A stretch of DNA of 64,000 nucleotides, from NCBI RefSeq assembly GCF_003946085.1, contig NZ_RHOB01000002.1:1-64000 (forward strand). The letters are read 5' to 3'. Positions 1 to 64,000 of this stretch are shown here, piece after piece (the stretch's first letter is position 1; every line of letters begins with the position of its first letter). The notes under the pieces are model-generated. The model made no database searches and was not told the origin of the DNA. It saw only the letters and a program-made list of their open reading frames with translations. The stretch is from Levilactobacillus angrenensis (lineage in GTDB: Bacteria > Bacillota > Bacilli > Lactobacillales > Lactobacillaceae). The translations under genes were made by a program, and so were the position numbers.

Positions 1-138
1 ATTGACTTCGCAAATATTGTTTGGGTTTGATACCAAGTATCAAACCGCCCTACACATATTTGGTTTGTCGAAACAATGTTCAGTTTTCAAAGGTCTACCA
101 AGTTATCAGAGAAGCAATCGCTCCGTGACAACTTTTAA
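1..138 (-). promoter_or_regulatory. rRNA operon leader with boxA-like motif
   Basis: Read on the minus strand, this stretch follows two strong promoters and contains CTTTGAAAACTGAAC (around 80-97), which resembles the boxA antitermination motif of Firmicute rRNA leaders. It ends at the window edge before any mature 16S sequence appears. The assignment to an rRNA operon lying to the left is an inference from the tandem promoters plus boxA; no rRNA gene is visible in the window. Confidence 0.7.
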
Positions 139-167
139 AGTATATCATGCTGTCAAAATCATGTCAA
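139..167 (-). promoter_or_regulatory. rRNA promoter P2 (proximal)
   Basis: On the minus strand, TTGACA (162-167) and TATACT (139-144) are separated by exactly 17 bp. The -35 is a perfect sigma-A consensus. It sits directly in front of the boxA-type leader and 80 bp downstream of a second promoter of the same quality, the usual tandem P1/P2 arrangement of Lactobacillaceae rRNA operons. Confidence 0.8.
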
Positions 168-246
168 CTAATTTTTAAACATCCTTTTGAATAAATATTG
201 ATGTTTGCTGCAACTAATTGAATAAATATTCTCAACAACGATTACT

Positions 247-275
247 ACTATATCAAGAATTGCTAAGACCGTCAA
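247..275 (-). promoter_or_regulatory. rRNA promoter P1 (distal)
   Basis: On the minus strand, TTGACG (270-275) and TATAGT (247-252) are 17 bp apart. It is the upstream member of a tandem promoter pair reading out of the left edge. Between here and the terminator at 513 (276-512) I see no gene or recognisable site. Confidence 0.75.
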
Positions 276-512
276 GCCTTTTTTTCAATTACTTGAATCT
301 CAATTCGTCGTTGTCGTCACAACGCTTGTTTGCGTAATTGACAACAAAAAATAGTTTACCAATATCCGCCGCTCCGGTCAAGGGGAAAATGAATATTTAC
401 TGAAATTATTTTCAGTCAGGGTTGCCGCTCCTCTTCACTACAGGATTCAAATCCCGTATTCACGCCCTTCAGGTGGTCTACCTCGCACACCAGCCCCATC
501 ATTTCAACATAG

Positions 513-555
513 AAAAAAGTGCCCATCACACATTCTACTGCGTGATGGGCACTTT
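513..555 (-). terminator. Terminator of ltaS
   Basis: A perfect 14-bp inverted repeat (AAAGTGCCCATCAC / GTGATGGGCACTTT) with a 12-nt loop is followed on the minus strand by a T-run, 8 bp beyond the ltaS stop codon. It separates ltaS from the rRNA promoters. Confidence 0.9.
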
Positions 556-562
556 CGCCTAA

Positions 563-2620
563 TTATTTAAGTTCTGGTGCATCCGTCTTGTACGTCGTGG
601 TCTTATTGTGGTTCTTCACTAAAGCACTGGTCTTCTCTTCCTTTTCGGCCTCAGCGAGTTTTGCCATCGCTGGTTTGTACTTATAGGTAAAGGACGCCTT
701 ATCGACCTTCTTGAAGCCCTTAGGCTTGTAGAAACGGAGTAAATCTCCATAGATGACCCGGTCAGACAGTGAGAGCTCCGTCGTCACGTGGTTTTGCAAC
801 TGGGCCACGGTCTTCTTTTGCGCCGCCGTCAGTGTTAAGACTTTCCCCGTCTTAGTATCGTAGACCGTTCCCCCGATCTTGGTATACTTTGGCGAGACAA
901 AATTACCATTTCTAAAGGCGACCGTCTGATTCCGGTTCTTGGCCAATAGATCTTGGCCAAATTGCACGGTATCCGTGTTCTTTACCCCCAGCAGGTCTAA
1001 CAAGGTTGGCAGCACGTCGATTTCGCCACCATACGTGTGGTTCACGCCACCCTTGAGTCCCGTGGCATGAATCATGAACGGTACCTTCTGGAATTGTGCC
1101 AAGTCAAAGTTAGTGACCTTGCTCTTCCCCAACAATTGGGCAATCGCTGGCCGGTGGTTATTCGAAATCCCATAGTGGTCCCCATAAGCGACGATCATAC
1201 TATTCTTGTACAGACCGACCTTCTTCAGGTACGTCAGGAATTCCGCAAAGGACTGATCCAAGTAATGAGCCGTCTGTACGTATGGGTCCACGGTCTTATC
1301 CCCCGTTTTAGTTGCGGGGAAGTCCGTATTCTTCTTATCTAACTCATACGGGTAGTGGTTCGTCAGCGTGATCAATTTTGCATAGAACGGTTGTGGGAGC
1401 TGTTCGATATACTTGGCCGACTGTTCAAAGAAAATCTTATCCTTTAAACCGTACCCCACAGTATACCCCGGCTTTTCATGGTAATAACTGGAGCTGAAGA
1501 AGTATTGATAGCCCCATGACTTGTAGGTGTTATCCCGGTTCCAAAAACTCGGGACATCCCCATGAAAGGCCGCTGTCGTGTATCCTGCTTCTTGACTCAA
1601 AATAGCCGGTGCCGCCTGGAACGTGTTTTGCGTCCCGTAGGTGGTCATCGCCGAACCCTGAGGTAACCCAAACAGGGAGTTTTCCAGCATCATTTCGGCG
1701 TCAGACGTCTTGCCTTGCGCCACTTGATTATAGAAATTGTCAAACGACAACGTGTTCTGACTATGGTAGAACTTGTTGAGCGTCGGGGTAACTTCCTTAC
1801 CGTCGACCTTGTAGTCGATCAAGAACTGTTGGAAACTCTCCAGGTGAATGATAAAGACGTTCTTCCCCTTCTCCTTACCGTAGTAAGACACATTGGGACT
1901 CACGCGGTTTTGTTTCAGGTATTTCAGCACACTCTTCATATCACTGGCATTGGCACTCGCCCGGGTAGCACTTTCCTTTTGGGTCTGGTACGCGTTAAAC
2001 GCCGCATACTCATTCAACCCCATGTATTTGACGATGTAGTTATTGTCAAACGTCCGCGTCAACAACCCCGAGCGGTCCGCATTGGCCATGCCAAACTCGG
2101 CAAACATCAAGCCAAATGACAGCACAGTGATCGAAAAGGCATACCGCCGCTTGAACGGCCGCGGGTCAATGCGAATCACGTGGGTCACCAGCAAGATGAT
2201 CAAAATCACAATATCAATATAGACAAAAAAATCATAGGCATGGGTGATTTGCGCTAGGCTCTTCCCCAGGTTGTTGCCCACGTCGCTAGAACCCTTCATG
2301 ATCCCAAAGGACAGGAAGTCGGAAAATTCACGATAGTATAAGACGTTCGCAAAGATCCAAGTCGACTCCAGCACGTTGATGATCATCATCAGCCAATAGG
2401 CCAGCCGACCACGGAAGTATAGCGCAATCCCAAATATCAGCAGTGCTGCCGGTACCGGGTTGATGAACAGTAGAAACTGCTGCACACTCCCCTTGGCTCC
2501 TAGAGTAAATTCAGTTTGATAGGCAATGTAAGTCTTTGCCCAGAAGAGAACAATGGTTAACAGGAAAAAGCCCATGCGGGTATTGATCCAGTTCATGTTC
2601 CGTTTAAAAAAGTTCGCCAT
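563..2620 (-). CDS. ltaS: Lipoteichoic acid synthase (LtaS family)
   Basis: Polymerises the glycerol-phosphate chain of lipoteichoic acid by transferring glycerol phosphate from phosphatidylglycerol on the outer face of the membrane. The 685-residue protein has an N-terminal block of about five membrane segments (roughly 15-180) followed by an extracellular sulfatase-like domain. Visible catalytic features are the FIIHLES metal-binding segment (Glu near 261), GKTSDAE with the nucleophile Thr near 305, and YGDHYGI further on. Length is normal for the family. It starts at an ATG after GGAGG and has its own promoter (2654-2681) and terminator. The gene lies close to the operon for the glycolipid anchor of the same polymer, which supports the role. 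The charged tail after the enzyme domain is not assigned. Confidence 0.93.
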   Translation of the reverse strand: MANFFKRNMNWINTRMGFFLLTIVLFWAKTYIAYQTEFTLGAKGSVQQFLLFINPVPAALLIFGIALYFRGRLAYWLMMIINVLESTWIFANVLYYREFSDFLSFGIMKGSSDVGNNLGKSLAQITHAYDFFVYIDIVILIILLVTHVIRIDPRPFKRRYAFSITVLSFGLMFAEFGMANADRSGLLTRTFDNNYIVKYMGLNEYAAFNAYQTQKESATRASANASDMKSVLKYLKQNRVSPNVSYYGKEKGKNVFIIHLESFQQFLIDYKVDGKEVTPTLNKFYHSQNTLSFDNFYNQVAQGKTSDAEMMLENSLFGLPQGSAMTTYGTQNTFQAAPAILSQEAGYTTAAFHGDVPSFWNRDNTYKSWGYQYFFSSSYYHEKPGYTVGYGLKDKIFFEQSAKYIEQLPQPFYAKLITLTNHYPYELDKKNTDFPATKTGDKTVDPYVQTAHYLDQSFAEFLTYLKKVGLYKNSMIVAYGDHYGISNNHRPAIAQLLGKSKVTNFDLAQFQKVPFMIHATGLKGGVNHTYGGEIDVLPTLLDLLGVKNTDTVQFGQDLLAKNRNQTVAFRNGNFVSPKYTKIGGTVYDTKTGKVLTLTAAQKKTVAQLQNHVTTELSLSDRVIYGDLLRFYKPKGFKKVDKASFTYKYKPAMAKLAEAEKEEKTSALVKNHNKTTTYKTDAPELK

Positions 2621-2653
2621 GAGACAGCCTCCACAAAGTAATTAACTCACTAC

Positions 2654-2681
2654 AGTATAGCGGATATTAGGGGGTAATCAA
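2654..2681 (-). promoter_or_regulatory. Promoter of ltaS
   Basis: Minus-strand TTGATT (2676-2681) and TATACT (2654-2659) with a 16-bp spacer lie 34 bp upstream of the ltaS start codon. Confidence 0.6.
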
Positions 2682-2751
2682 TCTGATTACGGAACCTTTG
2701 AAAAAATTCAAGTTTTAGTCACAAAAACGCCACACCCCGTGAACGCCTTTT

Positions 2752-2791
2752 TTTCTAAAAAAAAACAAAACTATGGCACCCATAGTTTTGT
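2752..2791 (-). terminator. Terminator of the YkuJ gene
   Basis: Perfect stem CAAAACTATGG / CCATAGTTTTG with a 3-nt loop, followed on the minus strand by a run of nine Ts, immediately after the YkuJ stop codon. Confidence 0.92.
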
Positions 2792-2793
2792 GA

Positions 2794-3030
2794 TTAGTTA
2801 TCCGTCAGTAAATCAAATAATTCGATAGCCACTAAATCAATGTTATCAAACTCAAAGGTCGTTTCCGGATTGTGTTCAGTTAACGTGTAAGTGTGGGTCA
2901 ATTGGTTAAATACGACCGTTGCTTGTTCCACGCCTTCTTTTTCAAAACGACGGGGTTGTGGCTCGTCGGTAGCATCCTCTTGCATCGCCTTCAAGCGATT
3001 AATGATGCCAATCAGTTGAGATTCTTCCAT
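2794..3030 (-). CDS. YkuJ family protein
   Basis: A 78-residue acidic cytoplasmic protein. The pattern of an N-terminal helix with LIGIINRLKAMQE, a central FEKEG segment and a C-terminal FDNIDLVAIELFDLL is the pattern I recall for Bacillus subtilis YkuJ, a small family of unknown function found across Firmicutes. No catalytic motif or membrane segment is visible. It starts at an ATG behind GAAAGGGG. It is monocistronic by appearance: a strong terminator follows it and a 75-bp gap precedes it. Function cannot be assigned from sequence or context. Confidence 0.75.
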   Translation of the reverse strand: MEESQLIGIINRLKAMQEDATDEPQPRRFEKEGVEQATVVFNQLTHTYTLTEHNPETTFEFDNIDLVAIELFDLLTDN

Positions 3031-3106
3031 GGTTGGTCCCCTTTCTAGCTTTCACTATGATTTTACCAAACTTAGGCCACTATGGCACGCCCTAATCCAG
3101 AAAATC

Positions 3107-4153
3107 TCAATCATTTCCAGAATTCGGTCGTTTCCCGGGGTTCTCTTGGACCTTGTCGGGACGAATCACCATCGCCACTAAGCCCGCTAGCATCCCCAGG
3201 TAGTAGGTCAGCAGCCGCCATAAGATCATGGCTAACACTAATTTACTATTCGACGAGATGTAGCTGCGAAAAATCATTTCAAAACTGTACTCTGCTCCCC
3301 CAGACCCACCAGGAATCGGGAAAAGTGAAATCACCATCACAATTAAAATGTGTAAACTCGTGACCATGACGATGTTGGCCGTGGTATAGCCCAGTGCCAA
3401 CATAATAAAATACGGAATCAGGTAGTAGAACATCAGCTGGAAGAAGGTAATCACAAAAACCCGCAGCATGAGCTTCCACTGCCCGCTGATTCGCACACTC
3501 TCAGCATAAAAGGAATCAATCTTACCGTTGATATTGGCGGCCATCCGGTCAAACCGTTCGGCCTTCATGAACCATTTCATTGGCGTCATGATGACCCCGA
3601 CCAATTTCTTGGTGAAGGCGTGCCAGAACATCACCATCAACAGGCCAATGATCACGGCCAAGTGAATCGTGAAGCCAAACACCACCAGCCAAGCCAGCGC
3701 GTGCAGTTTGTCCTGAATGCTGTGAAAGCCAATGACCAAGGCAAATAAGAAGTTGATCACAATCATCGACTGGTAGACCACAAACTTCATCAGTAGGACC
3801 GAACTGGCCTTCCCGGCATCGACCCCAGTCTGCATCAACGCGATCAGCTGCGCGGGCTGCCCACCGGAAGAAAACGGCGTAATCCCGTTAAACAGCTGTT
3901 CGACCATGGGAATGCGCAGGGCATCCTTGAAGGTAAACCCGCTGATGCGATCCGAGATGAACACCTTAACGATCCACGCCTCTAGGCCCAGGTAAATGGC
4001 CATGCACAAAATAGCCACCCCAAACCACCAGAAGTTAATATTCACAAAATCATTGACTAGTACAGAAAATTTAATGTCACGCAGGGAGTACGCAAAAATC
4101 GCGATTCCCAACAGAAACATTAAGGCTAACACCCATTTATTTCGTCGTGACAT
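3107..4153 (-). CDS. Flippase-like integral membrane protein (lysylphosphatidylglycerol synthase TM-domain / UPF0104 family), third gene of LTA-anchor operon
   Basis: A 348-residue protein with about eight membrane helices and the conserved family signature LFPIPGGSGGAEYSFEMIF near residue 255, typical of the UPF0104/AglD membrane domain that is fused to the lysyltransferase domain in MprF. The transferase part is absent here. It begins 3 bp after the upstream glycosyltransferase stop, so it is almost certainly co-transcribed. In Listeria and enterococci a membrane protein of this type follows the two glycolipid glycosyltransferases (LafC in Listeria). A role in moving or handling the glycolipid anchor is inferred, not shown. 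Confidence 0.82.
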   Translation of the reverse strand: MSRRNKWVLALMFLLGIAIFAYSLRDIKFSVLVNDFVNINFWWFGVAILCMAIYLGLEAWIVKVFISDRISGFTFKDALRIPMVEQLFNGITPFSSGGQPAQLIALMQTGVDAGKASSVLLMKFVVYQSMIVINFLFALVIGFHSIQDKLHALAWLVVFGFTIHLAVIIGLLMVMFWHAFTKKLVGVIMTPMKWFMKAERFDRMAANINGKIDSFYAESVRISGQWKLMLRVFVITFFQLMFYYLIPYFIMLALGYTTANIVMVTSLHILIVMVISLFPIPGGSGGAEYSFEMIFRSYISSNSKLVLAMILWRLLTYYLGMLAGLVAMVIRPDKVQENPGKRPNSGND

Positions 4154-4156
4154 GCA

Positions 4157-5179
4157 TTACCCCTCTTTTGCCTGTTGCGTGTAGAATTCCCGCCAAATAG
4201 TTGTCAGGTGTTCTTCGGAGTAACGGTCAGCTGCGGCCAGACTCTTCTGGCGCAAGTCGGCTAGCGCGGCAGCGTCATGGGGCAGTCGCTGCAATTGCGC
4301 ATTCATTTCCGCGTAATCCTTAGCTGGCTGGTAATCGCCCGCAATGATGGCCTGATACAAGTCCAGGTCCCGTAATAAGACGGGCGTCCCGGTACTGAAG
4401 GCCTCGAGGACCGACATCGGGAAGAGCTCGTTAAATGACGGCAACAAGAACAGGTCTGCTAAGTCGTAATAGTCCACCAGCTTATCGCGGTCAACGATGC
4501 CCGGGAAGCTCAGGTTAGCCGGCGGATTATCGACGACCTTCTTGAGTTCGGCATAGCCATCCGTCATCCGCCCAAAGGAGAAGCCCCCGGCCCAAATAAA
4601 TTGCAGGTCCGGGTTGTTCCGAGCTAACTTGATAAAATCAAATAACCCCTTGCGCTCTTGAATCTGGCCGATGCCCAAGATGGTAAACCGCTGTGGGTCG
4701 TAATGGTACTGCTGGCGCAACGCTACTTTTTGTTCAGCGTCGACCGGGTAGAATTCCTGCCGGCTGACAAAGTTGGGGATATACGTGACCTTTTCCTCAG
4801 GGATCCCCGCCGCCACTAATTTCGGAATGAAGGTCGGGTTGACCACCACGATGTGATCCATCCGCTTATAAAAGGCAATCACGTACTTGTAGAAAATCGC
4901 CCGAAACGGTTGCGGAATCTTCAGGCTCCCCTCCAAGGTCTCCGGTAAAAAGTGGACGTAACCAATCTTGCGGCCCCGGTGCGGTAGAAATGTTGACAAG
5001 TAATAGGAAAAGTTGATCGTGTGGTAATGCGTCAGATCGACGCGACGATAACTATTCACGGATACGTCAAATTCCTGATTCAAGCGCGTTGCCAAAAGAT
5101 TCATGAGTTCGTTGTAGGCACTCCCCACGCCCTGACCCTTCACGGAATCAGCCGCAGAAAACATGTTGATTTTTAACAT
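4157..5179 (-). CDS. Glycosyltransferase family 4, second sugar of the LTA glycolipid anchor (LafB/BgsA/CpoA-like)
   Basis: A 340-residue cytoplasmic GT-B enzyme. The C-terminal half has the GT4 pattern: ILGIGQIQERKGLFDF, the acceptor-loop region, and DLFLLPSFNELFPMSVLEAFSTGTPV with the E-x7-E-type donor-binding segment. The N-terminus MLKINMFSAADSVKGQGVGS is typical of the enzyme that extends monoglucosyl-diacylglycerol to a disaccharide lipid. It lies 12 bp behind the first glycosyltransferase and 3 bp before the flippase-like gene, which fixes the pathway better than the sequence alone. It starts at an ATG behind GAGGAG. The exact sugar added (glucose or galactose) cannot be read from sequence. 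Confidence 0.82.
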   Translation of the reverse strand: MLKINMFSAADSVKGQGVGSAYNELMNLLATRLNQEFDVSVNSYRRVDLTHYHTINFSYYLSTFLPHRGRKIGYVHFLPETLEGSLKIPQPFRAIFYKYVIAFYKRMDHIVVVNPTFIPKLVAAGIPEEKVTYIPNFVSRQEFYPVDAEQKVALRQQYHYDPQRFTILGIGQIQERKGLFDFIKLARNNPDLQFIWAGGFSFGRMTDGYAELKKVVDNPPANLSFPGIVDRDKLVDYYDLADLFLLPSFNELFPMSVLEAFSTGTPVLLRDLDLYQAIIAGDYQPAKDYAEMNAQLQRLPHDAAALADLRQKSLAAADRYSEEHLTTIWREFYTQQAKEG

Positions 5180-5191
5180 CCAATAACTCCT

Positions 5192-6370
5192 CTAATCACT
5201 AAAGTCTGGGGTATCCTCGTGCGACTGCTCGTAGCTCAGTTGCGCATCCTGATAAAATTCAATGATGTGCCGGCCAAAAGTATCCGCAGAAATTTCGGAC
5301 AATTTTTGCGCCAACAGCTCAGGATCTTGCTCTTCATCCCCGTGCAACAAGTAGTCGACGACGTTCGTCACCAATTCATCTTGGGTCGTGAACGTGACCC
5401 CCAGTGTCCGGCTCGACAATAACTCGTCGGTATACGGACTGGTCATGACGACGATCTTCGTGCCAGCGGCCATCGCCTCAATATAGGTCAGCCCTTGGGA
5501 TTCAGAATCCGAGGACGACAGAAAGACGTTAGCCATATGATAGTAGCGGAACACTTCATCGTTGTTGACCTCACCGGTAAAGGTAATGTGGTCGTTGTAG
5601 CCCGACGCCTGAGCCTGGGCTTCCAGGTCTTCTTTAGCCGGCCCATCCCCCACGATGAGAAGTTGGGCGTTAGGCACCTGTTCCAAGATCCGGCCCAGTG
5701 CCGTAATGCTGGCCTTGATATTCTTTTCATAAGCCAAGCGGCTCAGCGACAAGATGACCGGCGTATCCGGGTCGTACCCCAGCTGCCGGCGCAAATTGGC
5801 CGTGTCGGGTTGCTCATACTGATGCAAGTTGACCCCCGTTGGAATCACACGAATCGGCGCCTTAACGCCATAATCCGTCAAGGTCGTCAATACCCGGTCG
5901 CTAGGCGCCACCACACCAGTTAAATGATAACAAAACGCTAATGTCCCCTGTTTAACGTGAACGGGCTTCAGAATCTTCCCGTTAGCCACGTAATGCAAAT
6001 AGTCTTCGTACATCGTATGGTAGGTGTGCAGACACGGAATCTCCAGATTACGCGCCACAAACTTACCGATCCACCCCATCGAAAATTCCGTTTGGGTGTG
6101 GACCACATCCAGATTCAGCTCTTTAGCGATCTGGTAGGCCTGAAACAGTCCCCGAACCGCGATTCGGCGGTCAGTAAATGACACGAACGGAATACTCGAG
6201 AACCGAAAGACATTGCGCTCATACACGTTCTTCTCCACGTGTGGATCAGTGGTCGTGAAAATGTAGACTTGGTGCCCCTGTTTTTCCAATTGATCTCGCA
6301 ACGTCTTAATTGAAGTCGCAACCCCACTCACTTGAGGGAAATAGGTATCCGTAAATATGCCAATGTTCAT
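5192..6370 (-). CDS. Glycosyltransferase family 4, diacylglycerol glucosyltransferase (LafA/BgsB-like)
   Basis: Transfers the first glucose to diacylglycerol, giving the membrane glycolipid on which LTA is anchored. The N-terminus MNIGIFTDTYFPQVSGVATS is characteristic of the alpha-monoglucosyldiacylglycerol synthase group; LSLSRLAYEKN and the C-terminal VFLSSSDSESQGLTYIEAMAAG segment complete the GT-B donor site. I place the start at the ATG at 6368-6370, 7 nt behind GGGGG; a TTG two codons upstream would also be in frame but overlaps the ribosome-binding spacing. It is the first gene of a three-gene operon driven by a consensus promoter at 6439-6467. Confidence 0.85.
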   Translation of the reverse strand: MNIGIFTDTYFPQVSGVATSIKTLRDQLEKQGHQVYIFTTTDPHVEKNVYERNVFRFSSIPFVSFTDRRIAVRGLFQAYQIAKELNLDVVHTQTEFSMGWIGKFVARNLEIPCLHTYHTMYEDYLHYVANGKILKPVHVKQGTLAFCYHLTGVVAPSDRVLTTLTDYGVKAPIRVIPTGVNLHQYEQPDTANLRRQLGYDPDTPVILSLSRLAYEKNIKASITALGRILEQVPNAQLLIVGDGPAKEDLEAQAQASGYNDHITFTGEVNNDEVFRYYHMANVFLSSSDSESQGLTYIEAMAAGTKIVVMTSPYTDELLSSRTLGVTFTTQDELVTNVVDYLLHGDEEQDPELLAQKLSEISADTFGRHIIEFYQDAQLSYEQSHEDTPDFSD

Positions 6371-6438
6371 TGCCAATCCCCCTTGCGTCTTGTGTTTTGG
6401 CTAAATAGTTAGGTACTACGCATTTTACAATCATCATA

Positions 6439-6467
6439 ATTATATGGGTTTGCCTAGGTGATTGCAA
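6439..6467 (-). promoter_or_regulatory. Promoter of the LTA glycolipid operon
   Basis: Minus-strand TTGCAA (6462-6467) and a perfect TATAAT (6439-6444) with a 17-bp spacer, about 70 bp upstream of the first glycosyltransferase start. Confidence 0.75.
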
Positions 6468-6591
6468 ACTACAACGGCAGTTGCGGTCAAATTAATTGTT
6501 GCACAGCTTTTCGATGTTCTTCACCTACCGCCAGCCAATCTGCTGGCGCCGTCGTTCTGTCAGTTTAACACATTGTCACTGCACAAGGACA

Positions 6592-6771
6592 CTGGCGTCT
6601 TTGAGACGCGTTCTTCGGCTCCAAGCGAGGCCGAGACTGTTTCTCAGGCTCGGTCCGCCCCAGCGTTCCACCTCATAGTTGGAACAGTCCTCGCTACGAA
6701 GCCGTAAACGACTGATTTTAACGCGACAAGTCGCGTGGTGACACTCTTTCCAGCCAATTTTCATCTTTAAT
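6592..6771 (+). repeat. Mosaic repeat family I, copy A (left end missing)
   Basis: Contains hairpin 2 (CTTTGAG 6599-6605 with CTCCAAG 6619-6625, one mispair), hairpin 3 (GGCCGAG 6629-6635 with CTCGGTC 6649-6655), a degenerate right terminal repeat and the right flank with GTAAACGACT and TTTTCATCTTT. It fills most of the gap between ptsI and the glycolipid-operon promoter; the rest of 6468-6897 holds a weak hairpin with CCCGGG arms near 6795-6820 that may end ptsI transcripts. Confidence 0.8.
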
Positions 6772-6897
6772 TAATAACCCTTTTCAACGACAAAGAACCC
6801 GGGAAAAATATCCCAGGCTCCTGTGTATCACCTTAATTAGCCGAAACGGGCGCTCAAAGGCAGCCGGTTCCGCTCAATCATTTGCTTTCATTTTCCA

Positions 6898-8634
6898 TTA
6901 ATCTGTTTGATTCAAGACATCAGGCACTGCCGCTTGGACCATCGTAACGACCTCTTGGCTGGTGCTGGCTGAATTCAAGACCGTCTCAACTAAGGACTGG
7001 AGCTCCTTGGCGTTCAACTGACTGATCAGCTGGCGCGTCTTGAGGATCGTTCCTGCCCCCATGGAAAACTCGTCCAGGCCCATGCCCAACAGCAACGGTA
7101 CCGCAATCGGGTCGCCGGCCATTTCACCACACATTGCGACTGGAATACCAGCCGCGTGGCCCGCCGTGACGATTCGGTCGACCAACCGCAAAATAGCCGG
7201 ATGGTAGGGCTGATACAGGTAAGCCACGTCTTGGTTCGTGCGGTCAGCCGCCATGGTGTAGCCAATCAGGTCGTTGGTCCCGATGCTCATGAAGTCGACT
7301 TCTTGGGCAAACCGGTCCGCCAGCATGGCTGCGGCCGGCACCTCGACCATCATCCCCACCTGAACCTTGCCCATGGGCACGTTCGCCGTGGTCAGTCTGG
7401 ACCGTTCATCATCATAGATAGCTTTGGCCTGCCGGAGCTCGTCTAGCGTGGCAATCATGGGAAACATGATCCGCAAATTACCGTAGGCTGACGCCCGCAG
7501 CAAAGCCCGGAGCTGACTACGAAAGACATTTTGGTGCGCCAAGCTCTGCCGAATCGCCCGTGCCCCTAAGAAGGGGTTGGCTTCCGGCTTTTGCTTTAGA
7601 TAAGGTAACGGCTTATCGCCACCGATATCTAGCGTTCGAATCACCACCGGCCGCGGAGCCAGTGCCTGAATGACTTGCCGGTAGGCCATGAACTGTTCAT
7701 CTTCCGTGGGGAGTTGCTCGCTGTCCATGTATAAAAACTCCGTGCGCATGAGGCCAATTGCTTCGGCCCCGTTCTTCAACACATTCGGAATATCATTGGC
7801 GGTCCCGACATTCGCTGCCAATAAGACCCCCACGCCATCTCGGCTCGTCGTAGTGTGGTGTCGGAGCGTCGCCAACCGTTGCATGTTCGCCGTGCGGTCA
7901 CGCATTGCTTGCTTGGCCAACGCCAGTTCCGGTTTAGTCGGCTCACTGATGACACTGCCACGGGTCCCATTGACGATGACCGTGGTTCCTTCCGCCAAAT
8001 CCGCCGTCGCCGATTGGGTCCCCACTACGGCGGGGATGTTCAGCGACCGCGCTAAGATTGACGAATGAGACGTCCGACCACCTAGGTCCGTGACAAAGCC
8101 CAAGATGTACTTGGAATCCACCGAGACCGTATCACTGGGAATCAGGTCGTGCGTCACCACGACGACTGGTTCCTTCAGCAACGCCAGATCAGGCAACCGC
8201 ACCCCTAGCAAATGGGCCGTGACCCGCTTGGTAATGTCGTGCAGGTCACTGACCCGCTCTTGCATGTACGTGTTGGTCTGCTCCTGCAGCCGGCTTTCGT
8301 AAATTTTGGCCACACTGGCCAGCGCGACTTCGGCATTGATGTGTTCCGTCTTGATCTGCGTTTCAACGGCACCAATAAATTCCGGGTCCTGGAGCATCTC
8401 AATGTGAGCACTAAAAACCTGGGCACTGTCAGCGCCCAGGTTTTTAGTTGCACGAGTTTTAATCGTCTCGACTTCTGAGACGGCTGCTTCAAGGGCCTGA
8501 TGGAATCGATTTAATTCGTAATCAAGATTAGTGATTGACCGTCTTTTTGTGCTAAGGTCTGGTTCAACAAACCGGTAAACCCGGCCGCAAGCCACCCCAT
8601 CACTGGCGGCAATTCCCTTGAGCATCGCTCTCAT
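6898..8634 (-). CDS. ptsI: Phosphoenolpyruvate-protein phosphotransferase (PTS enzyme I)
   Basis: First step of the phosphotransferase sugar uptake system: autophosphorylates from PEP and passes the phosphate to HPr. The 578-residue length is normal. GGRTSHSSILARSL carries the phosphorylated His (near 190); the C-terminal PEP-binding barrel shows RTEFLYMD, GARAIR, and the MCGEMAGDP segment with the catalytic Cys. The start ATG overlaps the ptsH stop by one base (TAATG), so the two genes are translationally coupled and share the ptsH promoter. A free-living general PTS is thus expected, giving HPr-dependent CcpA control for the cre sites elsewhere in the window. Confidence 0.96.
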   Translation of the reverse strand: MRAMLKGIAASDGVACGRVYRFVEPDLSTKRRSITNLDYELNRFHQALEAAVSEVETIKTRATKNLGADSAQVFSAHIEMLQDPEFIGAVETQIKTEHINAEVALASVAKIYESRLQEQTNTYMQERVSDLHDITKRVTAHLLGVRLPDLALLKEPVVVVTHDLIPSDTVSVDSKYILGFVTDLGGRTSHSSILARSLNIPAVVGTQSATADLAEGTTVIVNGTRGSVISEPTKPELALAKQAMRDRTANMQRLATLRHHTTTSRDGVGVLLAANVGTANDIPNVLKNGAEAIGLMRTEFLYMDSEQLPTEDEQFMAYRQVIQALAPRPVVIRTLDIGGDKPLPYLKQKPEANPFLGARAIRQSLAHQNVFRSQLRALLRASAYGNLRIMFPMIATLDELRQAKAIYDDERSRLTTANVPMGKVQVGMMVEVPAAAMLADRFAQEVDFMSIGTNDLIGYTMAADRTNQDVAYLYQPYHPAILRLVDRIVTAGHAAGIPVAMCGEMAGDPIAVPLLLGMGLDEFSMGAGTILKTRQLISQLNAKELQSLVETVLNSASTSQEVVTMVQAAVPDVLNQTD

Positions 8635-8900
8635 TAGTCAGATAAACCCTCTTTTTTCAACGTTTCAGCCACAGCCTTCATGGCATCTGCTTCGTCGTCG
8701 CCGTCAGTCGTGATGGTGATGCTAGCGTTTTGGCCAACACCTAAGGACATAACGCCCATGATGGACTTCAAGTTAACGGACTTGTCTTGGTACTGCAAGC
8801 TAACTTCTGAGTTGAACTTGCTAGCAGCTTGAACTAATAACGTCGCTGGACGGGCGTGGATACCAGTTTCTGCAGTGACACGAAATTCGCGTTTTTCCAT
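8634..8900 (-). CDS. ptsH: Phosphocarrier protein HPr
   Basis: An 88-residue phosphocarrier between enzyme I and the sugar-specific EII proteins. GIHARPAT carries the active His15, and the regulatory Ser46 lies in [11 protein letters not shown]; both positions are exactly as in other Firmicute HPr proteins. Ser46 phosphorylation by HPr kinase turns the protein into the CcpA co-repressor, so this gene links to catabolite control. It starts at an ATG behind AAAGGAG and is transcribed from a promoter at 9008-9036 through a leader of about 100 nt with possible secondary structure (for example TGACC / GGTCA arms). Confidence 0.97.
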
Positions 8901-9007
8901 AATTGATCGATCTCCTTTAAGCTTAGGTTGATTTCTTATCTAACGTGACTCACCCTGACCTTGCGCATGGGTCAAACAACCATTTTGTGAGTTACGCCTA
9001 CCTTCTA

Positions 9008-9036
9008 AGAATATCAATCTCGCCCCTAAATTACAA
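9008..9036 (-). promoter_or_regulatory. Promoter of ptsHI
   Basis: Minus-strand TTGTAA (9031-9036) and TATTCT (9008-9013) with a 17-bp spacer, placing transcription start about 100 nt before ptsH. A shortened cre-like TGTAAGCGGTTCA lies just upstream but lacks one base against the consensus. Confidence 0.5.
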
Positions 9037-9064
9037 GCATTCATGAACCGCTTACATCAAATAA

Positions 9065-9268
9065 TCATGATTCATCGTCATTTTGGCCCCCATCATCGTA
9101 ACGGTAGATGAGTTTGCCTCCCTTGTGGGCTTGACCCACGACCCGTTTCCGCGTTTCAAAGGCCATGAAGGCTTTTTGAAAGGCGGGAAATTCTTCCGGG
9201 GTAACTTCAAATTCATCAAGTTCTTTGTTTTTCAGCTGGTTCATCAGCGCGGTAAAATCTTTTGCCAA
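9065..9268 (-). CDS. Small conserved hypothetical protein (67 aa)
   Basis: A charged, soluble 67-residue protein starting at an ATG behind GAGGAGG. It contains ELDEFEVTPEEFPAFQKAFMAFETRKRVVGQAHKGGKLIYRY in outline: an acidic first half and a basic second half, no cysteines, no membrane segment. The reading frame and strong Shine-Dalgarno sequence support a real gene, and its placement upstream of ptsH on the same strand is the sort of context in which I would expect a conserved lactobacillar small protein. I do not recognise a named family. Confidence 0.6.
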   Translation of the reverse strand: MAKDFTALMNQLKNKELDEFEVTPEEFPAFQKAFMAFETRKRVVGQAHKGGKLIYRYDDGGQNDDES

Positions 9269-9614
9269 ATTTTTTCTGCCTCCTCTTTAATGCTGGTTAT
9301 CTGTGGCGGCTAAGCCAAGTGGCCAGCCTGAGACTAATAGTATACCTGGATTAACCGCCGCCTGCCAATTTAACGTCTTCGGCGGTCGAAGCGTGCCCTG
9401 CCGGCTTCCGTTAGTAAGGTGGCCAACCCTTAAACCATTTCGCACCAACGCTAATATTTTACCGGCACCCGACCACCCGTCACGACTAGTCGCACTAGGA
9501 TTTAGACCACCACTCATCATTGCCTCTAGTTTAGCATGTTCGCCGTCATCCCGGTAGTCTGGGCCCGTCAGAACACCCCGTTTTTAAAGATTTGGCCGTT
9601 TTCAAGTAGTGATT

Positions 9615-9641
9615 TTAGCATTCTACCTAGGAGAGTGCTAG
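9615..9641 (+). promoter_or_regulatory. CIRCE element (HrcA operator) upstream of clpE
   Basis: TTAGCATTC, nine bases, GAGTGCTAG. The CIRCE consensus is TTAGCACTC-N9-GAGTGCTAA, so 16 of 18 arm positions match with the exact spacing. It lies 61 bp upstream of the clpE -35 box; TGCTAGAAT at its right edge could also serve as an extended -10 for a second promoter. Confidence 0.8.
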
Positions 9642-9701
9642 AATGAAAATGTTCGCTGGAGATGTCCCACTGCGCACCGTTTCTGCCCCGAAACAAATTA
9701 C

Positions 9702-9729
9702 TTGCACGGGGACGTGAACGCGGTATAAT
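9702..9729 (+). promoter_or_regulatory. Promoter of clpE
   Basis: TTGCAC (9702-9707) and a perfect TATAAT (9724-9729) with a 16-bp spacer. The CtsR heptads begin 2 bp after the -10, so repressor binding would block the start site. Of the rest of 9269-9819, the part 9300-9600 holds nothing I can name. Confidence 0.8.
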
Positions 9730-9731
9730 GT

Positions 9732-9755
9732 GGTCAATGGTCAAGAAAGGTCAAG
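9732..9755 (+). promoter_or_regulatory. CtsR operator (three heptads)
   Basis: GGTCAAT, GGTCAAG, AAA, GGTCAAG. The last two heptads with a 3-bp spacer fit the CtsR box (direct repeat of GGTCAAA); the first heptad adds a half site with no spacer. Placement over the transcription start of a clp gene is the classical arrangement. Confidence 0.9.
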
Positions 9756-9819
9756 CCCTTTTGAACGGACCTGCGTGGGACCTCCCACGAGAATTCCAGG
9801 CAAGAAAGGAGACGACAAG

Positions 9820-12066
9820 ATGCTATGTCAAAATTGCCACCGCAATGAAGCAACGATTCACCTATACATGAGCGTGAACGGGCAGCGGCAACAAGTTGAC
9901 CTATGCCAAAATTGTTACCAACTGCTTAAGCAGCAACAAAACGATTCTGGAAATGGAGGTGGCCGTATGGCACAAGATCCATTCGGCTTTGGCAACCTGG
10001 ATGATATTTTCCGGGCAATGCAAGGCGGCAACAGCAACGATCAAGCTGACTACCGGCAATCCGGTGCCCAACCTGGTCAACCGACCCAACCAACCGGCAA
10101 CAACGGGGGTAAAGGCAATGGCCTACTCAGTCAGTACGGCTTGAACCTGACCCAGTTAGCTAAGGATGGGAAAGTTGATCCCGTCATTGGTCGGGACAAG
10201 GAGACGGCTCAAGTCATCGAAATTCTCAATCGCCGGACCAAGAACAACCCCGTTTTAATTGGGGAAGCCGGTGTTGGGAAGACGGCCGTCATTGAAGGCC
10301 TTGCGGAACGCATTGTTGAAGGCAACGTTCCTGAAAAATTAGCCAATAAGCAAATTATTCGGTTGGACGTGGTTTCCCTGGTTCAAGGAACCGGGATCCG
10401 GGGCCAATTTGAACAACGGATGCAACAATTGATGAAGGAAGTCCAGAGCAATCCGGACATCATCCTCTTCATTGACGAAATCCATGAAATCATGGGTGCC
10501 GGCAACGCTGAAGGTGGCATGGACGCGGGTAACGTCTTGAAGCCAGCTTTGGCACGGGGAGACTTCCAACTCATCGGGGCGACGACTTTAAATGAATACA
10601 GAGATATTGAAAAGGATCAAGCCCTGGCACGGCGGTTCCAACCCGTAACGGTCAACGAACCTAGTGCTGATGAAGCCATCAAGATTTTACAAGGCATCCA
10701 AAAGAAGTATGAAGATTACCACCACGTTCACTACACGGACGACGCGATTGAGGCCGCCGTTCGGTTGTCAGACCGGTATATTCAAGACCGCTTCTTACCC
10801 GACAAGGCCATTGACCTGTTGGATGAAGCTGGTTCGCGGAAGAATTTGACGATCAACGTGGCTGATCCTAAGGCCATTGATGAAAAGATCAAGGGCGCTG
10901 AAGACCAAAAGCAGGCCGCTTTGAAGCAGGAAGACTACGAAAAAGCCGCCTACTACCGTGATCAAGTCAACAAGTTAGAAAAGTCCAAGGAGACCGCCAA
11001 GAACGCTGAACAAGATCAATCAGCCACGGTCACCGTTAAGGACATGCAAGACATCGTCGAAGAAAAGACGTCCATCCCAGTCGGTGAACTGGCAGCCAAG
11101 GAACAACACCAGTTGCAAAGTCTCCCGGTTGATTTGGAAAAGCACGTCATCGGCCAAAACGAAGCCGTCGACAAGGTTGCGCGGGCCATTCGCCGGAACC
11201 GAATTGGTTTGAACGGCACGGGTCGCCCAATCGGGTCCTTCCTCTTCGTCGGCCCTACTGGGGTTGGGAAGACCGAATTAGCCAAGCAATTGGCCAACGA
11301 ACTCTTCGGCTCTCAAGAAGCCATGATTCGCTTTGACATGTCTGAATACATGGAACCACATTCCATTTCTAAATTGATCGGGTCACCACCTGGCTACGTC
11401 GGCTATGAAGAAGCTGGCCAATTGACGGAACAAGTCCGTCGCCATCCGTACACCTTGATCCTGCTGGACGAAATTGAAAAGGCCCACCCCGACGTCATGA
11501 ACATGTTCTTACAAATTCTCGACGACGGCCGGTTGACCGACTCTCAAGGTCGGACGGTTTCCTTCAAGGATACGCTGATCATCATGACCAGTAACGCCGG
11601 GACCGGTGATGCCGAAGCCAACGTTGGTTTCGGGGCCGCCGCTGAAGGCAAGACCCACTCTGTTCTGGGCAACTTGACCAACTACTTCAAGCCAGAATTT
11701 TTGAACCGGTTTGACGATATCATCGAGTTCAATGCCTTGAGCAAGGATAATTTGATGCACATCGTTGACTTAATGATTGGTGACGTCAACAGTATGCTGG
11801 CTGGTCAAGGCCTGCACATTCACGTCACTGAACCAGTTGAGGAACAACTTGTGACTAAGGGTTACAACCCAGCGATGGGGGCTCGGCCATTACGGCGAGT
11901 CATTCAAGAAGAAATTGAAGATCGGATTGCGGACTTCTACTTGGATCACGCGGACGTTAAGAACCTCGTGGCCAAGATTGAAGACGGCAAGATCGTCTTA
12001 GCTGCCGACACCGAGGCCAATAAGGCTGACGCGGCGGAATCTACGGCGGATACCGATAAGCAGTAA
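9820..12066 (+). CDS. clpE: ATP-dependent Clp protease ATPase ClpE
   Basis: HSP100 unfoldase that feeds ClpP during heat or protein stress. The N-terminus carries the ClpE zinc finger, Cys3, Cys6, Cys29 and Cys32, followed by a glycine-rich linker; then two AAA+ modules with Walker A GEAGVGKT (about 148-155) and GPTGVGKT (about 478-485), separated by a UVR-type coiled segment near 350-390. I start at the ATG behind AAGGAGAC, giving 748 residues. An in-frame GTG at 9730 would extend the protein, but it lies on the promoter/operator itself and cannot be the start. Expression is predicted to be under CtsR and HrcA together. Confidence 0.96.
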
Positions 12067-12073
12067 CCTGATT

Positions 12074-12109
12074 AAACGACAGTTGCCTACGGGCGGCTGT
12101 CGTTTTTTT
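12074..12109 (+). terminator. Terminator of clpE
   Basis: Stem AAACGACAG-TGCC / GGGC-GCTGTCGTTT with a short loop and a run of seven Ts, 8 bp after the clpE stop codon. Confidence 0.92.
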
Positions 12110-12126
12110 GTTGGCTACAATGCGGT

Positions 12127-12170
12127 CTGCTGGCCGCCTTATCGTTCACTAGAGATGGGGCCAGCTGTGT
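12127..12170 (+). repeat. Solo end of mosaic repeat family I
   Basis: CTGGCCGCCTTATCGTTCAC followed by AGAGATGGGGCCAGCTG resembles the outer edge found next to the terminal repeats of family I (TGGCCGCCTACCGT) and the deleted copy at 30658. Only the edge remains. Confidence 0.45.
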
Positions 12171-12215
12171 CACCGGTATTGGCTGAGATTCCTTCTCAGT
12201 CTACAGTGTGGGCCG

Positions 12216-12352
12216 CCTCAAGGACCTGGTTCGCTTTGTCAGGATTTCAAGCGAAACGGAACCGCTTTTCAGGCTGGCGATGTTCCTCCAGAGTAGGCAG
12301 CATCTCCGGCCGACTCAGGCTCCTGGTTTCACTAACTTTCACGGACATCGGA
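12216..12352 (+). repeat. Repeat family II copy (diverged)
   Basis: Shares with the copies at 19661 and 31139 the series TTTCAAGCGAA, CTTTTCAGGCTGG, GTTCCTCCAGAGTAGGCAG, GACTCAGGCTCC and GGTTTCACTAA. It lies between the clpE terminator and the next gene. Confidence 0.65.
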
Positions 12353-12440
12353 TTCCCCGTCTCCCCGCCAATTTTCCAATTTTTTGCCTGTCATGGAAGC
12401 GTTTTGCAATTAGGGTCTGCAATCAGTTCGCAGAATGCGG

Positions 12441-12446
12441 TATACT
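12441..12446 (+). promoter_or_regulatory. -10 box upstream of the MucBP-domain gene
   Basis: TATACT, 32 bp before the start codon. The best upstream partner is CTGCAA at 12417-12422 with an 18-bp spacer. Confidence 0.4.
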
Positions 12447-12478
12447 GGTTTTAACGAAACTTCTGGAGGTGAAAGGAC

Positions 12479-13582
12479 ATGGCTTTTTTTGACTGGTTAC
12501 GGCGAGTGATCGAACCGACGCGACCGCCGAAGCATCGCCCGCGGCATGCGCAACGGCGGGTGCCAACGCCCCCGTCCCCCACTGAACCGGTAACCCCACC
12601 CGTACCAGCCACGCCTGCGCCCTTACCACCTGCGCCGCAACCCGGGTCCCCGACACCCAGTTCGACACCAGCGACGACCGCTCAGCCCGCCATCACAGCT
12701 ACCTTGGTGATTCGCCTGGTCGATGACCAAAACCGGCCGCTACAGCCGGCACTGGTGCTCACCGGTCAGCTGCATCACACTGTCCATTTCCGCTTTCCGG
12801 AGATTCCGGGATACGCGCTGCGCGACGTCCACGGCTTCACGCAAACCTATCTCAGCGAATACGGTCTGACGACTTTGGTCTACGTGCGGCACTGGGGACA
12901 ACCGATCATCAGCTACCTCGTGGATTACGATACCGGACGTTTACTACAACTGCCCACCATTTTGCGCGGGCGGCTGGGCACACCGTTTTCATTGACACCA
13001 CCGGCCGTCACCAACTACCACATTTTCCAGGCTCAAGGGCAACAACGGGGGACCTTCTCTCAGCAGCCAGGACAAGTGGTCTACTACTACCGGCGGGATT
13101 CTTGGCAAACGGTTCAGCGCGTTCATCAATTTGTCTTCTTACAAAGCGACCACCAAGTCTACGACGCACCTAATGGCCAACCGTACGGCTACCAATTTCC
13201 TACCGATTCGCTGTGGCGCCTGTTCATGGTCATCACCCTGACCAACGGTGACGAATGGTACAACCTCGGGGGCGAACAGTGGCTCCGCGCGCCAGAGACG
13301 GTTCGCCGCGACCACCAGTTCATCGACTTACATTTGCCGGCACCGTCCAAATGGCGGCCCCAAGCCTTTGCGCGCATCGGCACGGTGGATTACATCCCTC
13401 ATCAAGCGGTGTCCATCTACCGCGAACCGTATGGCGAAACGGCGGGCCAACTGAAACACGGCGAAGCACTGGATATTCGCGGCAAGATCGTGGATGACCA
13501 ACAACTGGTCTGGTACCAAATTGGACCGGACGCGTACATCAACGCGCGCTATGTCCGTTTGGCTCCCGTCGCTTACGCTTAA
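12479..13582 (+). CDS. MucBP-domain protein with C-terminal SH3-like repeats, no export signal
   Basis: 367 residues starting at an ATG behind GGAGGTG. The first 75 residues are basic then proline/threonine-rich. Residues about 78-135 look like a diverged MucBP-type unit (FRFPEIPGYAL) and about 145-205 like a second, clearer one (YLVDYDTGRLL ... LTPPAVTNYHI ... GQVVYYYRR). The C-terminal 150 residues hold two SH3/SLAP-like segments, each ending in a W-YN-G or W-Y-I pattern. MucBP and SH3-type modules usually sit on secreted proteins, but no signal peptide, membrane anchor, LPxTG or WxL motif is visible here. The role is unknown; surface binding after non-classical release is only one possibility. 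Confidence 0.7.
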   Translation: MAFFDWLRRVIEPTRPPKHRPRHAQRRVPTPPSPTEPVTPPVPATPAPLPPAPQPGSPTPSSTPATTAQPAITATLVIRLVDDQNRPLQPALVLTGQLHHTVHFRFPEIPGYALRDVHGFTQTYLSEYGLTTLVYVRHWGQPIISYLVDYDTGRLLQLPTILRGRLGTPFSLTPPAVTNYHIFQAQGQQRGTFSQQPGQVVYYYRRDSWQTVQRVHQFVFLQSDHQVYDAPNGQPYGYQFPTDSLWRLFMVITLTNGDEWYNLGGEQWLRAPETVRRDHQFIDLHLPAPSKWRPQAFARIGTVDYIPHQAVSIYREPYGETAGQLKHGEALDIRGKIVDDQQLVWYQIGPDAYINARYVRLAPVAYA

Positions 13583-13597
13583 TTCGTTCAATAACGT

Positions 13598-13639
13598 TAA
13601 AAAGAGAGTCCTGGGGAAAATTTCCGGACTCTCTTTTTT
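13598..13639. terminator. Bidirectional terminator between MucBP gene and P-type ATPase
   Basis: Stem AAAGAGAGTCC / GGACTCTCTTT with As on the left and Ts on the right, so it can end the plus-strand gene ending at 13582 and the minus-strand ATPase ending at 13692. Confidence 0.9.
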
Positions 13640-13691
13640 GTCATGCCACTTTAAAATGGCACTGGTTTTTCTGCCGTTCAATTTGCTAGCC

Positions 13692-16298
13692 CTAGTCAGT
13701 TTCTACTAGCCAATCAGCATTGTCTCGCCGCTGCCAGCGCTTGGCAATTTCCAAGACCAGTGTCGGCACGAACATTGCCGGAATCACGACCATCCAGGCC
13801 ACGAATGGTAAGCTCACGAGGCCAAACATCCCTTGCAGGCCCGGAACCGTCGCGATACCAATCACCAAGGCGATGGCCAAGAACATGGCCCCATTGAGGA
13901 CCGGGTTGCGTCGCAGACTTTGGGTGGTCAACGGCTGGCGGTCCTTGATGGCGTAGATGTCGATCATCGACCCGACTGCCAGCACCAAGAAGACCATCGT
14001 CATGCCCACCGTCGCTTGACCAGCGGATAGGCCAAAGCGGCCCAGCGCGTAGATTCCCAGTGTCAGGAAGGTAAAGGTTACCGCGCGGGTGGCTAGTCGA
14101 CTCCCCAGTCCGCGGGCAAATAGACTTTCGTCGTTGGCCACTGGCGGTTGTTCCATAGCTTCCTTTTCGCCCGGCTCGCGGGAAATGTAGAAGCCTGGAA
14201 TCCCGTCAGCCAGCACGTTGATCAACAGGAGTTGTTCCGCCAGTAACGGCGCACCCCAGCCCATCAAGACAGAACCGACCATCAGGAAGATCTGGGCGAA
14301 GTTGACCCCCACCAGAAATTCCACGGCCTTTAAAATGTTTTGGTACACCGTCCGACCTTCTCTGACCGCCGCAATGATCGTCGCAAAATTATCGTCCGTT
14401 AAGACCATGTCGGCCGCTCCCTTGGAGACCTCGGTGCCGGTGATACCCATGGCGATACCCACATCAGCCGCCTTTAAGGCTGGGGCATCGTTGACCCCAT
14501 CCCCAGTCATCGCCACTGTCTTGCCAGCACGTTGCCACGCCTGAACGATCCGAATCTTATCCGTCGGTGAGACCCGGGCATAAACCGCAACATCAGCGAT
14601 CTGCGCATCCAGTTGGTCATCCGTGAGCGTCCGGAGTTCATCGCCCGACATCACCAGCTGGCCTGGCGTTAAGAGGCCAATTTCCTTAGCGATTGCTTCG
14701 GCCGTCACCATGTGGTCCCCGGTGATCATCACCGGCTTGATACCAGCCCGCTTGGCTTCGCGAATCGCCGGGATCACTTCTGGCCGCGGCGGGTCAATGA
14801 TGCCCACCAGCCCCGCAAATTTCAGGCCTTGGGTGAGCACTGCCCAGTCATGCGTCTGCGTGGCCGGCATCACCCGGTACCCCACTGATAAGACCCGCAG
14901 TGCTTGCTGGCCAAAACTGTCATGCATGGCCCGCGCCTGGGCCAATTGGGCTGGCTGCCAGTCAATCGGCAAGCGGTCAAAGGCCCCCTTCACGATGACC
15001 AGCTGCTGGCCATCTGCCAACCGGTGAATCGTCGCCATCGTTTTCTTCGTAGAGTCAAACGGGTCTTCGGCCAACCGTGGGGCTTGTTGTTCAAATTGCT
15101 GACGACTGCGGTCGTGTTGCGCTAACCACCGAACGATGGCCAGTTCCGTGGGGTCCCCCATGGTTTCTTCTTGGCCATTAACGGTTTGAATCTCGGCATT
15201 CGTCGCCAATCCCAGGTACCGCATCAGCTGTTCCCCAGCCGGCGAGAGGTCTTCGGCCGCCAGCGCATTTTGCGTGTTGGGTGTCCAGTAACGCGTAATC
15301 GTCATCTGGTTTTGCGTCAGCGTCCCGGTCTTGTCAGACGCAATCACGTCAACACCCCCGATGGTTTCCACCGCGTTGACCCGGCGCATAATGGCATTAC
15401 GTTTCGCCATCCGCTTCACGCCATGCGCCAGACTAATCGTCACGATAATTGGCAACGTTTCTGGTACGGCCGCCACGGCTAGGGAAATCCCGATCATCAA
15501 GCTATCCGCTAACCCTTGATTTTGCATCCAAATGCTGAGGGCAAAAATCACGAGTCCTCCGAGCACGGCAAAGGCCGTCAACCAACCGGATAAGCGGTTC
15601 AACCGTCCTTGAAGCGGCGTCGCCCGTTTCTTCGTCTTGTTCAGTAGGCCGGCAATTTGGCCCAATTCCGTGGCCATCCCCGTCGTTACGACCTGCACGA
15701 TGGCCGTACCTGCCGTGACCGCCGTACCGGAGAAGACCTGTTGGCTTTCCGTGGCGGCTGCGGGGTCCGTCAATTTTTCCTTCGCCACAGGCACACTTTC
15801 TCCCGTCAACACGGCTTCGTCAACAGCCAGGTTGGTGCTCTGGAGCACGACGCCATCGGCCGGAACTTGATCGCCGGCTTTTAAGAGCACCAGGTCGCCT
15901 GGCACCACGTCTTTTGCCTGGAGCGTCTGGGCGATGTCGTCTCGGCGCACGGTCGTCGTCGGCAGGCTCATGGACTGCAGGGCCGCCAGCGCCTTTTCCG
16001 CGGAGGCTTCTTGGTACAACCCAATAATGACATTAATCACTAAAATGGACCCAATCACAATCGTCTTGGTCCAACCACCGCCTTGAAACAACGCCATGTA
16101 GCTGGCCAGTCCGACCGCAAACAGCAAGACCAGCGAGGAGACATCACTCAGGTGGCGCGCCACCTGCCGCCACAATGCGGGTTTCTTCGCAGCGACCAAT
16201 TGGTTCGTCCCAAATTGGTCCAGGCGTTCTTGTGCCTGACGAGCCGTTAAGCCCTGCTGCGCTGTTAACTGAATTTTCGTCATCTCTTTTCTCTTCAT
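13692..16298 (-). CDS. Cation-transporting P-type ATPase (PMCA/SERCA-like, probably Ca2+)
   Basis: 868-residue P2-type ATPase that pumps a divalent cation, most likely calcium, across the membrane. Order: N-terminal cation-ATPase segment, actuator domain with VLTGESVPV, membrane segment with the ion-binding PETLP motif, phosphorylation site DKTGTLT with Asp near 322, KGAFD nucleotide-binding motif, MTGDGVNDAPAL hinge, then six C-terminal helices. No CPC/CPx motif and no heavy-metal domain is present, so it is not a copper/cadmium pump. It starts at an ATG behind CGGAGG. It stands alone between two terminators. Substrate is inferred from family only. Confidence 0.88.
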   Translation of the reverse strand: MKRKEMTKIQLTAQQGLTARQAQERLDQFGTNQLVAAKKPALWRQVARHLSDVSSLVLLFAVGLASYMALFQGGGWTKTIVIGSILVINVIIGLYQEASAEKALAALQSMSLPTTTVRRDDIAQTLQAKDVVPGDLVLLKAGDQVPADGVVLQSTNLAVDEAVLTGESVPVAKEKLTDPAAATESQQVFSGTAVTAGTAIVQVVTTGMATELGQIAGLLNKTKKRATPLQGRLNRLSGWLTAFAVLGGLVIFALSIWMQNQGLADSLMIGISLAVAAVPETLPIIVTISLAHGVKRMAKRNAIMRRVNAVETIGGVDVIASDKTGTLTQNQMTITRYWTPNTQNALAAEDLSPAGEQLMRYLGLATNAEIQTVNGQEETMGDPTELAIVRWLAQHDRSRQQFEQQAPRLAEDPFDSTKKTMATIHRLADGQQLVIVKGAFDRLPIDWQPAQLAQARAMHDSFGQQALRVLSVGYRVMPATQTHDWAVLTQGLKFAGLVGIIDPPRPEVIPAIREAKRAGIKPVMITGDHMVTAEAIAKEIGLLTPGQLVMSGDELRTLTDDQLDAQIADVAVYARVSPTDKIRIVQAWQRAGKTVAMTGDGVNDAPALKAADVGIAMGITGTEVSKGAADMVLTDDNFATIIAAVREGRTVYQNILKAVEFLVGVNFAQIFLMVGSVLMGWGAPLLAEQLLLINVLADGIPGFYISREPGEKEAMEQPPVANDESLFARGLGSRLATRAVTFTFLTLGIYALGRFGLSAGQATVGMTMVFLVLAVGSMIDIYAIKDRQPLTTQSLRRNPVLNGAMFLAIALVIGIATVPGLQGMFGLVSLPFVAWMVVIPAMFVPTLVLEIAKRWQRRDNADWLVETD

Positions 16299-16423
16299 AG
16301 TTTAATCCTCCGTTATATAAATGAATCATCGTATCAATTACTATAATCTTATTATTACGAAAAGTTTTGTATAGAATTAGTGCAATTTGTGAAGATTTCT
16401 GGAGACTTGCCCGGAACCAAACC

Positions 16424-16470
16424 AAAAAGCGCTACCGACCGGCCTTCACGGCTCTTCGGTAGCGCTCATT
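16424..16470 (-). terminator. Terminator of pepD
   Basis: Stem AGCGCTACCG / CGGTAGCGCT with T-rich sequence on the minus-strand side (CTTTTTGG), about 100 bp downstream of the dipeptidase stop codon. The intervening 16471-16566 shows nothing else. Confidence 0.8.
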
Positions 16471-16566
16471 TTATTTGATGAGATTGCTTGTTCCGGTGGT
16501 ACTGTCTGTACCAGTTGACTGCCTTACCTGAACACTAGACAAGCCAGTTGCCACAGTGTTGATTGA

Positions 16567-18000
16567 CTACAGGTTCTTATCCATGTTGAAGGTCAGATGT
16601 GACAGCGTCAGACCTTTTTCAATCAGGTCGTTGGTCAGTTGCGTGGTGACCTTGCGCATGTCGGCGACGACCTGGTGATTTTGCTTCGTCAGAAAGGCCG
16701 TTAAATCGTCCCCTGACAACGACTTGGCTTGGGCTAGGGTCGTGGCCACGTGAGCCCGCAGACTCTGCTTAGCGGCCGTGATGTAGTCCGTATCCTGCTC
16801 GATGAACTGAACGTAGTGTGATTCCACGATCATCGACAGCTTACGGTACATCCAGTAAGCACTGACGTCATCCAAGTGAACTGGCGTCTGGCTGTACGAT
16901 GGGTCCGTATCCGTGGCGTTGGCAAAGAACGGTACGTAAGGACTGAAGGCCGGTACCCCGAAGTTCAACCAGAAAATAGCGGAGCTTTCGGCTGGCACGT
17001 CGTTACGTAACTGGAGCACGTGAGAATTTTGCGTCCGGTTCATGGAAATCGGCCGGAATTTCAGCTTATCGGCATCATCCCCAGGACCCAGCGGATCGTA
17101 CTTAGTCTCGTTGTAGTGCGAGCTCAAAATGTACTCAACGTCTTCTACGCTGATCTTGTGACTGGTCCGGCAAATAAATGGCAGGTCGCTGGATTGCGGG
17201 TCCTGTTCAATTTCCGGATTGAGGACGTGTTGGCCAAACCAGACCCGCGGCGTGTTGTAGTGCCGGTCTTTTTCATTATCAGTCCCAAAGATGTGCCGGA
17301 AGTTCCAGCCGTCTTGGTCTGGGTTCAAATGGTTGTCGGCCACAAACGCTTGGATGCCCTCAGAATACATGAAGTTATCGGGGTCATCAAAGCTGACCTG
17401 TTGAATGGCCACTTGGTTGGCGGTCACGGCGTAAGCGTCATCCGGGATTCGTTGCGCCACCCAGTGATGGCCAGTCACGATTTCCATGTACCAAACCTCA
17501 TCATGATCAGAGAAGAGCACGCCGTTACCTTCAGGTGACCCATATTCCTTGATCAGATTGCCGAGATAGCGCACCCCATCACGAGCGGAGTTGATATACG
17601 GCAAGACCATCGTCTGGAGAGAATCTTCCGCCAGACCATTTTCCACTAAGGGGTCTAATGCCAGCGGTGCCGGGTTGCCGTAAACACTTTCGGTGGCACT
17701 CATTGCCACGTTTTTTTCGTTAAAGCCGCTTTCGGCGTAGACCCCTTCCTTGTCGACCTCAACGTTCGGGGTCGCCAAGTAACGGTAGCCGTCGCTAGGG
17801 ATGGGTGCCGTGAAGCCATTTTGATTGGAGACCCAGGTCCGCTTGGGTTGGTCGTGTTCGGCTGGGTGCACGTAAAACCGTTGTGGGGTCAGGGGTAAGA
17901 AGGTATCATCGTTTCGAGCGATGAGCGTGGAGCCATCGACCGTTGCGTCCTTGCCGACTAAGACAGACGTACAAGCCGAGAGATGCTTTGCGAATTTCAT
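16567..18000 (-). CDS. pepD: C69 family dipeptidase (PepD)
   Basis: Cytoplasmic N-terminal-nucleophile dipeptidase that cleaves dipeptides taken up or released by oligopeptidases. The N-terminus MKFAKHLSACTSVLVGKDAT has the family mark: a short propeptide then Cys10, which becomes the nucleophile after self-cleavage, and DGSTLIARNDD next to it. Length (477) fits the family. The start ATG follows GGAGTG. Monocistronic by gaps on either side. A Ntn-hydrolase of this family is standard in lactobacilli, which rely on peptide uptake. Confidence 0.92.
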   Translation of the reverse strand: MKFAKHLSACTSVLVGKDATVDGSTLIARNDDTFLPLTPQRFYVHPAEHDQPKRTWVSNQNGFTAPIPSDGYRYLATPNVEVDKEGVYAESGFNEKNVAMSATESVYGNPAPLALDPLVENGLAEDSLQTMVLPYINSARDGVRYLGNLIKEYGSPEGNGVLFSDHDEVWYMEIVTGHHWVAQRIPDDAYAVTANQVAIQQVSFDDPDNFMYSEGIQAFVADNHLNPDQDGWNFRHIFGTDNEKDRHYNTPRVWFGQHVLNPEIEQDPQSSDLPFICRTSHKISVEDVEYILSSHYNETKYDPLGPGDDADKLKFRPISMNRTQNSHVLQLRNDVPAESSAIFWLNFGVPAFSPYVPFFANATDTDPSYSQTPVHLDDVSAYWMYRKLSMIVESHYVQFIEQDTDYITAAKQSLRAHVATTLAQAKSLSGDDLTAFLTKQNHQVVADMRKVTTQLTNDLIEKGLTLSHLTFNMDKNL

Positions 18001-18100
18001 AATTAGTGGTCACTCCTTATTTTTTCTACGAATCATATTTTACCGCTTTTCCCTACGCAAGACTAGTTTCGGCTTTAACCCGTGATAATGACAAAATGGT

Positions 18101-18146
18101 AACACTTTCAAAAAAGTGTTGACATTTAGAATGAATTGTCTAAAAT
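18101..18146 (+). promoter_or_regulatory. Promoter of NADH oxidase with overlapping palindrome
   Basis: TTGACA (18119-18124) and TAAAAT (18141-18146) with a 16-bp spacer. AACACTTT-CAAA-AAAGTGTT (18101-18120) is a perfect 8-bp-arm inverted repeat whose right end overlaps the -35. A second repeat, TTCACA-N10-TGTGAA (18172-18193), lies in the leader before the start codon. Neither has the TTGTGA...TCACAA order of Rex sites. Confidence 0.7.
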
Positions 18147-18230
18147 AGAGTTGTATTCAATTGATAGGAATTTCACATACACTTACTTGTGAAGTACCCT
18201 TCAAAAAATCTTGTTTTGGGAGGCACCATC

Positions 18231-19586
18231 ATGAAAGTCACAGTTGTTGGTTGTACACACGCAGGCACCTTTGCCATTAAGCAGATCTTAGCAGAACATC
18301 CAGATGCAGAAGTCACCGTTTACGAAAAGAACGATAACATCTCCTTCCTGTCCTGTGGGATTGCCTTGTACCTCGGTGGAAAGGTTGCGGACCCCCAAGG
18401 TTTATTCTATTCCAGTCCTGAAGAACTCAAGAGCTTAGGCGCCGATGTCCAAATGAATCACAATGTTTTGAACATCGACCCTGATCAAAAGACCGTGACC
18501 GTCGAAGACATGAATACCCATGAACAAACGACGGCCGACTACGACAAGCTGGTCATGACCTCTGGTTCTTGGCCAATCGTGCCTAAGATTCCGGGGATTG
18601 ACGGCGACCACGTCAAGCTTTGCAAGAACTGGAACCACGCCCAAACTTTAATTGAAGAAGCCAAATCAGCTAAACACATTACCGTGATTGGTGCCGGCTA
18701 CATCGGTGCCGAACTGGCTGAAGCCTACTCAACGACTGGCCACGACGTCACGTTGATCGACGCCATGGACCGCGTGATGCCAAAGTACTTTGACTCAGAA
18801 TTCACAGACGTGATCGAGCAAGACTACCGCGATAACCACGTGCAATTAGCCTTAGGCGAAACGGTTCAGAGCTTCACTGATACCGGTGATGGCGTCACCA
18901 TCAAGACCGACAAAGGGAGTTACGACACGAACTTAGCCATCTTGTGCATCGGCTTCCGGCCAAACACGGACCTCTTAAAGGGCAAGGTCGACATGGCTAA
19001 GAATGGCGCCATCATTACTGATGACTACATGCGCTCCTCTAACCCAGACATTTTCGCTGCCGGCGACAGTGCCGCTGTGCACTACAACCCGACCCACCAA
19101 AACGCCTACATCCCACTGGCTACCAACGCGGTGCGTCAAGGAATCTTAGTTGGTAAGAACTTGGTCAAGCCAACCGTGAAGTACATGGGGACACAATCCT
19201 CCTCTGGCTTAGCCCTCTACGACCGGACCATCGTCTCGACCGGGTTGACGCTGGCCGCTGCCAAGCAACAAGGCATCAACGCCGAACAAGTTATCGTCAA
19301 GGACAACTACCGGCCAGAATTCATGCCAACCACGGAACCCGTTTTAATGTCGCTGGTCTTTGATCCCGACAGTCGGCGGATCTTAGGTGGCGCGCTGATG
19401 AGTCACTACGACGTCTCACAATCAGCCAACACCCTTTCCGTTTGCATCCAAAACGAAAACACGATTGACGACCTGGCCATGGTCGACATGCTCTTCCAGC
19501 CTAACTTCGACCGGCCGTTCAACTACCTGAACATCTTGGCCCAAGCGGCACAAGCCAAGGTCGCTAAGCTCCAACCAGCCGAATAA
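18231..19586 (+). CDS. nox: NADH oxidase, water-forming (FAD-dependent)
   Basis: Reduces O2 to water with two NADH, protecting the cell from oxygen and regenerating NAD+. The start is the ATG behind GGGAGG, giving 451 residues, the usual length; an upstream in-frame codon at 18189 lies in the leader. The N-terminal Rossmann fold contains GCTHAG with the active-site His10, and NISFLSCGIALYL carries the redox-active Cys42, the single cysteine expected for four-electron reduction. A second Rossmann motif, GAGYIGAELAEAY, binds NADH, and DIFAAGDSA binds FAD. Followed by a strong terminator. Oxygen- or redox-dependent control is suggested by two palindromes at the promoter. Confidence 0.94.
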   Translation: MKVTVVGCTHAGTFAIKQILAEHPDAEVTVYEKNDNISFLSCGIALYLGGKVADPQGLFYSSPEELKSLGADVQMNHNVLNIDPDQKTVTVEDMNTHEQTTADYDKLVMTSGSWPIVPKIPGIDGDHVKLCKNWNHAQTLIEEAKSAKHITVIGAGYIGAELAEAYSTTGHDVTLIDAMDRVMPKYFDSEFTDVIEQDYRDNHVQLALGETVQSFTDTGDGVTIKTDKGSYDTNLAILCIGFRPNTDLLKGKVDMAKNGAIITDDYMRSSNPDIFAAGDSAAVHYNPTHQNAYIPLATNAVRQGILVGKNLVKPTVKYMGTQSSSGLALYDRTIVSTGLTLAAAKQQGINAEQVIVKDNYRPEFMPTTEPVLMSLVFDPDSRRILGGALMSHYDVSQSANTLSVCIQNENTIDDLAMVDMLFQPNFDRPFNYLNILAQAAQAKVAKLQPAE

Positions 19587-19615
19587 CGCTTCTTTATTTA
19601 ACCGAATAACGCTTA

Positions 19616-19658
19616 AAAAGGTTGTGCGCATTCACTTCAGAATGCGGCACAACCTTTT
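19616..19658 (+). terminator. Terminator of nox
   Basis: Long stem AAAAGGTTGTGC-CATTC / GAATG-GCACAACCTTTT 30 bp after the nox stop codon. Confidence 0.88.
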
Positions 19659-19660
19659 AG

Positions 19661-19775
19661 TCTGGGCCAGACTTTCAAGCGAATCGGAAGCCCGTTTCTC
19701 AGGCTGGCGGTGGTCCCCATAGCAGGCAGCAGGTGGAACGCAGGCTCTGATTTAGCCAATTTTAATATCCAGAAT
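19661..19775 (+). repeat. Repeat family II copy
   Basis: Carries TTTCAAGCGAA, GTTTCTCAGGCTGG, GGTCCCCATAGCAGGCAG and CGCAGGCTC, matching the copies at 12216 and 31139 in the same order. It sits in the convergent gap between nox and the WxL protein gene. Confidence 0.7.
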
Positions 19776-19838
19776 CCTTTCCTAGCTTATTCATTATCAG
19801 CCTTGATACTCGCTAGTTAATCGACTCTTGCCCCAGTG

Positions 19839-21965
19839 TTACGGGACATCGTTCAGCAGCCAGGTCACCGTACTCGAATAGGTACCGGACAAGGCCGCAC
19901 TGTTGACCTCGAGCAATAGCCCGCTCTCGTCGTCCCAGTCATCGACCACATTGGTGACCACGTCTGCGTCTTCAGCCTCACCTTGACTGATGGTGATGGG
20001 CGTCGTTCCAATCGGCGTGCGGTCAGCCCCATCATGGTAACTCAACGTGCCCGCCAGTATTTGGCCGTGTTGATTGACAAACGGCGTGCTGGTCACTTGG
20101 AGCGCCCACTTTGCCCCGGCCTCCCGGGTATCAAGGATTTCGACCTGCCAGTCCAGTGTCCGCTTGACCCGTTGGTGCGTGCCGGTCAGCGTGGTCTCTT
20201 CAAATGAACTTCGGTCCGCGACCGTCTGGAACACCAGCTGACGACTGACGGTAATCGTAAATTTCACTTCATTCGACACGTTGCCGTAGGGATCGGACAC
20301 CGTGGTGATCAGCGTGTTCTGACCACTTTGCAGGTCGGCTGCCGCAACCGTCACGTCGAAACGCCCACTGGATGGGTCATCGCCGGCCGTCATTTGAAAA
20401 TCTGGGCGTTGTTTGCCGTTCAAGCTGGTGTGGACCGTCATGTCCGGATTGGTCAGGTCGACCCCTTCCGGCACGACGACCAGCCCCTTCATGATTGCGT
20501 CTTCATTTGCTTCAAGCTGCACGCTACTGCCGGATAGCGACGCCGCGTACAATTCCAGCGTTGGGTTCAGAGTAAAGGCCGGCGTATCCGTGGTCACGAC
20601 CCCGTTGACGGCACTAAAGGTACTAGCCACCGAGTTCACGGTGACGGGTGCTTTCAAATTATTCGCCGTTCCCGTTAGACTGATGGTAGCCGTCGCGTTG
20701 GCAGCGGACAGTGCCTGGGCCAATTTGACCGTGACCTGATTGTTCGTCAGCCCCGCCAGGTCGACCGTTGCCGTGGTGCCATCCGCGTAGGTGATTTTCC
20801 CCGCGTCGACTGCCAGTTGGTCTGGAATCTGGAGTTGCGCTTGCACGTCCTGCCAGTCTTGCTTACCACTCAAATAAGCCAATTGGTACTCCAGCTTAAA
20901 CGCGTCTTGCCCCTTGAGGCTATCGCCATCTTGAATGACCTTGCCCGTCGTGGTATCCGTTAGCTTGGCAGTCGCCCGCGCGTCGACCAAGCCCGGAACT
21001 TCTTCGATGACCACTAAATTATTTTCATAGCTATCCCCAGTGGCACCGGTAAAGCCCCACCGGATTTGACCGGTGTTTTTCGGATCAATCTTGTTTAAAT
21101 CCAACTTGGCGGTCGCCTGCAGGCCAGACTGAGCCGTCCCCGACACCGGGTCCTTATCGTTGAAGGTGTACGTCATTTCCTGCGTGCTCGCATCCCAATC
21201 TAAGCTTAAATGGTGCCACGCCCCGTTAGCCAGCAGCGTGTAGTCCCCCTTCAACAGGCCATCGTGGGTCTGCGTCGCGTAGTAGCCCACGCTGTAGATG
21301 GGCAGTAGCGTCGAGGTTCGGACCATTTGGTAACTGCTCGTTGCGGCGGGATAGTTATTGGCGATGTGTGGGCCGGCGATACCGACGTCAAAGGAATCCG
21401 CGTCCCCGGTATTGCCGTAATTCGTCGACGTGTTCAGGTGCGTGTCAAATTCCAGCGCCCAACTGTTTTGAATCGCCGTCGTGGCCAGCTTGTCTGGCGT
21501 CGTCTGCTTCTTATCTGTGTCGACGCCCCAGACACCCAGCGTTTCGCCAGACACATTCTTGCCAAATTTCGGCGTGGCCGCTAAACCGCTTTCATCGTTG
21601 TGCATCACAAAAGCCATGCCGTCCGCGGCCTTCTTGCCAGTGTTGCCGAAGTATAGCCACATCGAGGCGGACTGGTTCTGAGTCAAATCAAAAACGTTGT
21701 CCGCCGTTGACCACAGCGCCCCAAATTGCTTCTTACCATTGTTGACCTTCGCTGCCTGCGTGCCTGTAATGGCGGGATTCGTCGTACCGACCACCGCGGC
21801 TTGGTTATTGCTCGTGGTCCCCGGCACAAAAATGTTATCGAGGGAGATTCCCTGCGGTGCGGTCTTCAACGCTTGATCATAATCCGCATCCGCCTGCGCC
21901 ACGGTACCGCCAATCAGCAGTAATCCCAGGCCAACGACCCACCCTAACCAATTCTTTCGTTTCAT
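19839..21965 (-). CDS. Cell-surface protein with L-type lectin domain and C-terminal WxL domain
   Basis: 708-residue secreted protein. A signal peptide (basic MKRKNW, hydrophobic core, cleavage near AQA-DA at about 26) is followed by a legume-lectin-like domain (about 30-320) with the ADGMAFVMHN segment, then two or three immunoglobulin-like stretches. The C-terminal 120 residues show the WxL pattern: AKWALQVTS and, at the end, YSSTVTWLLNDVP. WxL domains attach proteins non-covalently to peptidoglycan. Start at an ATG behind GAGAGGAG. WxL proteins usually come in clusters with DUF916 partners; here it stands alone. Carbohydrate ligand is unknown. A perfect palindrome upstream (22077-22100) could regulate it. 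Confidence 0.85.
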   Translation of the reverse strand: MKRKNWLGWVVGLGLLLIGGTVAQADADYDQALKTAPQGISLDNIFVPGTTSNNQAAVVGTTNPAITGTQAAKVNNGKKQFGALWSTADNVFDLTQNQSASMWLYFGNTGKKAADGMAFVMHNDESGLAATPKFGKNVSGETLGVWGVDTDKKQTTPDKLATTAIQNSWALEFDTHLNTSTNYGNTGDADSFDVGIAGPHIANNYPAATSSYQMVRTSTLLPIYSVGYYATQTHDGLLKGDYTLLANGAWHHLSLDWDASTQEMTYTFNDKDPVSGTAQSGLQATAKLDLNKIDPKNTGQIRWGFTGATGDSYENNLVVIEEVPGLVDARATAKLTDTTTGKVIQDGDSLKGQDAFKLEYQLAYLSGKQDWQDVQAQLQIPDQLAVDAGKITYADGTTATVDLAGLTNNQVTVKLAQALSAANATATISLTGTANNLKAPVTVNSVASTFSAVNGVVTTDTPAFTLNPTLELYAASLSGSSVQLEANEDAIMKGLVVVPEGVDLTNPDMTVHTSLNGKQRPDFQMTAGDDPSSGRFDVTVAAADLQSGQNTLITTVSDPYGNVSNEVKFTITVSRQLVFQTVADRSSFEETTLTGTHQRVKRTLDWQVEILDTREAGAKWALQVTSTPFVNQHGQILAGTLSYHDGADRTPIGTTPITISQGEAEDADVVTNVVDDWDDESGLLLEVNSAALSGTYSSTVTWLLNDVP

Positions 21966-22076
21966 CGCAACCGCTCCTCTCTGTCCCCAAACGGTTGTGG
22001 GACTTAATCTCTATCTGCCATGACCATTTCGTTTATAGTGTAACAGAAATAGGCTTTTTCCGACTGAGTCGAGCAG

Positions 22077-22100
22077 ATTTCGAAGAGCAAGCTTCGAAAT
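22077..22100. promoter_or_regulatory. Palindrome upstream of the WxL protein gene
   Basis: ATTTCGAA-GAGCAAGC-TTCGAAAT, perfect 8-bp arms, about 110 bp before the WxL gene start and outside the prfC terminator. No T-run follows on either strand, so an operator is more likely than a terminator. Confidence 0.4.
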
Positions 22101-22159
22101 TTGACTTTCAGTAATTGACCAACTCACTGCCTGATAATCCGATTCGCTGACAGCAGGCA

Positions 22160-22205
22160 AAAACCGCCGCAACGGCTGCCTCCCAAGAGGCGCGTTGCGA
22201 CGGTT
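22160..22205 (-). terminator. Terminator of prfC
   Basis: AACCG-CGCAACG pairs with CGTTGCG-CGGTT around an inner GCCTC/GAGGC arm, ending 10 bp downstream of the prfC stop. The T-run on the minus side is short (GGTTTTTGCC). Confidence 0.8.
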
Positions 22206-22214
22206 CAGTTATGC

Positions 22215-23792
22215 TTAAAGTTTAGCAGTCAATTCAACATCTGGGTACTTGTCCTTGAACCAACGTTCTGCGAAGTGGTTTTCAAACAAGAACAGTGGCT
22301 CACCGTGATTGTCCTTGACCAACAGGTTCCGGGATGACGACATCCGTTCGTCCAATTGGTCCGGATTGATCCAGCGGGCAGTCTTCTTACCCATTGGTTC
22401 CATGACAACTTCGGAGTTGTACTCGTTTTGCATCCGGAACTGGAAGACTTCGAACTGCAGTTGACCCACGGCCCCTAAGATGTAGTCGCCAGTCGAATAC
22501 GACGTGTACAGCTGAACGGCCCCTTCTTGGACCAGCTGATTGATCCCCTTGTGGAAGGACTTTTGCTTCATGACGTTCTTAGCTGAGACCCGTACGAAGA
22601 GTTCTGGCGTAAATTGGGGAAGCTTTTCAAACTTGATCTTATTCTTACCCGTATAAATGGCATCGCCAATCTGGAAATTCCCCGTATCATACAGTCCGAT
22701 AATGTCTCCAGCCACGGCCGTTTCCACGTTTTCCCGTGTGTCGGCCATGAATTCCGTCACGTTGGACAACCGGAGCTTCTTACCGGTCCGTTCCTGGATC
22801 ACGTCCATCCCCCGGTCAAATTCACCGGAACAGATCCGCACGAAGGCAATCCGGTCACGGTGATGCGGGTTCATGTTGGCCTGAATCTTGAAGACGAAAC
22901 CGGAGAATTCAGGGTCGGTCGGTGCCACGTCCGTATCTTCTTCGGTGTGGTGGCTCGCCGGCTTCGGCGCGTATTCCAAATACGTTTCCAAGAACGTCTT
23001 GACCCCAAAGTCAGCCAAGGCGGACCCAAAGAACACCGGCGTTTGGTCCCCACTGGCAATCTTAGCTTCGTCAAATTGGTTACCGGCCTCACTGATCAGC
23101 TCCATGTTGTCCTTGGCATCCTGGTACCAGCTGTCCTCTTCCAAGGCGTTGGGTTCGGCCAAGTCGCCGTCATCCTTTAATGGCAAATACTGGTGGGCGT
23201 CGTCATCGGGCCGGAACAAAGCCACACGGTGGTGGTAACGGTCATACAGACCCTTTAATTCCTTCCCCATTCCGATTGGCCAGTTCATCGGATAACCTTC
23301 GATGCCCAAGACATCTTCCAGCTCAGCGATGAGGTCCATCGGGTCACGACCATCCCGGTCCAGCTTGTTCATGAAGGTAAAGATCGGGATGCCTCGCATC
23401 TTACAAATTTGGAACAGCTTCTTGGTCTGCGGTTCGATCCCCTTGGCGGAGTCGATAACCATGACCGCGGAGTCCACGGCCATCAGGGTCCGGTAAGTAT
23501 CTTCAGAGAAGTCTTCGTGTCCTGGGGTATCCAAAATGTTGATTCGCTTACCTTGGTAGTCGAATTGCATCACGGAACTGGTAACGGAGATGCCCCGCTT
23601 CTGTTCGATTTCCATCCAGTCAGACTTGGCAAAATTACCACTCTTTCTGGCCTTAACGGTCCCGGCTTCCCGGACCACGCCCCCAAACAACAGCAGCTGT
23701 TCGGTAATCGTCGTCTTCCCGGCATCGGGGTGAGAGATGATGGCAAACGTCCGGCGTTTATCCACCGCTGACGCTAAAGTTTTTTCACTCAT
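22215..23792 (-). CDS. prfC: Peptide chain release factor 3
   Basis: Translational GTPase that recycles RF1/RF2 from the ribosome after termination. The 525-residue protein begins with the G domain: SHPDAGKTT (P-loop, about 20-28), the switch region [23 protein letters not shown] (G3) and [11 protein letters not shown] (G4). The switch-I and the C-terminal domain order distinguish it from EF-G and TypA. It starts at an ATG behind a weak GAGGAAAA. A single-gene unit with its own terminator. Confidence 0.95.
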
Positions 23793-24028
23793 ATTTTTTC
23801 CTCACAAATTTTTTTATTTAGTATTTAGAGTCTCATTTAAGTTTAAAGGTCACAGCTAGTAATTTTAACACATTTAGCAGGCTGTTGAAAGCTATCAGCC
23901 GGTGAACACCTGGCTCCGACCTAGACAGTTCAGGGGCCCCGTCAGAGTTTTGCCAGCTAGTTCGTCGGTTGCTGGGATTTCGTGGTATGATTAAGGAATG
24001 AAGTTTATTCTTAGAAACGGGTGAAATT

Positions 24029-24583
24029 ATGTCGGCGTCTACTGAAGCCTTACTCATTGAAATCGTCTTTGGTGTGGGAGCCCTAGTGGTCTTGGGTGGC
24101 CTGGCCGGGTTGCTCATCGCGCGGGCCAAGCACCAACCATTGCGGCCCACCATGTCTGTGATTCTCTGTGGTGCCGGGCTAGCGGTGATTGCGTTGCTGC
24201 TCAACAACTTGTTGTTTCGGAGCTACGACCACGTCCAATTAAAAAAGAATCAATATTACGAAGTCACCAGCCTGACCGCCAACATGAAACAATCGCTGGC
24301 CAGCAGCCGGACGGCCAATCAACCGGTTAGTCCTCAAGCCAAGAAGGCCAGCAAGAATGTCACTTACCTGGTCAAGAATCTCAAGCAGCCGACGCACGCG
24401 TTGCGCCTAGCCAAGGAAGCCCAACACCAGCTCACGACGGTCAAGCAGCCTAACGTGCAATTGGTGCGGCGCAATTACCGGGTAATCTTGCATTCGTACT
24501 TCAAGCAGACGGGCATCACGACCGAGCAAGTCGATCAGCTGACCGCGCACGCCTACCGCCAAGCCACTAGTTATCAACGGTAA
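24029..24583 (+). CDS. Small membrane protein, unknown function (184 aa)
   Basis: Two hydrophobic segments (about 8-30 and 42-64) anchor the N-terminus; the remaining 120 residues are basic and rich in Lys, Gln and Thr with probable helices and no signal-peptide cleavage site. There are no cysteines in the soluble part and no recognisable enzymatic motif. The start ATG follows GGGTGA, a weak ribosome-binding site. The gene is isolated between prfC (opposite strand) and a repeat-rich gap. I do not recognise the family. Confidence 0.55.
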   Translation: MSASTEALLIEIVFGVGALVVLGGLAGLLIARAKHQPLRPTMSVILCGAGLAVIALLLNNLLFRSYDHVQLKKNQYYEVTSLTANMKQSLASSRTANQPVSPQAKKASKNVTYLVKNLKQPTHALRLAKEAQHQLTTVKQPNVQLVRRNYRVILHSYFKQTGITTEQVDQLTAHAYRQATSYQR

Positions 24584-24601
24584 GATTGGCTAGTACAAAC
24601 C

Positions 24602-24655
24602 AGGCCTCCGCCAGTGGCCCAGACATTCCGCCTACTATGGGGACACTTCCAGCAA
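24602..24655 (-). repeat. Repeat family II fragment
   Basis: In reverse orientation this reads CTGGAAGTGTCCCCATAGTAGGCGGAATGTCTGGGCC in outline, matching the central and right part of the family II copy at 31139. It abuts family I copy E. Confidence 0.6.
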
Positions 24656-24663
24656 CAAGGTTA

Positions 24664-24850
24664 ATACTGGCCGCCTACCGTTACGTGAAACTCTAGGCTG
24701 GAACGCTGAGGAAGGACGGACCGAGCCAAGTTCTCGCCCCTTGCTTTGAGCCGAAGAGCACGTCTCAAAGTCACCAATTTACCAGCAAAACCCACTGGTA
24801 AATTCCCCGGCTGAGCCTAGATTTCACTTCACTCACGGCCACAATACCGC
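24664..24850 (-). repeat. Mosaic repeat family I, copy E (terminal repeats changed together)
   Basis: Terminal repeats GTGAAACTCTAGGCT (24685-24699) and AGCCTAGATTTCAC (24814-24827) pair with each other except for one extra base but differ from the terminal repeats of other copies. Inside are hairpin 3 (reduced to CGAG/CTCG), hairpin 2 (CTTTGAG 24744-24750 / CTCAAAG 24764-24770) and a perfect 10-bp hairpin 1 (AATTTACCAG 24776-24785 / CTGGTAAATT 24795-24804). The remainder of 24851-24975 shows nothing I can name. Confidence 0.8.
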
Positions 24851-24975
24851 ACGTCACCAGCAATCCGTTTGCCCACCATAACAGGCCGCGGCACACTAAA
24901 GGTTAAAAGTCATGTAGGCATTGCGGCCCCACCGCAGTCAGCCCCATCACGATAATCAATGACACAACAACAATC

Positions 24976-25021
24976 AAAAAAGCTGCAGGTTCTCACATCA
25001 ACGTGAGTGCCTGCAGTTTTC
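24976..25021. terminator. Bidirectional terminator downstream of the teichoic acid polymerase gene
   Basis: CTGCAGG ... CCTGCAG with an inner CTCAC / GTGAG arm; Ts on both sides. It lies 160 bp beyond the 25181 gene end on the minus strand. Between it and 25180 nothing else is recognisable. Confidence 0.8.
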
Positions 25022-25180
25022 GTTTGTATGGTCATTTAAGTTGTCACCGTGAGAATCACGACAGTTAGCGGTGCCCAGCTAGATAGGTTTAAACCCACCT
25101 AACTGACCGTGTACCACCTTTAGCGAACGGTAAGACGGTCAGCCCCGCATCATCTCGTCAGCCACAGTTGTCACAAACAC

Positions 25181-27205
25181 TTAAACGTTCTTTTCAATCT
25201 GTTGAACCACGTAGTTGACGATCTTCAAGGAACTCAGCCCGTCATCAATGGCACAGAAGCGGCGATAGAAGTCCATGAACTTCTGGTTACCACTCATGTC
25301 AGGCGTCTGGAGCTTCTCGCCGATCATGTCCAGCAACTGCGTTTCATTGTGGGCAATCTCACCCGGCAAATCCTTTTCGTAATCCAAGTAGAAGCCCCGC
25401 AGTTCGTCTTTGTACATGTGGTAATCGTACGGGTAGAACAGAATTGGCCGCTTCAAGTAAGCGAAGTCAAAGAAGACAGATGAGTAGTCGGTGATCAACA
25501 TATCTGAGATCAAGTACAGCTCAGAGATATCAGGATGATTGGACAGGTCAAAGACGACCCCTTCATACCCACTGATATCCAGCGCGTTGGAAATCAAGTA
25601 GTGCATCCGCAAAACTAAGACCGCGTCTTGCCCAAATTTCTCGCGGAAATCATCCAGCGAGAATGGCAGTTCAAAGGTGTACTTCCCCTTTTCGGCGAAC
25701 TGGTTATCCCGGTAAGTTGGCGCGTACAAGACGACCTTCTTATCCAACGGAATGCCGAGTCGTTGCTTCAACGCGACCACGTCTTCTGGCGTACTGTTAA
25801 TGAGTTCGTCATTTCGGGGATAACCGACCTTTAAGATCTGATTGTTAAAGCCAAAGGCCGACCGGAAGATGCGCGTGGAGTAGTCGTTAGGCGAAACCAA
25901 GGCATCCCAGCGGTTGGCTTCCTTCACGAAGTTAGCGTGGTACTTGGCCGTCGTGGTCCCCGGCATCGACACGTTTTCAATGTCCAAGCCCAGTTTCTTT
26001 AACGGCGTTCCGTGCCAAGTCTGGATGTAAGTCACGTAATTGGGCTTACGAACCCAGGCTGGGAAGCGGGCGTTACTGATCCAGAAGCTGGCCTTTTCCA
26101 GCGTCCGGACCCATTTAGCCGTCCGGCGCACCACAAACGGGATTTGATTTTCCCGACAGAACTTCTTTTGTGACTTGTCGATCGACCAGACGAAATTAAA
26201 GCCTGGGTACAGTTGCACGAACAACCGGTAAATGGCGTATGGTGAATCACTGACTTGCCGCCCACCGAAGCTTTCAAAAATCAAAGTGGGTTGCTCAAAT
26301 GGCCGGTGGCCCCGCTTGAATAAGCGCCGCATCCGGGCCAGGTTGACTTTGTCCATCAATAAGGACAACAGCTTGGTAGCCCCGCCGATCTTACTTGGCA
26401 CATTGGCCAAGCGTTGTGGCAACGTTGGCGCCGCCATTTCTTGAATCCGAATCCCGTTGTCAAAGCGCTTTTGGACTAAGATTAGCCGGTGGTTGGCCGT
26501 GATTGCTTGGGTGACCTGCCCGGCCAAGGACTTAGCCAAGACCACGCGTTGTTCCAGATCAGTTCCCGCTACCGTAGAGCGGATGAACAACTGCTGGGTA
26601 CTGTCTTGTGGCAAATCAGATAACGGAATGGCCCCCGTAAACAAGCCGTGCAGGCTCATGTGGGTAATCGGCCACTCCGCAGAACTGGCTTGCTTTTCAT
26701 TCTTCAAGACCAACCGTTGATTCTCGATGGCCTGCCCATTCAACCGGCTACGACCGATCACCTGGAGCTGATCATCTTGCAAGTTGATGGCACTGATGGT
26801 GAACTCTGATTCTGCTTGTTGGGTGTGCAGATTGAAGAGTGCCATCCCCTCGGCATCACTATTGACTTGGTAAAAACTGGTCAACGTTAATTGGTGTCGG
26901 TCGCTTAGGTATTCACTTTCGACTTGAATCAAGCCGCGAGTGTTTTGTTGCCGAATATTTAAGTATAATTCCCAACTGAACTCACTTTGTTCTGAGTGCA
27001 AGATCTGCAGGTCGGCGGCGTTAAGGCGAATCCGTACCACTTCGGCACTGACGATTTTGCTAATGGGAACCGTGATCGAGGCCTTGGTGTTTTTTTCCAA
27101 GAAGGTGACCGCTAAGTCATCAAACGGTTCCGGCACGTCGATCAGTTCAAGTTCGAGTTCCTGTAAATTCTTTTTATGATGTAATCCAGATAAAATCGCA
27201 CGCAC
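25181..27205 (-). CDS. CDP-glycerol:poly(glycerophosphate) glycerophosphotransferase family protein (TagF/TarF-like)
   Basis: 674 residues. The C-terminal half (about 300-670) is a CDP-glycerol glycerophosphotransferase domain: TWHGTPLKKLGLD contains the catalytic-type His, and ITDYSSVFFDFAYLKRPILFYPYD is the signature near the end. These enzymes prime or extend the poly(glycerol phosphate) chain of wall teichoic acid from CDP-glycerol on the inner membrane face. The N-terminal 290 residues have no motif I recognise; TagF-type enzymes often carry such an N-terminal region for membrane or acceptor binding. Located downstream of tagD, the source of CDP-glycerol. Primase versus polymerase cannot be decided here. 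Confidence 0.85.
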   Translation of the reverse strand: MRAILSGLHHKKNLQELELELIDVPEPFDDLAVTFLEKNTKASITVPISKIVSAEVVRIRLNAADLQILHSEQSEFSWELYLNIRQQNTRGLIQVESEYLSDRHQLTLTSFYQVNSDAEGMALFNLHTQQAESEFTISAINLQDDQLQVIGRSRLNGQAIENQRLVLKNEKQASSAEWPITHMSLHGLFTGAIPLSDLPQDSTQQLFIRSTVAGTDLEQRVVLAKSLAGQVTQAITANHRLILVQKRFDNGIRIQEMAAPTLPQRLANVPSKIGGATKLLSLLMDKVNLARMRRLFKRGHRPFEQPTLIFESFGGRQVSDSPYAIYRLFVQLYPGFNFVWSIDKSQKKFCRENQIPFVVRRTAKWVRTLEKASFWISNARFPAWVRKPNYVTYIQTWHGTPLKKLGLDIENVSMPGTTTAKYHANFVKEANRWDALVSPNDYSTRIFRSAFGFNNQILKVGYPRNDELINSTPEDVVALKQRLGIPLDKKVVLYAPTYRDNQFAEKGKYTFELPFSLDDFREKFGQDAVLVLRMHYLISNALDISGYEGVVFDLSNHPDISELYLISDMLITDYSSVFFDFAYLKRPILFYPYDYHMYKDELRGFYLDYEKDLPGEIAHNETQLLDMIGEKLQTPDMSGNQKFMDFYRRFCAIDDGLSSLKIVNYVVQQIEKNV

Positions 27206-27219
27206 GATGGAAAAACTCC

Positions 27220-28104
27220 TTAGTAATTAAAAATCAGCTGGTTCGGCATTTGTGGTGAAATCGCTGCGTTGATCGCCAGGTCCACGTAAAGACGGGTCTC
27301 CGGTGTCAACATGTGGCTCAAGACCGCTTGGTAGAAGGTGTACAAGTCGTCAAAACGCCGGTAGTTCGAGTAAGCCAATACGCCGTAGTAGGTCTCCGTC
27401 GCCGACACGATTGCGGTGTGGTCCACCGTCGCCGCTTCGGCTTTGCTCCGCTGACGCTTGGTCATATTAGCCAACGCCGCATTTTGCTTGGCGTCCGCAA
27501 ATTCCGTGGCCATCATGGCCGACGTGTCACTCAAATTGAAGACGTGATTGATGGGCCGTTCATGCCGGACAAACCGCAAGACGGCTTCTCCTTTGGCGTT
27601 CAGCACGTAACTGGTCTGGGCGACCTCGTCTGCGATTTTCTCGATTCCGACGACTTGGCCGGACAAACCGTAAGTGTCGATTTGCACCAGTTGGTCGGCG
27701 TGATACTGCCGCAAAACCTTGGGCGTCTCATCGTCAATCTGCCGTAATTCTGCCACCAAATGACCGGCATCCAAGTAACGTTTGACCTGTTCTTCGTTGT
27801 CGGCAAATAAACGCTCGTCAAAGTTCGTCAGTATCGGCGTATTCCGTTCGCCACTGGTCAGCTTCAACCCCTGTTCATCTTGATATAGGTCAGCTAACGT
27901 CACCAATTTTACGTCACTGACGCCGGGATTTTTCCGGGCCAAACGGTTCAAGAAAGTCCGGACTTTCCAAGTCGCTTCAAAGTCCACTAGGGCGACTAAC
28001 ACGCTGACCGGCACGCCTTGCTTGACCGCCTGCGGTAATTGCTGGGTAAAATTGGGCTTATGCATCCCGTTTAACGACGTCACTAAAAAAATAATCTGTT
28101 GCAT
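27220..28104 (-). CDS. Unknown protein of the teichoic acid locus (294 aa)
   Basis: A soluble 294-residue protein, 14 bp upstream of the TagF-like gene and so co-transcribed with it. The start MQQIIFLVTSLNGMHKPNF looks like the first strand and loop of a GT-B glycosyltransferase. Segments such as YGLSGQVVGIEKIADEVAQTSYVLNAKGEAVLRFVRH (in outline) recall the N-terminal domain of TagE-like poly(glycerol phosphate) glucosyltransferases, but the donor-binding C-terminal domain (GxGR...K and E-x7-E) is missing. It may be a shortened glycosyltransferase, an accessory subunit or something else. Start ATG behind CGGAGGC. Function unassigned. Confidence 0.65.
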   Translation of the reverse strand: MQQIIFLVTSLNGMHKPNFTQQLPQAVKQGVPVSVLVALVDFEATWKVRTFLNRLARKNPGVSDVKLVTLADLYQDEQGLKLTSGERNTPILTNFDERLFADNEEQVKRYLDAGHLVAELRQIDDETPKVLRQYHADQLVQIDTYGLSGQVVGIEKIADEVAQTSYVLNAKGEAVLRFVRHERPINHVFNLSDTSAMMATEFADAKQNAALANMTKRQRSKAEAATVDHTAIVSATETYYGVLAYSNYRRFDDLYTFYQAVLSHMLTPETRLYVDLAINAAISPQMPNQLIFNY

Positions 28105-28132
28105 TCCTCTGCCTCCGTCTACGCTCTAATAA

Positions 28133-28164
28133 GAAAAAATCCCTAGTCAACGACTAAGGATTTT
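28133..28164 (-). terminator. Terminator of tagD
   Basis: AAAATCCCTAGTC / GACTAAGGATTTT (12 of 13 paired, 3-nt loop) with a T-run on the minus side, directly after the tagD stop. It implies that the two downstream genes are expressed by read-through or from a promoter I cannot see. Confidence 0.88.
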
Positions 28165-28172
28165 CACCAACA

Positions 28173-28589
28173 CTACTCTTTTTCCTTCCAGTCTTCTTCG
28201 TCTGATAGGCCTAAGTCGTGCTTGATTTTAGTCGTGGAAATGCCTTCTGTCCGTGGTAAGTAAACCACTTCACAGTAGTCCTTCAAGAAGTCAAACTTGC
28301 CTTTCCAGTCGTCACCCATGACGAAGATATCAATATCATTATCTTGGACGTCGCGAATCTTTTGGTCCCAAGAAGTTTCTGGAATCACGTGATCCACGTA
28401 CTTAATGGCTTCGAGGATGTACTTACGGTCTTCATAAGACGTGTAAGCCCGTTTGCCCTTCTCGGCGTTGAATTCATCAGAAGACACGCACACTGTCAAA
28501 TCATCACCCAAGGCTTTCGCCCGCTTCAATAACCGAATGTGACCCTTATGTAACAGATCAAACGTCCCGTACGTAATTACTTTTTTCAT
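28173..28589 (-). CDS. tagD: Glycerol-3-phosphate cytidylyltransferase
   Basis: Makes CDP-glycerol from CTP and glycerol 3-phosphate, the activated precursor for glycerol-type wall teichoic acid. All signatures of the family are visible in 138 residues: YGTFDLLHKGH with the HxGH nucleotide-binding motif (14-17) and RTEGISTTKI near 113-122. Start at an ATG behind AGGAGAG. First gene of a teichoic acid segment, with a promoter at 28670-28697 and a terminator directly after it. Confidence 0.95.
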   Translation of the reverse strand: MKKVITYGTFDLLHKGHIRLLKRAKALGDDLTVCVSSDEFNAEKGKRAYTSYEDRKYILEAIKYVDHVIPETSWDQKIRDVQDNDIDIFVMGDDWKGKFDFLKDYCEVVYLPRTEGISTTKIKHDLGLSDEEDWKEKE

Positions 28590-28669
28590 GTAGACTCTCC
28601 TACTTTATCTGGTTAATTTTCCCCACCACAGTCTGCAGGGGGCGCAAAAAAATTCCAATAACAATCTAA

Positions 28670-28697
28670 ATAGTAGCATATTCAGCGGTCACGTCAA
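28670..28697 (-). promoter_or_regulatory. Promoter of tagD
   Basis: Minus-strand TTGACG (28692-28697) and TACTAT (28670-28675), 16-bp spacer, about 80 bp before the start codon. Confidence 0.6.
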
Positions 28698-28741
28698 CTT
28701 CAAACCACAAACGTTACGCAATTCTTGAGAAATTTGACCGC

Positions 28742-29854
28742 TCACAGCGCGGATTTCTTGCTGTGCTCCAGTTGCCAAATACTGTAAAGATACTGAACAA
28801 TCGTCTTAACCACGGCATATAAGGGAATCGCAAGGATCATCCCCAGCAGACCCGCAATATTGCCAGCCGCGAGTAAAATAATAATAATCGTCAGCGGATG
28901 AATTTGTAAGCTCTTGCCAATGATGTTGGGGTAAACCAAGTTGCCGTCGATCTGTTGGACCACCACGACCACGATGATGACATAGAGCACCAGACTCGTA
29001 CTGCTGGTAAAAGCGACAATCAACGCGGGCAAGATGCCAATGTAAGGACCCACGTAAGGAATCAGGTTACAGATCCCGGCAAACAAGCCTAGCAGCAAGG
29101 CGTATTTCTCTCCCACTAAGAAGTAGCCGATGGCCGTGAAGCTCCCGACGAACAAGCACTCGATGATCTGCCCACCCACGTAGCGGGCAATCGTCTTGTT
29201 CATCCGACTCAGCAATTCAGCAATCTGGTCACCGTGTTTCTCGGGTAACCAACTGCGGATGGCCGGCATGAACTTGTCGCCATCCTTGAGCATGTAAAAC
29301 AGCATGACAGGCACGGTAACGGCCGTTACGGTCACCGTGGTCACTGTCCCGATAATCGAGCCAATGCCGCTGGTAAGGCCGCTCATGAAGCCCTGGGCGT
29401 ATTTGGCAAAGGCTGACTGTAGTTGACTGAGATATTTGGTAAAATCAATATTCTTGAAGGCCGGCTGATCGATAAATTTACTCAACACCGCCTCACTGGA
29501 CTTGGCAAAACCTGGGATGTTACCAATCAGATTGGTAATCTGCGTTGCCAAGCGGGGAATCAGCCACATCCCCCCAGCGACTAAGACCAGCACCAGCAGT
29601 AAGAAAACCAGTGCCACGGCCCCGGTGCGGTTGATGTGAAATCTTCGCCACCGCACCTTCTCTAGTAACTTGACCAAGGGGTTCAACAGGTAGAAGAGGA
29701 CCCCAGACAACAAGAGTGGCGCGAAAATCGTCGATAGGAAAACCCCAATTGGGGAAAACAGAAAACTGATTTGCGTACAGACCCAGATCAACGCGGCCAC
29801 GATCAATAATTCCAGTGACCAAAACATGATCCGCGAGTTGGCGACCCATTTCAT
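28742..29854 (-). CDS. AI-2E family transporter (YtvI/PerM-like membrane protein)
   Basis: A 370-residue integral membrane protein with about eight helices. The family mark is in the C-terminal half: GLFAGICNLIPYVGPYIGILPA, then an inner-helix VYPNIIGKSLQIHPL and the GMILAIPLYAVVK ending. The start is set at the ATG behind AAAGGAG (29852-29854); an in-frame start 15 codons upstream has no ribosome-binding site. The family name comes from an E. coli AI-2 exporter; many members instead act as cation/proton antiporters, so the substrate here is open. Confidence 0.85.
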   Translation of the reverse strand: MKWVANSRIMFWSLELLIVAALIWVCTQISFLFSPIGVFLSTIFAPLLLSGVLFYLLNPLVKLLEKVRWRRFHINRTGAVALVFLLLVLVLVAGGMWLIPRLATQITNLIGNIPGFAKSSEAVLSKFIDQPAFKNIDFTKYLSQLQSAFAKYAQGFMSGLTSGIGSIIGTVTTVTVTAVTVPVMLFYMLKDGDKFMPAIRSWLPEKHGDQIAELLSRMNKTIARYVGGQIIECLFVGSFTAIGYFLVGEKYALLLGLFAGICNLIPYVGPYIGILPALIVAFTSSTSLVLYVIIVVVVVQQIDGNLVYPNIIGKSLQIHPLTIIIILLAAGNIAGLLGMILAIPLYAVVKTIVQYLYSIWQLEHSKKSAL

Positions 29855-29904
29855 CGCGGGGCACTCCTTTCGTTTCACCAGCCACGGTAGCTGGTCCAAT
29901 TTTT

Positions 29905-29940
29905 AGAAAAAAGGAGCGAGCCACGAATGGACTTGCTCCT
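29905..29940 (-). terminator. Terminator of the DUF402 gene
   Basis: AGGAGC ... GCTCCT with six Ts on the minus side, 20 bp after the stop codon and just before the AI-2E gene. Confidence 0.75.
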
Positions 29941-29960
29941 GGTGGTACGGAAGACAACTC

Positions 29961-30518
29961 TTACTGATCATTCGAGCGTCGAAGTAACTCCTGATAACGT
30001 TGGTACCAGAGATCGACGTAGGCTTGGGAAAAAGGCCCCTTATGATGATTGATCCAATCGACCAAGGTCAACACGTTGGCCTTCAAAATCCGATCGGTCG
30101 CTTCACCATACTGCCACCGCTGACTGAAATCTTCATACTCGTCAACGTCGAGCAGGCGTTTTTCACCATCCGGAAAAACCTTCACGTCGAGATCATAATC
30201 AATGTATTTGAGCGCTTCTTTATCCAAAACGTACGGGGATGCCAAGTTACAGTAATACGACACCCCGTTATCCCGAATCATCGCAACAATGTTGAACCAA
30301 TAATGCTTATGAAAATAAACGATAGCGGGTTCACGAGTCACCCACCGCCGCCCATCGTCTTCAGTGACCAAGGTGTGGTCATTGACGCCAATGAGGGCAT
30401 TTTCGCTTGTTTTGAGTACCATAGTGTCGCGCCAAGTTCGATGCAAACTTCCGTCGTGCTTGTAGCTTTTGATCGTAATGAAGTCGCCTTCCTTAGGTCC
30501 TCTAGCTTCGCGCGTCAT
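29961..30518 (-). CDS. DUF402 family nucleoside tri-/diphosphatase (Ntdp-like)
   Basis: 185 residues. Family pattern: an N-terminal beta strand region with [12 protein letters not shown], then the conserved metal-binding core [28 protein letters not shown] and [10 protein letters not shown]. In Staphylococcus the homologue hydrolyses nucleoside tri- and diphosphates. The acidic residues of the DYDLD and DVDEYE segments are the probable metal ligands. Start ATG; the upstream sequence AAGTAGGG acts as ribosome-binding site. Monocistronic. Physiological substrate not known from sequence. Confidence 0.85.
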
Positions 30519-30657
30519 GTCTAAACCCTACTTTCTAAGTAACGGGTAACTATAAAAATTCACTCAATATTATACCAGATTAAGCCTCCCTTGAATAGGT
30601 TCAGACCGATTCTCCTGAACAAATTCTTTTGGTCGCCTTAAATTGTCCGGTAGATTT

Positions 30658-30712
30658 GACTGGCCGCCTTACCGTTCGCTAGAGACGAGTTGCCAGTTCC
30701 CTAAGCGCCATC
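30658..30712 (-). repeat. Deleted copy of mosaic repeat family I
   Basis: Starts with the outer edge CTGGCCGCCTTACCGTTCGC and then jumps straight to GTTGCCAGTTCCCTAAGCGCCAT, the hairpin 1 region of copy D, lacking the part between. An internal deletion product. Confidence 0.6.
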
Positions 30713-30765
30713 ACCCATGCTTGCCAAAATTCTCAATCAAGTGCACTATTAACTTAAAACCTTAA

Positions 30766-31065
30766 AGATTGAAAGATAGCTATCAGCTATAAACATGGCC
30801 ACTAGGCGACTGATGGTGTAAGAATTAATCGTTTACAGCATCCCAGCGAGAACTGGCCGCCTACCGTCCGCCAAATCTGGGTTGGAACGCGGTGGGCGGA
30901 CGGGTCGAGCCATAGTACGGTCTCGACGCCTCGCTTTGAGCCGAAGGTCACGTCTCAAAGACGCCAGTTGCCTAAGCGCCATGAACCGCGCCGCTAAGAC
31001 AACTCCCACGGCTGAACCCACATTTGGCGGACTCCCGGCTATTAGAGTGCGTTCTAGTCACAGTT
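30766..31065 (-). repeat. Mosaic repeat family I, copy D (complete core)
   Basis: Terminal repeats GTCCGCCAAATCTGGGTT (30866-30883) and AACCCACATTTGGCGGAC (31015-31032) pair at 17 of 18 positions and span 167 bp. Between them: hairpin 3 (GTCGAG 30904-30909 / CTCGAC 30922-30927), hairpin 2 (CTTTGAG 30934-30940 / CTCAAAG 30954-30960) and hairpin 1 (AGTTGCCTAAGCG / CGCTAAGACAACT, 11 of 13). Conserved flanks extend on both sides (GAAAGATAGCTATCAGC at the left, GGCTATTAGAGTGCG at the right). It lies in a divergent gap. Confidence 0.9.
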
Positions 31066-31138
31066 GATTTAGTTCCAAGTTGTAGCTAAATTGGCAACCA
31101 GTCTTCAACTAACACAATTTTGCCAATAATTACTAACC

Positions 31139-31265
31139 CGCCGGAGGCAGCCAGGGTGGAGCCAGCTGAAAGACCGCTCCTCAGGCTGGAGGCGTTCCCC
31201 ATAGCAGGCGGAATCCCTGGCTGACGCAGGCTCCCGGTTTCACTAATTTCAGTAGACAGAACCCT
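31139..31265 (+). repeat. Repeat family II copy (best preserved)
   Basis: Perfect 9-bp inverted ends CAGCCAGGG (31148-31156) and CCCTGGCTG (31215-31223) enclose GACCGCTCCTCAGGCTGG and GTTCCCCATAGCAGGCGG. Nearly the same sequence occurs in reverse at 35540-35640. Confidence 0.85.
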
Positions 31266-31335
31266 TTCGTTCCAGGAATTACCATGTCAATGCTACTTTC
31301 AATCTTAAAATCTTAAAAAATCGAGGTAACTATCC

Positions 31336-31581
31336 ATGGCACAAGCACCCCTCAGTTCTTTTGAACCCATGATTCCTCAGGTCGCTGATCTCTTGGCGGA
31401 TGACCCTAAGCTAACGGCCTTTTTCAACGACCTGACCGTCGGCTACCAGCGCGAATGGGCCCGTTACATCTTCGGCGCCAAGGCCGATGCGACCAAGCAG
31501 CGCCACATCGCCGACATGCGTCAAATCCTGGCCGCTGGCTACAAGTCTAAACGGGCTTACGGCAGTCGGCCTAAGGATTAG
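31336..31581 (+). CDS. YdeI/OmpD-associated family short protein (81 aa)
   Basis: An 81-residue soluble protein. FFNDLTVGYQREWARYIFGAKADATKQRHIADMRQILAAG is the C-terminal conserved segment of the YdeI/OmpD-associated (bacteriocin-protection) family, whose members are usually 150-200 residues; here only that C-terminal helical part exists as a free-standing gene. The start ATG follows GAGGTAAC and a good terminator follows the stop, so it looks functional rather than a decayed fragment. Function is not known; the family name is historical. Confidence 0.7.
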   Translation: MAQAPLSSFEPMIPQVADLLADDPKLTAFFNDLTVGYQREWARYIFGAKADATKQRHIADMRQILAAGYKSKRAYGSRPKD

Positions 31582-31609
31582 GGCAACGGCTCCGCTACCA
31601 CACACAAAC

Positions 31610-31652
31610 ACCCGCAACCACTGGCAACGTGCTAGTGACTGCGGGTATTTTT
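31610..31652 (+). terminator. Terminator of the YdeI-family gene
   Basis: ACCCGCA-CCACT-GC / GC-AGTG-CTGCGGGT stem followed by ATTTTTTAA. Confidence 0.85.
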
Positions 31653-31717
31653 TAACAATTCATAACGTTGAAACTAGTCATTGACAGCTTAGTCGCGAGA
31701 ACTGGCTGTCATCGTAC

Positions 31718-32899
31718 CTAGTTCTTAAGCTGCCCTGACTCAAGCAGATTCCATATCTGGATAGCCGGTGTTTGTGCCAACTGGTTAGCCCGGTAGTAGT
31801 TCGTCAGTAAGATAACCGCATCTTGGCCATCCTTGCTGACCAGCGCTGTGGCTTCATAGCCGTACGCCAAGCCGTGCACGCGGATATAGCCTGGGTAAAC
31901 GTACGCGCCACCACCGTACATTGAATTGGACCCTGGTGTCAGTAAGACGTTGACGTCACTTTGCGGGTACAGTTTACCCAGCAACATGTTCCGTTCCCCA
32001 ACGTATAAGTCGTGAGCAGACATGTAGACTTGCCCCGTCCCAAATTGGTAGAACATCGAGGCCCGCGACTCTGGGTATTCCGAATCGTAATTGGTACCGA
32101 CATCGGCCTGATTGTTGTTTTGATACCCTTGAGAAAAGGCTGCACGATGGGCCATGTTAAAGACAAAACCCGTGTGGTGCAAATGCCACGGTTCAATGAT
32201 GTTTTCCGTGAAGTACTGCCGGTAACTTTCACCGGTAACTTGTTGGATGATTCCCGCCAGCAACATGAAGTTGACCGGTGAGTAGTCCCATTTGCCAATC
32301 GTGGCGGGCTGGCTGATGATGTGATGCAAGATGAACTTGATCATGCCATTTTCTGAATTCAACGAATCCGGAAAGGCCTCTAACGTCAAGCCACTCTTCA
32401 TATCCAGCATGTCACGCAAGGTGATGCGCGCTGACCCCTTGATCTGTGGATAGTACTTCGACAAAGGATCGCCCAACGATAATTTTTGCGCTGCGGCCAG
32501 CTTCATGATCAGCCCCGCCGTAAAGGACTTCTGAACGGAGGCCAACTGATAAACGCTGTTGATGCCATTCTTCTTTTGTTCATTGGCCTGGGCATAGCCG
32601 AAGCCTTGCTCAAACATGGTCTTACCCGAACGCACGACTAACGCTGTCCCCACGAACCGATTAGCCCGTAAAATGGCGTCAATCTGCCGCGTGGCCGCCG
32701 TGACTTTTGGCTTGGCCTTTTTCTTAGCCAGCTTCTTGGCCTTAGGCTTGGGTTTTGGCTTGGGCTTAACGACCGAACTACTAGTGGCTGCGGGTTCCGC
32801 GTGACTCTGCGTCTGCCCATTGAACCACCAAGCTAAGCCGCCACCAATGCCCAAGATCATCCCCAACGATACCAAGATGCCCAAAGTTCTCTTCCGCAT
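31718..32899 (-). CDS. Serine hydrolase, beta-lactamase/class C penicillin-binding fold, membrane-anchored
   Basis: 393 residues. N-terminal anchor or uncleaved signal (about 5-27), then a spacer with a KPKPKPKPKAKK-type basic repeat (about 45-65) that could cross or bind the wall, then a beta-lactamase-like domain. SVQK (Ser121, Lys124) is the SxxK motif; DYSPVN near 215 is the Y-x-N motif; HGLAYGYEA near the end stands where the K/HxG motif is expected. Acts outside the cell, probably on peptidoglycan or D-amino-acid esters. Start ATG behind AGGGGGAG. It follows recX by 29 bp and may be co-transcribed with it. Confidence 0.85.
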   Translation of the reverse strand: MRKRTLGILVSLGMILGIGGGLAWWFNGQTQSHAEPAATSSSVVKPKPKPKPKAKKLAKKKAKPKVTAATRQIDAILRANRFVGTALVVRSGKTMFEQGFGYAQANEQKKNGINSVYQLASVQKSFTAGLIMKLAAAQKLSLGDPLSKYYPQIKGSARITLRDMLDMKSGLTLEAFPDSLNSENGMIKFILHHIISQPATIGKWDYSPVNFMLLAGIIQQVTGESYRQYFTENIIEPWHLHHTGFVFNMAHRAAFSQGYQNNNQADVGTNYDSEYPESRASMFYQFGTGQVYMSAHDLYVGERNMLLGKLYPQSDVNVLLTPGSNSMYGGGAYVYPGYIRVHGLAYGYEATALVSKDGQDAVILLTNYYRANQLAQTPAIQIWNLLESGQLKN

Positions 32900-32928
32900 G
32901 ACAACTCCCCCTTACTCTTTGATGCTGC

Positions 32929-33732
32929 CTACTCCGCTGATTCCCCTAAATCAGCCAACCACTGACTAATATCGTCCAGTTGAAATCCCTTGCGATATAA
33001 CGTCTGTTTGGTCTTATATTTGCGTTCTGACGGGCTCAACGCTCGATAACGCCGCCAAATCTTTTCGCCTTGCTTGACCAACAAGTCGTGCTGCTGGTCG
33101 AGGTCGGGTGTCAGGTCTAGACTGTCAATCATTTGGCCCGCCTCGTCGTTGTTAAAACCACGGCTGATCAGGCCCTGGCGAATCTTCTGTTGTTGCGTGC
33201 CAAAAGCCTGGCGGTGATACCGCTTGGCCAATTTTTCCGCTACGGCCGTCCCCACGGTCAAGCGGTCTTCTGGCGTATACAAGACCAGGGCGTCATCAAT
33301 CAACTTTTCACCGACTCCTTTTTGCCGCAAATGCTGGCGAATCACCCGCGGGCCCTTATCCCCCGTGTGCATCATCGTCCGCACGTAACTGGCGGCGTAG
33401 TGGGCGTCGTCCACCAAGTTTAACTCTCGTAATTTCTGAAACGTTAACGCAATCGTTTCTTCCGGAATCTCCAGTTCGACCAACTTGTCATGGATCTCTT
33501 TTTCGGTCCGCAACTGTTTGGACAAATAGTCCAGCGTCCGGTTGTAGGCCTTAGCAACGTTGTCCGCATCCACCAGATGGGTTTCTAGGTCCTTGGTGAC
33601 CTCCATGCCCTTGTACAGGCGGAAATCAATCAGGACACTCTCACTGACCGGAAACGCATAGGCGCCGTCAACGTATACGTTATAACGGCCGCTATTTTTC
33701 TTCTGGGCCTCAATCATGGTAATGACGGCCAT
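32929..33732 (-). CDS. recX: Recombination regulator RecX
   Basis: Binds RecA filaments and modulates recombination and SOS response. The protein is built of three-helix RecX repeats: EKEIHDKLVELEIPEETI, DDAHYAASYVRTMM, GPRVIRQHLRQKGV and further units through to the C-terminus. Lactobacillar RecX has this 260-270 residue length with an N-terminal strand domain (MAVITMIEAQKKNSGRYNVYVDG). I use the ATG at 33730-33732, 8 nt behind AAGGA; an in-frame ATG 19 codons upstream has no ribosome-binding site and is not shared with the usual N-terminus. Confidence 0.9.
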   Translation of the reverse strand: MAVITMIEAQKKNSGRYNVYVDGAYAFPVSESVLIDFRLYKGMEVTKDLETHLVDADNVAKAYNRTLDYLSKQLRTEKEIHDKLVELEIPEETIALTFQKLRELNLVDDAHYAASYVRTMMHTGDKGPRVIRQHLRQKGVGEKLIDDALVLYTPEDRLTVGTAVAEKLAKRYHRQAFGTQQQKIRQGLISRGFNNDEAGQMIDSLDLTPDLDQQHDLLVKQGEKIWRRYRALSPSERKYKTKQTLYRKGFQLDDISQWLADLGESAE

Positions 33733-33953
33733 TAAAGTCACATCCTTCGCTAAAAAAATCTGGTCACTCTTTAACTGTTCTGGCACCATTTTACCAGTTC
33801 TCAGGGGTGGGTGGGAAGCAGAGTGCCAGATTTGTTAGTCAATCATCTTTTCGCGGAACACACAGTTATTTCCCCCAACCGTTCCTAGTCACCGCCACGG
33901 CAACCTGTTATAATTAACGGCAAACACGGGTTTAACCTAAGGAGTGAAACGAA

Positions 33954-34412
33954 ATGGTATCAGCACAAGTAGTCTTTGCCACCATCACTGGCAACAATGA
34001 AGACGTGGCCGACATTGTCACGGAAAAGTTAGAGGACCTCGGATGTCAGGTCAAGGAAACGGAAATCTCCCAGACCGACGCCGCCGAATTTGAAAACGTC
34101 GACATCTGTGTGGTCTGCGCCTACACCTATGACGAGGGGTCCCTGCCCGACGAAGGTATGGACTTCTACGAGGACCTGCAAGACTTAGACCTCACTGGCA
34201 AGATTTATGGCGTGGCCGGGTCTGGCGACACCTTCTATGGCGAGTACTACAACACTACCGTTGATCACTTCGAGACCACGTTCCAGCAAACGGGCGCTAC
34301 TCGTGGGGCGGCGCCGGTCAAAATCAATTTGGCTCCCGACCAAGCGGCGATCGACCAGCTGGACGCCATGGCCCAACAGCTCGTCGACACTTATCATCAC
34401 GCACACGCTTAA
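33954..34412 (+). CDS. Flavodoxin
   Basis: 152-residue FMN-binding electron carrier. VVFATITGNNEDVADIV near the N-terminus is the phosphate-binding loop (T-x-T-G-N); VCAYTYDEGSLPDEG and YGVAGSGDTFYGEYY are the two loops that flank the flavin ring. Start ATG behind AAGGAG; a perfect TATAAT lies at 33909-33914. Acidic composition is normal for flavodoxin. Redox partner not evident from neighbours. Confidence 0.92.
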   Translation: MVSAQVVFATITGNNEDVADIVTEKLEDLGCQVKETEISQTDAAEFENVDICVVCAYTYDEGSLPDEGMDFYEDLQDLDLTGKIYGVAGSGDTFYGEYYNTTVDHFETTFQQTGATRGAAPVKINLAPDQAAIDQLDAMAQQLVDTYHHAHA

Positions 34413-34482
34413 GTGTTCCCACTGTTGCTCTTGGCACAAGGCACTCGTCCCTACCATGATCATAAATCAGAAATAGCCTGAC

Positions 34483-34520
34483 AAAACAGACCAGACGAAC
34501 TTGCCGTCTGGTCTGTTTTT
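34483..34520. terminator. Bidirectional terminator between flavodoxin and YihY genes
   Basis: AAACAGACCAGACG / CGTCTGGTCTGTTT, perfect 14-bp arms with 6-nt loop, As left and Ts right; between two convergent genes. Confidence 0.93.
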
Positions 34521-34532
34521 GCGTTCACCCAC

Positions 34533-35456
34533 TTATTTGGATGACTTATTTTTTAAATGATATTTCCGATACTTCAAGAGGTTCGGAATCGCCAAGGCCT
34601 TTTGTTCCTCGATGGCACCAACTATCAGCTCCTGAATGGCCGCATTCAAGACCGCACCAAACATCAGGATCAGGCCGGTGAAATCCAGCCAGAACATTAA
34701 GAAAATGAAGGTCCCAATGGTTTTGTAACTGTCAATATTGTGGGCAAAATACTTCACGTAGATGGAGAAGGCTTGCGACAACAATAACCAACCGACCGTG
34801 GCGACCAAGGCTCCCGGCCACACGAATCGCCATTTTAATTTGGCGTTGGGCACGAAGTAAAACAGAATCATCAACACCACGAAGACCACGAAGAACGTCA
34901 GTGGCCATTTCAAGGCGTTGACGTAGGCCAGAATCGCGCTAGGTAAATGCAGTAACGGCGTCAATTTTTCCAAAACGATTTGACCGAAACTGAAGAAAAT
35001 CATCAGCGCAAATAGCAAGGCAATTAGCACGACCATCCAGATGAAGGCCACCACGCGATTGACGAAGGCGTTTTGATTCTTCGCCACGCCATACGCACGG
35101 TTCACGGTGCGTTGAAAGGCCGCGACTGCTCGGGACGATGACCAGATGGAGACGATGACCCCAATGGATAAGACGCCGCCGCTCCGGTTATTCAGAAAGG
35201 AATGGATGATCGGTTCAAGCATGTCAAAGATGCTCTCGGGGACCATTGGTTCAATGCTGTCTAGCACCGTACTGGTTTGAATATTGAGATACGGTAATAA
35301 GCTGGCCAGCACCAGCAGTGCCGGAAACAATGACAACAAGGTATAGTAAGCCAAGACCACAGCCGAGTCCGAGACGTTGGCCATGGTGTAGTGCTTGATG
35401 ATGGTCGTGTAGATGCGCTTGAGTTGCGCACCCCGCTTACGCCACTGAGTGGTCAC
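34533..35456 (-). CDS. YihY/BrkB family inner-membrane protein
   Basis: About 307 residues with six membrane helices and the family signature ALVLAYYTLLSLFPALLVLASLLPYL at the start and GALVATVGWLLLSQAFSIYVKYF near 230. The family was once named RNase BN, a name no longer supported; function is unknown, with transport suspected. I prefer the GTG at 35454-35456 (Val-Thr-Thr-Gln), 10 nt behind GAAGGGAG; the open frame extends to a TTG at 35498 with no ribosome-binding site. Confidence 0.85.
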   Translation of the reverse strand: MTTQWRKRGAQLKRIYTTIIKHYTMANVSDSAVVLAYYTLLSLFPALLVLASLLPYLNIQTSTVLDSIEPMVPESIFDMLEPIIHSFLNNRSGGVLSIGVIVSIWSSSRAVAAFQRTVNRAYGVAKNQNAFVNRVVAFIWMVVLIALLFALMIFFSFGQIVLEKLTPLLHLPSAILAYVNALKWPLTFFVVFVVLMILFYFVPNAKLKWRFVWPGALVATVGWLLLSQAFSIYVKYFAHNIDSYKTIGTFIFLMFWLDFTGLILMFGAVLNAAIQELIVGAIEEQKALAIPNLLKYRKYHLKNKSSK

Positions 35457-35516
35457 GGTCGGTTGGCTCCCTTCTTGGTTGATTTCGGTTCGGTTCAATT
35501 TTCATGGTGAAGTCAG

Positions 35517-35640
35517 TGCTGGCCGCCTACCGTTTGGCAACCAGCCTACGTCAGCCAGGGGTTCCGCCTGCTCTGAGGAACACCTCCAGCCCGAGAAGCG
35601 GTCTTCCAGTTCGCTGGCTCCACCCTGGCTGCCTCCGGCA
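35517..35640 (-). repeat. Repeat family II copy plus family I edge
   Basis: Starts with the family I edge TGGCCGCCTACCGT, then CAGCCAGGG (35552-35560) and CCCTGGCTG (35623-35631) enclose a reverse-orientation family II unit, nearly the same sequence as 31139-31265 after reverse complementing, including GGAGCCAGC and GCCTCCGGC at the outer side. Confidence 0.85.
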
Positions 35641-36103
35641 AAGAGTGACAATCATCAGCAATACTGTGTTAGTCAAAGACTAGTTGCCAAAACAGCCGCT
35701 ACCTGGGGCTAAGTTGCTTGTTACTGGTACGCACTTTTGTAGCCGAGAGTCCGCCAAATATGGGTTCAGCCGCTGAAAAAGAGTGTGGCGACAGGCGGTT
35801 AACTGGCGAGCATTAACGGCGATAGGTGGATAATCCCGATTCTGGATTATTTGCCTATCGGTGTTAAGCGGAACCAGTTGCCTGTTGGTACACGTTTCGG
35901 CTATGAGGCCAGAGACGTGGGCTTTCGGCTCAAAGCGAGGCCGAGACCGTCCCTCAGGCTCGGCCCGGTCCGCCCACCGCGTTCCAACCCATAGTTGGCG
36001 GACGGTAGGCGGCCAGCTCGAACTACGAAGCTGTAAACGACTATTTTTTACGTCACAAGCCGCGTGGTGACAATATGTCTAGCTGTTTTTCATCTTTCAA
36101 CCT
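35641..36103 (+). repeat. Mosaic repeat family I, copy B (with enlarged hairpin 1)
   Basis: Left flank CAGCAATACTG ... TACCTGGGGCTAAG ... GTAGCCGAGA, then terminal repeats GTCCGCCAAATATGGGTT (35749-35766) and AACCCATAGTTGGCGGAC (35986-36003), 17 of 18 paired, 255 bp apart. The extra length is a larger hairpin-1 insert with GATAGG-GGATAATCC / GGATTATTTGCCTATC arms near 35821-35860. Hairpin 3 is GGCCGAG (35939-35945) / CTCGGCC (35959-35965). The right flank runs to TTTTTCATCTTTCAA. The longest copy in the window. Confidence 0.9.
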
Positions 36104-36117
36104 CCAGCCGGTACAGG

Positions 36118-36969
36118 TTAAAACGACCCATAATCTTCGGCGAACTTGAGCGTGCCAATCATCTTTTCCAGCGTCTTGCGGCTGAAACGGACTCGCTTAG
36201 CCTGGCGGAAGGACTCGATAAACGTCTTTAAGTCCTCATAATTGGCCACCGCCGTGCAGTTGTAAGCGTCGTGGGCATTGAGCTTAGTCTTGTTCCCCAC
36301 GACCAATGAATTACTCCGATCATAACGGTCGTAATAATTATAATAAACTAACGGCTTCACGAAGTCGATGATCCGATCGTTTTTATTTTCCAATTGCTTG
36401 TGCATGGTAATTTCACTATTGATATAGCGCACCAGCAGTTTAGACGATAATTCTGCTTGCGTCGCGGGGTTACTGATCCCCGTGTGCAGCGTGATGGACC
36501 GTTGTCCCCGGCCTTCTTGTTCCAGACTCATGGTGTAGCCTTGCGTCAGGGATTCATTTTCTTCGGATAGGTTTGGCAAGAAGAAACGGTCCAGCCGGTT
36601 GGTCAGCGCCTTGGCCGTGTCCTTTTCGCGGTTGCCCAGGTTGACGCCGGTGAAGTCGTCTAGGCTAGAAGAAAAGATTTCTTCAGACAGGTCATGGAAA
36701 ATCATCCCCCGCCAGTACTTACTTTCCACGTTGATGACGCCAAAGGACGTGACCAACAGGTTGTCGATCTGCATGACGCGCCAGGAATCACCGTCATTCA
36801 TTTCCTGCGTCACTGGATTCTTGACCTTGTTGGCGAAATGCACGTTGCGCAAGATTTTATAGTCGAAGCGTTCATTGTGCTTCTTTGCGGCCAAATGAAT
36901 GTCGCGCATAATTTCTGATAATTGTTCTGTGGTCTTAATCTCGGCCCGGTCATATGCCGTCTCAGCCAT
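36118..36969 (-). CDS. NERD (nuclease-related) domain protein
   Basis: About 283 residues. QIDNLLVTSFGVINVESKYWRG (residues about 60-81 of the reading frame) fits the NERD core, Q-x-D-x-hhh-x4-G-hhh-h-E-x-K, which resembles a restriction-type nuclease fold with Asp, Glu and Lys as active residues. The remainder is helical with no known domain. The start is placed at the ATG 8 nt behind GGGGG, overlapping the stop region of the upstream epimerase gene by 8 bp; an earlier ATG at 36984 is possible. Tight coupling to a cell-wall gene is unusual for a nuclease-like protein. Substrate unknown. Confidence 0.72.
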   Translation of the reverse strand: MAETAYDRAEIKTTEQLSEIMRDIHLAAKKHNERFDYKILRNVHFANKVKNPVTQEMNDGDSWRVMQIDNLLVTSFGVINVESKYWRGMIFHDLSEEIFSSSLDDFTGVNLGNREKDTAKALTNRLDRFFLPNLSEENESLTQGYTMSLEQEGRGQRSITLHTGISNPATQAELSSKLLVRYINSEITMHKQLENKNDRIIDFVKPLVYYNYYDRYDRSNSLVVGNKTKLNAHDAYNCTAVANYEDLKTFIESFRQAKRVRFSRKTLEKMIGTLKFAEDYGSF

Positions 36970-38095
36970 TCGCATTGCCCCCATTAATCGCTGCTTCGAT
37001 GGCAGCTAAAATTTGTTCTGACGCGCGGCCATCCCCGTAAGGATTCTTGGCCTGCGCCATTTGGTCGTACGCCGCCTGGTCAGTAAGCAGCGTTTCCATG
37101 GCTGCCGTGACCTTGGCAGGATCGGTGCCGACCAACTTCAATGTCCCGTTCGTGACCCCTTCTGGCCGCTCCGTGGTATCGCGTAGCACCAGCACCGGCT
37201 TGTTCAACGATGGCGCCTCTTCTTGGACACCACCGGAATCCGTCATGATGAAATAACTCCGGGCAGCCAGGTTGTGGAAATCAACCACGTCCAGTGGGTC
37301 GATCAAATGAATCCGGTCCATCCCATCCAACTCTTCGTGCGCCGCCGCTTGAACGACTGGGCTCAAATGTACCGGGTAGACCAGTTCAATGTCCGGGTGA
37401 TCAGTGACCACTTGGCGAACCGCTTTGAAGACCGCGTGCATCGGGGCCCCCTGATTTTCCCGTCGGTGCATGGTCATCAAAATCATGCGATGGCCCGGCT
37501 GGACTTGGTCCAAGACGGCGTGATGATAATTGGGGTCGACCGTTTGTTTCAACGCATCGATCGCGGTGTTCCCGGTCACGGAAATGTGGTCATCCGGATG
37601 GGCTTGCTTCAAGAGATTTTGCCGCGACAATTCCGTTGGGGCAAAGTACAAGTCGCTTAAAATATCCGTCAGCTGTCGGTTCATTTCCTCTGGGAACGGT
37701 GAGTACTTGTTCCAGGTCCGCAAGCCAGCCTCCACGTGACCCAGCATGGTTTGGTGGTAAAAGGCACTGATACTGGCCGCAAAGGTCGTGGTCGTGTCGC
37801 CGTGGACCAACACGATGTCGGGCTTGGCCTCATCAATGACCGTGTCTAGCTTGGTCAAGACCCGCGTCGTGATGTCACTCAGCGTTTGCTTCGGCCGCAT
37901 GATATTCAAGTCATAATCTGGAGTAATCTTAAAAATATCCAGCACCTGGTCCAGCATCTCTCTGTGCTGTGCCGTCACCACCGTGATTGGGGTGAACTCG
38001 GCTGGTCGTTGCTGCATGGCCAAAATAATTGGGGCCATTTTAATCGCTTCAGGACGCGTCCCGAAGACCGTCATTACTTTAATTGGGTTTGTCAC
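36962..38095 (-). CDS. wecB: UDP-N-acetylglucosamine 2-epimerase (non-hydrolysing)
   Basis: Interconverts UDP-GlcNAc and UDP-ManNAc; ManNAc is part of the linkage unit of wall teichoic acid. The 377-residue protein starts MTNPIKVMTVFGTRPEAIKMAP, the family signature, and contains VHGDTTTTFA, GHVEAGLRTWNKYSPFPEEMNR and the C-terminal TDSGGVQEEAPSLNKPVLVLRDTTERPEG motif in full. Start ATG behind GGAGAG. The NERD gene overlaps its end, so they form one unit. Also called mnaA in Gram-positives. Confidence 0.93.
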   Translation of the reverse strand: MTNPIKVMTVFGTRPEAIKMAPIILAMQQRPAEFTPITVVTAQHREMLDQVLDIFKITPDYDLNIMRPKQTLSDITTRVLTKLDTVIDEAKPDIVLVHGDTTTTFAASISAFYHQTMLGHVEAGLRTWNKYSPFPEEMNRQLTDILSDLYFAPTELSRQNLLKQAHPDDHISVTGNTAIDALKQTVDPNYHHAVLDQVQPGHRMILMTMHRRENQGAPMHAVFKAVRQVVTDHPDIELVYPVHLSPVVQAAAHEELDGMDRIHLIDPLDVVDFHNLAARSYFIMTDSGGVQEEAPSLNKPVLVLRDTTERPEGVTNGTLKLVGTDPAKVTAAMETLLTDQAAYDQMAQAKNPYGDGRASEQILAAIEAAINGGNANG

Positions 38096-38350
38096 AATCT
38101 CTCCTCCAAGTGGTGTTGATTAGGTCAATTATAGCAGAAGCCACTCGCCCATGTTATTAATTCCCGTATTTTACGAGAAATGCTACACTGAGCTCAACCA
38201 CTTTTCCTCAGACGTCTGAGTGCCTATCCTGCACTCCCCCGTTTTTCACCCCTTAATCAGTCGTTGTCGCGAACTTTTAAGGGAAATGTCATGGTCAGCC
38301 CTGAACATTTGAGGTAAGATAGTATCGTTGTCTGAAAGGAATGTCTAAAC

Positions 38351-39292
38351 ATGAAAAAGATCAGTCTGGTCGTTCCTTGCTATAATGAGGAGGAGTCAAT
38401 TCCATTATTTTACCGAACTGTTAGCAAGGTGATCGACTCAATGAACACCCCCACCCCGACGGTCACGCCGGAATACATTTTCGTGGATGATGGGTCGAGT
38501 GACCACACCCTTAAGGAAATGAAAGAGTTACACCAAAGCCATCCGGAGACCGTCCATTACCGGTCGTTCTCCCGCAACTTTGGGAAAGAATCAGCACTAG
38601 CAGCGGGGCTTCAAGCCACGACTGGGGAGCTAGTCGCCGTGATGGATGTCGACTTGCAAGACCCACCGGAGTTATTACCTAAAATGTTTGCCCTGATTGA
38701 AAACGAGGGCTACGACTGTGTGGGCACGATTCAAAAGGAACGGCGCGGCCAAAGCAAACTGCGGGCCTTCTTGTCCAGTAGTTTTTACCGCGTCATCAAT
38801 AAAATTTCCGATGTCCGGATCGAACCCAACGCGCGGGATTACCGCTTGATGACTCGGCAATTCGTAGACACCGTCATTTCTTTGCCTGAATTCAACCGGT
38901 TCTCCAAAGGCATCTTCAGCTGGGTCGGTTTTAAGACCACCTATTTGACCTACGAAAGTCAACCACGGGCGGCCGGCACCACGCATTGGAATCTACGTCA
39001 ACTGTTTGCCTATTCCATTGAAGGCATCATCGACTTTTCCAATGCCCCGTTGCGGCTCGCCACTTGGGTCGGCAGTATTTCCTTTATCCTGTCGATCTTC
39101 GGGTTGCTCTTCGTTATCATCCGGGCATTGACCGTTGGTGGCGCTGTGGCTGGTTGGCCTTCTCTGGTCGCCATCATGCTGTTCATCGGTGGGATTCAAT
39201 TGTTCTGTCTGGGAATTCTTGGCCAGTACATCAACAAGATTTATCTGGAAACGAAACACCGGCCGAAATACATCGTCCGGGAAGAAAAATAA
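38351..39292 (+). CDS. Glycosyltransferase family 2, polyprenyl-phosphate glucosyltransferase type (GtrB/CsbB-like)
   Basis: 313 residues. GT-A domain first: VVPCYNEEESIPLFY, the DXD-like FVDDGSSDHT and VMDVDLQDPPE, then two C-terminal membrane helices (about 232-252 and 266-290) and a short basic tail. This layout is that of bactoprenol-phosphate glucosyltransferases, which load a sugar onto undecaprenyl phosphate for export and decoration of wall polymers such as teichoic acids. Start ATG behind GAAAGGAATG. No flippase or acceptor transferase gene is adjacent, so the acceptor is unknown. Confidence 0.87.
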   Translation: MKKISLVVPCYNEEESIPLFYRTVSKVIDSMNTPTPTVTPEYIFVDDGSSDHTLKEMKELHQSHPETVHYRSFSRNFGKESALAAGLQATTGELVAVMDVDLQDPPELLPKMFALIENEGYDCVGTIQKERRGQSKLRAFLSSSFYRVINKISDVRIEPNARDYRLMTRQFVDTVISLPEFNRFSKGIFSWVGFKTTYLTYESQPRAAGTTHWNLRQLFAYSIEGIIDFSNAPLRLATWVGSISFILSIFGLLFVIIRALTVGGAVAGWPSLVAIMLFIGGIQLFCLGILGQYINKIYLETKHRPKYIVREEK

Positions 39293-39311
39293 GCATTTAA
39301 AGTTGCCACGT

Positions 39312-39343
39312 AAGAGCTTGGAAATTTTTCCAAGCTCTTTTTT
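39312..39343 (+). terminator. Terminator of the GT2 gene
   Basis: AAGAGCTTGG / CCAAGCTCTT, perfect 10-bp arms with 8-nt loop and six Ts. Confidence 0.93.
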
Positions 39344-39487
39344 CTTGGCGGTGATGACTTCTACTTGTCAAAAGCTAACTAGTAGTCGCCTCCGTTTCTT
39401 TATCTCCGCTATACAATAATCCCCCGAAAGTTGAAAGAGGAATTAATGCCTTGAGGACTGGAACGATCGTGTTCTATCCACTAAAAT

Positions 39488-39860
39488 TAGTGAAGCCAAG
39501 CGCCTGCGTCAGCCAGAGGTTCCGGCGGGTTGTGAAATACCAGCAATACTGCGATAGGAACCAGCCGCTAAATCAGCTGTTACCTGGGGCTAAGCCGATG
39601 ATTACTTGCACACACTCTAGTAGCCGAGAGTTCGCCAAATATGGGTTCAGCCGTGGGAGTTATCTTAGCGGCGGGGTTCATGCCGCTTAGATAACTGGCG
39701 CCTTTGAGACGTGGCCTGCGGCTCAAAGGCGAGGCGTCGAGACCGCCCTTTGGCTCGACCCGTCCGCCCCAGCGCTCCAACCCATATTTGGCGGACGGTA
39801 GGCGGCCAGTTCTCATTAGGATGCTGTAACCGACTAATTTTCGCGTCTAGCCACAGTGGT
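39488..39860 (+). repeat. Mosaic repeat family I, copy C (complete core, with partial family II at left)
   Basis: A truncated family II piece (CTGCGTCAGCCAGAGGTTCC) runs into the family I left flank (CAGCAATACTG, TTACCTGGGGCTAAG, TAGCCGAGA). Terminal repeats GTTCGCCAAATATGGGTT (39630-39647) and AACCCATATTTGGCGGAC (39779-39796) pair at 17 of 18 and span 167 bp, the same as copy D. Inside: hairpin 1 AGTTATCTTAGCGGC (39658-39672) / GCCGCTTAGATAACT (39682-39696), hairpin 2 CTTTGAG (39702-39708) / CTCAAAG (39722-39728), hairpin 3 GTCGAG (39736-39741) / CTCGAC (39754-39759). Convergent gap. Confidence 0.92.
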
Positions 39861-39901
39861 CCCTGGGCGCTTTTAGTCTGCCCTTTTCCACAGCGGACGA
39901 C

Positions 39902-39933
39902 AAAAAAGCCTGCATCCCCTAAGGACACAGGCC
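39902..39933 (-). terminator. Terminator of the second gluconate permease gene
   Basis: Minus-strand GGCCTG-GTCC / GGA-CAGGC stem followed by six Ts, 17 bp downstream of the permease stop codon. Confidence 0.85.
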
Positions 39934-39949
39934 AAATTCATTTTAAAAA

Positions 39950-41305
39950 TTAGTGAATAATTGTATTCATCAGTAAGACCATCAACAGCCCCACCACAGA
40001 GATGACCGTTTCCAATGTCGTCCAGACCTGGAATGTTTGCTTAACGCTCAAGTCAAAGTACTCGGAGAACATCCAGAAACCAGCATCGTTCACGTGAGAA
40101 GCGGCTAAGGACCCAGCCCCAATGGCCAAGGCAATCATGACCGGGTCGGCACCCAATGAGTGCATCAATGGCGTGATCAGCCCAGAGGCCGTCATCCCGG
40201 AAACCGTTGCGGAACCCAAAGAGATCCGTAAGATAACCGTGATCAGCCAAGCCAACAGAATTGGTGAGAACGTCGAGTTCATCATCAATTGTTGCACGGC
40301 CTTACCAACCCCACCGTCGATCAGGACTTGCTTGAAGGCTGAACCCCCAGCAATGACCATCAGCAACATGGCGATCGACTTGATGGCGTCTTCCAGTGTC
40401 CCACTGATTTCTTTCATCGAGCGACCCCGATGGAAACCCATGGACCAGATGGCAAACAGCAAGGCCACAACCATGGCGATAACGGGATTCCCCAGCATGG
40501 TAATGACCGCATCTAAGCCGTGCGGATTTTTCGGCGCAGTCCCACCATTGACAACCATTTGGTAAACGGTTGCCAAAATCATGAAGACTACTGGGAACAG
40601 TGACGTGAAGACGGACAGACCGAAGCCTGGCGTTTCCTTCAAGTCAAATTCCTTAACTTCCCCAAAAGCGGGCAAGGAACGTTTGATGACGAATAAATCT
40701 GGATTAAACCGGCGAATCACTCGGGTCCAAATTGGACCAGCGACGATCACACAGGGAATGGCCACGATGATTCCGACCATTAACATTTCCCCCACGTTTG
40801 CCCCCAAGGCCGTCGCAACGGCGGTTGGAGATGGTTGTGGTGGTAAGAATCCTTGGGTCGCAGACAAGGCCGCGGCCATCGAGATTCCCAGATAGAGGAA
40901 TGGCACTTCGGCTTCCAGCGCAACCGCAAAGACGATTGGTGTAACTAAGACCAGCCCCACTTCAAACAACAGAGAAATCCCAATCAAGAAGGACGCAACC
41001 ACGATGGCAACCTGGAGGCGTTTCTTCCCAAAAATTCTAATCAACGTCCGGGCGATTCGGTAAGAACCCCCAGCATCAGACACTAACCGACCAATCATGG
41101 CACCGAATCCAAAAACGATAATCAGTTCGCCCATGGAGCTCCCGATACCGTTTTTAATGGAATCCGCAATATTTGCCGGGTTCATGCCTAAACCGAGCGC
41201 TACTAAAATTGACGTAGCGATCAGTGAAACGAAGGTGTTTAACTTTACTCGAATGATCAAGAAGAGCAAAAGTAAAATACCCAATAACAAAATCACGAAC
41301 TGCAT
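39950..41305 (-). CDS. Gluconate:H+ symporter family permease (GntP paralogue)
   Basis: A 451-residue membrane protein with about twelve helices. The GntP pattern is present: VFGFGAMIGRLVSDAGGSYRIA, FFLPPQPSPTAVA-type loop, LGSATVSGMTASGLITPL and ASHVNDAGFWMFSEYFDLSVKQTF. It is clearly paralogous to the permease at 50199. I start at the ATG at 41303-41305 behind a GAGAGAG stretch because the paralogue begins at the same place; the frame is open 36 codons further. Its promoter carries the same palindrome as the gntZ promoter, and a perfect cre site lies upstream. Substrate: gluconate or a related sugar acid. Confidence 0.88.
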   Translation of the reverse strand: MQFVILLLGILLLLFLIIRVKLNTFVSLIATSILVALGLGMNPANIADSIKNGIGSSMGELIIVFGFGAMIGRLVSDAGGSYRIARTLIRIFGKKRLQVAIVVASFLIGISLLFEVGLVLVTPIVFAVALEAEVPFLYLGISMAAALSATQGFLPPQPSPTAVATALGANVGEMLMVGIIVAIPCVIVAGPIWTRVIRRFNPDLFVIKRSLPAFGEVKEFDLKETPGFGLSVFTSLFPVVFMILATVYQMVVNGGTAPKNPHGLDAVITMLGNPVIAMVVALLFAIWSMGFHRGRSMKEISGTLEDAIKSIAMLLMVIAGGSAFKQVLIDGGVGKAVQQLMMNSTFSPILLAWLITVILRISLGSATVSGMTASGLITPLMHSLGADPVMIALAIGAGSLAASHVNDAGFWMFSEYFDLSVKQTFQVWTTLETVISVVGLLMVLLMNTIIH

Positions 41306-41384
41306 ATTTCTCTCTCTTTTCTTATGCTCGATTCTGATAAAATCGGCCTGCCGTAGCCAAATTCTATCTTGTCGCATAAGAATC

Positions 41385-41413
41385 ATTGTATGAAAAAATT
41401 TTTCAACTTGCAA
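41385..41413 (-). promoter_or_regulatory. Promoter of the second gluconate permease with RpiR-type palindrome
   Basis: Minus-strand TTGCAA (41408-41413) and TACAAT (41385-41390), 17-bp spacer. The spacer contains TGAAAA-AAT-TTTTCA (41391-41405), directly against the -10, the same position as the matching palindrome at gntZ. Confidence 0.78.
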
Positions 41414-41458
41414 GAGGGAATCTGAATATTATTTACAGTTTGCTTGTGAAAACAGCTA

Positions 41459-41472
41459 TGAAAACGCTATCT
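41459..41472 (+). promoter_or_regulatory. CcpA cre site
   Basis: TGAAAACGCTATCT matches TGWAARCGYTWWCW at 14 of 14 positions. It overlaps the stop codon of the universal stress gene and lies 46 bp upstream of the permease -35. A half copy (TGAAAACAGCTAT) precedes it. Confidence 0.75.
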
Positions 41473-41919
41473 GACAATCATTACAGAAATTGGAGAATAT
41501 TTTGCCATGTAGGCCGCTTGGCTACCAAAATACTTCCGCACACCGTTTTTGGACAACGACCCCACGACCAGCAAATCGGGTTCCACTTCGGGAATAATCT
41601 GCTTGACGATGGTCTCACCGGGGTCACCTTCACCAATGATGATTTTCACCTTGGTAATGCCGAAGCGCCGCGCCAAATTCTCGTAACCTTCCAAGTGCTT
41701 TTGCAAATCGGCCCGCTGACCGTGAACATAGTCCTTGCTCAGCGCTTGGTAGATGTTCATGTTGTCTGATTCCAAGACGGAACAGATCACCAGCTCAGCT
41801 TCATCAAACTTCGCTCGGTTCATGGCATAACGGAAAGCCAATTGGGCATCGGGTGAATCATCCACCCCAACCAATATCCGCGTAAACTTCTTTGGGTTCA
41901 TTGATCCTGCATTGTCCAT
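41467..41919 (-). CDS. Universal stress protein (UspA family)
   Basis: 150-residue single-domain UspA protein. ILVGVDDSPDAQLAFRYAMNRA is the first strand and helix; the ATP-binding signature near the C-terminus is GSLSKNGVRKYFGSQAAYMAKYSPISVMIVR in outline, where the usual G-x2-G-x9-G-S is present in altered form (a Lys-Asn replaces small residues). Cytoplasmic. Start ATG; an alternative ATG (MNPKKF) lies six codons inside. The gene lies upstream of the permease on the same strand and may be co-transcribed with it. Confidence 0.9.
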   Translation of the reverse strand: MDNAGSMNPKKFTRILVGVDDSPDAQLAFRYAMNRAKFDEAELVICSVLESDNMNIYQALSKDYVHGQRADLQKHLEGYENLARRFGITKVKIIIGEGDPGETIVKQIIPEVEPDLLVVGSLSKNGVRKYFGSQAAYMAKYSPISVMIVR

Positions 41920-42129
41920 TGAAACTCCTCCTCACTTTTTCAGCACTACGTTTATTATAGCCGAAAACGATTCCATTGGGGAGGTGAATGCGTTAAAAAG
42001 CAGGTATCCGTCAACAATGTCAGGGGCACTGATTGCCTGATATGCGCCAATGAAACTGGCTTAACCCTAACCAAAAGTGGCGCCACCAACAGATAACCTG
42101 TCAGTGGCGCCACAATCTTGGTATTTAAC

Positions 42130-42202
42130 TGGCCCCACCCGGACTCGAACCGGGATCATTCGCTTAGGAGGCGAGTGCCCTATCCAGTTGTGCTATAGGG
42201 CC
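42130..42202 (-). tRNA. tRNA-Arg (anticodon CCT)
   Basis: A 73-nt cloverleaf on the minus strand: acceptor GGCCCTA / TGGGGCC (one G-T pair), D arm with AACTGGAT, anticodon loop CTCCTAA giving CCT (reads AGG), variable loop, and T arm CCCGG-TTCGAGT-CCGGG with discriminator A. The 3' CCA is not encoded. It stands alone between the universal stress gene and the helicase; the rest of 41920-42129 shows nothing. Confidence 0.95.
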
Positions 42203-42254
42203 AAAATAAAGATCCGCTTATAATTCTCACACGGATCTGGGAAATTGTAAAGGA

Positions 42255-43598
42255 CTAGTTCTGCGCGTCGTGGTCCCGCCACTTCTTGCGCATCCCCTTA
42301 TTCTTGGTGTGCCGGTTCTTATGCTTCTTTTTCTTGCTAGGGTTCGGCGTTTCGGCTTTCACGGTCGCCTTAGCGTTAGCCTTAGCACCCGCTTTCGGTT
42401 TAGTCGCCGTCGCAGCAGTCTGCCCGGCAGTGCTTGCCGTTGCGGTGACGCGTTGAGCCTTGGCCGTTTCGTTAGCCTTGACCGTCGCGGCAGTTGGCCG
42501 TTCCGTCGTCAGCTCGCGGCCACTGAAGTACAGGGGAACCAAGTCGTAGTCAGTATCCTTGAGCAGGCGTTTCAAATCACGCAAGTCATGGTCGTCGCCT
42601 AAGCTGATGACCTGGCCGGGTTCGCCCATGCGGCCTGTCCGACCGACCCGGTGCACGTATTCGTTGACCTTATCTGGCAAATCGTAGTTGATGACAGCTG
42701 GTAACTTGGGAATATCCAAGCCCCGCGCCGCCACGTCCGTCGTCAGTAGTAAGCGAATCCGCCCTTGCCGGAAATCTTGGAGCGCCTTTTCACGTTGCAC
42801 CTGTCGCAAATCACTGGTCAAGCCCGCCGCGGACACGTGGTCGTGATAAAAGCGCGTGGCTGTCTTCCGTAAGGTACTGGACTGTTTGAAGAAGACCAGC
42901 GCCCGGAAGTTTGGCATCGCCAGTAGCCGTTTAAGCATTTGGTCACGCTTGTTCATCCCCACCTGAAGCAGGCCATGGCGGACCTCCCCTTGCGTGTTGT
43001 CCTGGTCACGAACGTCCACGCGTTCAACGGTTTGACCGAACCATTTGTCCAGCTCATGCAAGATTGGCGTATCGGTCGCCGAGAAGAAGCCCAACTGCAC
43101 GTCGGCCGGCGTGGCCTGGGCAATCTCACGGACCGTGTCCAAGGTATCCCCCGTCAACAGGTCATCGGCTTCATCGACGATCAACATGGAAACCAAATGT
43201 AACTTGAGCTTGCGGTCATTGACCAGGTTCAAGACCCGTCCTGGGGTCCCGACCACGATCTCTGGACGCTTCTTCAGGCGTTCCGTTTGGCGTTTGACAT
43301 TGGCGCCCCCGGTCAACGCGACCACCTTGAGGTCCAGTAACTTCCCCCAGTCACGCATCACCCGACTGGTCTGAATCGCCAGTTCCTGTGAGGGCTCTAA
43401 CACGATCAATTGCGTGCCGTCACCGGGCAATAAATTGGCTGAAGCCGGCAACGTGAAGGCCACCGTCTTGCCAGAACCGGTCGGGGCTAACCCCAACACG
43501 TTTTTGTCGCCGACCATGGCGTCATACACCGCCGTTTGGATGGCGGTCGGTGCTTGGTACCCTAATTCCGTAAAATGTTTTTCAAATTGTTTTAACAT
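42255..43598 (-). CDS. DEAD-box RNA helicase
   Basis: 447 residues. Core motifs in order: Q motif LGYQAPTAIQ, motif I APTGSGKT (about 38-45), motif Ia/Ib PSQELAIQ and TPGRVL, motif II VDEAD (141-145), motif III SAT, and in the second domain motif V TTDVAARGLDI and motif VI HRVGRTGRMG. The last 80 residues are a low-complexity Ala/Lys/Thr tail ending in a basic KKKKHKNRHTKNKG-type stretch, which probably binds RNA. Unwinds structured RNA, often in ribosome assembly or cold response. Start ATG; 12 bp separate it from the oxidoreductase gene upstream, indicating an operon. Confidence 0.93.
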   Translation of the reverse strand: MLKQFEKHFTELGYQAPTAIQTAVYDAMVGDKNVLGLAPTGSGKTVAFTLPASANLLPGDGTQLIVLEPSQELAIQTSRVMRDWGKLLDLKVVALTGGANVKRQTERLKKRPEIVVGTPGRVLNLVNDRKLKLHLVSMLIVDEADDLLTGDTLDTVREIAQATPADVQLGFFSATDTPILHELDKWFGQTVERVDVRDQDNTQGEVRHGLLQVGMNKRDQMLKRLLAMPNFRALVFFKQSSTLRKTATRFYHDHVSAAGLTSDLRQVQREKALQDFRQGRIRLLLTTDVAARGLDIPKLPAVINYDLPDKVNEYVHRVGRTGRMGEPGQVISLGDDHDLRDLKRLLKDTDYDLVPLYFSGRELTTERPTAATVKANETAKAQRVTATASTAGQTAATATKPKAGAKANAKATVKAETPNPSKKKKHKNRHTKNKGMRKKWRDHDAQN

Positions 43599-43610
43599 GC
43601 TGTTTCCTTT

Positions 43611-44615
43611 CTAGTCGTTCTCATCAGCTGGGAAACGCAGGTTAGCGCTAACTCGCAGGCTGTAGAGCACTTGGTTCACGGTCAAACTCCATTGCAGCCA
43701 CCGTTGATAGTCCGCTTGGTTCTGCGGGTCATCGGGGGCCAACAGGACCCGGGCAAAGTCGACCACCTCAGGTAACATCGGATTAGCCAAGGCCGGTTGG
43801 CTCAAGTCGCGCACCGCGCCGTCCGCAGCCCGTTCCTCGACGTGGGTCAATTCTCCCGCACTATCCAGCGTGACCGTTTCCTTCAGGCCGTAAATTTCTG
43901 ACGACGCAAATGAATTACTGGTCTTGCCAAAGGACACGGTCACGTCAAAGCCTGGGTACCGCAGCATTGCGACGCCCTTGCCATCCGCGCCGGTCGCAAT
44001 CAGCGTCGGGTAGTACTGCACGTGCTCGGGTTGGCCAAACAAGGCAATGGCTAAATAAATGGGATAGACGCCCAGGTCTTGCAGCGCCCCACCCGAGAAT
44101 TGTCGGCTGAAGACGTTGGGCACTTCACCGTCTAAGACCAAATCATAGCGTGATGAGTACTTCATGTACGTCAGCGCCGCCCCTTGGATCAGCGGTAAGC
44201 CGAGAAGCGCCTTTTCCAGTTCCCGGAAGTTGGGCGTATGCACGTGCCGCGCCGCCTCAAAGAATTTCACTTGTGGGTGCTGGGCCAAGGCCGCTTGAAT
44301 GGCCACCATTTCTTGACGATTACTGAAAGCAGGCTTTTCGACCACGATGGAAATATCATGGTCGATGGCCGCCATAGCTTGCTTAAAATGCAGGCTGTTG
44401 GGTGAAGCGATGTACACGACGTCCAAGCGCCCTTGTGTTAACATCTCTTCGTAATTGGTATAGCTAGCTTGTGCGTGATTCTTCGTCGCAAAAGCCGCCG
44501 CTGTTTCCTGATGCCGCGAGTATACCCCCGCCAATTCGTATTGCCCACTGAGGGCTAGGGCTTCGACCAGCTGTTGCGTAATCCAGTTAGTGCCCACTGT
44601 TCCCATGCGAATCAT
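43611..44615 (-). CDS. Gfo/Idh/MocA family oxidoreductase
   Basis: 334 residues. N-terminal Rossmann fold with GTVGTNWI as the dinucleotide loop, VYIASPNSLHFKQAMAAIDH and VVEKPAFSN (the conserved E-K-P) around the active site, then the alpha/beta C-terminal domain with GGALQDLGVYPIYLA. These NAD(P)-dependent enzymes act on sugars, inositols or amino-sugar derivatives. Substrate cannot be named. Start ATG behind GGAGGG. It is followed by the DEAD helicase after 12 bp. Confidence 0.87.
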   Translation of the reverse strand: MIRMGTVGTNWITQQLVEALALSGQYELAGVYSRHQETAAAFATKNHAQASYTNYEEMLTQGRLDVVYIASPNSLHFKQAMAAIDHDISIVVEKPAFSNRQEMVAIQAALAQHPQVKFFEAARHVHTPNFRELEKALLGLPLIQGAALTYMKYSSRYDLVLDGEVPNVFSRQFSGGALQDLGVYPIYLAIALFGQPEHVQYYPTLIATGADGKGVAMLRYPGFDVTVSFGKTSNSFASSEIYGLKETVTLDSAGELTHVEERAADGAVRDLSQPALANPMLPEVVDFARVLLAPDDPQNQADYQRWLQWSLTVNQVLYSLRVSANLRFPADEND

Positions 44616-44945
44616 GTTGATCCCTCCAGATTGTTTAATTTCCTATTTAATAGTTATCGTTGAAAAAGACTAAGACCACTTTTAGAGTACCACACTTAAC
44701 CGTTCAAACGGTCGCTTACGTTCGTGGGGCCGAAAAGTTGGGGCCGTTATCAGCAATTGGTATAGCTAAGCCCACCCGTATCTCAAGTCCCAGTAGTTTG
44801 CCGCATGCCTTATTTTACCAGGACCAGCGTTCCGGCGATAGCCAGCGGATTAAATTTCCCCAAAATCCAAGGGAAATATTGCGGTTTTTCTCGCTAGAAA
44901 TGTTATATTGTAAGAAGAAACCTAAATTCAAGGGAGGGATTACCG

Positions 44946-45332
44946 GTGAAAGGTCGAGACATTGCCTTATTTGGAATTTCACTGGTTGCCGGATTGACTG
45001 GCGGCTTTTCGATGCGCAAAAAGAAAGACCCACAACCAAGCACGTCGCCGCTATTCTACGTTGGCACGTGGCAGTTCATTGACCCCCACAACCAGCGCCG
45101 CCACCGGCTCGAAATTAGTCCTAATCTTGACGTGCAAATCGATGACCACCAACTGCAGGTCCGCGTCAAAGACCTCAATGAACAGCAGCTTACATTCCAA
45201 GATAAGTTCGGCTATCATCTGACGATCCACGCCAATGAACGCCAACCAATTTCCTTTTTCGACGAAGCAGACGACTGCACCTACGCGATGCAGCCCCTGA
45301 CGCCGAAGCCAGATAACGCTAATGAAAAATAA
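44946..45332 (+). CDS. DUF4828 family protein (128 aa)
   Basis: Starts at a GTG 7 nt behind GGGAGGG. A short hydrophobic N-terminus (IALFGISLVAGLTGGF) with positive residues after it suggests a membrane anchor; the rest is a small beta-rich domain with FYVGTWQFIDPHNQRRHRLEI and a C-terminal DDCTYAMQPL. This looks like the DUF4828 family of lactobacilli, of unknown function. Own terminator. In the 330 bp before it (44616-44945) the only feature I see is a possible promoter, TTGCGG then TTATAT near 44879-44908. Confidence 0.78.
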   Translation: MKGRDIALFGISLVAGLTGGFSMRKKKDPQPSTSPLFYVGTWQFIDPHNQRRHRLEISPNLDVQIDDHQLQVRVKDLNEQQLTFQDKFGYHLTIHANERQPISFFDEADDCTYAMQPLTPKPDNANEK

Positions 45333-45361
45333 TGGTCGCCTAATTGTGGCTGAGTAATAAG

Positions 45362-45406
45362 ATTAGCTCTGTAAAACCCATGTGGTTTTGCAGAGCTAAT
45401 TTTTTG
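45362..45406 (+). terminator. Terminator of the DUF4828 gene
   Basis: ATTAGCTCTG-AAAACC / GGTTTT-CAGAGCTAAT followed by six Ts. Confidence 0.92.
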
Positions 45407-45465
45407 TCTATTGATTTAATAAAACGCCCTTCCACCGCTGACAGATGGTCCCCGCCACTGCGCAA

Positions 45466-46224
45466 CTAGTTGGCCGCAAACTTCTGCCAAGCGTGCCGGT
45501 TGCCATTGAACACGGAACGGACAACGGGTAAACTCTGACCATTTTGGGTAACACTGCCATCCGCGTCATACGCAATCAGCTTGACCTGGGCGCTGTGCCC
45601 GGCCAATTTGCCGCCGGTGACCCAGTAATCTTGCGCGGGCAAGACCGGCTGGACGAACTGCGTCAACACCTGTTGCGTTGCCAAGATAATGACTCCCTGA
45701 TGATACCATTCGAGTTCACTGACTAATTTCTTTAGTTTCTGTCCCTGCTTGGCCATATCGACATTACTACTATTATACTTACCATAATAATTTACGGCCA
45801 CCATGATTGGTAGCGTCCCCGTATCTTGGCCGACCGTCGTGTGGAAATGGCGGTACTGGCGATTGGCAGACGTGGTAAAGCTAAACGTGTGCGCGACACC
45901 AACCTTGACGCTGGCCCCCTGGGAACGAGAATAGTTATCACTGAAATCGTCATCGGTATACGTGGCCCCCGAGGTCGCCTGCAGGTACACGAACTGAACG
46001 TGTTTAGCCAGTTGCTGATAATCTAGGTACCCACTGTCTTGATTGACCGTCACGCCACGGATCGGATAATTGGCCAACTGTCGCTTCTGGTGCGCCTGCC
46101 ATTGGGTCCAACCGAACCCCGCAATGAGCACCACGACAATCAGTCCCAGTAACACCCACCACCGGCGATGATGCCGACGACGATACGTATTCTCATAGAT
46201 GGGTTGCACCTCACGTCGTTTCAC
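45466..46224 (-). CDS. GH25 lysozyme-like protein, membrane-anchored, catalytic acids apparently missing
   Basis: 252 residues with one N-terminal membrane helix (about 22-40) after a very basic stretch, then a GH25-like extracellular domain. FVYLQATSGATYTDDDFSDNYSRSQGASVKVGVAHTF follows the family pattern of fIkAT-G-xxxD--F--N---A---G--vG-YHF. However, GVTVNQDSG (57-65) has Thr where GH25 enzymes have the Asp of GIDVS, and LPIMVAVNYYG (138-148) has Ala143 and Asn145 in place of the D-x-E pair. It may bind rather than cut peptidoglycan. Start ATG; single gene. Confidence 0.78.
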   Translation of the reverse strand: MKRREVQPIYENTYRRRHHRRWWVLLGLIVVVLIAGFGWTQWQAHQKRQLANYPIRGVTVNQDSGYLDYQQLAKHVQFVYLQATSGATYTDDDFSDNYSRSQGASVKVGVAHTFSFTTSANRQYRHFHTTVGQDTGTLPIMVAVNYYGKYNSSNVDMAKQGQKLKKLVSELEWYHQGVIILATQQVLTQFVQPVLPAQDYWVTGGKLAGHSAQVKLIAYDADGSVTQNGQSLPVVRSVFNGNRHAWQKFAAN

Positions 46225-46300
46225 CGTCAGTCACCACTTCTCCTCAGCTTTTAGAATACCATCTATTATACCATGCTTATCCCCTAAAAAAATTTAAAGA

Positions 46301-46339
46301 AAAATGAGCCACCAAGCAATTTTGGGGGCTCATCATTTT
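46301..46339 (-). terminator. Terminator of rpiR
   Basis: TGAGCC / GGCTCA arms with inner CC / GG, flanked by AAAA and TTTT on both sides; 200 bp beyond the rpiR stop, after repeat copy F. Confidence 0.6.
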
Positions 46340-46365
46340 ATCGCGTATAGGTGTTTCACTGAAGA

Positions 46366-46475
46366 CATGTTGAAAGATGAAAATTAGCTAGAAACATTGT
46401 CAGAGCGCGACTCATAGCGTAGAAATTAGTCGTTTACGGATTCATAGCGAAAACTGGCACCTACCGTCCGCCAAC
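46366..46475 (-). repeat. Mosaic repeat family I, copy F (flank only)
   Basis: Reverse-orientation right flank: GAAAGATGAAAATTAGCTAG, then ATTAGTCGTTTAC, AAAACTGGC and CCTACCGTCCGCCAAC, where the terminal repeat breaks off. The core hairpins are gone. It lies between the GH25 and rpiR genes. Confidence 0.75.
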
Positions 46476-46535
46476 TAGAATGTCTGTTAGTCAGCGTCTG
46501 CCAACCTTTAGTTGTTTACGTTGGTTGCCGACAAC

Positions 46536-47450
46536 CTACAGTTCATGTCTGGTCTGTTCGATCACGTCGCGCACCTTGGTCAGCGTCTGATCCGTCCGCG
46601 AGGAGATGCGTAAGACCGTCATCATGAAGAGGCTGTCCAGAATTGCCAGCTGCGAGATCAAGGAGTACATCCCCTCCGAGCGGTAATTGACCTCATCCGT
46701 CAATGACAGGAAGGAAACATCTGCCGCTTGGGCCAACGGCGACCCGCTGTAGCTGGTGATGGCAATGACCGTGACCCCATTATTATTTAATTCATTCACA
46801 ATATTTAACGTCTCATGATTACGTCCCGAATGGGAAATAATGATGGCACAGTCGTCCTTACCCAATTTTGCTGCTTGCATCAGCTGGATATCGTAGTCTG
46901 GATAAAAGGCCACGTTGAGTGAGGTCCGTAAAAATTTATGATAGCCATCCAAGGCCGCAATCGACGACCCCCCTAACCCAAAGAACGTCACCGACTGGGC
47001 ATGGATCAACTTCAAGACTGCCCGCGCCAATTCATGTTCACTCAGCGCCTCGTTGGTGGCCTCCAAGGAATGAATCGTATAGCGGAACGTCTTATTGGCA
47101 ATCGTTGACAGCGAATCACCCTCGTCTAGTTCTGGAAATGAACTAACTTGCGGTGTGTCTTCAATCGCCATATGGGCTAAGGCCATGGTAAACTCGCGAT
47201 AGTTGGCATAATCCATGCGTTTGACGAACCGTGAAATCGTCGCCGTGGACACACCGGTCGCACTCGACAGTTCTTTGATAGTCATTTCACTCACGACGCC
47301 TGGATTATCCAAAGCGAGCTGGGCAACTTTCTTTTCTGTTCGGGACAATTGATCATAGGTCCCGCGAATCTTGCCAATCGTTGAACGCGCGATGGTCGCC
47401 GCCCCCTTTCTAACAGCATTTTGCTGCGGTGATTCACTTTTTGTAAACAT
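46536..47450 (-). CDS. MurR/RpiR family transcriptional regulator of gluconate genes
   Basis: 304 residues: N-terminal HTH (MTIKELSSATGVSTATISRFVKRM, about 57-80) and a C-terminal SIS domain (about 130-290) with FFGLGGSSIAALDGY and IISHSGRNHETL, which binds a phosphosugar. It is divergent from gntZ-gntK-gntP; 6-phosphogluconate is the likely effector by analogy to other RpiR gluconate regulators. Its own start codon lies in the centre of the palindrome TGTAAA-CAT-TTTACA, suggesting autoregulation. Start ATG at 47448-47450. Confidence 0.9.
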   Translation of the reverse strand: MFTKSESPQQNAVRKGAATIARSTIGKIRGTYDQLSRTEKKVAQLALDNPGVVSEMTIKELSSATGVSTATISRFVKRMDYANYREFTMALAHMAIEDTPQVSSFPELDEGDSLSTIANKTFRYTIHSLEATNEALSEHELARAVLKLIHAQSVTFFGLGGSSIAALDGYHKFLRTSLNVAFYPDYDIQLMQAAKLGKDDCAIIISHSGRNHETLNIVNELNNNGVTVIAITSYSGSPLAQAADVSFLSLTDEVNYRSEGMYSLISQLAILDSLFMMTVLRISSRTDQTLTKVRDVIEQTRHEL

Positions 47451-47456
47451 TTTACA
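47442..47456. promoter_or_regulatory. Candidate RpiR operator over its own start codon
   Basis: TGTAAA-CAT-TTTACA, perfect 6-bp arms. The central CAT is the rpiR start codon on the minus strand. It has the same 15-bp form as the sites at 47474 and 41391. Confidence 0.65.
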
Positions 47457-47465
47457 TCAAAAGCC

Positions 47466-47504
47466 TTGAAAAGTGAAACTTTTTTACATATAATAGCGTT
47501 GTCA
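47466..47504 (+). promoter_or_regulatory. Promoter of gntZKP with RpiR-type palindrome and cre-like site
   Basis: TTGAAA (47466-47471) and a perfect TATAAT (47489-47494), 17-bp spacer. TGAAAC-TTT-TTTACA (47474-47488) abuts the -10. TAATAGCGTTGTCA (47491-47504), 12 of 14 to the cre consensus on the opposite strand, covers the -10 and start site. Confidence 0.8.
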
Positions 47505-47539
47505 GAAAAATTTCGCATCATGCAAAGGAGATTAATTTC

Positions 47540-48445
47540 ATGAAACTCGGATTAATTGGTTTAGGTAAGATGGGTCTTAGCCTCGCAGAAAACGCTATGG
47601 ATCACAACCACGAAATCGTTGGTTACGATTTAAACAAAGATTTTGTTGACAAGGCAGTTGCTGCAGGTGCTGAAGGCGCCGATAGCTTAGAAGACATGGT
47701 TGCTAAGTTACCTTCACCTAAGATTGTTTGGGTCATGGTTCCAGCCGGCAAGCCAACGGATTCCACGATTGAATCATTGAGCACGTTGCTCGGCAAGGGC
47801 GACATCTTGATTGATGGTGGGAACTCTTACTACAAGGATTCTCTTCGTCACAACGAAATCTTAAAAGCCAAGGGTATCGACTTCTTTGACTGTGGGACTT
47901 CAGGTGGTATGGAAGGTGCACGTTCACACGGTAACTTCATGATCGGTGGGGACAACAAGGAAGCCTTCGAAACGATTCGTCCATTATACGATGACATCGC
48001 TGAAAAAGACGGTTACCTTTACACCGGCCGTGCCGCTTCAGGTCACTACTTGAAGATGGTCCACAACGGTATCGAATATGGTGAAATGCAAGCCATCGCC
48101 GAAGGTTTTGAAGTGCTTGAAGCTTCTGACTTCGACTACGACAACGAAGCCGTTGCCAAGGTTTGGAGCCACGGTTCTGTTATCCGGGGCTGGCTCATGG
48201 AATTGGCTGAAGAACAATTTGCCAAGGATCCTGAACTTGAAAAGATCGCTGGCCGCATGCATGCTTCTGGTGAAGGTCAATGGACTGTTCAAGAAGGTTT
48301 GGACAGCCACGTTCCAACGCCAGTTATCGCCTTAGCCTTAATGATGCGTTACCGTTCAATGCAAGATGACACCTTCACTGGTAAAGTGGTTTCTGCTTTA
48401 CGTAACGGTTTTGGTGGCCACGCAATGGACAAGGCTGGCAAATAA
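47540..48445 (+). CDS. gntZ: 6-phosphogluconate dehydrogenase, decarboxylating (short form)
   Basis: Oxidises 6-phosphogluconate to ribulose 5-phosphate and CO2. The 301-residue length marks the short NAD-type group (Bacillus YqeC/gntZ-like), not the 470-residue pentose-phosphate form. GLGKMG (7-12) is the dinucleotide loop; DGGNSYYKD, SGGMEGARSHGNFMIGG and KMVHNGIEYGEMQ (Lys172, His175, Asn176) form the active site. Start ATG behind AAAGGAG. First gene of the gluconate operon, 35 bp before the kinase. Confidence 0.94.
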   Translation: MKLGLIGLGKMGLSLAENAMDHNHEIVGYDLNKDFVDKAVAAGAEGADSLEDMVAKLPSPKIVWVMVPAGKPTDSTIESLSTLLGKGDILIDGGNSYYKDSLRHNEILKAKGIDFFDCGTSGGMEGARSHGNFMIGGDNKEAFETIRPLYDDIAEKDGYLYTGRAASGHYLKMVHNGIEYGEMQAIAEGFEVLEASDFDYDNEAVAKVWSHGSVIRGWLMELAEEQFAKDPELEKIAGRMHASGEGQWTVQEGLDSHVPTPVIALALMMRYRSMQDDTFTGKVVSALRNGFGGHAMDKAGK

Positions 48446-48480
48446 TACTTTTTAATTAGCGACACGAAAGGAAGAGCTCT

Positions 48481-50031
48481 ATGGACTACATGATTGGGGT
48501 CGATATTGGTACTACCAGTGTCAAGACCGTACTTTATGATACTGCGGGTCAGATGCAAGGCTATTCAAACAACCTTTATCCCCTCTATCAAGATGTGCCC
48601 GACATGGCCGAAGAAGATCCAGATGAGATTTTCTCCGCAATGATCGATGGGTTAACCACGGTAATGCGCAAAGCAGATTTGAAGAACGGCAAGATTCAAG
48701 GTGTCTCCTTCTCAGCTGCCATGCACAGTCTGATTCTGTTAGATGAAGACCACAAGCCGCTGACCCGAGCAATTACTTGGGCTGATAACCGTGCGGTGAA
48801 GTACGCGGATGAATTACGTGAGAACGGTGTGGGTAAGCAACTTTACGAAAAGACCGGGACACCAATTCACCCAATGACGCCACTTAGCAAATTAATCTGG
48901 TTACGCAATGACCAACCTGACTTGTTCAAGCAAGCCCGTTGGTTCGTCGGTATCAAGGAATACGTTTTATACCGTTTGTTCGGTGTACTCCAAGAAGACT
49001 ACTCCATTGCCAACGCCACTGGTCTGTTCAACATCTTTAAGATGGACTGGGACGACCAAGCCTTAGAAGTTGCCGGGATTACCCGTGACCAATTACCTAA
49101 ATTGGTCGACACAACTGACCAAATCACTGGTATGAACGCAGATTACGCTGGTGTGATTGGTATGGACCCACAAACTCCCTTTATCATGGGTGCTTCCGAT
49201 GGTCCCCTCGCCAACTTAGGGGTTAACGCCATTAAGCCTGGTGTCGTCGCTGTGACTATCGGAACTTCCGGTGCCGTGCGGGTCGTTACGGACAAGCCAA
49301 AGATCGATCCTAAGGGTCGGGTCTTCTGTTACTACTTGTCCAAAGACCACTGGGTTGTCGGTGGCCCTGTCAACAACGGTGGGATCGTCTTCCGTTGGGT
49401 TCGTGATCAACTCTTCGCACCAGAAAAGCTGACCGCTGAACAAATGGGTGTCGACTCTTACGACCTCTTAACTGAGATTGCTGCTAAGATTCCTGCTGGT
49501 TCCGACGGCCTGATCTTCCACCCATTCTTAGGTGGCGAACGGGCCCCTATCTGGGACGCTAACGCCCGCGGTTCATTCTTCGGTTTGACGCGGACCCACT
49601 CACGGGCACACATGGTTCGGGCAGCTCTTGAAGGGATTGTCTACAACCTGTACACCGTGATGTTGGCACTTGAAGAAGTCGTTGGCAAACCAACGAGCAT
49701 TCAAGCGACCGGTGGTTTCGCACGTTCAGAACTCTGGCGCCAAATGCTGGCGGATATCTTTGAACAAGATGTCACGATTCCAGAAAGTCCTGAAGGGACG
49801 GCCTTAGGTGCCGCGACGTTGGGGATGTACGCGTTAGGCTTGATCGATGATCTCTCCGTTGTGAAGAACTTCATCGGTGTGGCTAACGTCCACCACCCTA
49901 ACCCAGAGACTTACGATGCTTACCGGGCCTTGGTTCCGATTTACATTCGCCTTAGTCGGCAATTGCAATCAGAATACAAGAACATCGCTGAGTATCAACG
50001 GACCCACGTCCACCAAAAGAAGCAAAAATAA
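48481..50031 (+). CDS. gntK: Gluconokinase (FGGY family)
   Basis: Phosphorylates gluconate to 6-phosphogluconate, the substrate of the preceding gene product. 516 residues with the FGGY actin-like fold: DIGTTSVKTVLYD at the N-terminus, central ATP/sugar-binding loops VTIGTSGAVRV, and LEGIVYNLYTVM with ATGGFARSELWRQMLADIF near 390-430. Start ATG behind AAAGGAAGAG. Position between gntZ and gntP makes gluconate the best substrate among FGGY kinases. Confidence 0.94.
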   Translation: MDYMIGVDIGTTSVKTVLYDTAGQMQGYSNNLYPLYQDVPDMAEEDPDEIFSAMIDGLTTVMRKADLKNGKIQGVSFSAAMHSLILLDEDHKPLTRAITWADNRAVKYADELRENGVGKQLYEKTGTPIHPMTPLSKLIWLRNDQPDLFKQARWFVGIKEYVLYRLFGVLQEDYSIANATGLFNIFKMDWDDQALEVAGITRDQLPKLVDTTDQITGMNADYAGVIGMDPQTPFIMGASDGPLANLGVNAIKPGVVAVTIGTSGAVRVVTDKPKIDPKGRVFCYYLSKDHWVVGGPVNNGGIVFRWVRDQLFAPEKLTAEQMGVDSYDLLTEIAAKIPAGSDGLIFHPFLGGERAPIWDANARGSFFGLTRTHSRAHMVRAALEGIVYNLYTVMLALEEVVGKPTSIQATGGFARSELWRQMLADIFEQDVTIPESPEGTALGAATLGMYALGLIDDLSVVKNFIGVANVHHPNPETYDAYRALVPIYIRLSRQLQSEYKNIAEYQRTHVHQKKQK

Positions 50032-50079
50032 GTTAGCCGGTTTAGTTCTTTCAGAAACTAAACAAAAAAACTAATTTTT

Positions 50080-50168
50080 CGCAAGTAAATTGTATACAAA
50101 TCGCATATAGTCTAGTACAATGTGTGTACAAAGTATTGAGAAGCCAACGCTTTCACGTTGGCTTTTCA
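50080..50168 (+). promoter_or_regulatory. gntK-gntP intercistronic region with hairpin and palindrome
   Basis: TTGTATACAA (50090-50099) is a perfect 10-bp palindrome, followed by TACAAT at 50116-50121 as possible -10. AAGCCAACG / CGTTGGCTT (50141-50164) is a perfect hairpin ending in TTTT, 34 bp before the gntP start: a leaky terminator or attenuator. Confidence 0.55.
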
Positions 50169-50198
50169 AAATTCATTATATGAAAGGGCTTACTTCCT

Positions 50199-51557
50199 AT
50201 GGAACTACTAGCTTCGCTTATCGGGGTCATCTTCTTATTGGTCCTTATTATTCGTTTCAAGATCAATACCTTTGTTTCCCTGATTTTAACTTCTGTCCTA
50301 ACAGCGATTCTGTTAGGCATGAACCTCACCACCATCGCCACGACCATTGAGTCTGGGATTGGGAGCCAATTAGGTGAACTGTCCTTGGTCTTTGGTTTTG
50401 GGGCTATGCTGGGTCGGTTAGTTGCCGATGCCGGTGGGGCTTATGTGATTGCCACAACACTGATTGACAAATTCGGTAAGAAACGCCTTCAATTAGCTAT
50501 TATGCTTGCTTCCTTTATTCTGGGGATTGCGTTATTCTTCGAAGTCGGAATGGTTCTGTTAATTCCTATCGTCTTTGCCATCGCCGTTGAAGCTGATGTG
50601 CCGATCCTGTACTTAGGGATTTCCATGGCAGCCGCTTTGTCTGTTACCCACGGGTTCTTACCGCCTCACCCGGCACCAGTTGCCATTGCGCAAGTCTTGG
50701 GCGCCAATGATGGTAAGGTCCTCCTGTTCGGTTTAGTGGTAGCGATTCCAGCCGCCATCGTTGCCGGACCATTGTTTACGAAGTTAGCGCAAAAGTTTGC
50801 ACCAACTGCCTTTCAACAAAAAGGGAACTTGTCTTCATTAGGTGAAGTCAAGACCTTCAAGCCTTCTGAAGCACCTAGCTTCGGCTTATCCGTCTTAACT
50901 TCCCTCTTCCCAGTTATCTTGATGGCTATCACGACCATTTACAAGATGACTGTTGACGGTGGGGCTACTCCTACCAAGAACGCCACCATGTTGGACCAAA
51001 TCGTGGCCCTGATTGGTGACCCAGCCATCGCCATGTTAATTTCACTGATGGTTGCGATGTTTACCATGGGTTGGGGTCGGAAACGTAAGACCGCTGACAT
51101 CATGGCAACCTTGGAAAATGCCGTTAAGTCAATCGCTATGCTGCTGTTAGTTATTGGTGGTGGTGGGGCCTTCAAACAAGTCCTCATCGACGGTGGTGTT
51201 GGTAAAGAAGTTGCCAAGCTCTTTATCGATTCCAACATGTCCCCACTGATCTTAGGTTGGTTAGTCGCTGTGGTTCTGCGGGTGGCTTTAGGTTCCGCCA
51301 CTGTTTCCGCACTGACCGCCGCCGGAATCGTTGCCCCATTGATGGCCCAATCCGGTGTTGACCCTGCCTTGATGGTACTGGCCATTGGTGCTGGTTCCTT
51401 AGCCGCTTCTCACGTTAACGATGCTGGTTTCTGGATGTTCCGGGAATACTTCGATTTGACGGTTAAGCAAACGCTGAGCATCTGGACCGTGCTGGAAACT
51501 GTGATTTCCATCGTGGGTATCCTGATTGTTCTGCTGTTGAACATGGCATTCCACTAG
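50199..51557 (+). CDS. gntP: Gluconate:H+ symporter
   Basis: Imports gluconate with protons. 452 residues and about twelve helices, starting MELLASLIGVIFLLVLIIRFKINTFVSL. FGFGAMLGRLVADAGGAYVIA and LPPHPAPVAIAQVLG are family motifs. Third gene of the operon with gntZ and gntK; the 167-bp gap before it has its own possible promoter and a hairpin. Close paralogue at 39950. Start ATG, 10 nt behind AAAGGG. Confidence 0.94.
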   Translation: MELLASLIGVIFLLVLIIRFKINTFVSLILTSVLTAILLGMNLTTIATTIESGIGSQLGELSLVFGFGAMLGRLVADAGGAYVIATTLIDKFGKKRLQLAIMLASFILGIALFFEVGMVLLIPIVFAIAVEADVPILYLGISMAAALSVTHGFLPPHPAPVAIAQVLGANDGKVLLFGLVVAIPAAIVAGPLFTKLAQKFAPTAFQQKGNLSSLGEVKTFKPSEAPSFGLSVLTSLFPVILMAITTIYKMTVDGGATPTKNATMLDQIVALIGDPAIAMLISLMVAMFTMGWGRKRKTADIMATLENAVKSIAMLLLVIGGGGAFKQVLIDGGVGKEVAKLFIDSNMSPLILGWLVAVVLRVALGSATVSALTAAGIVAPLMAQSGVDPALMVLAIGAGSLAASHVNDAGFWMFREYFDLTVKQTLSIWTVLETVISIVGILIVLLLNMAFH

Positions 51558-51588
51558 AATTTTTCTGACAATTAATTCGAGCGTTATC

Positions 51589-51624
51589 TAATCCGCTGCC
51601 CAGTTTGGGGTGGCGGATTTTTTG
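51589..51624 (+). terminator. Terminator of the gluconate operon
   Basis: AATCCGC-GCCC / GGGG-GCGGATT followed by six Ts, 32 bp after the gntP stop. Confidence 0.9.
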
Positions 51625-51636
51625 CGATATTGTGCT

Positions 51637-51672
51637 ACCTGGCCGCCTTACCGTTCGCCAAATATGGGCTTT
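51637..51672 (-). repeat. Solo end of mosaic repeat family I
   Basis: CTGGCCGCCTTACCG and TTCGCCAAATATGGG in the order edge then terminal repeat, as at 30851-30883; no core follows. The rest of 51673-51930 shows no gene or site I recognise. Confidence 0.7.
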
Positions 51673-51940
51673 GATAGTGGTTGTCACTGAATAACACCAC
51701 CAACTGGCCAGTAGTCTTGCGTTCGTATTCGTCGTCCTCCTGACTTTTCACATCGCATAAATAACCTGTTAGCCCACCATTCCCAGCCCTCTAGTTCGGG
51801 CCAACAATCTACCCAACCTCCACCCATTAGCCGCTAAATGGCTGACAACCACAACTAGCCCACCCTTTACTCACTAAGTTGTGCCCAATCTAATTCTCAG
51901 GAAAATTTCACGCTCCCCACCGACATCGTCTAAAAATCCG

Positions 51941-51949
51941 TGCTATAAT
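51941..51949 (+). promoter_or_regulatory. Extended -10 promoter of the amino acid permease gene
   Basis: TGCTATAAT: perfect -10 (51944-51949) with upstream TG. No good -35 at 17 bp. Confidence 0.5.
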
Positions 51950-51989
51950 AGTTGAATCAGTCATTTGAGAGAAGAGAGGCGTCAAGAGT

Positions 51990-53312
51990 TTGGCAAAAGA
52001 GTTACGCCGAGAAATCGGCACGTTTACCGCCCTGGCAACCGTCATGGGAACCGTGATCGGTGGCGGGGTGTTCTTTAAGACCGCTAGTGTCGTGGCCGCT
52101 AACCATTCGGCCAATATGACGCTCGTGGCTTGGCTTTTAGGTGGGTTATTGACCATCTGTGCTGGCTTGACCAGTGCGGAACTGGCCGCCGCGATTCCCC
52201 GTACTGGGGGCGCGATGCGTTACCTGGAGTACGCTTACGGTAAGCCCGTGGGTTTCTTGATGGGTTGGGCCCAATTACTGGTCTACTATCCCGCCAACAT
52301 TGCGGCACTGTCGATTATTTTTGGCACGCAATGGGTGGCCCTATTTCACCTGGACAGCAGTTGGCAATTACCGGTAGCCATTATCTGTGGCCTCAGCATC
52401 ACGGGGCTAAACTTCCTGGGGGCCAAGGTCGGCGGCTCCGTGCAGTCAGTCGCATTGATTTTTAAATTGATTCCCATCATCGTCATTGTCGGCATTGGCT
52501 TATTTGTGCCGGCCAACGACCCCATCCAGTGGTGGCCCATTACGACCGGCGACCATCTTAACTGGGGCAGTGCCTTCAGCTCCAGCTTACTGGCAACGAT
52601 GTTTGCGTATGATGGCTGGATCAGCATTGGTAATATTGCCGGCGAAATGAAACACCCCGAACGCGACCTGCCCCGCGCCATCGTTATTGGTCTAGCGGGT
52701 ATCACTATCATCTACACGTTAGTCAACTTAGTCTTTCTCAAGACCCTACCGATCGACCTGATTGCTGGTAATCAAAATGCCGCGGCCGATGCTTCCATGA
52801 AGTTGTTCGGTCAATTTGGGGGTAAACTGGTCACGATTGGCATTCTCATCTCCGTTTACGGGGCCATCAACGGCTATACGTTGACCGGGATGCGGGTACC
52901 GTTTGCCATGGCCGAAGAAGACAGCCTGCCATTTTCCAAATACTTCCGGCGCCTGTCTCGCCGGACCTACGTCCCCTACTTTGCTGGGACCGTGCAGTTT
53001 GTCATCGCCCTCATCATGATGTTGATGGGCAGCTTTGACCTGCTGACCGATATGCTGGTCTTTGTCATGTGGTGTTTCAACTGTTTGCTTTTTATCGCCG
53101 TATTCAAGCTCCGGCGAACGGAACCCGAATTGGTACGCCCTTATCGCGTGCCCGGGTTCCCCGTGATTCCGTTGATTGCCCTGTTGGGTGGACTCTTTAT
53201 CCTAGTCACCACCCTGGTCACCGAAACTGGCTTGGCCATCACGGGTCTGGCCCTTACCTTGATTGGCTTGCCAGTCTACTATTGGCATCAACATCATCAG
53301 ACGGTGGAATAA
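51990..53312 (+). CDS. APC family amino acid permease
   Basis: 440 residues, twelve membrane helices. VMGTVIGGGVFFKTASVV is the unwound first helix that binds the substrate backbone in APC transporters, and TSAELAAAIPRTGGAMRYLEYAYG follows as usual. General resemblance to the serine/threonine exchanger SteT group; substrate not determined. The start is TTG at 51990, 10 nt behind GAGAGG; no in-frame ATG comes before the first helix, so the non-ATG start is needed. Single gene with a bidirectional terminator. Confidence 0.87.
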   Translation: MAKELRREIGTFTALATVMGTVIGGGVFFKTASVVAANHSANMTLVAWLLGGLLTICAGLTSAELAAAIPRTGGAMRYLEYAYGKPVGFLMGWAQLLVYYPANIAALSIIFGTQWVALFHLDSSWQLPVAIICGLSITGLNFLGAKVGGSVQSVALIFKLIPIIVIVGIGLFVPANDPIQWWPITTGDHLNWGSAFSSSLLATMFAYDGWISIGNIAGEMKHPERDLPRAIVIGLAGITIIYTLVNLVFLKTLPIDLIAGNQNAAADASMKLFGQFGGKLVTIGILISVYGAINGYTLTGMRVPFAMAEEDSLPFSKYFRRLSRRTYVPYFAGTVQFVIALIMMLMGSFDLLTDMLVFVMWCFNCLLFIAVFKLRRTEPELVRPYRVPGFPVIPLIALLGGLFILVTTLVTETGLAITGLALTLIGLPVYYWHQHHQTVE

Positions 53313-53442
53313 ACATCTAGTCGGTACCTGACACCTACAGTGGCATTTATCAGCAGTGACTAGCCATTGGTCATACCGATGATTGGCCGCCGTACTAACG
53401 ACCACTTTTACCAAAGAAATCGTTAAACGAAATCTATAGTCC

Positions 53443-53484
53443 CAAAAACCTCCTGTCCGGTCTAAACCGAGCAAGAGGTTTTTT
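53443..53484. terminator. Bidirectional terminator between APC permease and gshA
   Basis: AAAACCTC / GAGGTTTT with inner CGGT / ACCG hairpin, As left and Ts right. Confidence 0.85.
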
Positions 53485-53552
53485 CGTTCATCATTAAATT
53501 GGTCAGTTTCTCACGCTACAACCCCCGCTGACTGGGCTCACCCCAACCGCGG

Positions 53553-55070
53553 TTAGTAATGTAGCGGTGTCGGCAACGGTGGTAAGTCAGGAAATAACTG
53601 GTGCAAGCGGGTATTGGGATCCGCCACGTGGGTTTCCCGGTCCTCCAACACCTGCGTCACCCCATCAAAGGTGAACATCAACAAGTCGGCCCCGTTCTCA
53701 TCGCGGACCTGGTAGAATTGCACACCGGCTTGAAGCGCCGTCAAAATGAAGCGTTGAGCCTGGTCACTCAACTGGGCCAGTTGTGGCAAGAGCGCCGGCG
53801 CACTGATGCGGTCATGATACCATTTGCGCGCCACTGCCTGACCAAACTTCATCAGACTGCCCTGGGCCACGTGTTCCAGTAATTTAGCCGCCGGGGTCAG
53901 CTCGGGGTGCATCAAGACCTCTTCTAGATCATCGATGATTTCCCACTGTTCCGTGTGCGTCGCCAGTGCATTGGCCATCGCCCGCATCTCCGCAAAAATA
54001 CGGATACCCTCTGTTTGATATTGTGTGGGGTCTAGTGGATTCTCCAACGCGACGGTCTGGTTTTTGACCCGCGCAGCCGCGAGCTCGGTCGGCAAATCAG
54101 CCGGCAATGGTTGCGTCAACAGGTATAACATGAAAATTTTTAGGAAGTACAACATGTGGCGACTGACCCCATTGGGCGTGAACGGCGTATTGTCAAAATC
54201 CCGCAATTCCAGGTAGCGGATGCCGCCCGTCTGAAAGTCATGGGCGTTTGCCTGTCCCTTGAGCCGTACCGGGCCGTAAAACTCGTGAGCCGAGAAGTAG
54301 GTCCCGTCGTCAATAAAACGCTGGAGCTGGCCTAAATGGGCCGCTAACGAGGTGTAAGTCACCTGTTCCTGGTCGAAATTCACGAAACCAAAGCGACTAT
54401 TGCGGATGCTTCGGACGGGGTGTTGCAATTCCGGTGGCAACGGGTCAAAGAACCCCTTTTCCGCAATCGGGCTGGCACCAAACAAGTAGGTCAGCAGCCA
54501 CTGGTAGCGGACAAAGTTTTGGGCGATGCGAAAATACAGCGCATTCTTAAAGGCCACCAGTGACGAAAATTCTTGGTCATAATGGCTATACAAGCGGTGA
54601 ACGACCGGGTCTGGCAAGCTGTAATTGACGTGGACCCCGGTCAAACAGCCGTGCTGTAAGCCATATTTCTTGATTAAATATTCACGGTAGGGCCGAATGG
54701 CTGGGCGATCAAAGTGATCCGCAATAAATTGCAGGTCGGTTTCGTCCATGACCGGCGGCATGCTCAGCGGCCAGATGCGGTCATCACCTTCCAATGACCG
54801 GTACGCCACCGTTTGTAAGGTATCTAATTGGTCGAGGGTCCCCCCGATATTGGGATTGGGATCCGTGATGACTTCCAACTGGCTTTCCGTGAAGTCTGTT
54901 TGCAAATACGGGTGAAAGGTCCGCGAACCCAGCTGACTGGGATGTGGGCGCCGGCTCAATCGGCCGTGCTGGTCGATCCGCTGCTCCTCGATTTCCAAGC
55001 CAACTAAGCTGTGATACAGCTGTTCCGAAAGATTTTCTGCGCGAATAACTGCTAATAAGTTGTCCAGCAT
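53553..55070 (-). CDS. gshA: Glutamate-cysteine ligase
   Basis: Joins glutamate and cysteine to gamma-glutamylcysteine. 505 residues, starting at the ATG at 55068-55070 (MLDNLLAVI), 8 nt behind AGGGGA; the frame continues eight codons further without a ribosome-binding site. GLEIEEQRI at the start, DFTESQLEVITDPNPN and WPLSMPP, and the MLYFLKIFMLYLL segment belong to the GshA domain of Gram-positive GshAB. The ATP-grasp glutathione synthetase half of GshF/GshAB (about 250 residues) is missing, so this enzyme alone would stop at gamma-glutamylcysteine. Single gene. The 325 bp before it (55071-55395) hold only the pdp terminator, apart from a CTGGCCGCC repeat edge near 55298. Confidence 0.88.
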   Translation of the reverse strand: MLDNLLAVIRAENLSEQLYHSLVGLEIEEQRIDQHGRLSRRPHPSQLGSRTFHPYLQTDFTESQLEVITDPNPNIGGTLDQLDTLQTVAYRSLEGDDRIWPLSMPPVMDETDLQFIADHFDRPAIRPYREYLIKKYGLQHGCLTGVHVNYSLPDPVVHRLYSHYDQEFSSLVAFKNALYFRIAQNFVRYQWLLTYLFGASPIAEKGFFDPLPPELQHPVRSIRNSRFGFVNFDQEQVTYTSLAAHLGQLQRFIDDGTYFSAHEFYGPVRLKGQANAHDFQTGGIRYLELRDFDNTPFTPNGVSRHMLYFLKIFMLYLLTQPLPADLPTELAAARVKNQTVALENPLDPTQYQTEGIRIFAEMRAMANALATHTEQWEIIDDLEEVLMHPELTPAAKLLEHVAQGSLMKFGQAVARKWYHDRISAPALLPQLAQLSDQAQRFILTALQAGVQFYQVRDENGADLLMFTFDGVTQVLEDRETHVADPNTRLHQLFPDLPPLPTPLHY

Positions 55071-55333
55071 GACGGTACATCCCCTAACTGTCAAGATGAG
55101 TGTGACAAACGCTAAAGGTCGTCAGTCGACTAGCACTGGGCCTGCCCGGTCGTGACTGCGACCGACTCGCTTCCAATCTTTAGTTAACCTAAAGTGTAAA
55201 CAATATTGGCGCCCATGTCACTCATATTTAGTCACTTTTTTCAAAAAGATTCAGTGACCGTCTTATCCCCGTGAATTGGGCGAAAAATAAGCGTAACTGG
55301 CCGCCTCTCAGCTGGAGGCCCCCACTGTTGCAA

Positions 55334-55368
55334 CAAAAAGACCAGCTAGCCCGTAGCCAGTTGGTCTT
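55334..55368 (-). terminator. Terminator of the deo/pdp operon
   Basis: AAGACCAGCT / AGTTGGTCTT (one G-T pair) followed by five Ts on the minus strand. Confidence 0.85.
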
Positions 55369-55395
55369 GTCGTGGAGATGAAGCTATCGTAATGC

Positions 55396-56694
55396 CTACC
55401 GCACCGTTTCGTGAATCAGCGTGATTGGTTCTGCTGAATCGCTGATTTCGATGTTGTCATAGAGCATCTTCTTGATGTCATCAACGTTTTCCCGGTTGCT
55501 GTAGATGGTCAGTAAGGTGTCGCCGGCCTTGACCGCGTCGCCCACCTTCTTGTTCATCATGATACCAACCGCGTAATCGAGCTTGTCGTCAGCCTTTTGC
55601 CGGCCACCACCGAGTAACATCCCGGCGATCCCCATTTCATCGGCTTCGACCTTGCTAACGACCCCGTCAGTCTTAGCTGGCAGGGCAATCTTGTACTTGG
55701 CTTGTGGCATGATTTCTGGGTGGTCGATGACGTTCCGGTCGCCGCCTTGTGCCGCGATCATGTCACCAAACTTCTTCAGTGCTGAGCCATCTTCAATGGT
55801 CTTTTCACACATCGCCCGTGCCGTCTTCAAATCGTCGGCCTTGCCGGACATGACAACCATGTGAGAACCCAAGGTCAAGACTAAGTCTGTGATGTCAGCG
55901 GGTGCTTGGCCCTTCAAGAGGTCGATGGATTCCTTGATTTCCAAGGCGTTCCCAATGGCGTTCCCCAGGGGTTGGTTCATATCGGAAATGATGGCCATGC
56001 AGTTCATGCCGACCCCTTTACCGATGCCCACTAAGGCTTTGGCTAATTCACGGGAATCGTCAAGGGTCTTCATGAAGGCCCCGGCACCGGTCTTCACGTC
56101 GATTACCAACGCGTCGGTCCCGGAAGCAATCTTCTTACTCATGATGGAGCTGGCAATCAGTGGAATAGAATCCACGGTATCCGTCACGTCACGCAAGGCG
56201 TAGATCTTCTTGTCGGCCGGCGCAATGTTTCCGGTAGCCCCGACGATAGCTAAGCCTTCGTTCTTGACTTGCTTCTTGAAGTCGTCTTCGCTGATTTCAA
56301 CTTGGTATCCTGGAATCGCTTCCAATTTATCCAACGTGCCACCCGTGTGCCCCAGACCACGCCCAGAGATCATCGGGACAGGAATGCCCAGTGCGGCCAC
56401 GATTGGGGCCAACGGAATACTGGTCTTGTCCCCAACACCACCGGTCGAGTGCTTGTCGACCTTAACGCCCGGAATACTGGATAAGTCCAAATGGTCCCCA
56501 GACTTCATCATAGCCATGGTCAGTTCTGACCGTTCGGCATCCGTCATGTCATTGAAGTACGTTGCCATTAAGAAGGCACTGGTTTGGTAATCGGGAATCT
56601 CTCCGGAAACGACGCCGTCAACGAAGGTTTGGATTTCTTCTTTAGTTAATTCGCCACCGTTACGTTTCTTATCAATAATGTCTACCATTCTCAT
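55396..56694 (-). CDS. pdp: Pyrimidine-nucleoside phosphorylase
   Basis: Splits thymidine, deoxyuridine and uridine to base and (deoxy)ribose 1-phosphate. 432 residues. The thymidine-phosphorylase signature [21 protein letters not shown] is complete and [12 protein letters not shown] binds phosphate. Start ATG 10 nt behind GGAG; the second ATG (MVDII) is too close to it. Last gene of the deo segment, 18 bp after the regulator. The product sugar phosphate is the substrate of deoB. Confidence 0.95.
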
Positions 56695-56712
56695 GTTTCA
56701 GCCACTCCATTT

Positions 56713-57678
56713 CTAATTGGCCACCGCATTGGGTGACACTTTAAGTAGTTGTGCTGCTGCGTGTTGATCGATAATGAGACAATTCGGGTAGCCGCCTAAC
56801 AAGGCCGCCTTAACGGCCGGGACTTTGGCATCCCCCGCTGCCACCAGAATCGAATGTTCCTTTTGCTTGAGACTGTCCAAATTGATGCCGATAGTCCGCT
56901 CATTCAGCGATGGATTGACGATTTCACCATTTTCGTCAATGTAGCGCGAGAAGATATCCCCCACTGCATGTTCCTGGAGCGCGGCCTTTTCCGGTTCGCT
57001 CAGGTAACCTAGCTGAAAGACTAACGCGTTATTGCGGACGGTCCCGACTGAGTAAATGGCGATATTGGCCTGCTCACCCAGCTCGAGGAGGTACTGAATG
57101 TGCCGTTCCTTCTCCACCAATTCCTTAGTTTGTTGGTGGTCGAAGATGACCGGCAACGGTAAGTACTGGGGCACGGCGTGAAAAGCGTTGGCAAAGGCGT
57201 CAATGCTTTCATAAGCGTACGTGTGCTCCGTGGAATAACTCACGCTCCCTTTGAGCTGAATCACCTCAACGCCGGTCAACGTATCCGGCGCTAAGTTAGA
57301 CCCAATCGCATAAATCGTTTTCCCCCAACCGATCCCGATAACGTCGTGTTCCTGCACGATGTCTTCGAGATAGCGAGCCGCGTACGACCCCACGGCATTT
57401 AACAATTCCGCGTTGGCGGTCAACTGAGTTGGCACCACGTGAACTTCCACGTGATAGGCCGCGGTCAACGCCTGTTCCAGCGTCTGCACGTCCTGCACGG
57501 GGTCCACGATTTGAATCCGCACCAATCCTTGTTCACGAGCAAATTGAAGGAGCCGGGAAACTGTCGGCCGGGAAATTCCCAGTTGTTGAGCAATCTGACT
57601 TTGGCTCTGGTCAGCTTGATAATACATTTTCGCAACGGTCAACCCTTGCGCTAATCGCTGTTCCGTCGTCTCTGCCAT
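56713..57678 (-). CDS. deoR: Deoxyribonucleoside regulator, SorC/DeoR family
   Basis: 321 residues. N-terminal HTH: YYQADQSQSQIAQQLGISRPTVSRLL (about 15-42); the remainder is a SorC-type sugar-binding domain that should bind deoxyribose 5-phosphate, as in Bacillus DeoR. Its position inside the nucleoside operon supports that role, although Bacillus deoR is monocistronic and upstream of its operon. Start ATG behind GAGGAGGAAA. A terminator after deoD (57822-57856) means it and pdp probably have a promoter or read-through of their own; TTGTCA-17-TGATAG in the gap is a weak candidate. Confidence 0.9.
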   Translation of the reverse strand: MAETTEQRLAQGLTVAKMYYQADQSQSQIAQQLGISRPTVSRLLQFAREQGLVRIQIVDPVQDVQTLEQALTAAYHVEVHVVPTQLTANAELLNAVGSYAARYLEDIVQEHDVIGIGWGKTIYAIGSNLAPDTLTGVEVIQLKGSVSYSTEHTYAYESIDAFANAFHAVPQYLPLPVIFDHQQTKELVEKERHIQYLLELGEQANIAIYSVGTVRNNALVFQLGYLSEPEKAALQEHAVGDIFSRYIDENGEIVNPSLNERTIGINLDSLKQKEHSILVAAGDAKVPAVKAALLGGYPNCLIIDQHAAAQLLKVSPNAVAN

Positions 57679-57821
57679 CCCGTTTCCTCCTCACTATCAT
57701 TTTTTGCAATCTGCTGTGACAAACCGCTTGTGTCAGTCAACGGTTAAGGGAGTCCGTCTCAAGCAGGCGCCTAATTAACCGTGAGTCATGTACAGCAAGC
57801 GGCTCATCTTATTTACTTTCA

Positions 57822-57856
57822 GAAAACGGGTGCGACACCGTGTCCGCACCCGTTAG
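57822..57856 (-). terminator. Intra-operon terminator after deoD
   Basis: AACGGGTGCG / CGCACCCGTT, perfect 10-bp arms, followed by TTTTCT on the minus strand; within the deo operon between deoD and deoR. Confidence 0.88.
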
Positions 57857-57859
57857 TGT

Positions 57860-58567
57860 TTAACCTTTAACGGCTGTGTCTAACGCAACCTTGATCATGT
57901 CGTTGAAGGACTTTTCCCGTTCCTCAGGCGTCGTTGATTCACCGGTAATCAAGTGGTTACTGATGGTCAAGACGGATAAGGCCCGGACGTGGTACTTCGC
58001 TGCCAACATGAAGAGCGCTGTGGATTCCATTTCAGTAGCAATCACACCGTAATCAACCAGCTTTTGCCGGTCCATTTCATCGTTGTAGAACCGGTCTTCG
58101 GCTAAGACGTTGCCGACCCGAACGGGGATGTTCAAATCTTGGGCCACGTGGTAAGCCGTATCCAGCAAGCCAAAGTCACTGATTGGCGCATAGTAGATGC
58201 CAGGGCCAAACGTGTTTTGGATGATGGATGAATCGGTCGTAGCTGCTTGTGCCAGCACCACGTCACGAACGTGAACATCTGGGCTCATCCCACCGGACGT
58301 CCCGACCCGGAACAAGGTCTTAGCACCGTAGTCTCTGATCAGTTCGTTAGCGTAAATGGAAATTGAAGGAATCCCCATCCCCGTTCCTTGAACGGAAATG
58401 CGTTTGCCCTTGTAAGTCCCGGTATAGCCGAAGCAGTTCCGGACCTTATTGTAGCAAACTGGGTTTTCTAAGAAGGTTTCAGCAATGTACTTTGCCCGTA
58501 ATGGGTCACCTGGCATTAAAACAGTATCAGCAATGTCGCCTTTTTTCGCTTCAATATGATTACTCAT
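57860..58567 (-). CDS. deoD: Purine-nucleoside phosphorylase, DeoD type
   Basis: Splits inosine, guanosine and deoxy forms to base and ribose 1-phosphate. 235 residues, hexameric type. [30 protein letters not shown] is the N-terminus; [22 protein letters not shown] (phosphate) and [10 protein letters not shown] (ribose) are the active-site segments. Start ATG behind AGGAGG. 28 bp after deoB. In the same operon as the mutase and aldolase that use the product. Confidence 0.95.
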
Positions 58568-58595
58568 GATTAGTTCCTCCTAAAATGGTTGTTCA

Positions 58596-59783
58596 CTATT
58601 TCAAGTCTGCTAAGAAACTGTGGCCTTCATCGTTGCCAGCCACACCAAAGTTATCAAGCACAGTTGCGCCAAAGTCAGCAAATGGTGACCGAACACCTAA
58701 GCTCCCACCTTGCTTAAAGCTTGGTGAGTAGACCAGCAATGGCACTTGTTCACGGGTGTGATCGGAACCCTTGAAGGTTGGGTCGTTCCCGTGGTCAGCG
58801 GTGATCATCAACAGGTCATCGTCATGCATGTTGTCTAAGACGGTCCCCAGGCGTTTGTCAAAGTCCATCAGGGCTTGACCGAAGCCTTCAGGGTTGCGCC
58901 GGTGACCATACATGGCATCGAAATCAACCAAGTTAATGAAGCAAAAGCCGGTAAAGTCTTCGGCCATGACGTGATCGACGTGGTCCATCCCGTCCATGTT
59001 GCTTTCGTTGTGGTAGCCTTCGTCAATCCCGTGACCAGAGAAGATATCGTTGGTCTTGCCGACAGCGACCACGTGAACACCAGCCTTTTGCAAGCGATCC
59101 AAGTCGGTTTCGTCGGTAGGTTCCAACGTGAAGTCCCGCCGGTTAGCGGTCCGCGTAAAGTGTTGGGCATCAGGACCCACATATGGCCGGGCAATGATCC
59201 GCCCAACTAAGTATTCTGGACCGTTGACCAAGGAACGAGCGTACTCACAAATCTTGTAGAGTTCATCCAACGGAATGACATCTTCATGAGCTGCGATTTG
59301 TAAAACGGAGTCGCCAGAGGTGTAGACGATCAGGTCGCCCTTAGCCATCTGTTGTTCCCCTAATTCAGCGATGATCTTGGTCCCAGATTCTGGCCGGTTA
59401 CCAATGACTTTGCGGCCAGAGAATTTTTCCAATTTGTCGATGATGTCGGCTGGGAAGCCATTCGGGAACGTGCTAAGCGCCTTACGAACTGGCAAGCCCA
59501 TCATTTCCCAGTGGCCATCCATGGAATCCTTACCGGCTGAGACTTCGCGCATCTTACCGTAGTAAGCGTGCGGGTCGTCAGCAACGGGCACACCTTCGAT
59601 TGGCGTGTCGCGCAGGTTAGATAACCCAATCTTAGCCAAGTTCGGTAACGCCAGCTTGCCAGCAAAATGTTGGCCGACGTGACCCAACGTGTCAGAACCT
59701 TCATCGTCGTACTTAGCGGCATCGGGAGCGGCCCCGGTACCCACTGAATCCATGACTAAACCAAAAATGCGTTTGAACTTCAT
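58596..59783 (-). CDS. deoB: Phosphopentomutase
   Basis: Interconverts ribose/deoxyribose 1- and 5-phosphates. 395 residues, alkaline-phosphatase fold with two Mn ions: [42 protein letters not shown], and [19 protein letters not shown] with metal ligands. Ser87 in KDSMDGHW stands where the Bacillus enzyme has its phosphorylated Thr85. Start ATG; 30 bp after deoC. Links the two phosphorylases with the aldolase. Confidence 0.95.
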
Positions 59784-59813
59784 ACCTACATACCCGCTTT
59801 CAAAAAATTAAGT

Positions 59814-60503
59814 CTAATAGCCTGCCTTGGCACCTGCGTCGGCACCGGTCAAGATAGCGACCGTCGCACTGACACCTAAACGACTGGCACCGGCATCGAT
59901 CATTTCTAAGGCTTCGTCCCAGCTGTGAACACCACCGGAAGCCTTGACGCCTAACCGGTCACCAACGGTCTCACGCATCAACTTCACGTCTTCGACCTTC
60001 GCACCGGCAGTGGAGAACCCAGTGGACGTCTTAACGAAGTCAGCGCCGGCCTTTTCACTCAGCTTGCAGCCTAAGACGATTTCGTCCTTGGTCAACAGGC
60101 AAGTTTCCAAGATAACCTTCAAGAGCTTACCCTTGGCGTGAACGGCATCAGCCAAGGCCTTGATGTCGGCTTCAACAACATCATTGTTCCCCGACTTCAA
60201 TTCACCGATATTGATGACCATATCAATTTCTTCGGCGCCGTCGTCAATAGCCTTGTTGGCTTCGAAGACTTCACTATCCGTGGCCATGGCCCCTAATGGG
60301 AAGCCGACAACGGCGATTGGATTGACGTCGCTGTCCTTCAATTGTTCAGCAACGAATGGAATCCAGTAAGAGTTAACGCAGACAGAAGCGGTGTCAAATT
60401 GCTTGGCTTCGTCACAGGTTTGTTTAATGCTGGCCTCGGTGGCATCAGCTTTTAAGTTCGTGTGATCAATGTATTTTGCGACTTGTGCTTTGGTTAATGT
60501 CAT
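59814..60503 (-). CDS. deoC: Deoxyribose-phosphate aldolase
   Basis: Cleaves deoxyribose 5-phosphate to acetaldehyde and glyceraldehyde 3-phosphate, letting DNA nucleosides feed glycolysis. 229 residues, TIM barrel. [11 protein letters not shown] carries the Schiff-base Lys158; GVKASGG carries Lys187. First gene of the operon, behind AAAGGGG, with promoter at 60534-60562, palindrome and cre site upstream. Confidence 0.96.
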
Positions 60504-60533
60504 TATATGAAACCCCTTTCATTTATCACCAAT

Positions 60534-60562
60534 AGCATACCGGATAGCTGCACATTTGTAAA
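60534..60562 (-). promoter_or_regulatory. Promoter of the deo operon
   Basis: Minus-strand TTTACA (60557-60562) and TATGCT (60534-60539), 17-bp spacer. Confidence 0.65.
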
Positions 60563-60570
60563 CCCCCGGA

Positions 60571-60586
60571 TTGAACCGCTGTTCAA
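60571..60586. promoter_or_regulatory. Candidate DeoR operator
   Basis: TTGAAC-CGCT-GTTCAA, perfect 6-bp arms, 8 bp upstream of the deo -35; a half site GTGAAC follows at 60591-60596. The B. subtilis DeoR palindrome is, as I recall, ATTGAA...TTCAAT-like, which fits in form. Confidence 0.6.
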
Positions 60587-60666
60587 AATCGTGAACGAAC
60601 GTGCAGGGGGTGGGCGAAAAAGTTTCACTTATTGGGTTAATCGTTTTACTTAATCAAAGCCCGTCG

Positions 60667-60680
60667 TGATAGCGTTTTCA
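60667..60680 (-). promoter_or_regulatory. CcpA cre site upstream of deoC
   Basis: On the minus strand TGAAAACGCTATCA, 14 of 14 to TGWAARCGYTWWCW and one base different from the site at 41459. It lies about 105 bp upstream of the deo -35; TTGAAA overlapping it could be the -35 of a further promoter. Confidence 0.75.
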
Positions 60681-60748
60681 AAAATTCTTGTGAAATCTGA
60701 TAGTTCATGGGGACGACGTTGAAGGGCCTCATTTTTACGGTAAAAAAT

Positions 60749-60790
60749 TTTTAAAAAAAATCGGCCGGACACGATTATCCAGTCGATTTT
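60749..60790 (-). terminator. Terminator of the secreted-protein gene
   Basis: Minus-strand AAATCG--TGGA / TCCG--CGATTT hairpin followed by eight Ts. Confidence 0.82.
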
Positions 60791-60808
60791 GCGTTAAATT
60801 TCAATGAT

Positions 60809-61657
60809 TTAGTCAGGCATCTGATCACGGATGGCCTGGCCGACTTCGGTATTGGTCGGGCAGAACAGCGCGTGCTTCTCACTAACATAATACGTATCCC
60901 ACTTATCAGAAATAGCTTGATAGGTGGCTGCGGTAAATTCACTCTTCATCATTCGCACTTGCAACGGTGCAGAGAACATATTCTGGGTCACGTAGGGAAA
61001 GCCGTCCTCATCGTAAGGTACATTATCGACGTGATAGAACGTCAGTCCGTTCACTTGGCCTTTCAAATCTGGCAAGCTGAGCCATTCCTGCCAAGAAATA
61101 TGTTTGTTGGTCTTGATGTAGAATTTCGTGCTGGTTGACGTCGTGGCCGGCGTAGTCTGCGATTTGCTAGACTGCCCTTTCCCACTGGTTACTGCAGGGG
61201 TTGTTTGTGTTGCTTCGGCAGTACTACTAGTAGAACGCGTCGTCGCAGATTTTCGCGTTGGCTGTACCGAGTTAGTCGTGTTTGTAGAGCGTTTCTTGGT
61301 AGCCTTCTTTGGTCGACTGTAGACTAGATACTTTTCGTTTACCCAGACGCCCTTTCCTTTATACGTCACGTAAACATACTCATAGTTACCTAAAGACATG
61401 GCCTTAATCTGATGAACCACTTTATTTTTCTTCGTCCCCAGGCGATACGCCCGCTTCAAACGATACCGGTTATGCTTTACCTTATGTAGTGTATAGGCGT
61501 AGTGCTTGTAACCAGATTTGCGGAACTTAAACGTATTCCGTGCCCACGCGTGCATCCAATTCAGTCGATAACTCTTAGCGGCCTGCGCTGGCTGAGGCAC
61601 CAAGCCACCGCTAATTAATCCGCCTAGAACTAACAATCCAACGATACTTTTCTTCAT
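60809..61657 (-). CDS. Secreted protein of unknown function (282 aa)
   Basis: Signal peptide MKKSIVGLLVLGGLISGGLVPQPAQA-A (about 1-26). The mature part has a basic, tyrosine-rich domain (about 28-115) with two YKHYAYTLHKV / YEYVYVTYKGKGVWVNEKYL segments like surface-layer SLAP or SH3-type repeats, a Ser/Thr-rich linker (about 120-180), and a C-terminal acidic domain with Tyr and two Met-rich strands. I start at the ATG at 61655-61657, 8 nt behind AGGGGA; the ATG three codons upstream overlaps that site. Promoter at 61748-61776. No family recognised; cell-wall binding is likely from composition. Confidence 0.7.
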   Translation of the reverse strand: MKKSIVGLLVLGGLISGGLVPQPAQAAKSYRLNWMHAWARNTFKFRKSGYKHYAYTLHKVKHNRYRLKRAYRLGTKKNKVVHQIKAMSLGNYEYVYVTYKGKGVWVNEKYLVYSRPKKATKKRSTNTTNSVQPTRKSATTRSTSSTAEATQTTPAVTSGKGQSSKSQTTPATTSTSTKFYIKTNKHISWQEWLSLPDLKGQVNGLTFYHVDNVPYDEDGFPYVTQNMFSAPLQVRMMKSEFTAATYQAISDKWDTYYVSEKHALFCPTNTEVGQAIRDQMPD

Positions 61658-61747
61658 ACAATCCATCCCCTACCGGCTTCTACCGAGGCCAATTTGTGTA
61701 TCGGACGCCTTCATCTTCAAGCAATGCGCCACTGACACAACCTCTTT

Positions 61748-61776
61748 AGTCTACCCACAGTAGAATGCGTTGTCAA
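61748..61776 (-). promoter_or_regulatory. Promoter of the secreted-protein gene
   Basis: Minus-strand TTGACA (61771-61776) and TAGACT (61748-61753), 17-bp spacer. The remaining 61777-62029 shows no gene or site I can name. Confidence 0.6.
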
Positions 61777-62031
61777 CAATCGCTCGCCTAAAAAGTTCAG
61801 GGGTCTAACCCTATGTCCTGTTGTTACCAGAACCGCCCCATTGCATTTGTCTTGACCCCATCACCAGAAGCTGGTAAGCTAACGCACAATAATAGATTTA
61901 CCATTAATCTACTAACGACTCATATCTTTCTACTGTAAAACCTTTTCGCTATGCCGTAATTAAGGACAGGAGGTTGGTAAGGTCAACACCCAATCATCAA
62001 ATAATCATCTTACCCAACAGTTTACGGGCGC

Positions 62032-62061
62032 AAAAAAATCGCCAGGGAATATCCCTCGCGA
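62032..62061 (-). terminator. Terminator of the small XRE regulator
   Basis: TCGC-AGGGA / TCCCT-GCGA stem, then seven Ts on the minus side, 60 bp after the stop. Confidence 0.8.
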
Positions 62062-62122
62062 CGTTAGCAGCCTAATTCCCTAATGGAAATTAGCTATGAC
62101 TCCTCCCAATGGTTCAAGCGAT

Positions 62123-62374
62123 CTACAGCTTATCCTTAGCCGCACGCTGCCGTAAAGCGTGGATAAAATCACTCTTTTTACCAAAAAAGAGACAGTTCTG
62201 TGGGACCTGATAGAGTGCCGATAAGCGCTCAATCGTTTGAATTCCGAGGTTCGAACTGTCCCGTTCCCAAGCAGCCAGCGTTTGGTAATGGATTCCTAAG
62301 CAAGCCGCAGCTTCCTTTTGCGAGTACCCGGCATTGTGCCGAGCGGCTTCCAGTGTCATTTGCACCTTATCCAT
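62123..62374 (-). CDS. XRE family HTH regulator (83 aa)
   Basis: A single helix-turn-helix domain: LEAARHNAGYSQKEAAACLGIHYQTLAAWERDSSNLGIQTIERLSALYQV, followed by a short basic tail. No effector domain. Start at ATG 62372-62374 behind AAGGAGG; the GTG just before it is also possible. Its promoter shares a region with that of the divergent XRE gene and contains a perfect palindrome filling the -35/-10 spacer, so autoregulation is likely. Confidence 0.85.
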   Translation of the reverse strand: MDKVQMTLEAARHNAGYSQKEAAACLGIHYQTLAAWERDSSNLGIQTIERLSALYQVPQNCLFFGKKSDFIHALRQRAAKDKL

Positions 62375-62403
62375 CACGGACTCCTCCTTACAAACACTTT
62401 CAC

Positions 62404-62432
62404 ATCTTAAACGAGTTTATTCGTTTTGTCAA
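62404..62432 (-). promoter_or_regulatory. Promoter of the small XRE gene with spacer palindrome
   Basis: Minus-strand TTGACA (62427-62432) and TAAGAT (62404-62409), 17-bp spacer. AAACGA-GTTTAT-TCGTTT (62409-62426) is a perfect palindrome occupying the spacer: a likely operator. Confidence 0.75.
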
Positions 62433-62480
62433 TTGCTGTTTAATAATTAGGGGTGTTTTTTAAGTTTTTTTCGCACAAAT

Positions 62481-62509
62481 TTGCTTGTATTCTCGCAATT
62501 CGTTATAAT
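62481..62509 (+). promoter_or_regulatory. Promoter of the second XRE gene
   Basis: TTGCTT (62481-62486) and perfect TATAAT (62504-62509), 17-bp spacer. Confidence 0.75.
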
Positions 62510-62558
62510 GACGATATAAAGAACCATTTTACTAAAATTAGACAAAGGAGTGAACGTC

Positions 62559-62918
62559 GTGCCCCGCCATGAACTATCGCCTTTTGAAAAAAATATTCGC
62601 CGAATCATTGCACAAAATTTAAAGGCAGCCAGCCACGATATTACGCAAGCTGAGCTAGCGGGGAAAACCGGCATTCCCACCTCAACTCTGTCCGGCTACT
62701 TTGCGCAACGCTCCACCCCCAGCCCCGCTAACGTTGAAAAGCTGGCAACCGCGCTTGGCATACATAAATCCGCTATCGATCCGCGGTTTGATGAAGATTT
62801 GTTGGATAACAACATCAACTTCGAAGCCGTTTTCGCGCAGCTGTCTCCTCAACGCCAACGGTCCGTCTTGATGTATGCGAAGCAACAACTCCAAGCCCAG
62901 CTGGCTGGGTTAAAGTAG
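62559..62918 (+). CDS. XRE family HTH regulator (119 aa)
   Basis: N-terminal HTH: IIAQNLKAASHDITQAELAGKTGIPTSTLSGYFAQRSTPSPANVEKLATALGI (about 14-66), then a short helical C-terminus with LSPQRQRSVLMYAKQQLQAQLAG. Resembles the DNA-binding part of phage CI-like repressors, but no peptidase domain is present. I use the GTG at 62559, 8 nt behind AAAGGAG, giving 119 residues; the GTG at 62550 is inside that ribosome-binding site. Divergent from the smaller XRE gene; no phage genes nearby. Confidence 0.85.
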   Translation: MPRHELSPFEKNIRRIIAQNLKAASHDITQAELAGKTGIPTSTLSGYFAQRSTPSPANVEKLATALGIHKSAIDPRFDEDLLDNNINFEAVFAQLSPQRQRSVLMYAKQQLQAQLAGLK

Positions 62919-62936
62919 CCCATCCGCTAGGACTGA

Positions 62937-62983
62937 CCAAAAACAGCGCCACCACTGATTTTTTCAGTGATGACGCTGTTTTC
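62937..62983. terminator. Bidirectional terminator between XRE and rlmD genes
   Basis: AAAACAGCG--CCACTGA / TCAGTG--CGCTGTTTT stem with Ts on the right and As on the left; convergent genes. Confidence 0.85.
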
Positions 62984-63008
62984 TTTGGTTAAAAATTCAC
63001 CTAAAATT

Positions 63009-64000
63009 TTACTTCTTCACTAACACCGTCACGGATTCCACGTGCGGCGTCTGTGGGAATTGGTCAACGGGTTGAATTGGCCCGTCGATGTCGTAACCGA
63101 GCTCTTGGAAACGGGCCACGTCACGCACCAAGGTTGCTGGGTTACAGCTGACGTAGACGACCTTCTTGGGTCCCATCTTGGCGGTGGAGTCGATCAGACT
63201 TTCGGCCAGACCCTTACGTGGTGGGTCAACCACCACGACGTCAGGCTTGATGCCCGCTTCTTGCCACTTGGCCATTTGGTCTTCGGCCTTGTCTACGGCA
63301 AATTCAACGTTCGCCAAATGGTTCTTTTGGGCGTTGACCTTGGCGTCTTCGATGGCTTCGGGCACGATATCGACCCCGTAAACGCGCTTGGCATGCTTGG
63401 CTAGGGCCAGCGAAATCGTCCCAATCCCACAGTAGGCATCGATCACGGTTTCCTTACCGGTCAGGCCGGCCTTGTCGATGGCCATTTGGTACAGCTTTTC
63501 CGTCTGTTGCGGGTTCACTTGGTAGAAAGACCGCGCCGAAATGGCGAAGGTCAAGCCCATCAAGGTATCCTCAATCGTTGGCTTACCGTACAGCGTCCGG
63601 GTCACGTTCCCCATGATGACGTTGGTCTTCTTAGCATTGACGTTTAAGACGATGCTCGTGACCTCTGGCAAGGCTTTGTGGATCTGGTCGACTAATTGGT
63701 CTTGACTTGGTAATTTCTGCTGACGACTGATTAAAACGATCATCATTTCATGACTGTAGTACCCGCGGCGAACCATGATGTTCCGGATGACACCCTTGTC
63801 ACTGATTTCGTTGTAAGCCGGAATTTCAAATTGGCGCAGTAAATCACGGACCTTCACGATGGCATCATCAATGGCGGGGTCTTGGATGTAGAAGTCCGTC
63901 AACGGAATCAGCTCATGACTGTGTTGACGATAGAATCCCGTTTCCAGCTTCCCTTTGATCATCCGCACCGGCACTTGTGCCTTATTCCGGTATTGCGTCG
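63009..64000 (-). CDS. rlmD: 23S rRNA (uracil-1939-C5)-methyltransferase RlmD family, 5' end outside window
   Basis: C-terminal 330 residues of an RNA m5U methyltransferase. The frame stays open to the right edge (Tyr-Arg-Asn-Lys-Ala-Gln-Val before the first listed codon), so the gene is cut by the window, not truncated in the genome. IDAYCGIGTISLALA binds SAM, VVVDPPRKGL and YVSCNPATLVRDV carry the catalytic Cys. Many Gram-positives have two such genes (RlmCD type), so whether it modifies U1939, U747 or both cannot be said. The missing N-terminal part should hold the TRAM domain. Confidence 0.9.
   Translation of the reverse strand, partial: TQYRNKAQVPVRMIKGKLETGFYRQHSHELIPLTDFYIQDPAIDDAIVKVRDLLRQFEIPAYNEISDKGVIRNIMVRRGYYSHEMMIVLISRQQKLPSQDQLVDQIHKALPEVTSIVLNVNAKKTNVIMGNVTRTLYGKPTIEDTLMGLTFAISARSFYQVNPQQTEKLYQMAIDKAGLTGKETVIDAYCGIGTISLALAKHAKRVYGVDIVPEAIEDAKVNAQKNHLANVEFAVDKAEDQMAKWQEAGIKPDVVVVDPPRKGLAESLIDSTAKMGPKKVVYVSCNPATLVRDVARFQELGYDIDGPIQPVDQFPQTPHVESVTVLVKK

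Follow-up and report, generated by a model that had tools for sequence, protein, structure and literature searches.

Group IIC introns are structured RNAs that insert directly behind intrinsic terminators; they are not known to have terminal inverted repeats (TIRs) or target site duplications (TSDs). REPINs, as usually defined, are without TSDs and TIRs.

Bacterial MITEs (Bcr1, NEMIS, RUP, ERIC), in the portions of PMC3733652 and PMC10969869 relied on here, are non-coding and intergenic, have TIRs and short TSDs, give folded transcripts and are presumed to be mobilised in trans; the element reported here is like them in these respects. QMITE2 of Coxiella, as outlined in part of PMC10969869, resembles it in its 7-9-bp direct repeats, TIRs and folded transcript. 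BOX of Streptococcus pneumoniae (cf. PMC10969869), made up of boxA, boxB and boxC modules, is likewise a mosaic, structured, intergenic, high-copy repeat of a Lactobacillales host, and the likeness of the REPINs and RAYT (cf. PMC3116915) is that of an extragenic inverted doublet of a structured unit present in many copies. In the portions of PMC2267715, PMC3733652, PMC10969869 and PMC12306157 relied on here, a lactobacillus is named in PMC2267715 alone, namely L. johnsonii with the repeat family Lac-1.

Results

The window, i.e., the whole stretch of 64,000 nucleotides of Levilactobacillus angrenensis that was analysed, contains several copies of a structured repeat. The first-pass annotation described one of them (copy C, 39630-39796) as 167 bp long, with the ends gttcgccaaatatgggtt / aacccatatttggcggac paired at 17 of 18 positions and three hairpins enclosed. 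This is confirmed, and the same is true of copy D (30866-31032, opposite strand), which has exactly 167 bp in the order of copy C, and of copies B and E, which keep the order at different lengths. The proposed closing stem with a multi-way junction is supported, as is the view of a non-coding, mosaic, MITE-like repeat in many copies. Repeated occurrence of the 167-bp structure is far beyond chance. Copies beyond the window are indeed many: within the genome to which the window belongs (G000; 62 contigs, 2.80 Mb), at least 41 matches were obtained with 40 of the 216 first-look candidates scored, and the true copy number is probably above 41. Covariation is far higher than in shuffled alignments (the figures are given below).

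The absence of a named family also held for Rfam 15: no match overlaps the module in the window (at the gathering score) or in 22 loci (at E <=1), which rules out a known RNA family of that release. The matches that these scans returned are tRNAs, Ref68 and weak ones in the flanks; an intron family is not among them. The sole gathering-level match in the window is a tRNA gene at 42130-42202 (-). The Ref68 / Lacto-3 sRNA (RF02840, 88.9 bits) is found at L018 1907-2038 (-), near a full-length element.

The hairpin cluster noted earlier is real; the 167 bp are not the whole repeat unit. When the 30 copies taken as loci were oriented and aligned (the core is alignable in 29; L008, which contains a duplication, was omitted from the alignment), conservation spanned about 640 bp, and this is the length of the element. 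Its outer ends are CTGAAGGTTGAAAG and CTTTCAACCTTCAG, with 14-bp TIRs. The 18-bp inverted ends, formerly regarded as transposon termini, turned out to be the closing stem of one module inside the element, and the true TIRs and TSDs sit farther out.

In its left part, the element forms a folded module of about 190 nt, which consists of a closing stem and three hairpins. The covariance model R1, built from 35 left-module sequences of the genus (alignment A2), also recognises the right-hand module, in the opposite orientation; thus, the element contains two diverged copies of one module in divergent arrangement. If adjacent non-overlapping R1 matches at most 500 bp apart are taken as pairs, the divergent, direct and convergent ones number 20, 2 and 0 in A3, 16, 9 and 0 in A4, and 13, 0 and 0 in A5 (G000), where A3 and A4 have six loci in common and A4 contains overlapping stretches, so that some pairs are counted twice. 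Of the nine direct pairs in A4, eight come from tandem arrays of the genome G108. We have hardly any doubt that the element carries one conserved module twice, in divergent orientation. The arrays in G108 (L117, L123, L129, L135) are direct, with a spacing of about 360 bp, and are followed by one inverted copy.

Copy C is an element with an internally deleted left module (39422-39860, +; blastn of the 640-bp element matches 39426-39524 and 39521-39841). Its left end is a weak TIR-like match with 5 edits (39422-39442, i.e., L001 1323-1343); at the right end a TIR was not recognised, and the limit is approximate, the similarity to copy B reaching 39860. The right-hand module of copy C (39619-39809, +; R1 68.0 bits, E 9.8e-19) encloses 39630-39796; this is a cross-match, R1 having been built from the other (left) module, and the RNA strand here is presumably +. 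A weak remnant of the left module lies at 39496-39594 (-; R1 13.3 bits, E 0.013). The ORFs over copy C have only 80 and 87 aa.

The element of copy D (30762-31309, -; blastn, TIR pairing) has TIR-like ends on both sides with 3 mismatches each and no clear TSD. Its module (30853-31043, -; R1 47.6 bits), which encloses 30866-31032, is accompanied by an internally deleted divergent partner (31136-31237, +; R1 59.8 bits). The element of copy B (35538-36109, +; blastn, R1, TIR-like match) comprises a left module (35538-35643, -; R1 63.2 bits), a right arm terminating in a TIR-like site with 3 edits (36089-36109), and a right module in which hairpin 1 is swapped for other sequence (35772-35912). This long structured replacement is, by eye, common to the 324-bp element in L200 (1501-1824), as if folds were exchanged as cassettes. 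Copy E is a diverged short form (24597-24842, -; blastn) that R1 matches at only 9.0 bits. The window further contains a single module copy (12132-12326, +; R1 85.5 bits, E 6.6e-24), a partial one in a convergent gene context (19597-19764, +; R1 33.1 bits at 19597-19740, blastn at 19660-19764), and two partial elements found by blastn, a right half (6591-6768, +) and a right arm (46369-46477, -). The modules at 12132-12326 and 19597-19740 and the partner-module remnants at copies C, B and D were not listed earlier.

At E <=0.001, R1 has matches in all but two of the 35 Levilactobacillus genomes (33). Among Lactobacillaceae, the first sample (E <=0.01) yielded 26 positive genomes out of 151, from 9 of 40 genera; a larger one (E <=0.0001), run with stricter filters at the loss of weak matches, yielded 96 out of 397, from 10 of 40 genera. 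Neither this reach nor the divergent pairing was noticed in the first-pass annotation. In the Lactobacillaceae genomes that have the module, the number of recognised copies varies from a few to well over 100, and six genomes of other genera examined in depth have from at least 7 to at least 138 R1 matches each; these counts are minima, as the candidates scored were limited in number for each genome. Three of 198 genomes match in the sample of the order, one of them by a single weak match outside the family, and one of 299 in the sample of the phylum, which is G000 itself. This weak match (L148, G301:C20:42636-42812; 32.9 bits), from a different family of Lactobacillales, may reflect chance or transfer. 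The density can vary along one contig: on G003:C1, only 3 non-overlapping R1 matches lie in 1-200000, far fewer than in 640-880 kb.

With up to 1 mismatch allowed, the TIR is present 101 times in G000 and the reversed control once. In the loci and stretches examined, pairing of ends 180-700 bp apart with at most 3 mismatches per end gave 36 rows, i.e., 35 distinct elements, one copy in L172 having been entered twice. A TSD of 7-9 bp (at most 1 mismatch) is present in 27 of the 36 rows: 16 fit 7 bp, 9 fit 8 bp and 3 fit 9 bp, L151 fitting both 7 and 8; it is absent in the other 9, including copy D of the window. Internally deleted forms of 277-557 bp likewise have TSDs at this stringency. Four of the five small forms with TSDs (277-351 bp; L182, L189, L190, L205) retain a whole or fused module recognised by R1; the fifth, L200 (324 bp), has no R1 match.

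Insertion is polymorphic. The flanks of the copy at C1:78871-79510 can be aligned to G003, G033 and G020, three related species, in which the element between them is missing; this is an empty orthologous site (G003, G002 and G033 are genomes of the window's genus). Contig C56 of G000 aligns collinearly to G003:C1 (about 75-95% identity), and 18 of its 19 element clusters can be mapped: five correspond to element-free G003 intervals of 3, 8, 31, 82 and 82 bp, three to longer intervals where an element was not found, and ten to intervals with some piece of the element, which does not imply the same insertion. Mobility is well supported. With TIRs, TSDs, no coding capacity and insertion polymorphism, which are the marks of a MITE, it is very probable that the element is mobile and of this type. 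A second class of paired copies is without the CTGAAGG TIR (L166:16236-16783, L163:17755-18152, L149, L153); their ends are, in part, CTGGCCGCCTTACCG / CGGTAGGCGGCCAG.

No transposase with these TIRs was found in G000 or in the TIR-bearing loci examined. Two wider TIR spans of G000, chosen by eye from the TIR list (C34:158905-160966 and C61:64627-68545), were considered as an autonomous element and rejected, each being separate small elements. In 27 other loci of the genus, with pairs allowed up to 2.99 kb, only forms of 231-619 bp appeared and no longer TIR-bounded element; TSD-bearing TIR pairs of this size are present in 8 of these 27 loci, which came from the pattern search of the genus. 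Of 65 TIR occurrences in 57 loci, 62 match the MITE, and the remaining three, without similarity to it, look like chance. The transposase partner may be located elsewhere. The exact TIR is present in 14 of 35 genomes of the genus; none of 10 paired-module loci from other genera showed the CTGAAGG TIR, and an automatic search for TIR and TSD at 26 paired loci found one case, in G015, of the same genus.

The inverted doublet, its extragenic position and many copies, and the lack of a blastn match of the left module among 72,556 plasmid and 50,697 phage records would all suit a giant REPIN, i.e., a REP-type doublet moved by RAYT, a Y1 HuH transposase. The latter (PF01797) has no match in G000 and is present in only 6 of 14 genomes tested, and the TSDs and TIRs are clear. 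REPIN/RAYT identity is contradicted by these data, and we consider this origin extremely improbable. An origin from plasmids or phages was likewise rejected, on the blastn result for the left module.

The sampled 455 kb of G000 (C12, C56 and C23:1-100000) contain 53 element clusters, one per 8.6 kb or 4.0% of bases. With ORFs called by a simple length rule, 29 clusters are between tandem genes, 22 between convergent and none between divergent ones (n=51; of the two others, one is within a predicted ORF and one is unclassifiable), whereas all gaps of at least 60 bp in the same 455 kb comprise 146 tandem, 51 convergent and 54 divergent ones. By a similar rule, the module loci elsewhere are distributed as 14 tandem, 12 convergent and 3 divergent in other Levilactobacillus (29 loci) and as 13, 12 and 3 in other genera (28 top-scoring loci). 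Most copies follow the end of a gene. Of 73 gene ends that face an element, 32 have a terminator between them and the element; of 175 control gene ends, 84 have one in the gap, and terminators are no more frequent next to elements than in the control. The intervening terminators at these 32 ends would limit transcription into the element. With the elements removed, 19 of the 73 insertion junctions fall near a terminator end (-12 to +20 bp around it) against 7.0 expected and a maximum of 14 in 500. Copy C itself sits between the terminator-like sites of two convergent genes: one is behind the gene on its left (39312-39339, +), the other behind the gntP-type gene (NCBIfam) on its right (39907-39933, -); the scan gave these 2 sites against a shuffle mean of 1.0.

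The modules could be divergently transcribed ncRNA genes with promoters of their own that act in trans, the MITE being merely their vehicle. The divergent layout is what such genes would show, and modules also occur singly or paired where the CTGAAGG TIR is not seen, in 10 genera. Yet no sigma-70-like site was found around copy C, and the only one around L018 (0.4 in shuffles) is in the right arm rather than in the inter-module spacer; in neither of these two copies does a promoter stand out in the spacer. Moreover, dozens of copies per genome are unusual for a trans-acting RNA gene. We think it quite unlikely that the modules are such genes.

Over the 65 pairs of A2, 93.8% of cells are paired (84.2% in shuffles), 41 pairs are altered on both sides (23.2), in 226 cells (64.8), and the covariation score is 0.320 (0.147); none of 500 shuffles reached any observed value, although these figures overstate independence, as the structure was derived from A2 itself and the sequences are related. 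Sliding A2 by 1-3 columns reduces pairing to 34.5-44.1%. One could object that the covariation arose mostly as a by-product of gene conversion and of the history of subfamilies among many paralogous copies, with a functionless fold: the copies are related, conversion shifts both arms jointly, and the cells count sequences, not events. Against this, there are many pair types across species, the slid controls are far lower, and R1 recognises the fold in other genera, with scores of about 90-150 bits, despite very different sequence, which is independent of how the structure of A2 was derived. We consider such an artefact very unlikely.

Both strands of the module fold stably; RNAalifold gives -149.8 for the R1 strand and -132.0 for the opposite one. 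For 61 pairs defined from the opposite strand, the R1 strand has 70 G-U against 33 A-C cells (columns 22:10, p 0.05), an excess that is borderline. For the union of the pairs of both strands, with enclosed mismatches filled, the cells are 128 against 37 (columns 28:11, p 0.009). The model-fitted alignment A3, which leans to the model, has 133 against 22 (columns 27:4), and a count on 43 sequences and 60 shared pairs has 69 against 35, with any G-U in 29 pairs and any A-C in 21. This points, with moderate force, to the module being an RNA read outward from the centre of the element.

Two module copies at matching sites of G000 and G003, which are two species, selected for a strong R1 match of the same orientation in both genomes, were compared pair by pair. 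In the first, 10 pairs differ: 7 are double changes and 2 one-sided changes that keep pairing, and 1 changes pairing (1.06 double changes are expected at random). In the second, 9 pairs differ: 3, 4 and 2, respectively (0.50 expected). Taken together, 10 of the 19 changed pairs are double-changed with pairing retained. All six one-sided changes that leave the pair intact give G-U on the R1 strand, as is inevitable; they should be set against one A-C change and two further mismatches. Such paired changes may also stem from gene conversion between copies or from independent insertions into one hotspot. The orthologous pairs analysed number two, since a second syntenic block (C1 against G003:1-200000) showed, on comparison by eye, no module copy common to both genomes. 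It seems that resident copies keep their fold after insertion and that selection acts on the RNA made from them.

An explanation at the DNA level has to be weighed here, namely that hairpins or cruciforms formed in single- or double-stranded DNA serve as recognition sites for the transposase or for proteins of the host, the covariation then being the outcome of selection for transposition only. It agrees with the stable folding of both strands, the symmetry of the element, the one fold that is mostly retained in the moved small forms, and a promoter not having been found. It does not agree with G-U exceeding A-C on one strand or with the paired changes in the two orthologous resident copies; TIR-based transposition, moreover, as a rule needs no internal hairpins. 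We judge an action as DNA alone unlikely, and selection on RNA, on balance, rather probable.

Discussion

We believe, with a probability of about two thirds, that the element is a MITE mobilised in trans, often sited behind terminators, with a structured-RNA-like module at its core whose fold works as RNA. Its mobility is well supported; the RNA function of the module is a proposal. A DDE-type transposase, supplied in trans, would cut at the TIRs and insert the element at sites behind terminators, and the module would act as RNA on the outward-reading strand. As the modules point away from each other, read-through transcription entering from either side yields one module in the folding sense, and since there is one correctly oriented fold either way, the orientation of insertion is irrelevant. 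The fold would most likely insulate or stabilise the tails of read-through transcripts, which would render insertions harmless, or useful enough to be retained. This putative role of an insulator or stabiliser is the likeliest single one, and we suggest it tentatively.

It is tempting to go further and propose an undescribed family of RNAs of about 190 nt, present in at least 10 genera, selected as RNA in resident copies, and carried as a divergent pair by a MITE that targets terminators; we see this as a real possibility, somewhat short of an even chance. If it is true, every insertion offers read-through from either side a correctly oriented fold. The element joins transposition at the DNA level to an RNA-like fold that is deeply conserved. 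It makes up about 4% of the sampled sequence of G000, yet it has no match in Rfam 15, and no published description of it was found in the literature searched. The RNA role of high-copy bacterial repeats thereby becomes directly testable in food-associated, easily grown bacteria, and the module is an annotation target for genomes of Lactobacillaceae.

In comparison with the known systems, group IIC introns share structured RNA and insertion behind terminators with the element, which differs from them by its TIRs and TSDs. The unit of the element, about 190 nt, is unlike the short palindrome of REPINs; a TIR and a TSD are present, and a Y1 transposase was not found in G000. Unlike BOX as generally described (cf. 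PMC10969869), it has outer modules that are inverted homologues; a link to Rfam was not found, and in the order sample R1 gave only one weak match outside Lactobacillaceae. QMITE2 has a smaller core of 113-145 bp, and the part of PMC10969869 concerned with it describes no inverted pair of conserved modules. Bacterial MITEs measure 70-300 bp according to the portion of PMC3733652 used, whereas the element measures about 640 bp; unlike the MITEs described there, it has two homologous inverted multi-helix modules, a fold found in 10 genera, and an excess of insertion sites behind terminators.
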